A stretch of 43,274 bases of DNA from an uncultured Gammaproteobacteria bacterium. GTDB taxonomy: Bacteria > Pseudomonadota > Gammaproteobacteria > Enterobacterales > Psychrobiaceae. The notes beneath the pieces were generated by a model. That model ran no database searches and was not told where the DNA came from. It worked only from the letters and a program-made list of their open reading frames with translations. The stretch lies in the NCBI GenBank assembly GCA_913060565.1, contig CAJXRU010000018.1, positions 1 through 43,274 of the forward strand. The letters are read 5' to 3'. Position numbers and translations under genes: made by a program. Shown here one piece after another: positions 1 to 43,274 of this stretch. Numbering within the stretch: position 1 is the first letter of the stretch; each line of letters opens with the position of its first letter.

Positions 1-50
1 GATCTACACTATCCTCTTCGTCGGCAGCGTCAGATGTGTATAAGAGACAG
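1..50 (+). other. Residual Illumina/Nextera i5 adapter (artefact)
   Basis: The first 50 bases are sequencing adapter, not genome. They contain the tail of the P5 primer, an 8-base index (TATCCTCT) and the Nextera read-1 primer. The stretch ends in the 19-bp Tn5 mosaic end, AGATGTGTATAAGAGACAG. Genomic sequence begins at base 51. The gene that follows is therefore truncated by the library, not by evolution. Confidence 0.97.
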
Positions 51-52
51 CG

Positions 53-478
53 TTAAAAGAGTCCAAACTAACCAATGCTAGTTTATCTAAACTGAAGACT
101 CTGCCCATAGGCACTCAAATTGACACTGCCAATGATAATTTTGTCACTCAACATGGATTTAATAACATAAGTCGCGTGTCACATGTTAGACAAACAATTG
201 GCATGTTAAAAATTGGACGAGTAAAACTGGTTATAGCATCGGAACTTCAGGTCAAACGAGCAGCACAGGAGTCAGGATTAGACTTCAATGAATTAGAAAA
301 AATTAACTATGCTTTTTCTTCTGTTCCATCAATTGCAGTCAGTTTGAGTACGCCACCAGCCACCGTCGAAAAATTAAGAAATGCCTATAAAAAACTGGCG
401 CAGGAAAACGACCTGTGCCAGTTAATAGATTACGGTGATTTAACTTGCCTTAAAGAAATGGTTAAGGCTCAACCTTAG
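53..478 (+). CDS. Periplasmic solute-binding protein (SBP_bac_3-like), 5'-truncated
   Basis: The reading frame is open from the adapter junction to the TAG at 476-478, giving about 141 C-terminal residues. A start could be called at GTG 176, but the protein-like sequence continues upstream of it, so the true start is off the contig. The pattern matches the second half of family-3 extracellular solute-binding proteins. LKTLPIGTQIDTAND is the 'lobe 2 entry' strand. LKIGRVKLVIASELQ resembles the usual 'gR.DlvI' segment. The C-terminal VEKLRNAYKKLAQENDL is the closing helix. These proteins bind amino acids or other small solutes in the periplasm, but the ligand cannot be inferred. The 3' end overlaps the convergent HDOD gene by 17 bp. 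Confidence 0.7.
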   Translation, partial: LKESKLTNASLSKLKTLPIGTQIDTANDNFVTQHGFNNISRVSHVRQTIGMLKIGRVKLVIASELQVKRAAQESGLDFNELEKINYAFSSVPSIAVSLSTPPATVEKLRNAYKKLAQENDLCQLIDYGDLTCLKEMVKAQP

Positions 479-1688
479 GTACTTTCAAATACTTTTGCTT
501 GTTAAGTAGTTTGATTTTATCCGTATCAATCTGATAATAATTTAACAAAGCTGTTGCCTGTACTTTATCAATCAACTCTTCTTTATACATTTGCTTAAAT
601 ACCGCATAACTTCTGCCCTGTGCAATGACGCGTGCGGCAGGCCCCATTTCATCGATACTCATTGATTGGGAAAGGTCTTCTAGCGTAGGTGCTAAGCGGA
701 AAAAGTTTAGTTTGTATCTAGCCGCGATCTCGGCGCTTAACGCTTTCGCTTTCATTGGCATCAAACGATCAAGCACAGGTACCGCTGAGGTGATTTCGGC
801 GAGTTTATGACTGACTTCTGACGCACCTGACTCAGCAGCATCACGACTAAGTTCACGTCGCGTTTCATAAAAACATTCATCCACAATATGAAGCAACATC
901 GCCGCTCCCATTTCATGAAATAACGCCAGCATATAAACTTCATCAGGGTCTAATCCGTCTTCTAAAGATGCCAAAGCACTTGCTGCTTGAGCAGTGATTT
1001 GTACATGATTCCAGATTTTACGCGACGTTTGATGAAATTTGGCACCAGCATCTTTTAATGATTCATGGACAATCAGATACGGTAAAAAAACACGGATTTT
1101 TTCAATACCTAAAAAGCCTAAACACAACTCTGCATCTTTAGGCTCTAATGGTTTATCATCTGATTTTTTTACCAAACCAAAGCGGTTCATTACGCCCACC
1201 AAGTTTTGAACAAGACCAGCATGCTTCAACGCTAATGGTTTAATGCGTGAAATAGACGCTGCTTTCGTATTGACGATATTCACGGCATCCATTAAATATG
1301 GCGAAATAGAAAAGCGGTGATAGGTCTCATCATCAATAGCCATGAGGCGATTTTCAACACGCGACTCAACATCTTGGAATAGCTGAGCTTTCAACGCATT
1401 AAATAACTCTTTGTTCTCTTGTTTTGTTGCTTGTCTGGCTAACGCAGGGGCTAGCTCAACATCGAGTAAAATACGGTTGTCTGGGATTTCACTATCAAAA
1501 TCGTCAGCTTGCGGCAGCAACGATGCTTTACTAACTAGGTAACGGTAGAAGTTTGTTTCTGTTTCAATTACACCCGCTGATTTTAATCCACTCTTGGCAT
1601 CGCCATCAGCCGCAGGGCGCCGCGATTTTTGCTCGGCGCTTTGGATTGATTTGTCTTCTTTCGATAACCAGCTTTTTAATCGACTCAC
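462..1688 (-). CDS. HDOD-domain signalling protein
   Basis: The middle and C-terminal part (about residues 150-370) is an HDOD domain, a degenerate relative of HD phosphohydrolases. It includes the typical LGFLGIEKIRVFLPYLI and ALASLEDGLDPDEVYMLALF segments. HDOD proteins act in signalling and motility networks, usually without catalysis, and no partner domain is visible here. I prefer the GTG start at 1688 (408 aa) because a TAAGG ribosome-binding site lies 6 nt upstream (1695-1699). A longer frame is open to a GTG at 1736 but has no ribosome-binding site. The N-terminal 60 residues are charged and probably disordered. The specific process is unknown. Confidence 0.75.
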   Translation of the reverse strand: MSRLKSWLSKEDKSIQSAEQKSRRPAADGDAKSGLKSAGVIETETNFYRYLVSKASLLPQADDFDSEIPDNRILLDVELAPALARQATKQENKELFNALKAQLFQDVESRVENRLMAIDDETYHRFSISPYLMDAVNIVNTKAASISRIKPLALKHAGLVQNLVGVMNRFGLVKKSDDKPLEPKDAELCLGFLGIEKIRVFLPYLIVHESLKDAGAKFHQTSRKIWNHVQITAQAASALASLEDGLDPDEVYMLALFHEMGAAMLLHIVDECFYETRRELSRDAAESGASEVSHKLAEITSAVPVLDRLMPMKAKALSAEIAARYKLNFFRLAPTLEDLSQSMSIDEMGPAARVIAQGRSYAVFKQMYKEELIDKVQATALLNYYQIDTDKIKLLNKQKYLKVPKVEP

Positions 1689-1744
1689 AATAAACCTTAC
1701 TAACTCTATAAAATTTGGGCACCGATACAGTGCCACTTAATTAT

Positions 1745-4213
1745 CTATTTCTTTAAATTTTGTTCAAACAACTTAAAGATACGACGATACTCATCTAACC
1801 AACTTGATGGCTGTCTAAAGCCATGAGGTTCAACAGGGTAAATCGCCGTTTCAAAATTTTCTTTTTCTAGCTCAATCAAACGCTGAACCAAGCGAACACT
1901 ATCTTGGAAGAATACATTATCATCTAACACACCAGACATAATCAATAATGGCTTATTTAGATTTTGTGCATATTCAATTGGTGAGCTTTTGCGGTACGCA
2001 ATATCATCATCATTCGGACGGTTTAAAATGTTTGACGTGTAACCATCATTATAATGTGCCCAATCTGTTACTGGGCGCAATGCCGCACCAGCTTGGAACA
2101 ATTCAGGTTTAGTGAACAATGCCATAAAAGTCATAAATCCACCGTACGAACCACCATAAGTACCTACGCGGTTTTTATCAACCTGCAAGTACTTACTCAT
2201 GTAATCGACCCCATCTTCCAAATCTTGAATTTCTGGTGTGCCCATTTGACGATAAATAGCTGTACGCCAGTCACGTCCGTACCCTTTAGAAGCACGGTAA
2301 TCCATATCCATCACGACATAACCTTGTTGTGCTAGTAAGTTATGGAACATGAATTCGCGGAAGTACCCTGAGAAACCGTAATGTGAATTTTGTAAATATC
2401 CCGCACCATGATTAAAGATTACCGCTGGGTAAGATTCTGCTTTTTTACTATCAAAACCTTGCGGTAAATAGACTTTTGCGTAAACAGGCTGCTCACCATG
2501 GCTCGATGGGACAGCAACAATTTTAGGTGCCTGCCAATCGTAACTCGCAAATTCTTCGCTCACGGTATCAGTTAAACGCTTAACATCACCTTGCCCATCG
2601 CTTGAAGCAACATAGAGATCATTGTGACGTAACAACGACGAATGCGTTAATAGTAATTTGTCTTCTTTTGGACTTAATTTGTAATCCGTCATTCCACCCA
2701 GTTTTGTGAGCTGAATAGATTGCTTGGTTGATAGGTCAGTACGATAGATTTCGTATTTTCCAGGATGCGCTTTATTGGCTTTGTAGAAAATTGTCTTGCC
2801 GTCATCACTTAAGGTTACGCTACTCACTTCGTATTTACCTTTCGTAACTTGATTGACCTTACCCGCTAAACTGACGGTGTATGCTTGCGAATAACCACTC
2901 TCTTCTGATAAAAAGTAAAGGCTTGTATTGTCATTCAACCAACCAAATTCATTAAACGTGTAGTTTACCCATGCGTCGTCATGTAAACGATGCAAAGTTC
3001 TTAATTTGTTGTTGGCAAAATCATAACTTGTTAACCAACGATCTTTATTATCATTAGCTTCTAACATGATGGCTAAGGCGCTACCATCGTCATTCCACGA
3101 AATAGCACTTTGACGCCATGTCCAATCCGGCAATAACGTAATATTACGCGCTGATTTTTTGCTTTCGTATGTTTTACCGTTTTTAGCGAAATTCTCAGTT
3201 TTAACGCTAGCTAACACATCGTCATCAAAACCCGGTAGCTGTGAAAAATCTAAAGTCTGTTGTTTACGATTAGCAATATCAATGTAAACCAAGCTGTGAG
3301 CGTTTGGTTTTGCCTCTGCAACACGTGCTCTTGCATCGACAGCTTCAACATAACCTTCACTACCAAGATAGTTAGGCATGATATCGTGCTTGGCACGCCA
3401 TGATACGCTCTTGTCTTTGGTGGCCACTAATAACTTATCACCACTTGGGCTCAAGCTCATTTCAACTAAACGATGCTTAGGATCTAAATAAAATGGCGCT
3501 ATAGCGACGGTTTTATTTTGTGCCTTAAGGTCTTGTTTATTTTTATATCGAACCGCTTTGTTATGTTGTTCAAGGGCAACATATTTAATTAAACGGTGCT
3601 GCTGAGCACCAATATAAGTTGTCGGTGTTTTTGGCGCCTTAGGTGCCTTAGCAAATTTAATCTCAGCTAATAGTTGTGTACCTTGATGCGCTAAATCCAT
3701 CGCATAAAAAGCATTACCTTGTTTGAAAGCTAGTCGACCATCAGTTAGGAATTGCAATTGTGAACGACGCATCGAATCACGCGTTAGCTGTTTAATGACA
3801 CCTGACTGTAATTCTTTAATGAAAAGATTACCTTGGTACACAAACGCTTTTTTTGATTTATCAGAGTTAATGACACCACTCGTTTGAGCAGATAAATGTG
3901 CATCTGCTAGCGTTAACTTAGTTGCAGTGCCATCTATAGCCTGCACAAAAACATCGTATAATGGAGAGTCGGCTTGTTTTAACGAATAAAAAATAGAATT
4001 GTCATCACGCCAGTTTGCTCTTGATGGTGCGATTCCCATCCATGACGGATCCGCCATGATTTGTTTCATTGTTAACGCATCACCCGACAATAATGGTTGA
4101 GCGGCTTGAATAACCTCAACTGGTTGATTAACGACTGGCGCAGAAACTTTAGTAGCTGTTGTTGTACAGGCAGTTGCACCTAACGCAAGGGATGCAATGA
4201 GCAAATTTTTCAT
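1745..4213 (-). CDS. S9-family (DPP IV-like) prolyl oligopeptidase, lipoprotein
   Basis: This 822-aa serine peptidase probably cleaves proline-containing peptides in the cell envelope. The N terminus MKNLLIASLALGATAC fits a lipoprotein signal with the lipid-modified Cys at about residue 16. Residues about 50-570 are a beta-propeller-type domain. The C terminus is an alpha/beta-hydrolase domain with nucleophile motif GGSYGG (Ser about 689), Asp in VLDDNV (about 764) and His in VEPHGF (about 797), so the catalytic triad looks intact. The ATG at 4213 is preceded by AGGAA. The gene stands alone behind a structured leader at 4244-4330. The substrate is unknown; protein-scavenging marine bacteria commonly carry several such enzymes. 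Confidence 0.88.
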   Translation of the reverse strand: MKNLLIASLALGATACTTTATKVSAPVVNQPVEVIQAAQPLLSGDALTMKQIMADPSWMGIAPSRANWRDDNSIFYSLKQADSPLYDVFVQAIDGTATKLTLADAHLSAQTSGVINSDKSKKAFVYQGNLFIKELQSGVIKQLTRDSMRRSQLQFLTDGRLAFKQGNAFYAMDLAHQGTQLLAEIKFAKAPKAPKTPTTYIGAQQHRLIKYVALEQHNKAVRYKNKQDLKAQNKTVAIAPFYLDPKHRLVEMSLSPSGDKLLVATKDKSVSWRAKHDIMPNYLGSEGYVEAVDARARVAEAKPNAHSLVYIDIANRKQQTLDFSQLPGFDDDVLASVKTENFAKNGKTYESKKSARNITLLPDWTWRQSAISWNDDGSALAIMLEANDNKDRWLTSYDFANNKLRTLHRLHDDAWVNYTFNEFGWLNDNTSLYFLSEESGYSQAYTVSLAGKVNQVTKGKYEVSSVTLSDDGKTIFYKANKAHPGKYEIYRTDLSTKQSIQLTKLGGMTDYKLSPKEDKLLLTHSSLLRHNDLYVASSDGQGDVKRLTDTVSEEFASYDWQAPKIVAVPSSHGEQPVYAKVYLPQGFDSKKAESYPAVIFNHGAGYLQNSHYGFSGYFREFMFHNLLAQQGYVVMDMDYRASKGYGRDWRTAIYRQMGTPEIQDLEDGVDYMSKYLQVDKNRVGTYGGSYGGFMTFMALFTKPELFQAGAALRPVTDWAHYNDGYTSNILNRPNDDDIAYRKSSPIEYAQNLNKPLLIMSGVLDDNVFFQDSVRLVQRLIELEKENFETAIYPVEPHGFRQPSSWLDEYRRIFKLFEQNLKK

Positions 4214-4278
4214 GAAGATTCCTATTTATAATTGTTATATCAACGCCTTGCAGAATTTCAGAGTAATCACTCCATAAA

Positions 4279-4330
4279 GGCGTCTGCTAACCGTTGATTT
4301 TTATCATAATAAAAATGTTAGCAAGGCGCC
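4279..4330 (-). promoter_or_regulatory. Structured leader/promoter region of the S9 peptidase
   Basis: A large interrupted dyad lies 66 bp upstream of the peptidase start. GGCG (4279-4282), TGCTAAC (4285-4291) and ATTTTTAT (4297-4304) pair with ATAAAAAT (4309-4316), GTTAGCA (4317-4323) and CGCC (4327-4330). CGCCTTGC at 4244-4251 could alternatively pair with GCAAGGCG at 4321-4328. On the minus strand a possible sigma-70 promoter (TTGAGG, 17 bp, TATTAT) overlaps the dyad. If it is used, only the proximal arms would be in the mRNA. Whether this is an operator, an attenuator or a simple cruciform is unresolved. Confidence 0.4.
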
Positions 4331-4359
4331 TCAATTGTAAGGAGATTCATGAAGAATTG

Positions 4360-5172
4360 CTAGCTGTGATTGAGTTTACGATATGAGCTAGGAGAACACC
4401 CCATATGCTTTTTAAAGGCAAAAATAAATGCAGAACTCGATTCGTACCCCAGCCTCGACGCGATATCTCCAACCGGGTGCTCTTGCGCTAATAGATCTAA
4501 TGACTGAATAATCCTAAATTTTTGTTTCCACTGGCTAAATCCCAGTCCAAAATACTGATTAAATAATCGGTTTAATGTTCTGCTAGACGCGCCTACTTCC
4601 ATTGCCCATTGCTCTAATGTTTTCTTATTGCTTGGATCGCCGCTCAATGCTTCAACGATTGGCGACAGCCTTTTGTCGTTAATCGATGGCATAAACAGCC
4701 CAGTATTAGGCGCTGATTTAAGCAAATCAATTAACACATCAAACAACCGTTGTCGCTCAGCTGTCATTTCATAATCAAATGGCCATTCACACATCACTAG
4801 AATGAGTTCTCGCAACAATGGCTCAACATTGAAGGTGTAAACCTTGGTGCCTAAAACATCACAAAGTGCAGAATCTATATGCAAGTTCCTAAAACTTGCA
4901 CCATATCGACTAGAGACTTGATGCTCGACACCTGATGGCAACCACAATGCCTGCCCCGGCGGAATAATATAACGCCCATCATCAGCAATGACCTGCATTA
5001 CACCTTGCGATGCATACACTAACTGTCCCCAGGTATGGCTATGTTTGACCACTTGAACCATAGGATCCATATCACGCCGTACAGGCATAATAGGATGTGT
5101 TAATTCACGGTGTTTTGAACGCTGAGTAAGCACCCAGCCTTTCATTGTCTGTTTTTCTATATTATCTGTCAT
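4360..5172 (-). CDS. AraC-family transcriptional regulator with cupin sensor domain
   Basis: This 270-aa regulator has an N-terminal cupin-like ligand domain. HSHTWGQLVYASQGVMQVI and IIPPGQALWLPSGVEHQV (about residues 43-85) are typical AraC_binding strands. The C-terminal double helix-turn-helix spans about residues 180-268, with LEQWAMEVGASSRTLNRLF and the second helix pair DIASRLGYESSSAFIFAFK. It is transcribed divergently from an MFS transporter gene 70 bp away. By the usual arrangement it probably controls that gene and itself. The inducer is unknown. The start was taken as the most upstream ATG; an internal Met at residue 10 is possible. Confidence 0.85.
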   Translation of the reverse strand: MTDNIEKQTMKGWVLTQRSKHRELTHPIMPVRRDMDPMVQVVKHSHTWGQLVYASQGVMQVIADDGRYIIPPGQALWLPSGVEHQVSSRYGASFRNLHIDSALCDVLGTKVYTFNVEPLLRELILVMCEWPFDYEMTAERQRLFDVLIDLLKSAPNTGLFMPSINDKRLSPIVEALSGDPSNKKTLEQWAMEVGASSRTLNRLFNQYFGLGFSQWKQKFRIIQSLDLLAQEHPVGDIASRLGYESSSAFIFAFKKHMGCSPSSYRKLNHS

Positions 5173-5242
5173 AATTGCGACTACTAGTCATCTTTTGGAT
5201 ATCTTATAATCAATTACCGTTGTTTTTCCACAGATATTATTC
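5173..5242. promoter_or_regulatory. Divergent AraC/MFS promoter region
   Basis: The 70 bp between the two divergent starts contains a TATAAT box on the + strand near 5204. A short dyad, GACTACTAGTC, lies at about the position of its -35 region. The dyad could be the operator of the adjacent AraC-type regulator. This is inference from placement only. Confidence 0.35.
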
Positions 5243-6415
5243 ATGAAATCATTCATTCCAAAACATTGGCAGACACCTTTTGTCTATCTAGCACTCGCAA
5301 CAATTACCATGTCAGTCACCTTTTCTGCATGGTTAGCCATGCTCAACAACTTTTCCATTGAAAGCGCCAACTTTACAGGCGCTGAAATTGGTATGTTGCA
5401 ATCTTTACGTGAGATCCCAGGTTTTCTTGCGTTTACTGCGGTGTTTGTGCTGTTAGTACTCAAGGAACAAACTTTTGCTGTCGTGTCATTAGCGCTGTTG
5501 TCGATTGGTGTCACGATTACCGGATTATTCCCTACCGTTTACGGTTTATATGCCACCACAATTCTCATGTCGATTGGATTTCATTATTACGAAACCATTA
5601 ACCAATCCCTTAGCCTGCAATGGTTTTCTCATGAAGAAGCCGCAGAAAAGCTGGGGCTATTACTGTCAATAAAGTCTGCATCAGCGTTGGTCGCTTACGG
5701 CGCTGTTTGGGTTGCCTTTAGCTTGTTAGATGCACAGTATATGTGGGTTTACATAGCGCTTGGCGGCGCAGGTATTGTACTAACCGTTATTTTATTTCTT
5801 GCGATGCCGGAGTTTAACCACGGCGAAACTCAACATAAAAAACTCATTTTAAAGAAACGCTACAGTCTTTATTACTTATTAACGTTTTTGTCTGGCGCGC
5901 GCCGTCAAATCTTTGTGGTGTTCGCTGGGTTCTTGATGGTAGAAAAGTTTGGCTATTCAGTCGCTGAAGTCACGGCTCTGTATATTTTAAATCACGTCAT
6001 TAACTTCTTTTTAGCGCCCAAAATCGGCAAGTGGATCGGCCGTGTCGGTGAGCATAAAGCGCTCACTTTAGAATATATTGGTTTAATCATTGTATTCACG
6101 GGGTACGCGCTGGTTGAATCAAGCACGATCGCTGCGGGATTATATGTTATTGATCATCTATTTTTTGCAATGGCGATCGCGTTAAAGACCTACTTTAAGA
6201 AGATAGCCGACCCTAAAGATTTAGCAGGAAGTGCGGGTGTGAGCTTCAGCATTAACCACATTGCAGCGGTATTTATTCCTGCACTCTTTGGGTTAATTTG
6301 GCTGATTGATAACTCATTAGTATTTTATGCTGGCGCCGCATTAGCAGCATGCTCACTCATTGCTAGCCAGTGGGTACCAAGACCAGATCAAATGCCACAG
6401 CATAAAGCGGCTTAA
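5243..6415 (+). CDS. MFS transporter
   Basis: This 390-aa integral membrane protein has about 12 hydrophobic segments and a central polar loop around residues 190-205 (PEFNHGETQHKKLILKKR). That is the usual two-bundle layout of the major facilitator superfamily. It is encoded divergently from an AraC-type regulator, so expression is probably induced by a small molecule sensed by that regulator. The substrate and direction of transport cannot be told from sequence alone. An intrinsic terminator follows at 6446-6472. Confidence 0.8.
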   Translation: MKSFIPKHWQTPFVYLALATITMSVTFSAWLAMLNNFSIESANFTGAEIGMLQSLREIPGFLAFTAVFVLLVLKEQTFAVVSLALLSIGVTITGLFPTVYGLYATTILMSIGFHYYETINQSLSLQWFSHEEAAEKLGLLLSIKSASALVAYGAVWVAFSLLDAQYMWVYIALGGAGIVLTVILFLAMPEFNHGETQHKKLILKKRYSLYYLLTFLSGARRQIFVVFAGFLMVEKFGYSVAEVTALYILNHVINFFLAPKIGKWIGRVGEHKALTLEYIGLIIVFTGYALVESSTIAAGLYVIDHLFFAMAIALKTYFKKIADPKDLAGSAGVSFSINHIAAVFIPALFGLIWLIDNSLVFYAGAALAACSLIASQWVPRPDQMPQHKAA

Positions 6416-6445
6416 ATAAGGGCTATAGAACATTAAATTGAATGG

Positions 6446-6472
6446 GAGAGCAGAGATGCTCTCTCATTTTTT
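6446..6472 (+). terminator. Intrinsic terminator of the MFS gene
   Basis: GAGAGCA (6446-6452), a GAGA loop and TGCTCTC (6457-6463) form a 7-bp hairpin. It is followed by TCA and six T residues. It lies 30 bp after the MFS stop codon on the + strand. Confidence 0.8.
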
Positions 6473-6479
6473 ATGGCAC

Positions 6480-7055
6480 TTAATAGTGCTCTATAAAGTT
6501 ACCCAGCAATGATAATCCTTGCTCAGTTAATATAGATTCTGGATGAAATTGTACACTTTCAATTGGCAGTGTTTTATGACGCATTGCCATAATTTCTTGA
6601 CCGTTTTCACCTTCGACGGTGGCGGATATTTCAAAACATTCAGGTAAAGTCGTTGGTTCAACAACCAGCGAATGATAACGAGTGACGCGCAAAGGGTTAG
6701 GCAATTGCTCGAAAACACCTTTTTCGTCATGATCGATCATGGATGTTTTTCCGTGCATCACTTTATGCGCGAGCACAACATCGCCACCAAAAACTTGCGC
6801 TATCGCTTGATGTCCCAAACACACACCAAGAATTGGTAACTTTCCAGCAAAGTGTTTAATCGCTGTTAACGAGATTCCCGCATCATTAGGTGTGCATGGG
6901 CCTGGCGAAATGACCAAATACTTTGGTGCAATTTCTTCAATCTGTGACAAGCTTGTTTGATCATTTCTAACCACTTCAACGTGATGACCAAGTTGCTGAA
7001 AATATTGGACTATGTTGTAGGTAAAAGAATCATAGTTATCTATCACTAAAATCAT
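6480..7055 (-). CDS. pabA: Aminodeoxychorismate/anthranilate synthase glutaminase subunit
   Basis: This 191-aa class I glutamine amidotransferase releases ammonia from glutamine for the chorismate-using partner subunit (PabB for folate, or TrpE for tryptophan). The triad is visible: Cys79 in GVCLGHQ, and His171 and Glu173 in QFHPES. The N terminus [19 protein letters not shown] is characteristic of PabA/TrpG. No trp genes are nearby, which favours the folate role or a dual-use subunit. The ATG overlaps the stop of the upstream efflux gene by 4 bp, implying translational coupling. Confidence 0.9.
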
Positions 7056-8278
7056 GACTGGCTGTTACTTTCCGCTGCTCTAAATCGTTCGATGGCGAAT
7101 ACTACAACAGCCGCCGCGATACTGCACCCACAAAATCCCAACATCAGTGGCAATAGCGTGTTATCAAATAATGATCCAATGAACAACGCTATCGCGACAG
7201 CGGTAAGCGTTGAAACAGCGCCAACAACAGCCGCACCAAAGCCAGCTAAATGACCTAAAGGTTCCATCGCAAGAGAATTTAAATTACCAAATAAAATACC
7301 AACACTGGCAAAAGCAACAACGAAATACGCGGTAGTCCACGTCAGCGGTGGCATGTAATCTTGAGAAATTACGATCGGCATAAAAATAATTGATGCAGTG
7401 ACTAAAACGACAAAGGCTCGTAGCACCATATACTGCATACCTTTACGTACAACAAATTTACCATTAAAAAAGGACGCAATACCGTACACTAACGCCATAC
7501 CAGCAAAATAGACCGCAAAGTATTCGCCTAACTCATATTGATTACCAAAAATCTGCTGAGCGCTGGCCAAGTATGAAATGAAAGCGCCTGATAAAATACC
7601 TGCCGCCAAGGTATATGCCATCGCCACCGGAGTCGTTAGAACTTCACGGCATGTTGCCCACAACACACTTACTTTTAACTCTTTTCTATGCTCTGGTGCT
7701 AATGTTTCTGGCTGGCGCAGTGCAAACCAAATCAATGATAGAATGCCAAATGTTAGCATGACACCAAAGATCGCATGCCACTCTGCTACTAATAAAATGC
7801 CTTGTCCCATTAGCGGCGCAATCATCGGTACAAGAATGAAAAATACCATAATAAAAGACATCACCTGTGCCATGCGCGGCCCAGCGTATTTGTCACGAAT
7901 GATTGCCATCGTTAAAACACGTGGTGCGGCGAGTCCAAATCCTTGCATAAAACGCGCAATAAGCAGTGCTTCATAAGTTTGCGCATACATACACACAACA
8001 GTAGACACAAGAAATACACTGTAACCTGCGTAAATAAGAGGCTTACGACCAAAGGTATCCGATAAGGGACCAAATAGAAGTTGCCCAAATCCTTGCCCCA
8101 ACAACACTAGTGAAATCACCAGTTGAATATCTTGCGATTGTGTTAATTGCAAAGATGTTTCAATCATGGTCATTGCAGGCATAATTGCATCAATAGATAA
8201 CGCGACTAAAGACATCATAAACGCCATTAAGCTTATGAATTCTATATTTGGTTTTTTGTGCTCTATTGGATTGGTCAA
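7052..8278 (-). CDS. Bcr/CflA-type multidrug efflux MFS transporter
   Basis: This 408-aa, 12-segment major facilitator carries motif [17 protein letters not shown] (after TM2), and an [21 protein letters not shown] segment in TM4-5. Both are typical of the DHA1 Bcr/CflA drug:H+ antiporters. Members export bicyclomycin, chloramphenicol or related compounds, but the substrate here is unproven. It is the first gene of a two-gene unit with pabA (4-bp overlap). No functional link between efflux and folate synthesis is obvious. Confidence 0.85.
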
Positions 8279-8388
8279 CAGTTATACTCGGTAAGCGATT
8301 TTAGCCAACGATTATACCAGCTTAACCACCATTAAATGATGGTCATTTGGAAATATTCCTTTACCACATGCAAAGGGGATTCATCATT

Positions 8389-8799
8389 TTACTGTCGGCT
8401 AGGTTCGAAGCTATCATAGCGAGGTAAATTTACGTCCATATCTTCCCAGTTAGCTTTTGAAGAAACAAAATTATGAGAGATTGGGCGCTGCGAGATATCA
8501 GAATCTAAAATCCCTAAACGCAAACGATAGCGCGTTGGGTCATCATCGTTGGCGCTGTACACGGGCGAACCACAGTTCTCACAAAAATAGCGATAACGAC
8601 CTGGTTTAAATGAAAACGAACTTAAACGCTCTTTGCCTTTGATTACGGTAAATTGAGCGGCATTTACAAAACCATTTGTCGCATATGCTGTGCCGCTGTT
8701 TTTGCGACATAATGAACAATGACAGTGAATAATATCACTTATTTCACCATTCAATTCAATATGCACTTCACCGCACAAACACTTACCTTTGATCATCAT
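8389..8799 (-). CDS. GFA-family (CENP-V/GFA fold) zinc protein
   Basis: This 136-aa protein has the full cysteine signature of the GFA family: Cys7 and Cys9 (CLC), Cys26/28/31 (HCHCSLCRKNSG) and Cys73/76 (CENCGSP). These bind two zinc ions. The name comes from a Paracoccus enzyme proposed to speed S-hydroxymethylglutathione formation. Most homologues have no proven activity, so a glutathione link is only a guess. The first ATG is preceded by GAGG at 7 nt. It lies 56 bp downstream of the pirin gene on the same strand and may be co-transcribed. Confidence 0.85.
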   Translation of the reverse strand: MMIKGKCLCGEVHIELNGEISDIIHCHCSLCRKNSGTAYATNGFVNAAQFTVIKGKERLSSFSFKPGRYRYFCENCGSPVYSANDDDPTRYRLRLGILDSDISQRPISHNFVSSKANWEDMDVNLPRYDSFEPSRQ

Positions 8800-8855
8800 T
8801 TTTGTTCCTCATTAGATAAGCGAATAATAATACCTCAACTGCGATAATTCGGATA

Positions 8856-9557
8856 TCATGGCGCGTCAATTATTACAATTTCACAATCTGTTCGTGCCGT
8901 AATTTTGAACGTTTGAGACATTGTTATTTGCGCGCCATCGCCTTTTTTCATTTGGGCAGTAGAGTACTCATTCTCGACAGTAAACTCACCGCTCGATGCC
9001 AACACATACACTTGATGATTGATAGGATGCGTAAAAGTTGTGCCGGCCTTTATTTTTCCACCGTAAATTCTCGCTTTTTGGTGAATAAATAGCGCATCAT
9101 TATCTTCTGAAAAGCCAGACACCAATAGTGGTAGTTTGGTATCACGTTTCGCTGGGAAGTCTTTGGTGCCCCAACGTGGCGTGACATCACGTTCATTGGG
9201 TTGTATCCAAATTTGATACAACGTCAGATCTTTATTACTGCGATTGTACTCTTCATGCACGATGCCCGTACCAGCACTCATCACCTGCACCTGACCTTGC
9301 TTTGTCACGCCACTATTACCAACACTGTCCTTGTGTGACACTGAGCCACTTCTAACGTAAGTAATAATTTCCATATTGTCGTGGGGATGCGGAGCAAAAC
9401 CAGTATTGGGTGCAATGATGTCATCGTTGATCACCCGCAAGGTGCCAAAGCCCATGCGCTTTGGATTATAATAATTAGCAAAACTAAAATGATGATTAGC
9501 ATTAAGCCAGCCGTGGTTAGCCTTGCCAAGTTGTTCAAATGGAATATGTTCAATCAT
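8856..9557 (-). CDS. Pirin-family bicupin protein (YhhW-like)
   Basis: This 233-aa protein has the pirin N-terminal cupin with metal-binding residues His57 and His59 (HPHDNMEI), His101 and Glu103 (GIVHEEYN), matching the canonical ligand pattern. Bacterial YhhW is a quercetin 2,3-dioxygenase in vitro; its physiological role is uncertain. The gene is divergent from a LysR-type regulator starting about 100 bp away, which probably controls it. The GFA gene downstream may be part of the same transcript. Confidence 0.88.
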   Translation of the reverse strand: MIEHIPFEQLGKANHGWLNANHHFSFANYYNPKRMGFGTLRVINDDIIAPNTGFAPHPHDNMEIITYVRSGSVSHKDSVGNSGVTKQGQVQVMSAGTGIVHEEYNRSNKDLTLYQIWIQPNERDVTPRWGTKDFPAKRDTKLPLLVSGFSEDNDALFIHQKARIYGGKIKAGTTFTHPINHQVYVLASSGEFTVENEYSTAQMKKGDGAQITMSQTFKITARTDCEIVIIDAP

Positions 9558-9661
9558 AATTAATCTCTTGGATAGAATGTTAAGACTACTTTACTTGGTA
9601 ACATTCAGCAGAATAACCGTGTTAAAGTGTTCTATATATTCAAATAATTTGAACAATAAAA

Positions 9662-10558
9662 ATGACCATTAGCCATTCTTCACCTATCACTTTGGAAGCC
9701 TTAACGGTGCTCGATGCTATCGATAAGCAAGGCAGTTTCGCCAAAGCAGCGCAGCAGCTTAACAAAGTACCATCAGCATTATCGTATATTGTGCAAAAGT
9801 TAGAAGAGCAATTAGACGTAACCTTGTTTATTCGACAAGGTCGCCGCAATGTATTAACACCTGCAGCAAAGCATTTACTGACACAGGGACGTTTATTACT
9901 GGACGCTGCCGACAAATTGTCTGAACAAACAAAAACCATTGCCAATGGCTGGGAGCCTAAATTACGCATTGCCATCGATTCTATTGTCGATAGCTTGCTG
10001 GTTTTTAAGGTGTTAGAGCAATTTATCAGTGAACATCCCACCATTGAGATCGATGTCAGTGAGGAAGTATTAAATGGATCATGGGAAGCTTTGATTGATG
10101 ATCGCATTGATATTGTTATAGGCGGCGCGCCCCCAGTGCCAACACAGTATGGCATTAGCGCACGAGAATGGCACTATGTGGATAATATCTTTGTCGTCAA
10201 TAGTGCGCATCCATTGGCTAAAATCAATCAATCATTGTCTGAAAAAGATTTAAAGACGCATCAAACCATAGTGACTCATGATAGTGCCATCAATGCTGTT
10301 CGTCGCAATCTTGGTGTATTTGAAGATAGCCGTCACTTTTTTGTCCCCACCATTGACTACAAAATCAATGCAATCAAAGCAGGTATTGGCGCTGGCTATA
10401 TTCCACGCTCACGTATTCTTGATGAACTAGCTTCTGGTGAATTACGGGAGCTGGCATTGTCGTCGCCAACAACAGCGCTCCCATTATATATTGCGTGGAA
10501 GACTACCAATCGAGGTAAAGGATTAGCGCGCCTTATTGAACTGCTGCAAGAAGATTAA
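9662..10558 (+). CDS. LysR-family transcriptional regulator
   Basis: This 298-aa protein has an N-terminal winged helix-turn-helix (about residues 8-65; FAKAAQQLNKVPSALSYIVQ is the recognition region). A periplasmic-binding-fold effector domain follows from about residue 90. It is divergent from the pirin gene, the classic LysR arrangement, so pirin is its likely target. The effector is unknown. The 3' end overlaps the convergent hydrolase by 4 bp. Confidence 0.88.
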   Translation: MTISHSSPITLEALTVLDAIDKQGSFAKAAQQLNKVPSALSYIVQKLEEQLDVTLFIRQGRRNVLTPAAKHLLTQGRLLLDAADKLSEQTKTIANGWEPKLRIAIDSIVDSLLVFKVLEQFISEHPTIEIDVSEEVLNGSWEALIDDRIDIVIGGAPPVPTQYGISAREWHYVDNIFVVNSAHPLAKINQSLSEKDLKTHQTIVTHDSAINAVRRNLGVFEDSRHFFVPTIDYKINAIKAGIGAGYIPRSRILDELASGELRELALSSPTTALPLYIAWKTTNRGKGLARLIELLQED

Positions 10559-11450
10559 TCATCACCCATTGAAAGCACTTCAGTTCGTTGCTGCGAGTCA
10601 CCTAAGATCACTCGACCATGAACTAGAGTCTGGTAAATATGATTAAACACTTTACCCGATTGCCCGTTATTGTCATCTAAGAAATAGGAATGTCCTTTGG
10701 GCATATCGTATTTATTATTAAAATCATCACAATCAAAAGCATACACATTGTTTGCCACCTTACTCATATCCTCAGGGCCAGTATGACCAAGGCGACGAGA
10801 CGCGACCTTGTTTTTAAGGTTAGATATTTTACTCGAGCGCAGCGCTAAATCGTCACTGGCGAAATAGACACTCACATTACGAGAAGCTTGTGCGATCAAA
10901 GCTCCTTTTTCAGGCTTTTCTAATGTTTCGTTAACCACATCTGCTGCTACCATAAAGGTGTTGCGAAATAGCAAAGGCACGCCATTAGCCAAATCATATT
11001 TGTTCCACCAGCCCATGGTTTCACGTAATACTCGATTGCCCATTGAATGCGCCAACACATTAATTCGTTTCAAACATGGATCTTGTTCAGGCGCGTCATC
11101 ACGCCATGCCATAAACTTTTGCAATACCCGAGCAAAAGCTGGTGCACTTAAATCAGCCGATTTTTGGTCATCCCAATAATCTTTGATGATCCCAAAGTCG
11201 TTATCGCACGGCCAAATAATAGGTACGACTTGTACTAAGTCAGGACTTTTCTCATCGAACAGTGCTTGTAGTTTTTGCGCACGCGGGAAGATATCTGGTT
11301 CAGGTAAATTAGAGAAACCATGAATTAACAATAGTATTTGCTTTGGCTCACTGAGTTTGCAGGTGCATTATTATCCAAATCAAACTCAAATTGCTGGTCA
11401 ATCGATCCTGAAAACGATCCCTTTGGCGCTCTATTAGTGATAAACAACAT
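10555..11450 (-). pseudogene. Alpha/beta hydrolase (DUF900-like), frameshifted near its N terminus
   Basis: From about 11331 down to 10555 there is an intact 258-codon frame. It has IHGFSNLPEPDIFP, the serine nucleophile motif LAHSMGNRVLRE and a late His, as in DUF900-type alpha/beta hydrolases. It has no proper start: only a TTG inside the first beta-strand motif. The real start is ATG at 11450, with AGGAG upstream, encoding MLFITNRAPKGSFSGSID and FEFDLDNNAPANSVSQSK. That frame hits TAA at 11325 after 41 codons. The two parts are joined by a frameshift near 11335-11345. As I remember the family, some 20-30 residues normally sit between the NNAP segment and IHGF, so a small deletion rather than one lost base may be responsible. 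A sequencing error is also possible. Confidence 0.65.
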
Positions 11451-11673
11451 AGCTAACGTACTCCTGAATTGTTGAGATGAAGATGAGGTACTGAAGACCT
11501 TCGTTACATAAAATTAGTTTACGATCACCACTTAATCAACGTCATAGACAAAGTTATGCCCAAACTGGCGTTTCTCGATAAATAACATCTAATAGCTCGC
11601 CATATTTTTATTAAAACAATGAGAAATAGTGTTATAAAGACAAGTAATTCATGAATTTAAATCATAGGTTAAT

Positions 11674-12567
11674 ATGATAGAACGCACGCACCTTGCCATT
11701 GTGCAACAAGTTGATCAATTAGGAACGCTTACCCAAGCAGCTGATGCCCTATTCCTTACCCAATCGGCACTAAGCCACGCAATGAAGAAGCTTGAAACAC
11801 AACTTGGCGTTAAGGTTTGGAAAAAAGAAGGCAGAACATTACGTTTAACACAAGCGGGCCAATCCATTTTGTCGCTGGCTAATCGTGTGTTACCGCAAAT
11901 TGAACATACCGAGCAGTTGATGAGCCAGTTTTCACAAGGACAACGTGGCACATTGCGCATTGGCATGGAGTGTCATCCTTGTTATCAATGGCTGTTAAAA
12001 GTGGTGTCTCCCTACTTAAATCAATGGCCTAATGTCGACGTTGATGTAAAACAAGAATTCCAATTTGGCGGTATGGGCGCGCTAATTAATTATGATATTG
12101 ACGCGTTAGTCACGCCAGATCCGCTGTATAAACGCGGCCTTGTATACACCCCAGTATTTGATTATGAATTGGTGTTAGTGGTGAATAAAAGTCATGCTCT
12201 TGCTGGTGAAAAATACATAAAACCACAACAGTTAAGTGACGAAGTACTTATCACCTATCCCGTAGAAATTGATAGATTAGATATCTTTAGCCAATTTTTG
12301 ATGCCTGCTCAGTGTAGCCCCAGAAAACATAAAACTATTGAAACCACCGACATCATTTTGCAAATGGTCGCCAGCAACCGCGGTGTTGCTGCAATGCCCC
12401 GATGGTTGGCTGAGCAATATGAAGATACGCTACCTATTGCATCAGTGAAATTAGGAAAACAAGGCATCGATAAGCAAATTTTTATCGGTATTCGTGAAGC
12501 AGAAATATCAATCGATTATGTTGAGAGCTTTTTGGAAATAGCTAAAAGACCGCATATTGATATTTAA
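11674..12567 (+). CDS. metR: MetR, LysR-type regulator of methionine biosynthesis
   Basis: This 297-aa protein can be followed along E. coli MetR for its whole length. The matches include the DNA-binding region TQSALSHAMKKLETQLGV, the RIGMECHPCYQWL segment (MetR has IECHSCIQWL), VFDYELVLVV, LITYPVEIDRLDIF and QMVASNRGVAAMPRW. MetR activates metE and other methionine genes with homocysteine as co-effector. No met gene is adjacent, so its targets lie elsewhere. A 12-bp perfect palindrome, AATTCATGAATT, about 20 bp upstream of the start could be an autoregulatory site. Confidence 0.9.
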   Translation: MIERTHLAIVQQVDQLGTLTQAADALFLTQSALSHAMKKLETQLGVKVWKKEGRTLRLTQAGQSILSLANRVLPQIEHTEQLMSQFSQGQRGTLRIGMECHPCYQWLLKVVSPYLNQWPNVDVDVKQEFQFGGMGALINYDIDALVTPDPLYKRGLVYTPVFDYELVLVVNKSHALAGEKYIKPQQLSDEVLITYPVEIDRLDIFSQFLMPAQCSPRKHKTIETTDIILQMVASNRGVAAMPRWLAEQYEDTLPIASVKLGKQGIDKQIFIGIREAEISIDYVESFLEIAKRPHIDI

Positions 12568-12642
12568 AACTGCCTATTTATTTAATGGAATGTTTACGAT
12601 AAGCTCATGACGATAAATAATTAAGTATTAAAGGGATTTTAT

Positions 12643-13104
12643 ATGTTTAAGGGCATTATTAACTGCTTTTTTTGTTGCTTCATCTGTTTAAGCTCAACAG
12701 CCTATAGTGAAGAAGTCGTCATGCCATTAGAAAAAATTGAGCATTTTTATTTAAATACCGTTGGCGATATAGAAAATAACAAACAAGTTCCTTTTCCTAT
12801 TCTCTTTGTCTACAACCACCAATCTAAAAGAGTTTTATCAAAAAATGATACTAAGAAACTGTTGGGTGATAATTTCCCTTTAGATTTTATTAGGCATGAA
12901 AATTCATCCGCAGAAATTAATGAAAAAAACTTCTCTGTCAAAATTTTTAAGAATGATAATTCTCTCCAATATAGTGTCTTTTATATCATCATGATGCAAT
13001 GGGCACTGTCAGAACCTTCAATGAAAAATACCGATAAAAAAATTAAACAGTATTTCTCTAAAAACAAGAAGTATCGTTACGTCCCTATTTTTATAGGTGG
13101 TTGA
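12643..13104 (+). CDS. Secreted protein of unknown function, linked to an ABC transporter
   Basis: I do not recognise this 153-aa protein. The first ~22 residues (MFKGIINCFFCCFICLSSTAYS) form a Sec signal peptide with an apparent cleavage site before EEVV. The mature part is basic and Lys/Asn-rich, with PILFVYNHQSKRVLS and a C-terminal YVPIFIGG. An AAGGG ribosome-binding site precedes the ATG. It lies 44 bp upstream of an ABC ATPase gene on the same strand and shares the A/T-rich composition of that unit. It may be the transporter's partner, substrate or periplasmic adaptor, but nothing in the sequence decides this. Confidence 0.7.
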   Translation: MFKGIINCFFCCFICLSSTAYSEEVVMPLEKIEHFYLNTVGDIENNKQVPFPILFVYNHQSKRVLSKNDTKKLLGDNFPLDFIRHENSSAEINEKNFSVKIFKNDNSLQYSVFYIIMMQWALSEPSMKNTDKKIKQYFSKNKKYRYVPIFIGG

Positions 13105-13148
13105 TCTATCTCTAGTTATTAGCTTATAACGTATAAAGGAATAACGAA

Positions 13149-13811
13149 TTGCAATCAACTATCGTTAACGTAACCAATCTTTCTAAGTCCTTTGGTAAAG
13201 AATCAGTACTCCACAATATTGATTTTGAAATACATCGTGGAGATTTCGTTGCGATTAAAGGCCCATCAGGCAGTGGAAAGTCGACATTATTATCAATAAT
13301 TGGCCTCCTAGAAAATTATAGCTCAGGAAAAGTCAGCCTATTTGGTGACGATGTATCAACATTTTCTGAACAAAAAAAATCAACCTTTAGAAACAAAAAA
13401 ATTGGATGGATATTTCAGAATTTCAATTTGATTGGCGACATGACAATTTCTGACAATATTACACTTCCACTTAAATATGCTAAATCAAAAAACGATACCA
13501 AAATCATCGTTTCTAAGGCACTTGAGAATGTAGGGCTGGCAGCCAAAGCAAATAGTTATCCCGCTCAATTATCGGGCGGGCAACAGCAAAGAGTTGCAAT
13601 TGCACGGGCTTTAATAACCTCTCCAGATCTCATATTAGCTGATGAACCGACAGGTAGTTTAGATTCTGCAAATGGGGAAAAAGTAATGAGTTTATTAAGA
13701 GAGCTTAATAAACAAGGGAAAACAGTCCTAATGATTACTCACGATGATGAAATAGCGCAACAAGCAAATCGAATTATAACCATTACTGATGGGTGTGTTC
13801 AGAAGCAATGA
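13149..13811 (+). CDS. ABC transporter ATP-binding protein (LolD/MacB type)
   Basis: This 220-aa ATPase has all ABC motifs: Walker A GPSGSGKST, Q-loop FQNFNLI, signature LSGGQQQRVAIARAL, Walker B LILADEPTGSLD and the switch His in MITHDDE. The closest groups are the LolD, MacB and YbbA ATPases, which power mechanotransmission-type exporters. It starts with TTG, supported by AGGA 8 nt upstream. Its TGA overlaps the ATG of the permease by 3 bases, so the two are translationally coupled. Confidence 0.93.
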   Translation: MQSTIVNVTNLSKSFGKESVLHNIDFEIHRGDFVAIKGPSGSGKSTLLSIIGLLENYSSGKVSLFGDDVSTFSEQKKSTFRNKKIGWIFQNFNLIGDMTISDNITLPLKYAKSKNDTKIIVSKALENVGLAAKANSYPAQLSGGQQQRVAIARALITSPDLILADEPTGSLDSANGEKVMSLLRELNKQGKTVLMITHDDEIAQQANRIITITDGCVQKQ

Positions 13812-16162
13812 GTGACTCAATTGTCTCTTACGGATTAAAAAAGTGGCAAGATATTAGAGTCCTCTGGCTATGTATTGTCATAGGTATAAGTCTATTCGTC
13901 TCATTCCTAACAATTGGCTTGCAAGTTTTGCCTGCGATTCAGTCCCCTATTCCAACATGGGTAAAAGATAAAGATAGTCATTACTTAACTATTGGTAGAA
14001 AAAATTCAGTGGGAGAATTTGCACCTATCAGTGGTTCACAACTAAAACCGTTATATACGGCTGCCTCAATCGATGCAGTTGCTACCATAGGGTTTAGAAC
14101 GACAAACTTTAAACTACCTACCCTGCAAGAAAAAAAATTAGAAGTCGCTTATGTTGACCAAAATTTCATTAAACTTTCTACTCTCAGCAGTTCTATTGCT
14201 GACTATGATCAGTTTGGTAATATGGCATATGTTAGCGAGGATATTTGGCTAAAGCTTAATAAGCTTCCGGCAACATCACGACGAATAACCCATAGTAATA
14301 GTAATATTTCTTACTTGGTTATCGGTGAAATTCCCAAAGGCCTGTTGAAAGTGGGGAAAAATTATCCAGATATTTTACTAGCTCAATCCCAACTGATTTA
14401 TACCTTACCCTTTAGAATTGCTGCAGATAAGAGTCCAGAATACAAAGCAAAATTCACAACTATTTTAGAAGGTTTTCCTGTTTATTACGCCCTCATAAAA
14501 TCTACTTCACCGGTAGACCCAAGTCGTGTCCACCTTATTTTAAACGATTATAAAAATTCAAATTTTAAAGAGATTAAAAAAGAAATTTGGATAACTGAAC
14601 ATGTCGAGTTTTCTCCAAAACTACGAAACGCAATTAATCAGCAGTGCCTATTCGTCTTATCTCTTATTATTATTCTAGGGTTTATAAGCTATTTTAATTT
14701 ATTTGGTGCAACCACTAACCAACTGCTCAATCGACATGAAGAATTTAAAATAAGAATGGTGGTGGGTGCCACGAAGCGTAATCTCATAAAGTTATGTTGC
14801 ATTGAACAGCTACCAATGCTCTTTACAATAACTTTAACGAGTTTCCTTATCTATTTTTCATTAGTTGAATCACTCGCTCAGCAGGCAACTTATCAGCAAT
14901 ACTTTCCTTACCGCATAAGTGCCAACTCAGTTCTTTGGTTAACTATTCTATTTTTCAATTTGATTGTGATTATTCTATGTACTGTGGCGCCTCTCTTGGG
15001 AGTTCGCACAAATCAATTATTTAACAGAATGAGTGCTAAATTCGGTAATAGGAGTATTAGTAATATTCAAAATATTATCGCAGTAATTCAGATATCATTT
15101 ACCATCTTAATTATCACGATAACGATAAATATGTACTTGGAAGCAATGAAACATCGTCAAGAATTCAGTTTTCCATCCAACATATCTGAATATTCAATTT
15201 CACTAAATAAACCAACCTCTGTTAATTTTATACACAAATTACTTACAAACGATGAGTTGAAGAAAAGTGCAGCTTGGGCTGACCAACCTTTTATAGGAAA
15301 CAGCCAATTAATAGCTACTGCTCGCCTAATTAATGGATCCGAGATCACCAGTAGAATCAAGTTTGTCTCCAATGATTACTTTTCCACAATTGGCGCAAGT
15401 GTCCAGTATCATGAACTTGAAAACGTTTTTAAAGGTGCCGTATTAAATGCCTCAGCGCTGAGACAATTAAACACACAGGTAAACAATCAACAATTACACA
15501 TATCGACATTATTGAAGTCCTATTCATTACCGATTATCGGCAGAGTTCAAGATCTTCCACACATAGGTAATAAACATACTAATCAACCAGTTATTTACAT
15601 TTTCTTTAAGCAAGATCCTGACATTTCATTGAAAAATATATTTGTATATCATGAGGAACAATCTGATTTCTTATTTAAAGAGTACTTGATAAATTTATTG
15701 GACGATTCGATTGAAGGAGTGAAAGTATTAAAGCATGAGAAAGTACAATCACAATTAGAAAAACGAAACCATATTCAAATTACGTTATTAAATTTATCCA
15801 CATTAATCACAGCTATCGTCTTATGTTTACTATCAGCGAGTTTTTACATTCAAAATAACAAAAACATTATTCACAATAAATTAAGATTTGGCATCATGAG
15901 AGCAGTAGGGGCACCACACTCTATTTTCTATAAAATACTAGCTAAAAAAAATAACCAACTATTAGTAGTTAGTTCAGTTTTGAGTCTAATAATTGTATTA
16001 GCAACAAAGTCAGAGATAGAGAAAATGTTAGAAAGTTCTGTCAGTATTTTATTACCCTTTAGCATAGCAACTATTATTGCGTGTTTTATCATCAATATTT
16101 CAACGTTAATTTCAACCTTTAAACTTAAATATGCTTCAGTAAAGGCGATGCTTGAAACCTGA
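13808..16162 (+). CDS. ABC permease with two FtsX domains (YbbP/MacB-like)
   Basis: This 784-aa permease starts at the ATG that overlaps the ATPase stop (ATGA); an upstream in-frame GTG at 13793 is less likely. Hydrophobic segments lie at about residues 15-38, 280-305, 335-360, 380-405, 425-450, 660-685, 720-740 and 748-772. This gives two copies of the FtsX layout (one segment, a large extracytoplasmic domain, then three segments). One chain can thus supply both halves of the transporter. Such systems move lipids, lipoproteins or peptides from the outer leaflet rather than across the membrane. The gene is visibly A/T-richer than its neighbours. The substrate is unknown. Confidence 0.82.
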   Translation: MSDSIVSYGLKKWQDIRVLWLCIVIGISLFVSFLTIGLQVLPAIQSPIPTWVKDKDSHYLTIGRKNSVGEFAPISGSQLKPLYTAASIDAVATIGFRTTNFKLPTLQEKKLEVAYVDQNFIKLSTLSSSIADYDQFGNMAYVSEDIWLKLNKLPATSRRITHSNSNISYLVIGEIPKGLLKVGKNYPDILLAQSQLIYTLPFRIAADKSPEYKAKFTTILEGFPVYYALIKSTSPVDPSRVHLILNDYKNSNFKEIKKEIWITEHVEFSPKLRNAINQQCLFVLSLIIILGFISYFNLFGATTNQLLNRHEEFKIRMVVGATKRNLIKLCCIEQLPMLFTITLTSFLIYFSLVESLAQQATYQQYFPYRISANSVLWLTILFFNLIVIILCTVAPLLGVRTNQLFNRMSAKFGNRSISNIQNIIAVIQISFTILIITITINMYLEAMKHRQEFSFPSNISEYSISLNKPTSVNFIHKLLTNDELKKSAAWADQPFIGNSQLIATARLINGSEITSRIKFVSNDYFSTIGASVQYHELENVFKGAVLNASALRQLNTQVNNQQLHISTLLKSYSLPIIGRVQDLPHIGNKHTNQPVIYIFFKQDPDISLKNIFVYHEEQSDFLFKEYLINLLDDSIEGVKVLKHEKVQSQLEKRNHIQITLLNLSTLITAIVLCLLSASFYIQNNKNIIHNKLRFGIMRAVGAPHSIFYKILAKKNNQLLVVSSVLSLIIVLATKSEIEKMLESSVSILLPFSIATIIACFIINISTLISTFKLKYASVKAMLET

Positions 16163-16168
16163 TATGAG

Positions 16169-17116
16169 TCAAACAATATCCTTATGACAATGTGGGCATT
16201 GTTTATGAAGCGGCTGCTGTTGGCTGTGAGCAAATAATAAAAGTTGTGCTTCTTGTTCGGTAATCCCCAGTTCACGGCGCAATAAGTCTAGATGCTTTTT
16301 CTCGTTAGCATCGATAACACCATCATGTAATGATTCGATTAACTTATGACGATACACACTGCGATTCTGTTTTAATTGCGCTGAAAACCCTGAGGCTAAA
16401 ATACCGGCGGGTAATGCCACCATTCCCATACCAACCACGGTGATCAAGCCACCAAAAACCTTGCCTAATGGCGTAATAGGCGTGACATCCCCATAACCTA
16501 CCGTTGTTAATGTTGCCGTTGCCCACCACATGGCAGCCGGAATGCTGCCAAATGCCTCCGGTTGTACTTCGTGCTCGAGTAAATAAATCCCACTAGCCGC
16601 TGTAATAAGTACAATGGCGAGAATAGAAAATGCAGCAAAGAAAGAGCTAGACTCTTCTTTAAAGACCCGAAGCAACATGGTCATCGCGTTGGAGTAACGT
16701 GTTAATTTAAAGATACGAAACACTCTAAAGACACGTAAGAAACGTAAATCCATAACGAAGAATAAACTGAGATAAAATGGGGCAATCGCTGCAAAATCTA
16801 TCAGTGCAGGAATCGAGCACATGTACTTTAATCGACCTTTAAAGCTATCTTCGTATTCCCCTTCTTTAATGTCAGGACATGACCAAACTCTTAATAAGTA
16901 TTCGATGGTAAAAACAGTAATCGAAAACACTTCAAAATACCAAAATTGACTAGCGTATTGCGCTTCAATACTTGCGACTGACTCCAACATGATGGCCGCG
17001 ACGTTGGCAATAATAAGCACTACCATCGCAAAATCCATAAAACGAGAACTGCTACTAGCCGATGCATTAAACTCGATTAATTGTGATACATTACGTCGCA
17101 GTCGGGCAAAGCTCAT
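16169..17116 (-). CDS. Voltage-gated-type potassium channel (6-TM)
   Basis: The protein has six membrane segments. S4 shows regularly spaced arginines (RFLRVFRVFRIFKLTRY), and the pore carries the K+ selectivity filter TVGYGD. It is of bacterial Kv type, acting in potassium flux at the inner membrane. A C-terminal cytoplasmic tail ends in CPHCHKDIV, a possible half zinc-ribbon. I choose ATG 17116 (315 aa), which has AGGAA upstream. A longer frame to GTG 17170 would overlap the divergent ZIP gene. The 3' end is 6 bp from the convergent permease. Confidence 0.88.
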   Translation of the reverse strand: MSFARLRRNVSQLIEFNASASSSSRFMDFAMVVLIIANVAAIMLESVASIEAQYASQFWYFEVFSITVFTIEYLLRVWSCPDIKEGEYEDSFKGRLKYMCSIPALIDFAAIAPFYLSLFFVMDLRFLRVFRVFRIFKLTRYSNAMTMLLRVFKEESSSFFAAFSILAIVLITAASGIYLLEHEVQPEAFGSIPAAMWWATATLTTVGYGDVTPITPLGKVFGGLITVVGMGMVALPAGILASGFSAQLKQNRSVYRHKLIESLHDGVIDANEKKHLDLLRRELGITEQEAQLLLFAHSQQQPLHKQCPHCHKDIV

Positions 17117-17151
17117 AGATTTCAGTTTCCTATTATTTTTATGGATCGACA

Positions 17152-17883
17152 ATGATTTCAAATCAACCACTTATCACGCTGTTATTATTCACACTTCTCG
17201 CAGGACTCGCAATGCCTGCAGGTGCTATTTTAGCGAATTTATCGCAACGTTTTCTACATTGGAAAACCAGTGAAATAAAACACGGGATCATTGCATTTGG
17301 CGGCGGCGCACTCTTATCAGCTATCGCATTAATTCTGGTGCCACAAGGTATTGAGCATCAAACAATAGGTTCAGCCGCGGCATACTTCCTAGCTGGTAGC
17401 ATTATCTTTATGCTGATTGATATCTTGTTGGATAAAGTCAAAAGCACTGCGAGCCAACTCGTTGCAATGCTGAGTGATTTTATTCCTGAAGCATTAGCAT
17501 TAGGTACTGCAATTGCGTTGGGCAGCCCAAGTAGTTTTTTGCTCGCGTTATTAATGATTTTGCAAAATTTACCAGAAGGCTTCAATGCGTATAATGAGTT
17601 AAAACAATCTTCACGCATTAGCTCACTAAAGATTATTATCTTGTTTATTTTGATGTCATTGGTTGGCCCAATTTGCGGCGTGGTCGGTTACTGGTGGCTA
17701 GCAGATGCCCCCTACGCTATTTCGTCCATCATGTTGGTAGCTGCTGGCGGCATTTTATATTCAGTATTTCAAGATATTGCCCCACAGGCGAAGTTAGATC
17801 GCCATTGGATCCCATCTCTTGGCGCAACACTTGGATTTTTATTGGGTATTGTGGGTCATATGAGTGTTCTAATTGGAGAATAA
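17152..17883 (+). CDS. ZIP-family metal transporter
   Basis: This 243-aa protein has about eight membrane segments. It carries the family's TM4 and TM5 motifs as SDFIPEALALG and LQNLPEGFNAY (the latter corresponding to the usual HNxPEG). ZIP proteins carry Zn2+ or other divalent cations into the cytoplasm. The usual His in the TM5 motif is replaced by Gln (LQN), as in some bacterial members, so the metal preference is uncertain. It is divergent from the potassium channel, 35 bp away. Confidence 0.82.
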   Translation: MISNQPLITLLLFTLLAGLAMPAGAILANLSQRFLHWKTSEIKHGIIAFGGGALLSAIALILVPQGIEHQTIGSAAAYFLAGSIIFMLIDILLDKVKSTASQLVAMLSDFIPEALALGTAIALGSPSSFLLALLMILQNLPEGFNAYNELKQSSRISSLKIIILFILMSLVGPICGVVGYWWLADAPYAISSIMLVAAGGILYSVFQDIAPQAKLDRHWIPSLGATLGFLLGIVGHMSVLIGE

Positions 17884-17901
17884 CATGCATTGTTATTCTC
17901 C
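17875..17901. terminator. Perfect hairpin between convergent genes
   Basis: GGAGAATAAC (17875-17884) and GTTATTCTCC (17892-17901) form a 10-bp perfect stem with a 7-nt loop, extendable by AATT on both sides. It contains the ZIP stop codon and lies between convergent genes. There is no U-tract on either side, so termination strength is uncertain. Confidence 0.5.
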
Positions 17902-17913
17902 TAATTAATGCTA

Positions 17914-18456
17914 TTAAGTGCTGCTATTTTTCCAATCACATGCTAACGCTGCCATCATGACTTTGTCAAAGAACTCACCATGACGAAATCCAGCTTGGCG
18001 TAACACGCCTTCATGTTGATATCCCGCTTTTTCATAGGCTCGATACGCCGCAGGATTTGTAGCAAAAGCCGTAAGCTCTACGCGGTTTAAACCTAATGAA
18101 TTAAATCCATAATCGGTAATTAATTTTGTCACTTGCGTTGCAATGCCTTTACCCCAGTAGGTTTTATTACCAATGAGAATAAAGTATTCACCGCAGCGGT
18201 TTAAGTAGCTAATGGAAGTGATTCCCGCATAGCCAATCAGCTCATTTGAATCAGCGCAGCAAATACCAAACGACACCGTTTTATTACTGGCGTTGATGGT
18301 TGATAACCATTGCTTAATGTCTGCCAACGACTGTGGATAGGCGTATGATGAAATACTAAACTGAGTGACTTCTCGGTCTTGTGACCATTGAAAAAATGTC
18401 GCTGCGTCTTCGATATCTAACGCTCGCAATATAGTGTTATCGCTTTTGATAAGCAT
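17914..18456 (-). CDS. GNAT N-acetyltransferase (RimJ/RimL type)
   Basis: This 180-aa protein has the acetyl-CoA-binding fold of the RimJ/RimL group. The matches are the early LRALDIEDAATFFQW, the core GYAGITSISYLNRCGEYFILI, the GKGIATQVTKLITDYGF binding loop (Q/RxxGxG/A) and AYRAYEKAGYQHEGVLRQ. The acetyl acceptor is unknown; relatives modify ribosomal proteins or small amines. It starts 9 bp after the yajD stop on the same strand, so the two are probably one operon. Confidence 0.88.
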   Translation of the reverse strand: MLIKSDNTILRALDIEDAATFFQWSQDREVTQFSISSYAYPQSLADIKQWLSTINASNKTVSFGICCADSNELIGYAGITSISYLNRCGEYFILIGNKTYWGKGIATQVTKLITDYGFNSLGLNRVELTAFATNPAAYRAYEKAGYQHEGVLRQAGFRHGEFFDKVMMAALACDWKNSST

Positions 18457-18465
18457 AAAATGTCC

Positions 18466-18810
18466 CTATTTCTTAAGCATCGATTTTAAATCAGCGAAGG
18501 GGTTATAAGTCGCCAAATCTTGATTGTTATCACCAGCATCCACACGTGTTGGATGTTGTTCATGCTCGGTGTATTTTGCATGCTCATTATCATGGCAATA
18601 AAGACACAACAGTTCCCAATTACTACCATCATTTGGGTTGTTGGTATGATCATGGTCGACGTGATGAACGGTTAACTCTCGAAGATTAGAATATTGAAAC
18701 TCGCGGGCACAGCGACCACAAATCCATGGGAAGAGTTTGAGGGCTTTATCGCGATAACCTTGTTCTTCACGTTTATAATTGGCGGATGTTCCGTATAAAT
18801 CTGACGACAT
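18466..18810 (-). CDS. yajD: YajD-like HNH nuclease
   Basis: This 114-aa protein can be followed along E. coli YajD almost end to end: YRDKALKLFPWICGRCAREF, YSNLRELTVHHVDHDHTNNP, DGSNWELLCLYCHDNEHAKY and the C-terminal YNPFADLKSMLKK. The HNH core (HHVDHDH) and the two CxxC zinc knuckles are intact. The cellular role of YajD is not established. The gene precedes a GNAT acetyltransferase by 9 bp. Confidence 0.93.
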   Translation of the reverse strand: MSSDLYGTSANYKREEQGYRDKALKLFPWICGRCAREFQYSNLRELTVHHVDHDHTNNPNDGSNWELLCLYCHDNEHAKYTEHEQHPTRVDAGDNNQDLATYNPFADLKSMLKK

Positions 18811-18901
18811 AATGCTTAACCTAAAATTATTATGCCGTCAGTATACTTTGCTATTGATTAGAGTCTAGCGTCATTGCGCTACAGATAGATAAGTAATTAC
18901 T

Positions 18902-20047
18902 TTAACGTTTTCTTTTCTTAAATTTACTCAGTTTTTCCTCACTAAGCTTATCAATGTATTCAGTAATTAGATGCCTATTCCATACACAACAAATAAATAC
19001 CATTAGAAATTGAGCAACAATAATCGTGTTTTGATAAATAGGTGAGAGGTTAACCATCCAGAATACAAATAAATCGCCAAAGAACAATGGCATGGATAAA
19101 ATAAACGGTACCCAAAATAACATTTGAACCCAAGTATATCGGCCAAAAAGCTTCAAAATGGGAGATAATATGACAGGAATCAACAATCCACATAATAATG
19201 CGCCAAATAGCGCGAAAAAAGATGTACCTTCAAATATCAGCACATGGATGAACCAATCAGGTAAAGGTAAATACCAGGCCTGCGGAGAGATAAAATCGAC
19301 GGCTATGCCGAGATAGCCGCCTGAAACGTCATTGCTTTGAATGAAAATATTACTTTGAGTTAACGCAATACTTAGTAAAACCGCCAATACAGTAAATACT
19401 TTAAGAGAGTTTACTAACGGCCTAAAGTAATTCCAGTGCTCAAGTTTTTTTACGGGGGATAAATGAAAGACATCGTGCTCTTCGCTCTTAATCATCATCA
19501 TTTTTCCATCCACTTTTTTCGCCTCACCCACTAACAATACTTCGTCGTTGTGGCGCAAAAATGTTTGATGATGACCTATTTTTTGCTCGTCTTTAAAATC
19601 CTTTTCTGGTAACCACAGTAATCCTAAATCTGTTGCTGAAACCTCAATACTCCCCGTCGAATCTTGAAGCATGAATGGCACACCTTGTTCGTCAGTTTCG
19701 ATCGTTTTCTTACTAACATTGCCTTCCGAATCTCTAGTTTCTCTATATTTTCGATAAGTATAGGCAACGCATTCTCTGTTATCTGCCGGCGCGTGAAGGA
19801 CTTCCAGTTTTTGAACACGCCCTCTGATTTCAACTAATCCTTCCTGCAATGTCCTGATATCAGAAGTGGGTAGCTTCTTTTGAAGTTTTAGATAGGTACC
19901 GCCTTTGTTATTTAAGACAATAGCCACAATAATAGCCCCCATAATAATCACGGGTAAAAGCCACGAGCTAACAAAGAATGAACCAATAAGAAGCACTGCC
20001 ACGATTAATTTAATGAGTGGCAGTGGTAAAGGAAGTTTTTTCTGCAT
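18902..20047 (-). CDS. Membrane protein with GIDE/OB-like domain
   Basis: The protein has about 381 residues from ATG 20047; a TTG at 20059 is also open, and neither start has a clear ribosome-binding site. The N terminus has two hydrophobic segments. Residues about 50-200 resemble the GIDE domain: RGRVQKLEVLHAP, CVAYTYRKYRETRD, PFMLQDSTGSIEVSA and the later EVLLVGEAKKVDGKMMM. Four or five hydrophobic segments follow, then a basic C-terminal tail. In eukaryotes GIDE sits in membrane E3 ligases of the MUL1 type; bacterial members have no known function. Function is unknown here. Confidence 0.65.
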   Translation of the reverse strand: MQKKLPLPLPLIKLIVAVLLIGSFFVSSWLLPVIIMGAIIVAIVLNNKGGTYLKLQKKLPTSDIRTLQEGLVEIRGRVQKLEVLHAPADNRECVAYTYRKYRETRDSEGNVSKKTIETDEQGVPFMLQDSTGSIEVSATDLGLLWLPEKDFKDEQKIGHHQTFLRHNDEVLLVGEAKKVDGKMMMIKSEEHDVFHLSPVKKLEHWNYFRPLVNSLKVFTVLAVLLSIALTQSNIFIQSNDVSGGYLGIAVDFISPQAWYLPLPDWFIHVLIFEGTSFFALFGALLCGLLIPVILSPILKLFGRYTWVQMLFWVPFILSMPLFFGDLFVFWMVNLSPIYQNTIIVAQFLMVFICCVWNRHLITEYIDKLSEEKLSKFKKRKR

Positions 20048-20159
20048 AAAGTTAATCAATATTGAAAGTAAAAATATCGATTAAGTGTAGTCTATTTATC
20101 CGATAAAGAGAGATTTTATAGCTCACAATACACGTTTGACCCAGCAGTGAGTCCCAACA

Positions 20160-21152
20160 CTATATTTTCACAACAAAGCGCCCTTTAGACTTACCTTCTA
20201 GCATGGCCATCAATTGATCAATAGTGTCCTCTAATGCAATTTCACTGGTGAGTTCAGCCAAGCAATTAGGTTTGAATTCACTAGCCATTTTATTCCACAC
20301 TTTCAAACGTTTATTCATTGGGCACTCCACCGAGTCGATGCCAATTAATTTAACGCCACGTAAAATAAACGGGAAAATCGACGATGTGAAATTGATATCA
20401 CCCACCATGCCACTACAAGTAACAGTACCGGTATATTTAGTTGATTTGATAGCACTGGATAACAGCGAGCCACCAACGACATCTATAACACCGGCCCAAC
20501 GCTCTTTGAGCATTGGTCGTTTCTCATCGATAACTTCATCACGGCTCACGACACTGTTTGCACCTAAGCCTTTTAAAAAAGCTGCTTGATCAGCTTTACC
20601 TGTTACTGCACAAACATCAAATCCAAGCTTTGCAAGAATAGCGACAGCCACACTGCCAACTCCGCCAGTAGCACCTGTTACTAAAATCTCACCACCACTT
20701 GGTGTTACGTCATTTTCAAGCAATGCGTTAACCATAAGTGCTGCGGTTAATCCAGCTGTGCCATAACTCATGCTTTCTTTTGCAGTAAGATTGCTTGGCA
20801 ATGGAACAACCCAGTTCGCTGGTACACGAACATATTCAGCCAATCCGCCTGCGGTATTCATCCCCAAATCAAAGCCAGTAACCACCACTTGCATACCTGT
20901 AGGTAAATTAACGTCACTTGATTCCACAACCTCGCCAACCGCATCTATACCGGGAGAGTGTGGAAAATTACGACTGACGCCTGGGTTACCAGTCGCAGAA
21001 AGTGCATCTTTAAAATTAAGTGATGAGTAAACAACTTTAATTAATACATCGCCTGCTGGCAGCTCACAAAGCTGTCGTTGCTCAATCGCTCGGCTAAAGG
21101 TTTTAGGTGCGTCTTCTCGAACAACTAATGCGGTATACGAAGTATCTGTCAT
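20160..21152 (-). CDS. YhdH/AcuI-type NADPH-dependent oxidoreductase
   Basis: This 330-aa zinc-free medium-chain reductase belongs to the YhdH/YhfP family. Characteristic segments are YSSLNFKDALSATG, FPHSPGIDAVGEV, the nucleotide-binding VTGATGGVGSVAV (about 150-162) and the C-terminal KSKGRFVVKI. AcuI members reduce acryloyl-CoA, an intermediate of DMSP breakdown in marine bacteria. YhdH is the enterobacterial relative. No DMSP genes are nearby, so acryloyl-CoA reduction is plausible but not shown. The gene stands alone, divergent from rmuC. Confidence 0.85.
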   Translation of the reverse strand: MTDTSYTALVVREDAPKTFSRAIEQRQLCELPAGDVLIKVVYSSLNFKDALSATGNPGVSRNFPHSPGIDAVGEVVESSDVNLPTGMQVVVTGFDLGMNTAGGLAEYVRVPANWVVPLPSNLTAKESMSYGTAGLTAALMVNALLENDVTPSGGEILVTGATGGVGSVAVAILAKLGFDVCAVTGKADQAAFLKGLGANSVVSRDEVIDEKRPMLKERWAGVIDVVGGSLLSSAIKSTKYTGTVTCSGMVGDINFTSSIFPFILRGVKLIGIDSVECPMNKRLKVWNKMASEFKPNCLAELTSEIALEDTIDQLMAMLEGKSKGRFVVKI

Positions 21153-21323
21153 GTTTATTCTCCAGTTGGGTTTTTATCATCATAAAGATGAAATCATCAA
21201 AATACCTATCGTCTTTAGTCTAATGTCCAGTGAACAGAGTTTAATCACACGATAAACCGTAACTTACCAAATCAAATTAACTGAGTTATTATCGAATTTA
21301 GCGATATTATATTTGGACTCTTA

Positions 21324-22733
21324 ATGGAAAACCTTTGGTCAATGCTCTACCAATATTTGCCTGCATTATTGATTGGCAGCCTTTGTGGAATAGCCCTTTG
21401 TTATTTGTTATTGCAGCGATCGATGCGCCAAGCACAACGTCAACAACAGGCTCTATTTGATGCGCATCAACAACAACTCCAGCAGCAATTAGACCACAGC
21501 GATGACATGATCGATAAACTACACATCGATAATGAGAAACATAAAGCTCAAGTGGCTAGCATGACTCAAGAAAAAATCGAGTTGATGACCAAAGTCAGCG
21601 AACTAAATGCAATCCATCAGCAACTCATCGATTCTCATCAACAACAATTAGCACTCATAAAAGCCAATGAAGAAGCATTGAAAACACAATTTTCTCATTT
21701 AGCACAGCAAGCATTGGAAAAGAAAAGCGAAGACTTTGCCAAAGACAACCAACGAAATATTGATGCACTTTTAGCGCCACTTAAAGCTCAGTTAGGCGAT
21801 TTTAAGCAACAAGTTCAACATAGTCATGACGCGGAAAGCAAACAACGCCACGAGCTTAAACACGAAATTCACAGTTTAAAACAACTCAATCAGCAAATGG
21901 CACAAGATGCTATTAACCTGACAAAAGCCTTAAAAGGCGACAATAAACAGCAAGGTAATTGGGGAGAAATAATTCTAGAGCGGATTTTGCAAGAATCCGG
22001 CTTAAGAGATGGACATGAGTACCAAACACAAAGCCACCATCGCAATGATGACGGCAAAGCGTACCGACCTGATGTCATCGTTCACCTACCTGACAACAAA
22101 GATATAATTATTGATTCAAAGGTGTCACTGACTGGCTATGAGCGCTACTTCAATAGTGATGATGAATTAGAACGACAGCTGGCGCTAAAAGAGCATATTC
22201 AATCATTGCGTTCTCATATTAAAGAATTAGGCGCAAAAGACTATCATCAGCTTAATGGTGTTCGTACATTGGATTATGTGTTGTTGTTTATCCCTATTGA
22301 ACCTGCATTTTTATTGGCTATTGAACATGAACCTAACCTAATCAGTTACGCGCTTGATCATAATATCATGCTCGTTAGTCCGACAAATCTGTTAGTCGCG
22401 TTGAGAACCATCAACAATTTATGGCGCATCGACCAACAAAATAAAAATGCGCAAATCATTGCCCAAAAAGCCAGTAAACTCTACGATAAAATCCGCTTAT
22501 TTGGAGACGATCTACTTAACGTTTCACATCATATTACTAAAGCAAATCAAAGTGTTGAATTGGCAATAAAGAAACTAAGCACAGGTAAAGGCAACGTCAT
22601 TTCTCAGGTTCAAGGTTTTAGCGATCTTGGCGTTGAAATTAAAAAACCGATTGCGAATCAACTTACGGATCACGCACAAACATCAATTGTGCCCACTTCA
22701 CCATCAAATCAATTAGAACAACAAGACAAATAA
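21324..22733 (+). CDS. rmuC: DNA recombination protein RmuC
   Basis: This 469-aa protein has an N-terminal membrane anchor (about residues 10-28), a long Gln-rich coiled coil (about 30-185) and then the RmuC domain. The domain shows GDNKQQGNWGEIILERILQ, YRPDVIVHLPDNKDIIIDSK, LDYVLLFIPIEPAF and SPTNLLVALRTINNLWR. The domain is related to restriction-like nucleases. E. coli rmuC mutants show more frequent inversions at short inverted repeats. The HD hydrolase gene begins 2 bp after the stop, suggesting an operon. Confidence 0.93.
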   Translation: MENLWSMLYQYLPALLIGSLCGIALCYLLLQRSMRQAQRQQQALFDAHQQQLQQQLDHSDDMIDKLHIDNEKHKAQVASMTQEKIELMTKVSELNAIHQQLIDSHQQQLALIKANEEALKTQFSHLAQQALEKKSEDFAKDNQRNIDALLAPLKAQLGDFKQQVQHSHDAESKQRHELKHEIHSLKQLNQQMAQDAINLTKALKGDNKQQGNWGEIILERILQESGLRDGHEYQTQSHHRNDDGKAYRPDVIVHLPDNKDIIIDSKVSLTGYERYFNSDDELERQLALKEHIQSLRSHIKELGAKDYHQLNGVRTLDYVLLFIPIEPAFLLAIEHEPNLISYALDHNIMLVSPTNLLVALRTINNLWRIDQQNKNAQIIAQKASKLYDKIRLFGDDLLNVSHHITKANQSVELAIKKLSTGKGNVISQVQGFSDLGVEIKKPIANQLTDHAQTSIVPTSPSNQLEQQDK

Positions 22734-22735
22734 TA

Positions 22736-23371
22736 ATGAATACATTCGACTGGCAACCTAAATTTCAACAGTTTGTTGAACAGCAAATGGCATTTGATCC
22801 CGCCCATGATCTTGCCCATATCAAACGCGTCGTAACAAGTGGTATTGCACTGGCCAAAACAGAGCAGGCCGAACTCGCGATAGTGTTACCTGCGTGTTGG
22901 CTACACGATTGTGTCAACGTTCCGAAAGACTCTCCAGATCGCAGTAAAGGATCGTTATTTAGTGCAAATCGAGCGATTGAGTTTTTAGCAGAAATTAACT
23001 ATCCAAGCGAATACTTCGACGCCATTCATCACGCTATAGCAGCGCACAGCTTTAGCGCCAATTTAGAGACTAAAACACTTGAGGCAAAAGTTGTACAAGA
23101 CGCCGACCGACTAGATGCATTAGGTGCTATCGGCCTCTCTCGCTGTGTCATGTTAGGCGCGACGTGGGGTAGCCAGCTGTATCATCCGCTTGATCCGTTC
23201 GCAAAAGAAAGAGCGCTAGATGATAAGAACTTTTGTATTGACCATTTTTACGTAAAACTAAAAGGCTTAGTCAACACCATGAAAACGCCATCGGGTCTGC
23301 AAGAAGCAGAAAAGCGATGGCAGTTTATGCAGCAATATTTAGATCAGTTAGCGCATGAAGCTGGGAGCTAG
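22736..23371 (+). CDS. HD-domain phosphohydrolase (YedJ-like)
   Basis: This 211-aa metal-dependent hydrolase has a complete HD signature: His24-Asp25 in PAHDLAHIKRV, the HD pair in CWLHDCVNVPKDSP (His57/Asp58), His residues in IHHAIAAHSFS and Asp in VVQDADRLDALG. The layout matches E. coli YedJ, whose physiological substrate is not known. It is coupled to rmuC. The 3' end overlaps the convergent small gene by 4 bp. Confidence 0.87.
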   Translation: MNTFDWQPKFQQFVEQQMAFDPAHDLAHIKRVVTSGIALAKTEQAELAIVLPACWLHDCVNVPKDSPDRSKGSLFSANRAIEFLAEINYPSEYFDAIHHAIAAHSFSANLETKTLEAKVVQDADRLDALGAIGLSRCVMLGATWGSQLYHPLDPFAKERALDDKNFCIDHFYVKLKGLVNTMKTPSGLQEAEKRWQFMQQYLDQLAHEAGS

Positions 23372-23673
23372 TCTTCCTGAACTTCAAACGACAATAGCTT
23401 CTCTTTTGCGTGTGCTAAGTCTGCATCAGGTAAATAGAGTTCACTAATCGTTAAAATAGCGTACAGATTGTTTCTTAATTTATCGTTATCAAGCGCTTCA
23501 GGGTTAAGCGCTGTCTGTAACAGATGCAACGCCATATCGGCTAATAATAGGCGTTGCTTTTCAGGCCATTGTGGATCTTTAGCACTTGCATCTAGTGCTA
23601 AGTAAGCTGCTTCAATGGCATTATGATGTTTCCAACTCTCTGTAATAATGGTCTGTTTTTGTTCGTTATCCAT
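23368..23673 (-). CDS. Small helical protein, unknown function
   Basis: I do not recognise this 101-aa protein. It has no signal peptide or membrane segment. The sequence is acidic and predicted by eye to be all-helical (ESWKHHNAIEAAYLALDAS, LADMALHLLQTALN). It lies between the convergent HD hydrolase and the upstream 406-aa secreted protein on the same strand, 35 bp away, and may be co-transcribed with the latter. Confidence 0.6.
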   Translation of the reverse strand: MDNEQKQTIITESWKHHNAIEAAYLALDASAKDPQWPEKQRLLLADMALHLLQTALNPEALDNDKLRNNLYAILTISELYLPDADLAHAKEKLLSFEVQED

Positions 23674-23707
23674 TTAGTCAATCCATTTAATTTCCCAAAG
23701 GTATACA

Positions 23708-24928
23708 TTAAATGTTGTTGTGATCCCATACAAGATCTTTCACTTGCCAGCGACCATCAATCTTAATTAAGTGAAGGTATTCAACCCAATTATCTGACGT
23801 TAGCTTTACCGCTGCCATATTATGATAGACATCGAATGTAGTGACTTGATTATTCATGGTCGGTGGGAATCTAGTGCCGGTTTTATTCCAATTTTTGGCA
23901 TTATGCAACATGCGTTGATAACTAATCTTTCGCAATGTCTTTTTGCCATCCGGACCAATTCTTACCATACTTTTCGCTAAGTCTTTATGCAGCGTGTTCG
24001 CCATCAATTCCGGATTCAAAGATTGCAAAGCAATAATATAATTCAAAGAAACTTGTCTAATATTCTCTCGGTCTTTGCTACTAGCAGGTTTAACAGGGGC
24101 GATAGCTTGGCGAGGCATAAACTGCTCATTAAGATCAAAGCGATCGACATTCTTAAGTTTTCCCATTGAGCCATAGCGTTTAGTGGCGTAACTAAAACCA
24201 AATGGATTAACCGCAGGCTTATTATTCTTATCAAAATAACTGTATTTAATATGCTGGCCTAGGTCATTATATTCATCTTGATAATAAGCAACGCCAAACT
24301 CACTATTTGTTACTTGAGCTTCACTATTTAAATTATAAGTTCGATAGGGTCTATGATTATTATCATATTCTATGGCCGTATTTTTAAATGCAAAATATGG
24401 CGACAGATTTTGTGCCTCACCAACTAAATTTAATCGACTCTCAAGGACTCGATTTCCTTGTTTTTTCCATTGATAACGCGATATGTGCCATAAAGATTCT
24501 TTTGCGTTGCCTTCTACGTCATAAAAGTCTAGCTGCGTTTTAAAGCCAAATTCATCAACTGAAAAGACTTCCTTATGCACCCCGCGAATATTAAGCATTG
24601 GTCGATTTTTTACATCAAAATAGCGACGAATTTCTTGGCCATTTTCATAATCAATTGAGACTCGATAAGCCCCCAAGTGAGTCAAAGGGTGTTGCCTAAA
24701 GCGTCCAAATGTATGATTAACGATTTCTACAATTCGTTTTTTATCATCATACCGAAATTGAAAATGTGACTTTCCTTTTGGAGGCTCTTTGTAAGGCATG
24801 ATTCCAACAATTGGTACATGCAACGAAACATGGTTATATCTCAACTCACCAAAATACGCTATTGAGTCATCCTTTGCTTGAAGAGAAAAAACGACTGCGA
24901 ATAAACAGCCTGCGATCAATAATTTCAT
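23708..24928 (-). CDS. Secreted protein with C-terminal NTF2-like domain
   Basis: The protein has 406 residues from ATG 24928, which has GAGG 5 nt upstream; an earlier ATG at 24958 lies inside an operator-like palindrome. A signal peptide (MKLLIAGCLFAVVFSLQA) is followed by about 250 residues of aromatic-rich, repetitive strands (RRYFDVKNRP, KESLWHISRYQWKK, YSYFDKNNKPAVN) resembling the turn repeats of YwqK/WG-like proteins. The last ~120 residues look like a putative lumazine-binding/NTF2-like domain (NYIIALQSLNPELM, NMAAVKLTSDNWVEYLHLIK, DGRWQVKDLVW). The function is unknown, and no catalytic residues are evident. Confidence 0.65.
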   Translation of the reverse strand: MKLLIAGCLFAVVFSLQAKDDSIAYFGELRYNHVSLHVPIVGIMPYKEPPKGKSHFQFRYDDKKRIVEIVNHTFGRFRQHPLTHLGAYRVSIDYENGQEIRRYFDVKNRPMLNIRGVHKEVFSVDEFGFKTQLDFYDVEGNAKESLWHISRYQWKKQGNRVLESRLNLVGEAQNLSPYFAFKNTAIEYDNNHRPYRTYNLNSEAQVTNSEFGVAYYQDEYNDLGQHIKYSYFDKNNKPAVNPFGFSYATKRYGSMGKLKNVDRFDLNEQFMPRQAIAPVKPASSKDRENIRQVSLNYIIALQSLNPELMANTLHKDLAKSMVRIGPDGKKTLRKISYQRMLHNAKNWNKTGTRFPPTMNNQVTTFDVYHNMAAVKLTSDNWVEYLHLIKIDGRWQVKDLVWDHNNI

Positions 24929-24941
24929 TACCGCCTCATTA

Positions 24942-24992
24942 ATTACACTTGTAATCATTTTTTAGCATAGAGTTATGAATTACACAAGTAAT
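24942..24992 (-). promoter_or_regulatory. Pair of ATTACnnGTGTAAT operators upstream of the NTF2-like gene
   Basis: Read on the minus strand, ATTACTTGTGTAAT (24992-24979) and ATTACAAGTGTAAT (24955-24942) are the same element, 12 of 14 bases identical, with centres 37 bp apart. Each is itself a near-palindrome. A possible promoter (TTACTT, 16 bp, TATGCT) lies between and over them, so a bound repressor would cover both the -35 region and the start region. The inner site contains TACAnnTGTA, the half-site arrangement used by BlaI/CopY-type repressors. The protein that binds is unknown. Confidence 0.5.
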
Positions 24993-25034
24993 CCATAGCG
25001 ACAATAAAAATTATAAAAAAGTTTATATTTATCG

Positions 25035-25065
25035 TTGACAAACACTAATGAGAATGATTATTATT
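25035..25065 (+). promoter_or_regulatory. Fur-controlled sigma-70 promoter of ryhB copy A
   Basis: TTGACA (25035-25040) is followed after 18 bp by TATTAT (25059-25064). The Fur-box sequence AATGAGAATGATTATTATT (25047-25065) covers the spacer and -10 region; 12 of its 19 bases match the classical Fur consensus by my count. Fur-Fe2+ should therefore block transcription when iron is plentiful. Confidence 0.85.
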
Positions 25066-25070
25066 AACTC

Positions 25071-25231
25071 GTGTTTTACGAAACACATCTCCTGACGATG
25101 AATTTGATAATGCTGTTTATTATTGATCCTCATTGTTGTGTGTTGATATTTACGGTGTCAATACACACGACTATTGCTCACATTGCTATTATTAGGCCGC
25201 CCACAGTACATCGTGTTGCGGCCGCTTTTTT
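25071..25231 (+). ncRNA. ryhB: RyhB iron-responsive small RNA, copy A
   Basis: RyhB homologue of about 160 nt, made when Fur repression is lifted; in other bacteria it base-pairs through Hfq to silence mRNAs of iron-using proteins. The core at 25166-25187, CACGACTATTGC followed by TCACATTGCT, equals the E. coli RyhB seed apart from one inserted base. Three elements surround it. The first is a 5' hairpin (25071-25086) followed by unpaired ATCTCCTGAC. The second is an 11-bp central hairpin (25137-25147 with 25157-25167). The third is an intrinsic terminator: GGCCGC (25195-25200), GCGGCC (25218-25223) and six T (25226-25231). It is longer than the 90-nt E. coli RNA, as in Vibrio and Shewanella. 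The transcription start is inferred from the promoter. Confidence 0.88.
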
Positions 25232-25330
25232 ATGCGCTGAAAATTATCCAAACTACGTCGCAATGCCACATTGCAATACTCTTATCAAAATAAGCCACTA
25301 TATGTTTCTTATATATGCGGCCGCTTTTTT
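25232..25330 (+). repeat. Promoterless RyhB 3' module 1
   Basis: Directly behind copy A lies a linker with GCAATG-CCA-CATTGC, a degenerate version of the RyhB seed region. It is followed by a terminator-like end, TATAT-gtttctt-ATATA then GCGGCCGC and T6 (to 25330). The 5' terminator arm has decayed to AAGCCAC. There is no Fur box or promoter of its own, so it would be transcribed only by read-through from copy A. Confidence 0.6.
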
Positions 25331-25331
25331 A

Positions 25332-25529
25332 TGTGTTAAAAAATATTCAAGCTGCTTCGTAATGTTTCATTCCATAACCACTGTCGCGACTTGGAAATTC
25401 ACAGGACATGCATGAAGGTAAGGATTGTAAGATGTTTATTATCGTCAATATGTTAAAAATAGAAGTCGAACATATTTATTAATAATCAACACTTTAAAAA
25501 TTAAATGTGAAAATAATTAAATTATAGTG
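25332..25529. other. Intergenic spacer between the two RyhB units
   Basis: The first ~50 bp is a decayed continuation of the module linker (GCTGCTTCGTAATG, related to CTACGTCGCAATG elsewhere). The rest is A/T-rich sequence leading to the second promoter. I see no gene or further structure. Confidence 0.5.
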
Positions 25530-25559
25530 TTGACACACCAAATGAGAATGATTATTATT
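25530..25559 (+). promoter_or_regulatory. Fur-controlled sigma-70 promoter of ryhB copy B
   Basis: TTGACA (25530-25535), a 17-bp spacer and TATTAT (25553-25558) form a near-consensus promoter. The same 19-bp Fur box as in copy A, AATGAGAATGATTATTATT, lies at 25541-25559. It is one base closer to the -35 box than in copy A. Confidence 0.87.
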
Positions 25560-25562
25560 TAC

Positions 25563-25726
25563 CTGCGTTTGAGAGAACGCATCTCCTGACAATGAATCTA
25601 ATGATGTTGTTTATTATTAGTGCTCATTGTTGTGTATTGATGTTTACGGTATCAATGCACACGACTATTGCTCACATTGCTATTATTAGGCCGCTATATG
25701 TTTCTTATATATGCGGCCGCTTTTTT
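25563..25726 (+). ncRNA. ryhB: RyhB iron-responsive small RNA, copy B
   Basis: Second complete copy, about 163 nt, 490 bp downstream of copy A on the same strand. The seed (25660-25681) is identical to copy A. The 5' hairpin GCGTT/AACGC (25565-25569, 25576-25580) replaces GTGTT/AACAC of copy A by a compensatory pair change. The 11-bp central hairpin (25631-25641 with 25651-25661) has three base differences, all of which keep pairing. The terminator is longer than in copy A: GGCCGC plus TATAT (from 25689) pairs with ATATA plus GCGGCC (to 25718), then T6 at 25721-25726. Substitutions in stems but none in the seed indicate that both copies are under selection as RNAs. Confidence 0.88.
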
Positions 25727-25925
25727 ATGTGCTGAAAAAATATTCAAGCTACTTCGCAATGCCGCATTGCAATACTCTTATCAAAATAAGCCACTATATG
25801 TTTCTTATATATGCGGGCGCTTCTTTATGCGCCGAAAATTATCCAAACTACGTCGCAATGTCACATTGCTTACTCTCATTAAAATCAGGCCGCCCACAAT
25901 CGATCCTGTTGCGGCCGCTTTTTTA
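25727..25925 (+). repeat. Promoterless RyhB 3' modules 2 and 3
   Basis: Two more seed-plus-terminator modules follow copy B. Module 2 (about 25740-25830) has GCAATGCCGCATTGC and a damaged terminator (GCGGGCGCTTCTTT). Module 3 (about 25845-25924) has GCAATGTCACATTGCT, close to the true seed, and an intact terminator: GGCCGC 25888-25893, GCGGCC 25911-25916 and T6 25919-25924. No promoter or Fur box is visible for either. Module 3's loop (CCACAATCG...) resembles copy A's terminator loop, and module 2's resembles copy B's. The array therefore looks like mixed duplications. Confidence 0.6.
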
Positions 25926-25979
25926 TGTATTAGAAGAACGTTCGCAAACTCGTGAGCCAGCATCTTCAATGAAAGATGT

Positions 25980-26405
25980 TTAAGAGTGACCAAGATAGGG
26001 TGTTAAAAAATCTTCAACCTGCTGAGCACACAAGCCTATTTCTATATCGATACCAGCCTTTCGTAAGATATCAATGCCTTGTCCACTATTGCGCGGATCC
26101 GGATCTAAAAGTGCAACCACTACCTGCTTAATCCCCGATGAAACTAATGTCTCAGCACATGCAGGCGTGCGTCCAATAAAAGAACATGGTTCAAGCGTCA
26201 CGTATGCAGTCACGCCTTCCATACTTCCTTCATAGTTATTAAGCGCCTGCACTTCAGCGTGGTTTCCGCCGATAGATTGTGTAAAGCCTTCTGCAACAAT
26301 ATCGTTTTCTTTGACAAGAACACAGCCAACTGGAGGATTAGGAATGCAACTTGGGAGAGCATTGCGTGATATCGCTAATGCTCTTAACATGAATTTATCT
26401 GACAT
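25980..26405 (-). CDS. Stand-alone RibD-type cytidine deaminase-fold protein
   Basis: This 141-aa protein corresponds to the N-terminal deaminase half of RibD (about 145 of ~365 residues): MLRALAISRNALPSCIPNPPVGCVLV, zinc ligands His49 (NHAEVQAL), Cys74 and Cys83 (LEPCSFIGRTPAC), and catalytic Glu51. The NADPH-dependent reductase half is absent, and the next gene is not a reductase. It could deaminate the riboflavin precursor or another pyrimidine-like compound. A housekeeping RibD is expected elsewhere. It lies 10 bp after elbB on the same strand, probably one operon. Confidence 0.82.
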   Translation of the reverse strand: MSDKFMLRALAISRNALPSCIPNPPVGCVLVKENDIVAEGFTQSIGGNHAEVQALNNYEGSMEGVTAYVTLEPCSFIGRTPACAETLVSSGIKQVVVALLDPDPRNSGQGIDILRKAGIDIEIGLCAQQVEDFLTPYLGHS

Positions 26406-26415
26406 ACGTTAACAG

Positions 26416-27072
26416 CTACGCCATCATCTTAACTAGCTGAGTAACACCGTTCTCAATACCAGTTGCGGCTTGTGAGATTGACTGCGCTAACATGTAAGCT
26501 GGCGTCGAAATAACTTGACGAGTTTCATCAACCACAATACCTTCAACATCACGCTCAATGTGTATTCCGCCCATTGCTTCGATCGCTTCTATTGTCGCAG
26601 GATCATTACCGATAGTTAGTTCAACACCTTTTCCATAGACACAAGGTAATAAAGCAGGCGCAATACACATGTATAATGCAGGACGTGAAAGCTTACTAAA
26701 CTCTTTCAATGCAAAAAGCGTCGTGCTATCAACCGTACTTTGAGCGCCATTAATCGCAAAATCAGATAAGTTTTTGGCAACGCCAAATCCACCAACCACC
26801 ACCACGCCGTCAAATTCTTCGACAACACAATTAGCAAGATCTTGCACATCACCACGATTGATCCTTGCAGCTTCTACCAAAACATTTCTAGAAGCAGCTG
26901 AATCTTCTTCACCTGTTAAATGATTGATCACATGGTGTTGCTCAATATTTGGAGCAAAGCATACTGCTTGTACACCCGCACGATCAAGACTTAACAAGGT
27001 GACGATCGCTTCTTGCAATTCTGATCCATCATAAACCCCAGATCCCGATAAGATCACCGCTACTTTCTTCAT
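26416..27072 (-). CDS. elbB: Glyoxalase ElbB (DJ-1/PfpI-like)
   Basis: This 218-aa protein matches ElbB throughout: KKVAVILSGSGVYDGSELQE, VLVEAARINRGDVQDL, GVVVVGGFGVAKNLSDFA, the nucleophile-elbow region ALYMCIAPALLP and QVISTPAYMLAQSISQAATG. ElbB is a class I amidotransferase-fold protein with weak glyoxalase activity, originally linked to isoprenoid production. The true role is unclear. The start has a GGGGAAAA ribosome-binding region upstream. Confidence 0.92.
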   Translation of the reverse strand: MKKVAVILSGSGVYDGSELQEAIVTLLSLDRAGVQAVCFAPNIEQHHVINHLTGEEDSAASRNVLVEAARINRGDVQDLANCVVEEFDGVVVVGGFGVAKNLSDFAINGAQSTVDSTTLFALKEFSKLSRPALYMCIAPALLPCVYGKGVELTIGNDPATIEAIEAMGGIHIERDVEGIVVDETRQVISTPAYMLAQSISQAATGIENGVTQLVKMMA

Positions 27073-27582
27073 ATTTTTCCCCTAATTTTTAACCTAAAAT
27101 AATGATGCTATTAAAGCAATTTATGACTAAAGATCAAATTAAATGATCTTTTTTTCAATTAATAGTGGCAATAAAAATCCAATCTGTTAAATTAACGCTC
27201 CGGCTAAGAAAACGCGGTTAATAATTCGTCAATTAACGATTTATTTTTGCATATTAAGAGCCAGTTAGTTCAAAAAGTCTTCGGCAAACCCTATGCCAAG
27301 TTGTATGTATTATCCACATTACATTTAAAAAATGTCAATTTCATCAGCTTTACATTATATCTATGTAAATCAAGTTCTTATGTTAAATTTATTTAACTGT
27401 TTTGTTATTTCATGTTTCTCGAAATATTTTATCCCACAGAGTTATCCACAGAAATACGACCTAAATATAAGTTAGTTTTGATACATCATTAACGATACTA
27501 ATCATCTGGCTAACACCCTCTCAATTCGCGTGCTAAGATAGCACTCAAATTATCACTCATAATTACAAGAACGATCATATTT
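27073..27582. promoter_or_regulatory. Long elbB-polA divergent region with DnaA boxes
   Basis: This 510-bp A/T-rich gap contains two perfect DnaA boxes, TTATCCACA, at 27310-27318 and 27442-27450. A near match, TTATCCCACA, lies at 27429-27438. A possible polA -10 box, TAAGAT, is near 27534. No open frame or RNA-like structure other than the hairpin at 27129-27155 was noticed. DnaA has been reported to affect polA expression in E. coli, so these boxes may be regulatory. Confidence 0.5.
27129..27155 (+). terminator. Terminator-like hairpin upstream of polA
   Basis: AAAGATCA (27129-27136), a 7-nt loop and TGATCTTT (27144-27151) are followed by a run of T to 27155. It is orientated to stop + strand transcription arriving from the elbB side. 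No + strand gene ends nearby, so it may insulate polA or belong to the elbB 5' region. Confidence 0.4.
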
Positions 27583-30372
27583 ATGGCTACTGTTAAAGAA
27601 AATCCTTTTGTCCTCGTTGATGGATCATCCTATTTATTTCGTGCGTTTTTCGCTCCCCCTCATTTAACGAATTCGAAGGGTGAAGCAACTGGTGCAGTAT
27701 ACGGCGTGATCAACATGCTTCGATCATTGATAAATCAATATAAGCCAAGCAATATGGTTGTCGTTTTCGATGCTAAAGGGCCAACCTTTAGAAATGAAAT
27801 GTTCAGTGAATACAAAGCAAATCGTCCGCCAATGCCAGACGATTTGAGAATTCAAATTGAACCATTACACGAATTGATCAAAGCCATGGGCATTCCACTA
27901 ATTTCCATACCTGGTGTCGAAGCTGATGATGTGATCGGAACCTTAGCAATGCAGGCCAGTAAACAAGGTATTCATACGTTAATCAGTACGGGTGATAAAG
28001 ACATGGCTCAATTGGTTGATGAGAATGTTACCCTCATCAATACCATGACCAATACCATCTTAGATCGTGATGGTGTGATTGAAAAATTTGGTGTGCCACC
28101 AGAGCTCATCATCGACTTTCTTGGCTTAATGGGCGATAGCTCAGATAATATTCCTGGTGTGCCAAAGGTGGGTGAAAAGACCGCGCTTGGCATGCTGCAA
28201 GGTATCGGTAGTGTAAATGATATTTATAACAACATTGATAAATTAGCGACCTTAAGTTTCCGAGGCGCCAAGACCATCGGTAAACGCATGCTAGAGCATG
28301 AAGAAATGGCACGTTTATCGTATAAACTAGCCACAATCAAACTTGATGTGGAGCTAGAACAAGGTCATAAAGATTTTGTCATGGGCACGCCTGCTCAAGA
28401 TAAAATCATCGAAATATTAGGCCAATTAGAGTTCAAACGCTGGTTAGCTGAAGCATTAGAGGGTCGTAATCCTTTAGGGGTTGGTGATGATTCAGCACCT
28501 AGTGCAAGCTCAGGTGAAAACGAACCGTCTAAAACAAGTATTAAAACCAATGATTACCCAGTGCTCTATACACTCGGTCAAATGATGCAATGGTTGCGTA
28601 AACTTTCCGAAGCAAAAGAGTTTGCGTTCGATTTAGAAACAAACAGTTTAGATTACATGCAGGCGGAAATTGTTGGCATGTCATTCGCGATAAAAAATGA
28701 TGATGAGTTTGAAGCGGCATACTTGCCACTCGCTCATGACTATGAAGATGCGCCTAAACAAATCACCTGTGAAATGGCATTGGAGAAATTTAAACCTTTG
28801 CTAGAAGACGCTTCGCTGAAGAAGATCGGTCAAAACTTAAAGTATGATCGCAATGTTCTTAAAAACTATGACATCACGTTAAATGGCATTAGTCACGATA
28901 CGATGTTGGCATCTTATGTGTTCAACTCAACTGCTGTTAAACACAATATGGATGCGCTATCGCTTAAGTACCTTGGTCATAAAACGATTAAATTCGAAGA
29001 TATCGCAGGGAAAGGTGCTAAGCAATTAACGTTTAATCAGATAAAAATTAGCGAAGCGGCTCCTTACGCTGCTGAAGATGCTGATATCACATTACGCTTG
29101 CACCACAATCTCATTGAACGTTTAGACAATGAACCGACTTTGCGTAAACTTTATGACACCATTGAAATGCCATTGTTGCCAGTGTTAGCAGATATGGAAC
29201 GCAGTGGTGTACTTGTCGATGATACACAGTTATTCGAACAAAGTGGTCAACTGGCAATTCGCATCGATGAATTAGAACAACAAGCATGGTCACTCGCCGG
29301 TGAAGAATTTAACTTGGGTTCGACCAAACAGCTTCAAGATATTTTGTTTAGCGAAGAAAAAATGTCACTTCCGGTTCTTAAAAAGACCCCAAAAGGCGCA
29401 CCGTCTACTAATGAAGAAGTGTTACAAGAACTTGCCCATGATTACGAACTACCAAAAGTTATTTTGGAATACCGTAGTTTAACCAAACTAAAATCGACTT
29501 ATACCGATAAATTGCCATTAATGATCAATGCGTCAACTGGTCGTGTGCACACTAGCTATCATCAAGCCGTAACGGCCACAGGTCGTTTATCATCAACAGA
29601 TCCGAACTTACAAAATATTCCGATTAGAAGTGATGAGGGCAAACGAATTCGCCAAGCATTTATTGCGCGTGATGGTTATCAAGTTGTCGCCATAGATTAC
29701 AGCCAAATTGAATTGCGTATCATGGCTCACTTGTCACAGGATGAGGGCTTATTAAAAGCATTTGCTAATGATTTAGATATTCACCGCGCGACGGCATCAG
29801 AAGTATTCAATACACCATTTGACGAAGTGACAACAGATCAACGCCGCAGTGCTAAAGCCGTAAACTTTGGCTTAATTTATGGTATGTCTGCGTTTGGTTT
29901 ATCTAAGCAACTCGATATTCCTCGAGGATTAGCGCAGCAATATATCGATAGCTATTTCGATAAATACCCAGGCGTAATGCAATACATGGAAGACACTCGC
30001 ACGAACGCTGCTGATAAAGGCTATGTTGAAACGCTAGACGGTCGTCGACTTTACTTGCCGGATATAAAAGCAAGTAATGGCGCGCGTCGTAAAGCCGCTG
30101 AGCGTGCTGCGATTAATGCACCAATGCAAGGCACTGCTGCGGATATTATTAAAAAAGCTATGTTGTTAGTAAGTGCTTGGTTAAAAGAGCAGCCAAGCGA
30201 ACTTGCTACCATGATTATGCAAGTTCACGATGAATTAGTGTTTGAAGTGCAAACCGATAAAGTCGAACAGTTTAATAAAGACGTTGCAGCACTAATGGCA
30301 CAAGCTGCAGATTTAGATGTTCCGCTAATCGCAGAATCAGGATCTGGTGAAAATTGGCAACAAGCTCATTAA
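27583..30372 (+). CDS. polA: DNA polymerase I
   Basis: This 929-aa enzyme has all three activities recognisable. The 5'-3' exonuclease (about 1-290) has [12 protein letters not shown] and [11 protein letters not shown]. The 3'-5' proofreading exonuclease (about 335-520) keeps its acidic residues ([32 protein letters not shown]). The polymerase (about 530-929) has motif [12 protein letters not shown] (about 702), motif [15 protein letters not shown] (about 756) and motif [10 protein letters not shown] (about 880). The length matches E. coli (928). It fills gaps in excision repair and removes Okazaki primers. Two small RNA genes follow it immediately. Confidence 0.98.
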
Positions 30373-30419
30373 ATTAAGATAACTTAAAATTAATTTACAT
30401 TTAAATGAACTTAGTTGAT

Positions 30420-30510
30420 GGGTTGCTGACTAACAGTATGTAGTTAGTTATCTCCTTAAGTTATATTTCCTTGTACCGAGCCTTTTTATAAAATGGCTCG
30501 GTTTTTTTTT
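30420..30510 (+). ncRNA. Small RNA 1 at the polA-downstream (spf) locus
   Basis: Candidate sRNA of about 90 nt starting some 50 bp after the polA stop. It has a 5' hairpin ACTAAC (30429-30434)/GTTAGT (30443-30448), an unpaired pyrimidine-rich stretch TATCTCCTTAAG (30449-30460) and an intrinsic terminator ACCGAGCC (30475-30482)/GGCTCGGT (30495-30502) with a long T-run. The same position holds Spot 42 (spf) in enterobacteria and vibrios and ErsA in Pseudomonas. I see no clear sequence match to either, so it may be a diverged member or an unrelated RNA. The TCTCCTT segment could pair with ribosome-binding sites. The start is inferred from the conserved block. Confidence 0.72.
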
Positions 30511-30565
30511 GCCAAAAATTCACTCAATAAATTTTAATTTAAAAAGTCGATGAACTTTATCTAAT

Positions 30566-30657
30566 AGGTGCTGACTAACAGTATGTAGTTAGTTATCTCC
30601 TTAAGTTACATATTCTTGTACCGAGCTATTGTTTTAAACATTAGCTCGGTTTTTTTT
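30566..30657 (+). ncRNA. Small RNA 2 at the polA-downstream (spf) locus
   Basis: Tandem paralogue of the preceding RNA, 145 bp further on. The 39 bases from GCTGACTAAC through the hairpin to TCCTTAAGTTA are identical, followed by a CTTGTACCGAG block. The terminator differs by a compensated change: ACCGAGCTA (30620-30628) with TAGCTCGGT (30642-30650), against ACCGAGCC/GGCTCGGT in copy 1, again with T8. A possible promoter is TTTAAA near 30538 with TCTAAT ending at 30564. The upstream ATGAACTT is shared by both copies, so the promoter was duplicated too. Confidence 0.72.
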
Positions 30658-30764
30658 GCCTCTGATAAATTTATTGCTTATAAAAATAAGTGTAACGAAT
30701 TAGTCATATTCTACGTCTATACTTAAATTGTTAAGAAAAACCGTAAATAGATAGTGAGGTAGTT

Positions 30765-30947
30765 ATGCGTGATATCACCGAAGATCAAGCTCAAGATATT
30801 ATTTATGACTCAGCGTTTGAAGTTACTGAATCAACACGTAAACGCTCAAGTGTCGCCAAGCGACGCGCCGTTAGAGCACGAATAGATGAAATCAATGAAC
30901 AGCGAGAGTTACGCCGTTTGATTGAAGAAGAATGGGATCACGATTAG
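30765..30947 (+). CDS. Small charged protein, unknown (possibly PA3496-like)
   Basis: This 60-aa protein has a good ribosome-binding site (GAGG, 7 nt before the ATG) and no signal or membrane segment. The second half is highly charged and helical: RRAVRARIDEINEQRELRR then LIEEEWDHD. Its size and the Arg/Glu-rich C terminus recall the PA3496 family of small proteins, but that is only an impression. A hairpin (30958-30980) follows. Confidence 0.6.
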   Translation: MRDITEDQAQDIIYDSAFEVTESTRKRSSVAKRRAVRARIDEINEQRELRRLIEEEWDHD

Positions 30948-30957
30948 ATTTCAATTA

Positions 30958-30980
30958 AACCCAAGTAGCAAGCTTGGGTT
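30958..30980. terminator. Hairpin between convergent genes
   Basis: AACCCAAG (30958-30965) and CTTGGGTT (30973-30980) form an 8-bp stem with a 7-nt loop between the small protein gene and the convergent GGDEF-EAL gene. It has no strong T-run on either side. Confidence 0.4.
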
Positions 30981-31011
30981 AGCAGGATCAAGTAAACTTC
31001 TAGCTTGTCAG

Positions 31012-33375
31012 CTACTGCTGAGCAAGTCGCTCTGTTAGTGCCTTAGCTGTTAATGGATAAGCAAGATAGTACCCTTGTCCCAATTCACAGCCAAACTCTT
31101 GTAAGATTTTCAATTGCTGTGGCTGCTCAATTCCTTCTGAAACAACTTTAGTACCCAATTTATTAGTCATTGCGATAATGGCTTCGCACAATACTTTTCC
31201 GTCATCAGATGCGGTTATGTTGGCAATAAACTGCTTGTCAATTTTAAGGTAATCAACAGCTAGTTTTTTTATGTGGATTAGTGATGAATACCCTGTACCA
31301 AAATCATCAATGGCTAACTCAATGCCAAGCTTTTTTAAACGCGCTATTTTAGATATCACGAGTGGAGAAGGCTCAACTAACAACTGCTCACTTACTTCAA
31401 AAATAAGATGCTGAACATTTGTTTCGTTTTTCTCAAGATCGACTAACCACTTTTCACTATGACGTCCATTATCAGTGTATTGACGTAACGATGTGTTAAC
31501 ACTAACTTTAAAAGAATGATTATGCAGTTGAGCCCATTCAAGTGATTGTTTACTTGCTTGGTTAATAACCCACTGCGTTAACGGAAAAATTAACCCGCTG
31601 TCATCACTTAGCGCAATAAAGTCTTCTGGGTACAACATCCCTCTTGTCGGGTGTAACCACCGCACTAATGCTTCAGCGACGATAATTTTTCCAGTAGTTA
31701 AATCGACAATAGGTTGATAATATAAGACCAGTTCATCATTTTTTATAGCACGGCGTAAGTCTTCACTTAATACATGGCGTTCATTCGCTTCTTCTCTCAT
31801 TTCTTGAGTAAAATAGCTAAAACGATCTCGCCCAGACTCTTTTGCTTGATACATTGCTTGGTCAGCATTCTTCATCAATACATCAAGTGTGAGTCCGTCT
31901 TGTGGGAAAAACGTAACACCAATACTTGCCGATATATGGGCAATATCTGACTTTAACTTAAATCCTTTTGTTAACACCTGCAGTATATGGCTTGCAACCT
32001 TCTCAACACCTTGTTGGCCTTCAACATTATTAAGTAAAACAACAAACTCATCGCCGCCTAAACGCGCAACTGAATCACTTGCCCTCACGCATGACTGAAT
32101 GCGCTTTGATGCTTCAATTAATAGTAAATCACCGGCATCATGTCCAAGTGTGTCATTAACTTCTTTAAACCTGTCTAAATCAAGAAACATCAATGCAAAA
32201 GATTGCTGATTGCGTTGGGCATTACTAATAGCCACGTTTATATGAACGGCACTTAATTCACGATTGGGAAGGCCAGTTAATGCGTCATAGTTTGCTTGTT
32301 GCCATATCAGCTTATTGGCGCGGTCGCGCTCGATGGCAATTGACGCTAAATGAGCCGACTGCTCAATTAAACGAAATTCAATTTCCTGAGGTTTACGGAT
32401 CTCTCTATGATAAATAGCAAAGGTACCTAACACTTGCCCATCACTGGCTAGTATAGGTTCAGACCAACATGCTTTGACTTGTGCTTGTTCTGCTAGCGGT
32501 AAAAAGTTAGCCCAGTATGCATGTGAAAAAATATCACTCACTATGACTCGCTCTGCTAGCGCAGCAGCGGTTCCACATGAACCGACACCATGCCCTATTT
32601 CTAATCCTATAAGCGCTTTATTATAAAAATCGGGTAGTGATGGTCCATAACAACGCATGACCTTTTCACCAGCATCATCCAATAACAAAATACTACAAAT
32701 CATGTCTGGAAATTCGCGTTCTACGCCGTCAATCATTTCATGAAAGGTCGATTTCAGCGGTGTTCCATTTGCTACTAACTCCAATGCATGACTACGTAAA
32801 CCACTCAATTGGTCTCTACTTTGCAATTTATTTGATAAATCACGCCACGCTTTTTTCTGAGCACGTAGTCCATGAGACTCTTGTTCGAGTTGCACATTAA
32901 GAAATTCATTTTCTACAATTTTTGCCAAATCACTTAATAGCTGAATCTTTTGAGCAGAAACCTTGCACGGCTTAGTGTCTAATGTGCACAATGCACCAAC
33001 AATCTCGCCTTTGTAGACAAGAGGAATGCCGACATAACAACGAAATTTAGGCGAGTTTACGACATAATTGAGATGATGAACGTTATCATCTAATAAGGTG
33101 TCTTCAATAACTGTCGGTAATGTGTTTCGAATGGCAAAATTACAAATAGACTGATCACGAGTACTTTCATACGGCACATTATCGTGGGTAGATTTAGCCC
33201 AAATACGTTCTTTATCAACTAAGTTAACAAAGGCGTATGGCATCTCCATTAATGCCATAGCTAACCGAACAATTCGATCGAATCGTTCTTCAGGTAACGT
33301 ATCTAATAACTTGAGATCAGATACGGCAGTACTACGTGCCCTATCTTTCATCGACGCTATTTTACTATTACTCAT
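31012..33375 (-). CDS. GAF-GAF-GGDEF-EAL cyclic-di-GMP signalling protein
   Basis: The protein has 787 residues from ATG 33375, which has GGAG 9 nt upstream; the GTG at 33390 lies at that ribosome-binding site and is unlikely. Order: GAF 1 (about 25-165; YAFVNLVDKERIWAKST), GAF 2 (about 195-340; GVGSCGTAAALAERVIVSD), GGDEF (about 355-520; intact LGGDEFVVLL with an RASD inhibitory-site motif five residues before it) and EAL (about 530-787; AEALVRW, IDDFGTGYSSL, SEGIEQPQQL). Both the cyclase and phosphodiesterase sites look competent, so it could make or degrade c-di-GMP depending on GAF input. There are no membrane segments, so it is cytoplasmic. Confidence 0.93.
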   Translation of the reverse strand: MSNSKIASMKDRARSTAVSDLKLLDTLPEERFDRIVRLAMALMEMPYAFVNLVDKERIWAKSTHDNVPYESTRDQSICNFAIRNTLPTVIEDTLLDDNVHHLNYVVNSPKFRCYVGIPLVYKGEIVGALCTLDTKPCKVSAQKIQLLSDLAKIVENEFLNVQLEQESHGLRAQKKAWRDLSNKLQSRDQLSGLRSHALELVANGTPLKSTFHEMIDGVEREFPDMICSILLLDDAGEKVMRCYGPSLPDFYNKALIGLEIGHGVGSCGTAAALAERVIVSDIFSHAYWANFLPLAEQAQVKACWSEPILASDGQVLGTFAIYHREIRKPQEIEFRLIEQSAHLASIAIERDRANKLIWQQANYDALTGLPNRELSAVHINVAISNAQRNQQSFALMFLDLDRFKEVNDTLGHDAGDLLLIEASKRIQSCVRASDSVARLGGDEFVVLLNNVEGQQGVEKVASHILQVLTKGFKLKSDIAHISASIGVTFFPQDGLTLDVLMKNADQAMYQAKESGRDRFSYFTQEMREEANERHVLSEDLRRAIKNDELVLYYQPIVDLTTGKIIVAEALVRWLHPTRGMLYPEDFIALSDDSGLIFPLTQWVINQASKQSLEWAQLHNHSFKVSVNTSLRQYTDNGRHSEKWLVDLEKNETNVQHLIFEVSEQLLVEPSPLVISKIARLKKLGIELAIDDFGTGYSSLIHIKKLAVDYLKIDKQFIANITASDDGKVLCEAIIAMTNKLGTKVVSEGIEQPQQLKILQEFGCELGQGYYLAYPLTAKALTERLAQQ

Positions 33376-33559
33376 CAATATATTCTCCACGATTGCTCAG
33401 TCACTATAAATTGAAAACCGTTGCAGTATTATATAAGAATATTGCCATTGCATGACGACAACACACCTAAACTTTAGTCTTAAGAACTGAGTACCTTATG
33501 ACATTAGTACTAATTTATTACACTCATGGCAAGGACAAAGAGACCATACCAGCAAATTA

Positions 33560-34525
33560 CTAACTTCGTGACACATCAAAACTAATAACATCTCGAATGT
33601 GCTTTTGCTGTAACGCCAACATAATTAACCGATCAATGCCCAGCGCAACACCTGCACAATTAGGCAATCCGTGTGCCAATGCTTCGATTAATCGATAATC
33701 AATGGGTTGCTCAGTAAGCCCCTCTTTCAGCCGTTCTTTATTATCTTGCTTGAATCTCTCCAATTGCTCGTTTGCATCTTGAAGCTCATGGAATCCATTC
33801 GCTAATTCTATGCCTTGATAATAAAATTCAAAGCGACGAGCGACTCGCTTATCAGCATGTTCAAGTTGAGCTAAGGCTGCTTGTGATGCAGGAAAGTTGT
33901 ACACGGCAATCGGTTTCACTAAGCCAATTTGGGGTTCGATGACAAAGCAAAACAAGCACTGCAATAAAGTATCTTTATTGGACTCCGTTGCAACAAAATC
34001 ACCAAAGTCATAAGATAGAGCGACTTTTCTTATTGCTTCAATGTCAGCGCTCAAGGGATCAAGTTCAAGATGTTGTATAAACAAATGTTGATAGGTAATA
34101 ATTTCACATTGCGGTGTGCTCAACACCACTTGTAATAACTCATCAACCTCATCAATCAACGCCATATGATCATAGTCGGGTTGATACCATTCAAGCATTG
34201 TAAATTCAGGATTATGGTGACGTCCCGACTCTTCATTACGAAACGCTTTACTCATTTGATAAATGGCACCACTTCCAGCACACAACAATCGCTTCATGTG
34301 AAATTCTGGTGACGTTTGCATGTACAACTGTTTACCGTCAGCAAACCCAGGCCCAACAAATGTTGTGTCGAACGTATGCAGATGAACATCGGTAACTGTT
34401 GCTTGCGACAGCGTCGGCGTTTCAACTTCCATCACTTGTCGCTTTTCAAAGAATTTGCGAATTTTTGCTATAATTTTTGCACGATTTTTTAACGTCGCTA
34501 TTGATGCACTAGGTTGCCATTGCAT
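33560..34525 (-). CDS. epmA: EF-P-lysine lysyltransferase EpmA
   Basis: This 321-aa paralogue of the lysyl-tRNA synthetase catalytic core lacks the anticodon-binding domain. Class II motif 2 (AFRNEESGRHHNPEFTMLEWY) and motif 3 (GVALGIDRLIMLA) are intact. EpmA attaches (R)-beta-lysine to Lys34 of elongation factor P, which helps ribosomes translate polyproline stretches. It lies directly behind efp on the same strand but is separated by an intrinsic terminator. epmB, which makes the beta-lysine, is divergent from efp. Confidence 0.96.
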   Translation of the reverse strand: MQWQPSASIATLKNRAKIIAKIRKFFEKRQVMEVETPTLSQATVTDVHLHTFDTTFVGPGFADGKQLYMQTSPEFHMKRLLCAGSGAIYQMSKAFRNEESGRHHNPEFTMLEWYQPDYDHMALIDEVDELLQVVLSTPQCEIITYQHLFIQHLELDPLSADIEAIRKVALSYDFGDFVATESNKDTLLQCLFCFVIEPQIGLVKPIAVYNFPASQAALAQLEHADKRVARRFEFYYQGIELANGFHELQDANEQLERFKQDNKERLKEGLTEQPIDYRLIEALAHGLPNCAGVALGIDRLIMLALQQKHIRDVISFDVSRS

Positions 34526-34539
34526 AGTATTTTCCTCAT

Positions 34540-34575
34540 AAAAAAACCCGATTAAGCTTTCGCTTAATCGGGTTT
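34540..34575 (-). terminator. Intrinsic terminator of efp
   Basis: A 14-bp perfect stem, AAACCCGATTAAGC (34544-34557) with GCTTAATCGGGTTT (34562-34575) and a TTTC loop, is followed on the minus strand by seven T. It lies between efp and epmA, so epmA would be expressed only by read-through or from its own promoter. Confidence 0.9.
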
Positions 34576-34590
34576 ACAGGGCAATAAGAA

Positions 34591-35160
34591 TTACTTGCTT
34601 ACGCGAGAAACATATTCGCCGGTACGAGTATCAACTTTTAACACTTCGCCAATTTGAATAAATAGCGGAACGCGAACTACAGCGCCAGTGCTAAGCGTTG
34701 CTGGCTTACCACCAGTACCTGCTGTATCACCTTTTAGACCAGGATCTGTTTCAGTCACCTCTAACTCTACAAAGTTAGGTGGTGTAACGATGATTGGGTT
34801 GCCGTTGAACAACGTGATGATACATTCGTCTTGCTCAACTAACCATTTAGTTGCATCGCCAACTGCTTTTGCGTCAGCTGCAATTTGCTCAAATGATTCA
34901 TTGTTCATGAAGTGCCAAAATTCACCGTCGTTATATAGGTAAGAAAGGTCACATTCCATCACGTCAGCAACTTCAAAAGACTCACCAGACTTGATAGTTT
35001 TTTCTAATACTTTACCAGTAATTAATTTACGAATTTTTACGCGGTTGAAAGCTTGGCCTTTACCTGGTTTTACGGTTTCGTTCTCGATGATTGTGCTTGG
35101 CTCACCTTCAAACATTAACTTTAAACCATTTTTAAATTCATTCGTGCTAACTGTAGCCAT
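34591..35160 (-). CDS. efp: Translation elongation factor P
   Basis: This 189-aa EF-P has three OB-like domains. Lys34 lies in the loop [13 protein letters not shown], exactly where E. coli EF-P is beta-lysylated. EpmA and EpmB are encoded next door, consistent with that modification. EF-P rescues ribosomes stalled at proline runs. The C terminus (YVSRVSK) matches the family. The gene is divergent from epmB, sharing a 160-bp promoter region. Confidence 0.98.
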
Positions 35161-35322
35161 GACTTCCTCATTATTTTTCTGAGCGCAGTGCTCATTTTCA
35201 GTATTATTTATCTTAAAAAGCGGAGACTACCTTACAGCCAATTCTAATAATTGCTATAGTCCACTCATCATTAAATTTTTAATCAGCCGATTCTACCTGA
35301 TTAATTGCCAATCTAAAAACAA

Positions 35323-36351
35323 ATGCCGCAGATAGTCGTTCAAAATATCATTCCACATCAAAGTTCTTGGCAAAAAGAGCTGGGACAAGTCTTTACTGAT
35401 CCCGAAAAGCTATTGCAATACTTAGCGATTGATCCCACGGAATATCAAGCTTCTTTTAAAGCCCGTAAACTTTTCCCAGTGAGAGTACCAGTACCATTTG
35501 CCGATCGCATGGTGCAAGGTGATATTAATGATCCTCTGTTAAAACAGGTTATGACATCCAGTGACGAATTTATCACGCAAGCAGGGTTTAGTGATGATCC
35601 TTTAAAGGAACAAGATACACCCGTTTCAGGGCTATTACACAAATACGATAACCGTGTATTACTCATGCTTAGAACAGCCTGCGCAGTCAATTGCCGCTAT
35701 TGCTTTAGACGTCACTTTCCGTATCAAGAAAACAGCGTTAATCAACAAGGCATTAATGAAGCACTTGATTACATCAGCGCGCATCCAAAAATTAATGAAG
35801 TGATTCTTTCTGGCGGCGACCCGCTGATGGCTAATGACAATCATATTGTTCGATTAATAGAATCATTATCAACTAATTCAAATATCACTAGGTTAAGAAT
35901 CCACACACGTTTGCCTGTGGTTATTCCGTCGCGGATAACTGATGAGCTATTAAATGCCCTTAAAATGGCTCCTTTCAATGTAATTATGGTGATGCATATC
36001 AATCACGGTAATGAGATTGATACCGAAGTAGCAACAATGGCGCAATCGTTAAAAGCGGCTAATGTAACTTTATTAAATCAAGCCGTATTACTTAAAGATA
36101 TCAATGATGATGAATCGAGTCAGATTACATTAAATGAGAAATTGTTTGCTGCGGGTATCATGCCTTATTACCTTCATTTGCTAGACAAGGTGAACGGTGC
36201 TGCACATTTTGATGTTCCTGAAAAATCAGCGATCAACTTAATGCATCAACTTTACCGACAACTTCCTGGTTTTCTCGTGCCAAAGTTAGTGCGTGAAATA
36301 GGTGGAGAAGCCCACAAAACACCAATTGATTTGGGATTGATGCCCAATTAG
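35323..36351 (+). CDS. epmB: EF-P beta-lysylation protein EpmB (lysine 2,3-aminomutase-like)
   Basis: This 342-aa radical SAM enzyme carries the cluster-binding motif Cys120-x3-Cys124-x2-Cys127 (CAVNCRYC). It also has EVILSGGDPLM, RLRIHTRLPVVIPSRIT and the C-terminal FLVPKLVREIGGEAHKTPID. It converts (S)-alpha-lysine to (R)-beta-lysine for transfer by EpmA to EF-P. It is divergent from efp. Confidence 0.96.
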   Translation: MPQIVVQNIIPHQSSWQKELGQVFTDPEKLLQYLAIDPTEYQASFKARKLFPVRVPVPFADRMVQGDINDPLLKQVMTSSDEFITQAGFSDDPLKEQDTPVSGLLHKYDNRVLLMLRTACAVNCRYCFRRHFPYQENSVNQQGINEALDYISAHPKINEVILSGGDPLMANDNHIVRLIESLSTNSNITRLRIHTRLPVVIPSRITDELLNALKMAPFNVIMVMHINHGNEIDTEVATMAQSLKAANVTLLNQAVLLKDINDDESSQITLNEKLFAAGIMPYYLHLLDKVNGAAHFDVPEKSAINLMHQLYRQLPGFLVPKLVREIGGEAHKTPIDLGLMPN

Positions 36352-36423
36352 TCGACTTTTCACTAGCGTCAAAAAGCCGCTGCGCTATAATGCGCTCAAA
36401 TTGTAATTATCACTGAGATTGTT

Positions 36424-36756
36424 ATGTCACACACATCGTTATTTGAAGCGTTAACAGAAAATATTCGTTTAATTTACCGTCAGTCAATTGATGCTGATAA
36501 AAAGATTGATGAGCTACGCCAACAAGACCTGGCAAAATTTGCCGCTATTTTTGATGAACAGCAAGGTTTTACGACTAAAGCTAACCGCTTTACGCCATAT
36601 GCAGAAGAATTAGGACATGATCTTGTCGCGCTGCAACAAGGTAACCCAGATGATGTATCAGCAAATGTGCAGCCGCTAGTTTCAAAAATTGAAATCCAAT
36701 TGCAGCTGCTACAAGTGTTTAAAAGTAACCTAAAAGCTAAACCTGACGCTTCTTAA
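36424..36756 (+). CDS. Small helical protein downstream of epmB, unknown function
   Basis: I do not recognise this 110-aa protein. It is soluble and probably helical, with a possible coiled-coil region (LRQQDLAKFAAIFDEQQGF and a C-terminal VSKIEIQLQLLQVFKSNLK). It starts 73 bp after epmB on the same strand. It ends before a strong palindrome. Confidence 0.6.
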   Translation: MSHTSLFEALTENIRLIYRQSIDADKKIDELRQQDLAKFAAIFDEQQGFTTKANRFTPYAEELGHDLVALQQGNPDDVSANVQPLVSKIEIQLQLLQVFKSNLKAKPDAS

Positions 36757-36766
36757 ACATCAGGCT

Positions 36767-36795
36767 TATATGCCAGTTGAACCAACTGGCATATA
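36767..36795. terminator. Strong 13-bp hairpin between convergent genes
   Basis: TATATGCCAGTTG (36767-36779) and CAACTGGCATATA (36783-36795) are exact inverse complements with an AAC loop. The hairpin sits between the stop codons of two convergent genes. There is no U-tract, so it may act as a bidirectional 3'-end structure rather than a textbook terminator. Confidence 0.55.
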
Positions 36796-36798
36796 GCG

Positions 36799-37215
36799 TT
36801 AAGCAGCTTGTTGGCCAGCATTATCCATTGCGAATGCCGCCATAATTTGTGATTGGCGCTCTACTAACGTATCGCTAATAAAACAAATACGATCACCTGT
36901 TTTATGCTGTTCCATAATGCCAGGAATTTGTTGTGCTAATACATCGTCATCTTCGCTCAAAGCGTATAGTGCAATTTCTTCACCAGGAATAGAATCAAGT
37001 GCTTCATATGCACCAGTGCCAACCGGCGTTAAATTGATATCGTTATCAATAATTTCACCACCAGCTAACGCGCAGTAGATTTCTTCACCTGAGAATTCAC
37101 TTTTGATAACCATATATTGAACATGACCTTCGTGCTCTAGGCCTAAGCTGTTTAAAACCATTTGATCTGTTTCTACACTAGCGCGAGCGTTTGCTGCAAT
37201 TTCACTTTTAAACAT
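36799..37215 (-). CDS. Conserved-looking acidic protein, unknown function
   Basis: This 138-aa soluble acidic protein has AAGGA ahead of the ATG. Segments such as YMVIKSEFSGEEIYCALAGG and AYEALDSIPGEEIALYALSE suggest a mixed alpha/beta fold. No motif is recognised. It is transcribed alone and is convergent with the gene after epmB. Confidence 0.6.
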   Translation of the reverse strand: MFKSEIAANARASVETDQMVLNSLGLEHEGHVQYMVIKSEFSGEEIYCALAGGEIIDNDINLTPVGTGAYEALDSIPGEEIALYALSEDDDVLAQQIPGIMEQHKTGDRICFISDTLVERQSQIMAAFAMDNAGQQAA

Positions 37216-37359
37216 AATAATATCCTTGGTTCATGTGTCAGAAAATGGACTTCACACTGACAAGTTATAGATATTTTTATTAAAGCAAATGCAATGCCAA
37301 CTTATATCGAATTATTTAGATCCTAAAAGATCAATAACTTAATTAATTTTTTAGAATGT

Positions 37360-37398
37360 CAAAAAACAAAAAACGGCAACAATTGTCATTGTTGCCGT
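37360..37398 (-). terminator. Intrinsic terminator of the DUF3016 gene
   Basis: ACGGCAACAAT (37373-37383), a TGTC loop and ATTGTTGCCGT (37388-37398) form an 11-bp stem. On the minus strand it is followed by a T-rich run. It lies 25 bp beyond the stop codon at 37424. Confidence 0.85.
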
Positions 37399-37423
37399 CA
37401 ATAAATTGAAAACAGATACAAAT

Positions 37424-37927
37424 TTACTGGGTTAATTCATTACGCATCCACTTCTTTAACATCGCTTTTTCATATCCTAAGGATTTAGACGCTGTCATTG
37501 GTGAGCCCATATTAAACGCAATATCTCTGAAGCGTTTTCTTTGTTCTTTAATGACTTTTCCTTGTTGATCCACCAGCGAGTATTCAATATCAATCATTGG
37601 TGGATAGATACTTTTGACAACTCGAATATCGTTTCCGGCGCCCATCATAGGCCTGATGTCACCAGCAAGATCTAAATCATAAATCTTAAGCGTAATAGAC
37701 TCACCAGCATTAAGAAACTTAGGGAGTTGCTGTTGCATATAGCTTTCGAGATCCTTAATAACCCTTGCGCGGTAACGTTTTTTATTGCTATTGGCACTAT
37801 CTACGTCACGGAATTTTTCTGGCTTGACCCAATCGATCGACACAGGATCATCATTTTCACTTGCCTGAGCTTGATTAAATATTAATGTTGAACACAACAC
37901 TAATCCGGTCACTAAAGGCTTAATCAT
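37424..37927 (-). CDS. DUF3016 periplasmic protein
   Basis: This 167-aa protein has a signal peptide (about residues 1-22, ending QAQA). The rest follows the DUF3016 pattern: IDWVKPEKFRDVDSAN, LESYMQQQLPKFLNAGESIT, IYDLDLAGDI, YPPMIDIEYSLVDQQGKVIK and RFRDIAFNMG. The family is widespread in Alteromonadales and related orders with no known function. It is a single-gene unit closed by its own terminator. Confidence 0.8.
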   Translation of the reverse strand: MIKPLVTGLVLCSTLIFNQAQASENDDPVSIDWVKPEKFRDVDSANSNKKRYRARVIKDLESYMQQQLPKFLNAGESITLKIYDLDLAGDIRPMMGAGNDIRVVKSIYPPMIDIEYSLVDQQGKVIKEQRKRFRDIAFNMGSPMTASKSLGYEKAMLKKWMRNELTQ

Positions 37928-38165
37928 ATTATGCCTCCTTAAATTTTGTGGTTTACGTCGTTGAGTTGCTGGCTAATAACGATGAATTTTACGTTACTAA
38001 ACTCAAATGGCTCTAGGATAGAGCGACAAATAATACAAAAGTTCCACTGAATATCAGCTTAAATACTTTTGAGCTGCTCACACATCATTCAATTTAAATT
38101 AATACCCTACAACTTATAGATTATAATTGGCCATAAACCAGTACCATTATCCGAAAGGGACTCTT

Positions 38166-39161
38166 ATGAAAGCTATTTTGTTATTATCATTACTCGTTGC
38201 TCAAACACTCTCTTTTACAGTCGATGCATCGACAACTAACAAGGAGAAATGGATTTCGATCACCATCGATAATGACGCATTTGTCGGTAACGATAGTGGT
38301 TATTCAAATGGATTATTCGTTTCAACATTTGAAGTGAATGAAAAGCCTTCAAAAACGCCAGACAATGATTTTTGGGTTTCGCCGCTCATGTGGAGCATGC
38401 CACAAGACAATTTTACTCTAACAGCAAATGCCTATTCATTTGGTCAATCACTTAATACGCCAAGCGATATTAAAATAGAAAATCCAGACTCAAATGAATT
38501 ACCCTATTCAGCCATTCTAGCGATGTCTAATAGCTATATCACCGTCACTCCAGACTATGCGGATTTGGCTACCACCACACTTGGTGTTGTCGGCCCCATG
38601 GCACTTGGTGAAGAAGTACAGACGTTTGTTCATAAGATTCTAGGCGCTAATGAACCGCAAGGTTGGGACACTCAAATAAGAAATGAGGTTGTATTTGAAT
38701 TGAGCCGCGCCAGAAGTTATCGCGTATGGCACACACAAGATAACAGTTTTGATGTACTAGTGAATGGCAGAGCTTCACTCGGCACTATAGAAACGGCGTT
38801 AGATATCGGTACGTTCGTTCGCTATGGTAACAACCTCGATAAATCTCATGCGACAACATTATTGTCTGCCGCTAGGATTTCTAATCCAATAGCAGTAGAT
38901 GGTTGGTATTTATTCTTAGGCTCTCGCGTCGGTTATATGTTTAATAATATCGCTGTTGATGGCAACACATTCAAAGATTCGCGCTCTATCGATTATCAAA
39001 ACCAGTATGTCAGCCTAACAACTGGGTTTGCTTATACATGGCATGACATCTCCATTACTTTTGCGATCAATGACTTCAACATACTAGAAGACAGCGAGCA
39101 AGAACAAGCCCTCGCTGACTTAACAGAATTTGGCACCATTAGCTTTTCTTGGAAAATATAA
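38166..39161 (+). CDS. LpxR-like lipid A 3'-O-deacylase (DUF2219 family)
   Basis: The protein has 331 residues from ATG 38166, preceded by AAGGGA; an upstream ATG at 38127 would bury the signal peptide. After the signal (MKAILLLSLLVAQTLSFTVDAS) come the LpxR hallmarks: ITIDNDAFVGNDSGYSNGLF, PYSAILAM, GPMALGEEVQTFVHKILG and EPQGWDTQIRNE. Alternating strands then lead to a C-terminal FSWKI typical of outer-membrane barrels. LpxR removes the 3'-acyloxyacyl group of lipid A and so tunes the outer leaflet. It overlaps the convergent acyltransferase gene by 23 bp. Confidence 0.82.
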   Translation: MKAILLLSLLVAQTLSFTVDASTTNKEKWISITIDNDAFVGNDSGYSNGLFVSTFEVNEKPSKTPDNDFWVSPLMWSMPQDNFTLTANAYSFGQSLNTPSDIKIENPDSNELPYSAILAMSNSYITVTPDYADLATTTLGVVGPMALGEEVQTFVHKILGANEPQGWDTQIRNEVVFELSRARSYRVWHTQDNSFDVLVNGRASLGTIETALDIGTFVRYGNNLDKSHATTLLSAARISNPIAVDGWYLFLGSRVGYMFNNIAVDGNTFKDSRSIDYQNQYVSLTTGFAYTWHDISITFAINDFNILEDSEQEQALADLTEFGTISFSWKI

Positions 39162-40368
39162 TAGCCTGTGCTCGGGTTATAATTGCAGAAGCTTGGCGTT
39201 TACCATTAAGTAATGCGCCAACAAAGGTTGCTCTAACAAACAAATCATAAATGAGTAGTGACAGTATTATCGTCAATGTACAAATCACTCCCCATTTTAA
39301 ACTCCAATGCCAAGATAATTCAGCGACTGCTATTTGTAACCACACCACGACTGGTAAATGAATTAAATAAAGCCAATATGATGCATCAGCAAGATAGCGA
39401 ATAACGGCTGCACTTTTTGACATTACAGCTCTAAAAACTGAAATTGTTAAAGATATTAAACTACACATCATCAACGCATAACTGACTAAATAGCCTAGTT
39501 TTATCCACGCATAATAATCATGAGCACCTTGTATTTCATACCGTGACAACACAAGCACAGTAACGATAGAGACAATACAGACAGCTACTAACCACCAGCT
39601 AAAGCTTGTTAAACTATCTAAATTGTCATTTGTTCGAGCAAGCAGCCAACCAAAACCAAAAAAACCGCCATAAAGAAAGAATACAGGCCACATTGGCCAT
39701 AATGATTTATCTGGCGTATCAACCCCCCAGCCATTCATAAACCACATACATCCAGTAATCGGGAGTATTAACAGCACTTTAATAAATGGTGTTTTCGCCA
39801 ACGAATTAATTAGCTTATCTACACGACTAGTAACAATCGCATTAATGCGGTCATTGGCAGTAATTAAACAACGTAATAAAAGCGCTGAACCAGAAATAAT
39901 AAGTAAATAGTATAAAAACCACAGATGAGTTCCGACGAGAATATCTTGGCCATTAAAGCTATTTAGTCCGCTTAACAGACCAGCCCAAATATCAACATCA
40001 CCAGTCATACTTTGACCACCCATGGTCCAGCCCGAAATAATAAGTGGCCGCAACAATATCCATCCAACAATAAAAGGAATACCGATGCGTATTAATCGTG
40101 ATTTTAAAAAATACCTAACACCGTGTTTTGACGCACTTAAACAACTCAAATAACCCGCAATCAAGAAAAACAGCTCCATTCTAAAAGAATGACTAACGAC
40201 AACAAATGCGCCGATGTTACTACTGGTATTAATATCCATTACAGCCCAGCCAATGAATATCGGCATAAACGATAAACTGGCATGAAATACAATGCCCAAT
40301 ATCAATGCAAAAGCACGTACACCATCTAAATACTCTATTCGAGCACCATTTAATTTTGTATCTTGCAT
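39139..40368 (-). CDS. Acyltransferase-3 family membrane protein (OpgC-like)
   Basis: This 409-aa protein has about ten membrane segments. The N-terminal LDGVRAFALILGIVFHASL carries the conserved His of acyltransferase-3 proteins, and SFRMELFFLIAGYL is the second family signature. The overall layout resembles OpgC/MdoC, which succinylates periplasmic glucans. Other members acylate O-antigen or exopolysaccharide, so the acceptor is undetermined. It is downstream of the CIA30 gene on the same strand, separated by a hairpin. Confidence 0.82.
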   Translation of the reverse strand: MQDTKLNGARIEYLDGVRAFALILGIVFHASLSFMPIFIGWAVMDINTSSNIGAFVVVSHSFRMELFFLIAGYLSCLSASKHGVRYFLKSRLIRIGIPFIVGWILLRPLIISGWTMGGQSMTGDVDIWAGLLSGLNSFNGQDILVGTHLWFLYYLLIISGSALLLRCLITANDRINAIVTSRVDKLINSLAKTPFIKVLLILPITGCMWFMNGWGVDTPDKSLWPMWPVFFLYGGFFGFGWLLARTNDNLDSLTSFSWWLVAVCIVSIVTVLVLSRYEIQGAHDYYAWIKLGYLVSYALMMCSLISLTISVFRAVMSKSAAVIRYLADASYWLYLIHLPVVVWLQIAVAELSWHWSLKWGVICTLTIILSLLIYDLFVRATFVGALLNGKRQASAIITRAQAIIFSKKS

Positions 40369-40396
40369 GAATCAATGCCTCTTAAGCTAAACGTAT

Positions 40397-40422
40397 AGTA
40401 GGGCTTACTAACAAGCCCTACT
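40397..40422 (-). terminator. Hairpin after the CIA30 gene
   Basis: AGTAGGGCTT (40397-40406), a 6-nt loop and AAGCCCTACT (40413-40422) form a 10-bp perfect stem just beyond the CIA30 stop codon. The T-run on the minus strand is weak. Confidence 0.55.
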
Positions 40423-40447
40423 TCCACAAAATTTTTACTTAATAGGA

Positions 40448-41029
40448 TTAATAAAAACTAACAGCATCAACTTCAAAATCAAAAGACGATTTTTGTAAGC
40501 CATAGGCCACAATACTTAAGCTATTGAGCGTTTTCTTGTTCAATGTAGTTTGCTGAGACCAAGCTCTTTTCATCGACTCAAACGGGATATCAATGGTGTG
40601 AAATTTATCATCTGCTTTCACCATAATTGGCGCCGCGTGATAGTCAAAATTGGTCACTTCGCTGCTGTTTGCGGAAAGAGAAAAACTGCCTTTGCTAGAT
40701 TTTAGTGTTAAACGAACGCCATCGAAATTACTTGCGTCAAACGCCTGACCCATTGCCGCAAGCGGCAATACCAAACTCGACCAACCTGGTTGTCCGCGCG
40801 GTGGTAAAATATCGCCTTTCAAATGAATAACACCATCTTTGATAGACGATTTGGCTTGAGTGCCGCCGCCTGCTGCTGCGTCAGTAATAAATACTCGTTC
40901 AATACCCTTACTCGTTTGTTTTTGATGGTCAAATCCATCAATCATCAGAGTACTCTCTCCAGCTATAACAACGGTTGATGTCGCTGCAGTGATTGAAAGT
41001 GCTAATATTAGTTTTTTCATATTCATCAT
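40448..41029 (-). CDS. CIA30-family secreted protein
   Basis: This 193-aa protein has a Sec signal (MMNMKKLILALSITAATSTVVIA). It is followed by a jelly-roll CIA30/NADH:ubiquinone oxidoreductase intermediate-associated domain: FITDAAAGGGTQAKSSI, GWSSLVLPLAAMGQAFDASN, FDGVRLTLKSSKGSFSLSA and the C-terminal FDFEVDAVSFY. Bacterial members are carbohydrate-binding-like and mostly uncharacterised; the mitochondrial name should not be transferred. It is divergent from the ECF sigma factor gene and shares a promoter motif with it. Confidence 0.8.
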   Translation of the reverse strand: MMNMKKLILALSITAATSTVVIAGESTLMIDGFDHQKQTSKGIERVFITDAAAGGGTQAKSSIKDGVIHLKGDILPPRGQPGWSSLVLPLAAMGQAFDASNFDGVRLTLKSSKGSFSLSANSSEVTNFDYHAAPIMVKADDKFHTIDIPFESMKRAWSQQTTLNKKTLNSLSIVAYGLQKSSFDFEVDAVSFY

Positions 41030-41069
41030 TTTATTTCTCCAAATTAATCAATCTGTCGTTGTGACATTG

Positions 41070-41160
41070 ACTAATAAGTGCCGACTTGAAAAACAAAGGT
41101 GACAAAAATAATTAAATAAAAAATTTGTCACCTTTTTAGAGCCAAAAGGCACATACTAGT
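41070..41160. promoter_or_regulatory. Mirror-image promoter pair, probable ECF-sigma sites
   Basis: On the + strand, TTTGTCACCTTT (41124-41135), 12 bases and GGCACATACTAGT (41148-41160) precede the sigma factor gene. On the minus strand, TTTGTCACCTTT (41106-41095), 12 bases and GGCACTTATTAGT (41082-41070) precede the CIA30 gene. Both boxes and the spacing are the same, while the 12-base spacers are unrelated. Neither has a sigma-70 -10 box at proper distance. The simplest reading is that both genes are transcribed by the encoded ECF factor. A large repressor-binding dyad is the alternative. Confidence 0.65.
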
Positions 41161-41183
41161 ATTAACTTTGAGAACAATGAATT

Positions 41184-42803
41184 ATGAGTATATTTAAAAA
41201 GCCTTTATTTGCAGCAGAATCCGAAGACGCAAGCCTAGTGATGCACTCGCTGGGTGGTGATCGTGACGCGTTTTGTCATATCGTTAGCCGTTACCAAACA
41301 TTGTTATGCTCTATTGCTTACTCGTCTGTAGGAGATATAAAGCACAGTGAAGACATTGCGCAAGAAGCGTTTATTGAAGCGTGGAAGAAACTGGATACAC
41401 TGCACGATCCTCAAAAATTAAAAGCCTGGTTATGTGGCATATTGCGCTTTAAAGTCAGTCGTTACTTTCGAAGAGAGAAAAATCAAGCCACCCGCAACAG
41501 TAGTGAACTCAATGAACAAAATACCAGTCAAGCAGTAAGCACTGAGCTCGAAGACAATGCAATAAGCGAGCAACATCAAACATTGCTTTGGAAAACACTT
41601 GATGGCATCGAAGAAACATACCGCCAACCACTCATTTTATTTTATCGCGAACAGCAGTCCGTTAAGCGCGTAGCTCAAGAACTCGACCTATCGCAAGATA
41701 CCGTAAAACAACGCTTATCTCGTGGGCGTAAGTTACTCACTAGCGCCATGACAGACCTTGTTGAAAATGGATTAAAAGAGAGCAAACCGAGTATTGCCTT
41801 TACACTAACGGTGATGAGTGCGGTTAGTGAACTAGCACCGCCAACGAAAGTTGCCGCGATGGGAGCTGGTGCAGGAGCCGTAAAAGGTGGCCTACTTGTG
41901 AATATTACGACGGTTTTGGCAGTGTTAGCCTCGTTTTCTGGACTCATTAGTTCGTTCTTTGGTCTCAGAGCGAGCCTTGATCAGGCACGGACAGTGCGAG
42001 AAAGAACACTTGCGATTAAGAGTGCTGCGTTATTTATTAGCTTTGCAATCGTCTTTGTTGCTGGGGTCTTTTCACTCAAATATATCACCCTAGCAGATCC
42101 CGACAATGCGCTCATTTACACAGTAATTTCACAAATTATTGTTATCGCATTTATCTTGAGTTACGTACTCTTAGTGCCGCGGATGTTTAATGCTGTCCGT
42201 CAATTACGCGCTCAAGAACGGATCTTTGAACCTGAAGCCTTTTCACGCCCCGTAGATCAACAAGACTCAGCACAACGGGAATACAAATCTCGTTTTACGT
42301 TATTTGGTATACCGCTTTTTCACTTTCAACTGGGATCGTTAGAGCCGGGAGATAAGCCAGCGTTTGGCTGGATTGCAGGTGGCAGTCACGCACATGGATT
42401 ACTCTTTGCTTGGGGCGGTATCGCTATCGCGCCCATTAGTGTCGGTATTGTTTCTGCTGGGCTAGTAACTATCGGCGGCGTTGGTTTTGGTGTAATTAGC
42501 TTAAGTGCAGCAGCAATAGGCGTATTTGCATTTGGCGCCTCAGCAATTGGTTACAAAGCGTATGCTTCTCTCTCTTCATTAGGCTGGGAAAGTGCTTTTA
42601 GCAATGGTTTTTCCATTGCTAACGATGCAGCTATTGGCTACATCGCCTACGCAAAGCAAGTGAACAACGATGCAGCAGCGCAAATAACCAATCTCACTAC
42701 ATTAAGCTTTAGCTATCCTTGGGTGCTAGCGAGCATTAGTTTTCTGGTCATAGTCCCATCTATTTGGTATGCCAGAAAAGTAAGACAAAAATTAGGCGCT
42801 TAA
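41184..42803 (+). CDS. ECF sigma factor fused to a membrane domain
   Basis: This 539-aa protein has sigma region 2 at about residues 25-98 (FCHIVSRYQTLLCSIAYSS, SEDIAQEAFIEAWKKL) and region 4 at about 133-188 (YRQPLILFYREQQSVKRVAQ, DTVKQRLSRGRKLL). The rest is membrane-associated. Hydrophobic segments lie at about 237-260, 280-302 and 312-333, a soluble stretch spans 335-395, a Gly/Ala-rich hydrophobic block 403-457, and a last segment 512-530. No separate anti-sigma gene is adjacent, so the C-terminal part probably acts as a built-in anti-sigma or sensor. Release might require proteolysis or a conformational change. Confidence 0.85.
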   Translation: MSIFKKPLFAAESEDASLVMHSLGGDRDAFCHIVSRYQTLLCSIAYSSVGDIKHSEDIAQEAFIEAWKKLDTLHDPQKLKAWLCGILRFKVSRYFRREKNQATRNSSELNEQNTSQAVSTELEDNAISEQHQTLLWKTLDGIEETYRQPLILFYREQQSVKRVAQELDLSQDTVKQRLSRGRKLLTSAMTDLVENGLKESKPSIAFTLTVMSAVSELAPPTKVAAMGAGAGAVKGGLLVNITTVLAVLASFSGLISSFFGLRASLDQARTVRERTLAIKSAALFISFAIVFVAGVFSLKYITLADPDNALIYTVISQIIVIAFILSYVLLVPRMFNAVRQLRAQERIFEPEAFSRPVDQQDSAQREYKSRFTLFGIPLFHFQLGSLEPGDKPAFGWIAGGSHAHGLLFAWGGIAIAPISVGIVSAGLVTIGGVGFGVISLSAAAIGVFAFGASAIGYKAYASLSSLGWESAFSNGFSIANDAAIGYIAYAKQVNNDAAAQITNLTTLSFSYPWVLASISFLVIVPSIWYARKVRQKLGA

Positions 42804-42808
42804 TAATA

Positions 42809-42832
42809 GGCTATACCATCTAGGGTATAGCC
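42809..42832. terminator. Hairpin between sigma factor and PH-domain genes
   Basis: GGCTATACC (42809-42817), a 6-nt loop and GGTATAGCC (42824-42832) form a 9-bp perfect stem between two convergent genes. It has no U-tract. Confidence 0.5.
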
Positions 42833-42839
42833 CAAATAT

Positions 42840-43208
42840 CTACAATAGAAATTCAGAAATAATCTTAGAGATATCTAAAACTTTAGTTGCACCAGAAAAT
42901 TCAAACTTCACGCTGCCAATTTCAGAAAAATAGATTTCCAGCTCGGCATCTAAATCAAAGGTTCCAGCAGTCTCAACCGAATAGGCCACAATGTTTTTAT
43001 AAGGCAGCGAAGTAAAGTCTTTTTTACTGCCCGTTAACCCTTGCACATTGACGGCGATAATACGTTTATTGGTAAAAACCACACCATCGCGCATAGATTT
43101 ATACGCATCGACAATGTCTTCATCGTGCAACAAAAGTTCGCTAACTTTTTCAGCATATTCAGGGTTACTTTTAAGCTTAAAGAATCCCTTATTGTTGAAA
43201 TCGATCAT
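42840..43208 (-). CDS. Bacterial PH-domain protein
   Basis: This 122-aa soluble protein resembles the bacterial pleckstrin-homology (bPH) family: VVFTNKRIIAVNVQGL is the typical 'lTnkRii' strand, followed by FTSLPYKNIVAYSVETAG, LEIYFSEIGSVKFEF and a closing helix. Function is unknown; such proteins form ring-like oligomers in some structures. The ATG is directly preceded in frame by TAG, fixing the start. Seven-base tandem repeats lie immediately upstream. Confidence 0.8.
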   Translation of the reverse strand: MIDFNNKGFFKLKSNPEYAEKVSELLLHDEDIVDAYKSMRDGVVFTNKRIIAVNVQGLTGSKKDFTSLPYKNIVAYSVETAGTFDLDAELEIYFSEIGSVKFEFSGATKVLDISKIISEFLL

Positions 43209-43211
43209 CTA

Positions 43212-43243
43212 ATTCATTATTCATTATTCATTATTCATTATTC
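43212..43243. repeat. (ATTCATT)n tandem repeat
   Basis: Four full copies and one partial copy of the 7-mer ATTCATT run from 43212 to the adapter junction. They lie 3 bp upstream of the PH-domain gene's start codon. The true length is unknown because the contig ends here. Confidence 0.9.
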
Positions 43244-43274
43244 CTGTCTCTTATACACATCTGACGCTGCCGAC
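43244..43274 (-). other. Residual Nextera adapter at contig end (artefact)
   Basis: CTGTCTCTTATACACATCT followed by GACGCTGCCGAC is the reverse complement of the Nextera read-1 primer seen at the start of the contig. It is not genomic. Confidence 0.97.

Follow-up and report, generated by a model that had tools for sequence, protein, structure and literature searches.

Two tandem RyhB-type small RNA genes, predicted to be repressed by Fur, in a genome of the Psychrobium lineage

Does a repeated segment in the stretch of DNA analysed here (43,274 nt from a marine bacterium, hereafter the window) hold two genes for the small RNA RyhB and, if so, do the two copies act alike? Two complete RyhB-type genes lie on the plus strand, R1 at ~25070-25231 and R2 at ~25564-25726 (Table 1). 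They form an imperfect tandem duplication with a spacing of 494 bp, in which positions 25047-25200 recur at 25541-25694 with 86% identity over 154 nt. Taken as a whole, the locus very probably encodes two tandem RyhB orthologues that would be repressed by Fur and would spare iron through pairing of their core.

Table 1. Features of the ryhB locus and its downstream neighbours in the window.
Feature	Position	Strand	Basis or remark
R1 promoter, TTGACA-18-TATTAT	25035-25064 (TTGACA 25035-25040, TATTAT 25059-25064)	+	11/12 matches
R1 Fur box, overlapping the -10	25047-25065	+	sequence
ryhB copy 1 (R1), predicted RNA ~161 nt	25070-25231 (predicted ends)	+	relaxed Rfam, folds
R1 5' hairpin	25071-25086	+	folds, consensus, covariation
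R1 motif ATCTCCTGAC	25087-25096	+	ATCTCCT predicted unpaired; GAC starts hairpin 2
R1 hairpins 2 and 3	25094-25166	+	compensatory changes among relatives
R1 RyhB core, target-pairing region	25166-25187	+	relaxed Rfam, core search
R1 intrinsic terminator	25195-25231	+	fold
Satellite s1, RyhB-type terminator	25240-25332	+	hairpin GCAATG-CCA-CATTGC at 25260-25274
Satellite s2, degenerate, without terminator	25333-25400	+	
R2 promoter, TTGACA-17-TATTAT	25530-25558	+	11/12 matches
R2 Fur box, same as R1 box	25541-25559	+	sequence
ryhB copy 2 (R2), predicted RNA ~162 nt	25564-25726 (predicted ends)	+	relaxed Rfam, folds
R2 motif ATCTCCTGAC, as in R1	25581-25590	+	sequence
R2 RyhB core, same as R1 core	25660-25681	+	relaxed Rfam, core search
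R2 intrinsic terminator	25689-25726	+	fold
Satellite s3, with terminator	25735-25828	+	hairpin at 25756-25770
Satellite s4, with terminator	25834-25927	+	hairpin at 25855-25869; terminator R1-like by eye
elbB, between ryhB and polA	26416-27072	-	NCBIfam ElbB, 291 bits
polA	27583-30372	+	NCBIfam DNA polymerase I

The RyhB core, CACGACTATTGCTCACATTGCT, occurs twice in the window when up to three mismatches are allowed, both times exactly, with 0.01 sites expected by chance. The promoter-like matches of the two copies are the two best among the 8 in the window (5.4 expected from shuffles). A GC stem followed by a T run folds in both R1 and R2 as an intrinsic terminator with a U tail; a terminator pattern scan restricted to loops of 3-8 listed none in the window. 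The initial annotation had described two complete RyhB genes in tandem on one strand, each with its own TTGACA/TATTAT promoter, a GC-rich intrinsic terminator and an E. coli-like seed with one inserted base, CACGAC(T)ATTGCTCACATTGCT, and the core, promoters, folds and relaxed Rfam matches bear this out for both copies. A protein-coding reading was rejected, the 114-aa frame at 25071 having no Pfam match.

At Rfam gathering thresholds there were no matches in the window, and RF00057 (RyhB) had no match anywhere in the genome at E<=0.001. Comparison with the RyhB model at a relaxed threshold had been proposed, and over 24900-26050 RyhB was the best family for both copies, with sub-gathering scores of 27.1 and 26.0 bits against a gathering score of 55. 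The PrrF family (RF00444) scored lower, at 23.0 and 17.8 bits for a gathering score of 90. Two further members of the Psychrobium lineage (L052 and L056) went unreported by Rfam at gathering; the RyhB model at its cut-off thus misses the genes in the three lineage genomes tested (L052, L056 and G000, the genome of the window), so that automatic annotation may overlook them. RyhB of Shewanella oneidensis likewise escaped both BLAST and the Rfam model and was identified through synteny (PMC2964681), and we therefore reversed the test with a model of the lineage itself.

A covariance model of the core and terminator (model R1) was built from all 16 Psychrobium-lineage copies, i.e., 15 places in eight genomes plus L052 from the named collection. 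Searched against 394 genomes of the order at E<=0.001, with strict filters that lose weak matches, it matched 54 genomes, eight within the genus and 46 in four other families. Fourteen of the 22 non-genus loci returned, from two families, were tested, and all 14 are RyhB above Rfam gathering. The conserved core ATTGCTCACATTGCT is present in R1, R2 and these 14 above-gathering loci.

Gene order points the same way. In the window the ryhB pair is followed by a deaminase gene, elbB and polA, and three of the 22 non-genus loci (L072, L076 and L079), each a RyhB above gathering, share the arrangement ryhB-elbB-polA; within flanks of ~1.5 kb it was not seen in the other 19. The comparison of synteny suggested at the outset thus links the locus to accepted RyhB loci outside the genus. 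Among the lineage genomes, polA lies downstream of ryhB in G000, G002, G003, G004, G005 (single copy), G006, G008 and L052, and elbB lies between the two in G000, G002, G003 and L052 only. In G007, elbB and an HD-domain gene flank the pair, and the fetched stretch does not contain polA. The ryhB gene of V. cholerae is downstream of VC0106 and that of Shewanella is downstream of the orthologue SO4716 (PMC2964681); we infer that this is the same region as the place of ryhB in the window. By core, gene order and the reversed model search, R1 and R2 qualify as predicted orthologues of RyhB, and we do not claim membership in the Rfam family; the 16-copy alignment is material for widening the RyhB family model. 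The deaminase gene of the window (25980-26405, minus strand, 141 aa, between ryhB and elbB) encodes a stand-alone RibD-type deaminase domain without the reductase half, which scores 146.9 bits, under the RibD cut-off of 156.35.

The initial annotation pointed to Colwelliaceae and knew of no description of tandem RyhB for the lineage. The lineage is instead Psychrobium, which the NCBI taxonomy places within Shewanellaceae; of six named core-bearing stretches, three are assigned to Psychrobium/Psychrobiaceae and three only to Gammaproteobacteria, Alteromonadales and Enterobacterales. Novelty was also overstated, since tandem ryhB genes are known in Shewanella amazonensis (PMC2964681). The pair is of an already described kind, represented by the tandem ryhB of Shewanella and the tandem PrrF of Pseudomonas, and the present data extend tandem RyhB to the Psychrobium lineage, for which a literature search on Psychrobium and small RNA found nothing.

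As described in PMC2964681, Shewanella RyhB shares with R1 and R2 the Fur box, a conserved core, the failure of Rfam to detect it, tandem arrangement in one species, and length: the mapped S. oneidensis RNA has 168 nt vs ~161-162 nt predicted here, while RyhB of E. coli has 90 nt. Enterobacterial RyhB (RF00057) likewise has the core CACGAC(T)ATTGCTCACATTGCT, a Fur-like box and a terminator, but the copies here differ from it in having an extra base in the core, a longer 5' domain and a sub-gathering score. PrrF1 and PrrF2 of Pseudomonas aeruginosa are also tandem iron-sparing RNAs, and read-through there yields PrrH (PMC4211561); R1 and R2 differ from them in that the PrrF model scores below the RyhB model. 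Yersinia (RyhB1/RyhB2) and Salmonella (RfrA/RfrB) carry two copies per genome too, but these are distal to each other (PMC4211561).

The same 19-nt box, AATGAGAATGATTATTATT, precedes R1 and R2. The Fur consensus is TGATAATNATTATCA, and the 15-nt part TGAGAATGATTATTA of the box is two positions off it. There are three sites this close to TGATAATNATTATCA in the window, both ryhB boxes and one at 9466, vs 0.56 expected, and 3 shuffles reached three; a search with the 19-bp Fur consensus at <=3 mismatches found the R1 box alone. The third site (9466-9480, plus strand, two mismatches) is a Fur-core-like site near chance expectation. Among the 16 lineage copies, a Fur-like box precedes 14 by pattern and the other two, the distal G005 pair, by eye (TGATAATGATTATTA and TGGTAATGATTATTA). 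Genes for two Fur-family proteins and one Hfq are present in the genome. Of the earlier description of the RNAs as Fur-controlled, the identical Fur-like 19-bp box before each copy therefore stands, and Fur control itself is putative.

The 5' part is predicted to be laid out as a hairpin, an exposed ATCTCCT and further hairpins; the folds of R1 and R2 leave ATCTCCT and most of the core unpaired. Covariation was assessed on 6 of the 16 copies (from G000, G007 and G008), picked for good alignment: 10 of 47 pairs changed on both sides vs 5.1 in shuffles, none of 500 shuffles having as many, with the caveat that the structure was derived from one of the tested sequences, which favours that structure. 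When partners were slid in this set, pairing fell from 93% to 32-47%. Pairing is weaker in the upper part of hairpin 2 (78% of cells paired) and in the upper stem of the terminator (67%). Two pairs of the consensus 5' hairpin changed on both sides, and the first copy of G008 lacks this hairpin. In single folds of the other copies, some of the CTCC stretch is paired in three (G005a, G005b_2 and L052) and some of the core region in three (L052, G004 and G007_1).

The core, searched with one free base and at most one mismatch, is present in 8 of the 9 family genomes, at the 15 places mentioned above. All 16 copies have ACGACTATTGCTCACATTGCTAT, a GGCCG..CGGCC terminator and, within their first 40 nt, CTCC; CTCCTGAC is found in 15 and ATCTCCTGAC in 13. 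The conserved 5' CTCC motif is new here, and the ATCTCCTGAC/ATCTCCT stretch is, from the modelled folds, a possible second pairing region. Adjacent pairs occupy this locus in 5 of the 9 genomes (G000, G003, G006, G007 and G008), G002 and G004 have a single copy, and G005 has one here and two elsewhere. The ninth genome (G001) lacks the core, probably through an assembly gap, given its completeness of 80% and a contig that starts inside a satellite unit (see below) and continues into the deaminase gene. In G005 the distal copies (L011 ~1362-2746, G005:C8) form a second RyhB pair; they lie 1190 bp from each other, a gene-sized frame separates them, and polA is not nearby.

Two copies may raise dosage, and R1 and R2 look largely redundant in this respect. 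The initial annotation held that the regions outside the seed differ and allow divergent targets, a possibility suggested for the Salmonella Rfr pair (PMC4211561). The regions do differ, the 5' domains being only 80% identical (77 of 96 columns), but the differences fall mainly in hairpin arms, most of which still pair, and in terminator loops; the predicted single-stranded 5' element is the same. Since both predicted single-stranded elements, the 5' stretch and the core, are identical in R1 and R2, redundancy is favoured over divergent targets, and the latter part of the claim is not supported. That R1 and R2 have become paralogues with different targets through their differing 5' halves is accordingly rather unlikely. 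In its favour, copy-specific letters of the terminator and hairpin 3 are common to G000 and G007, the first copies resembling each other and the second copies likewise, which suggests that the pair predates the split of these genomes. Against it, same-genome copies group in the tree in G003, G006, G008 and the distal G005 pair, and weakly in G007 (50/55); the G000 copies are ungrouped, and the fork holding G000 and G007 is poorly supported. In the 5' domain, moreover, G000_2 is closer to G007_1 (78/96) than to G007_2 (73/96), so that gene exchange or separate duplications are possible alternative histories of these copies.

It is improbable that only one copy works and the other is a silent duplicate: copy number does vary from 1 to 3 among the 8 core-bearing genomes, but in G000, G003, G006, G007 and G008 neither copy has lost its promoter-like letters, Fur-like box or core, with the caveat that the first G008 copy is the one without a 5' hairpin.

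Along with RyhB homology, Fur-like boxes, conserved structure and gene order, and the Fur-family and Hfq genes, the computation found complementarity to sdhC; for expression, Fur repression, RNA ends and target regulation of R1 and R2 we infer the following course. In iron-replete cells, Fur-Fe2+ would occupy the box over the -10 and shut off the two promoters. On iron starvation both ~160-nt RNAs would be made and, with Hfq, their exposed core ACGACTATTGCTCACATTGCT would pair to the translation starts of iron-using genes (sdhC, probably sodB), stopping translation and sparing iron.

Target starts were found for sdhC and for sodB in 8 of the 9 genomes each. Pairing of the core with the sdhC start ranged from -16.7 to -22.3 kcal/mol over the 8 genomes (mean -20.3), and none of 400 shuffled cores was as low; the shuffles preserve letters but break up neighbours, and relatedness among the sdhC and sodB rows means that they are not independent. 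Ranked against 344 background starts, taken by a simple start-picking script from the window and 20 stretches of the same genome, sdhC was in the best 1.5% in 6 of 8 genomes and at 9.3 and 13.7% in the others, the ranked sdhC stretches being 10 nt longer than the background ones (120 vs 110 nt). The site takes in the start region (AGCTTAAGTGAGCACAATCGTG in G000), with candidate GTG starts of which the first is missing in G003 and G005. For sodB, 2 of 400 shuffled cores were as low in mean, and the ranks among the 344 starts were 1.2, 1.7, 3.2, 8.7, 8.7, 37, 49 and 93% (G000, 8.7%). Complementarity of the core to sdhC and, unevenly, to sodB thus fits predicted iron sparing. A point against iron sparing via sdhC is that in S. 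oneidensis AcnA and SdhA are not under RyhB control (PMC2964681), unlike what the sdhC-complementary core would imply here.

The 5' motif was no better than shuffles against sdhC (215 of 400 as low). With the sodB Shine-Dalgarno region it paired better than any of 400 shuffles and ranked at 2-18% among the 344 starts, but the C-rich letters of the motif pair with any Shine-Dalgarno. It is conceivable, though unlikely, that besides the core this RyhB uses a second seed, ATCTCCTGA, against the sodB Shine-Dalgarno region. In G000, TCAGGAGAT stands before an ATG at two places only (control, 0), so 9-nt matches of this sort are infrequent there and do not single out iron genes; the sites precede a 17-aa frame and a 370-aa frame, the latter a putative flagellar P-ring protein. 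Anti-core sites at <=2 mismatches number 31 in G000 (control, 11), two of them the genes' own. As targets these genome-wide sites were rejected, 28 of the 29 others having been inspected by eye with no clear target start; the only one-mismatch site (L024) is antisense inside a long frame.

Behind R1 and R2 stand four ~100-bp satellite units, one of them degenerate. In G007 there are five behind copy 1 and one, without a terminator, behind copy 2. Eight of these ten units have the stem GCAATG-NNN-CATTGC, then TACTCT-like letters and a stretch like the RyhB terminator (eroded in some); the terminator of s1 is 92% like that of R2 vs 60% like that of R1. The stem-and-GCC pattern occurs at three places in G000, two in G007 and none elsewhere in the 9 genomes, and a covariance model of the eight units (model R2, the two degenerate ones excluded) matched 3 of 394 genomes, G000, G007 and G001, all of the own genus. 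The G001 unit is the one at the contig end that leads into the deaminase gene. Units were located at 25240-25400 and 25735-25927 of the window and at L013 412-1458 (minus strand), and a dispersed repeat was rejected, none having turned up in the 9 genomes outside this contig end and the ryhB loci of G000 and G007. The terminator likeness and the shared CATTGC letters suggest that the satellites arose locally, as a tandem array, from the 3' part of RyhB; in them a reverse complement of the right core half would have taken the place of the left one. The satellite units are new here, and the locus is otherwise mostly ordinary; the comparison with Shewanella RyhB was made by description alone, and satellites are unmentioned in the sections of PMC2964681 on which it draws.

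It is very unlikely that these units are a RyhB decoy or sponge made by read-through of the RyhB terminators. They do keep the seed half CATTGC paired with GCAATG, and all 12 stem columns are invariant in the eight units vs 25 of 75 filled columns overall (hypergeometric 2e-7, for neighbouring columns that are not independent and with the two degenerate, stem-departing units excluded), but the anti-seed is a consequence of the hairpin itself. Core pairing is moderate in G007, where 7, 14, 17 and 31 of 300 shuffles were as low for s3, s2, s4 and s5 and 69 for s1, and is unremarkable in G000 (19, 42 and 190 of 300), which makes a sponge unlikely; in G000 such a role is not supported by these pairing energies. 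No Fur-like site precedes the units, the one promoter-like match (9/12, inside s4) is weak, and the units occur in only the three genomes named. Backup terminators or a neutral array are simpler readings than a sponge. If, as is most doubtful, the locus encoded its own counter-regulator, with read-through satellites trapping RyhB or Hfq at very strong RyhB transcription, this trapping would be a built-in ceiling on RyhB.
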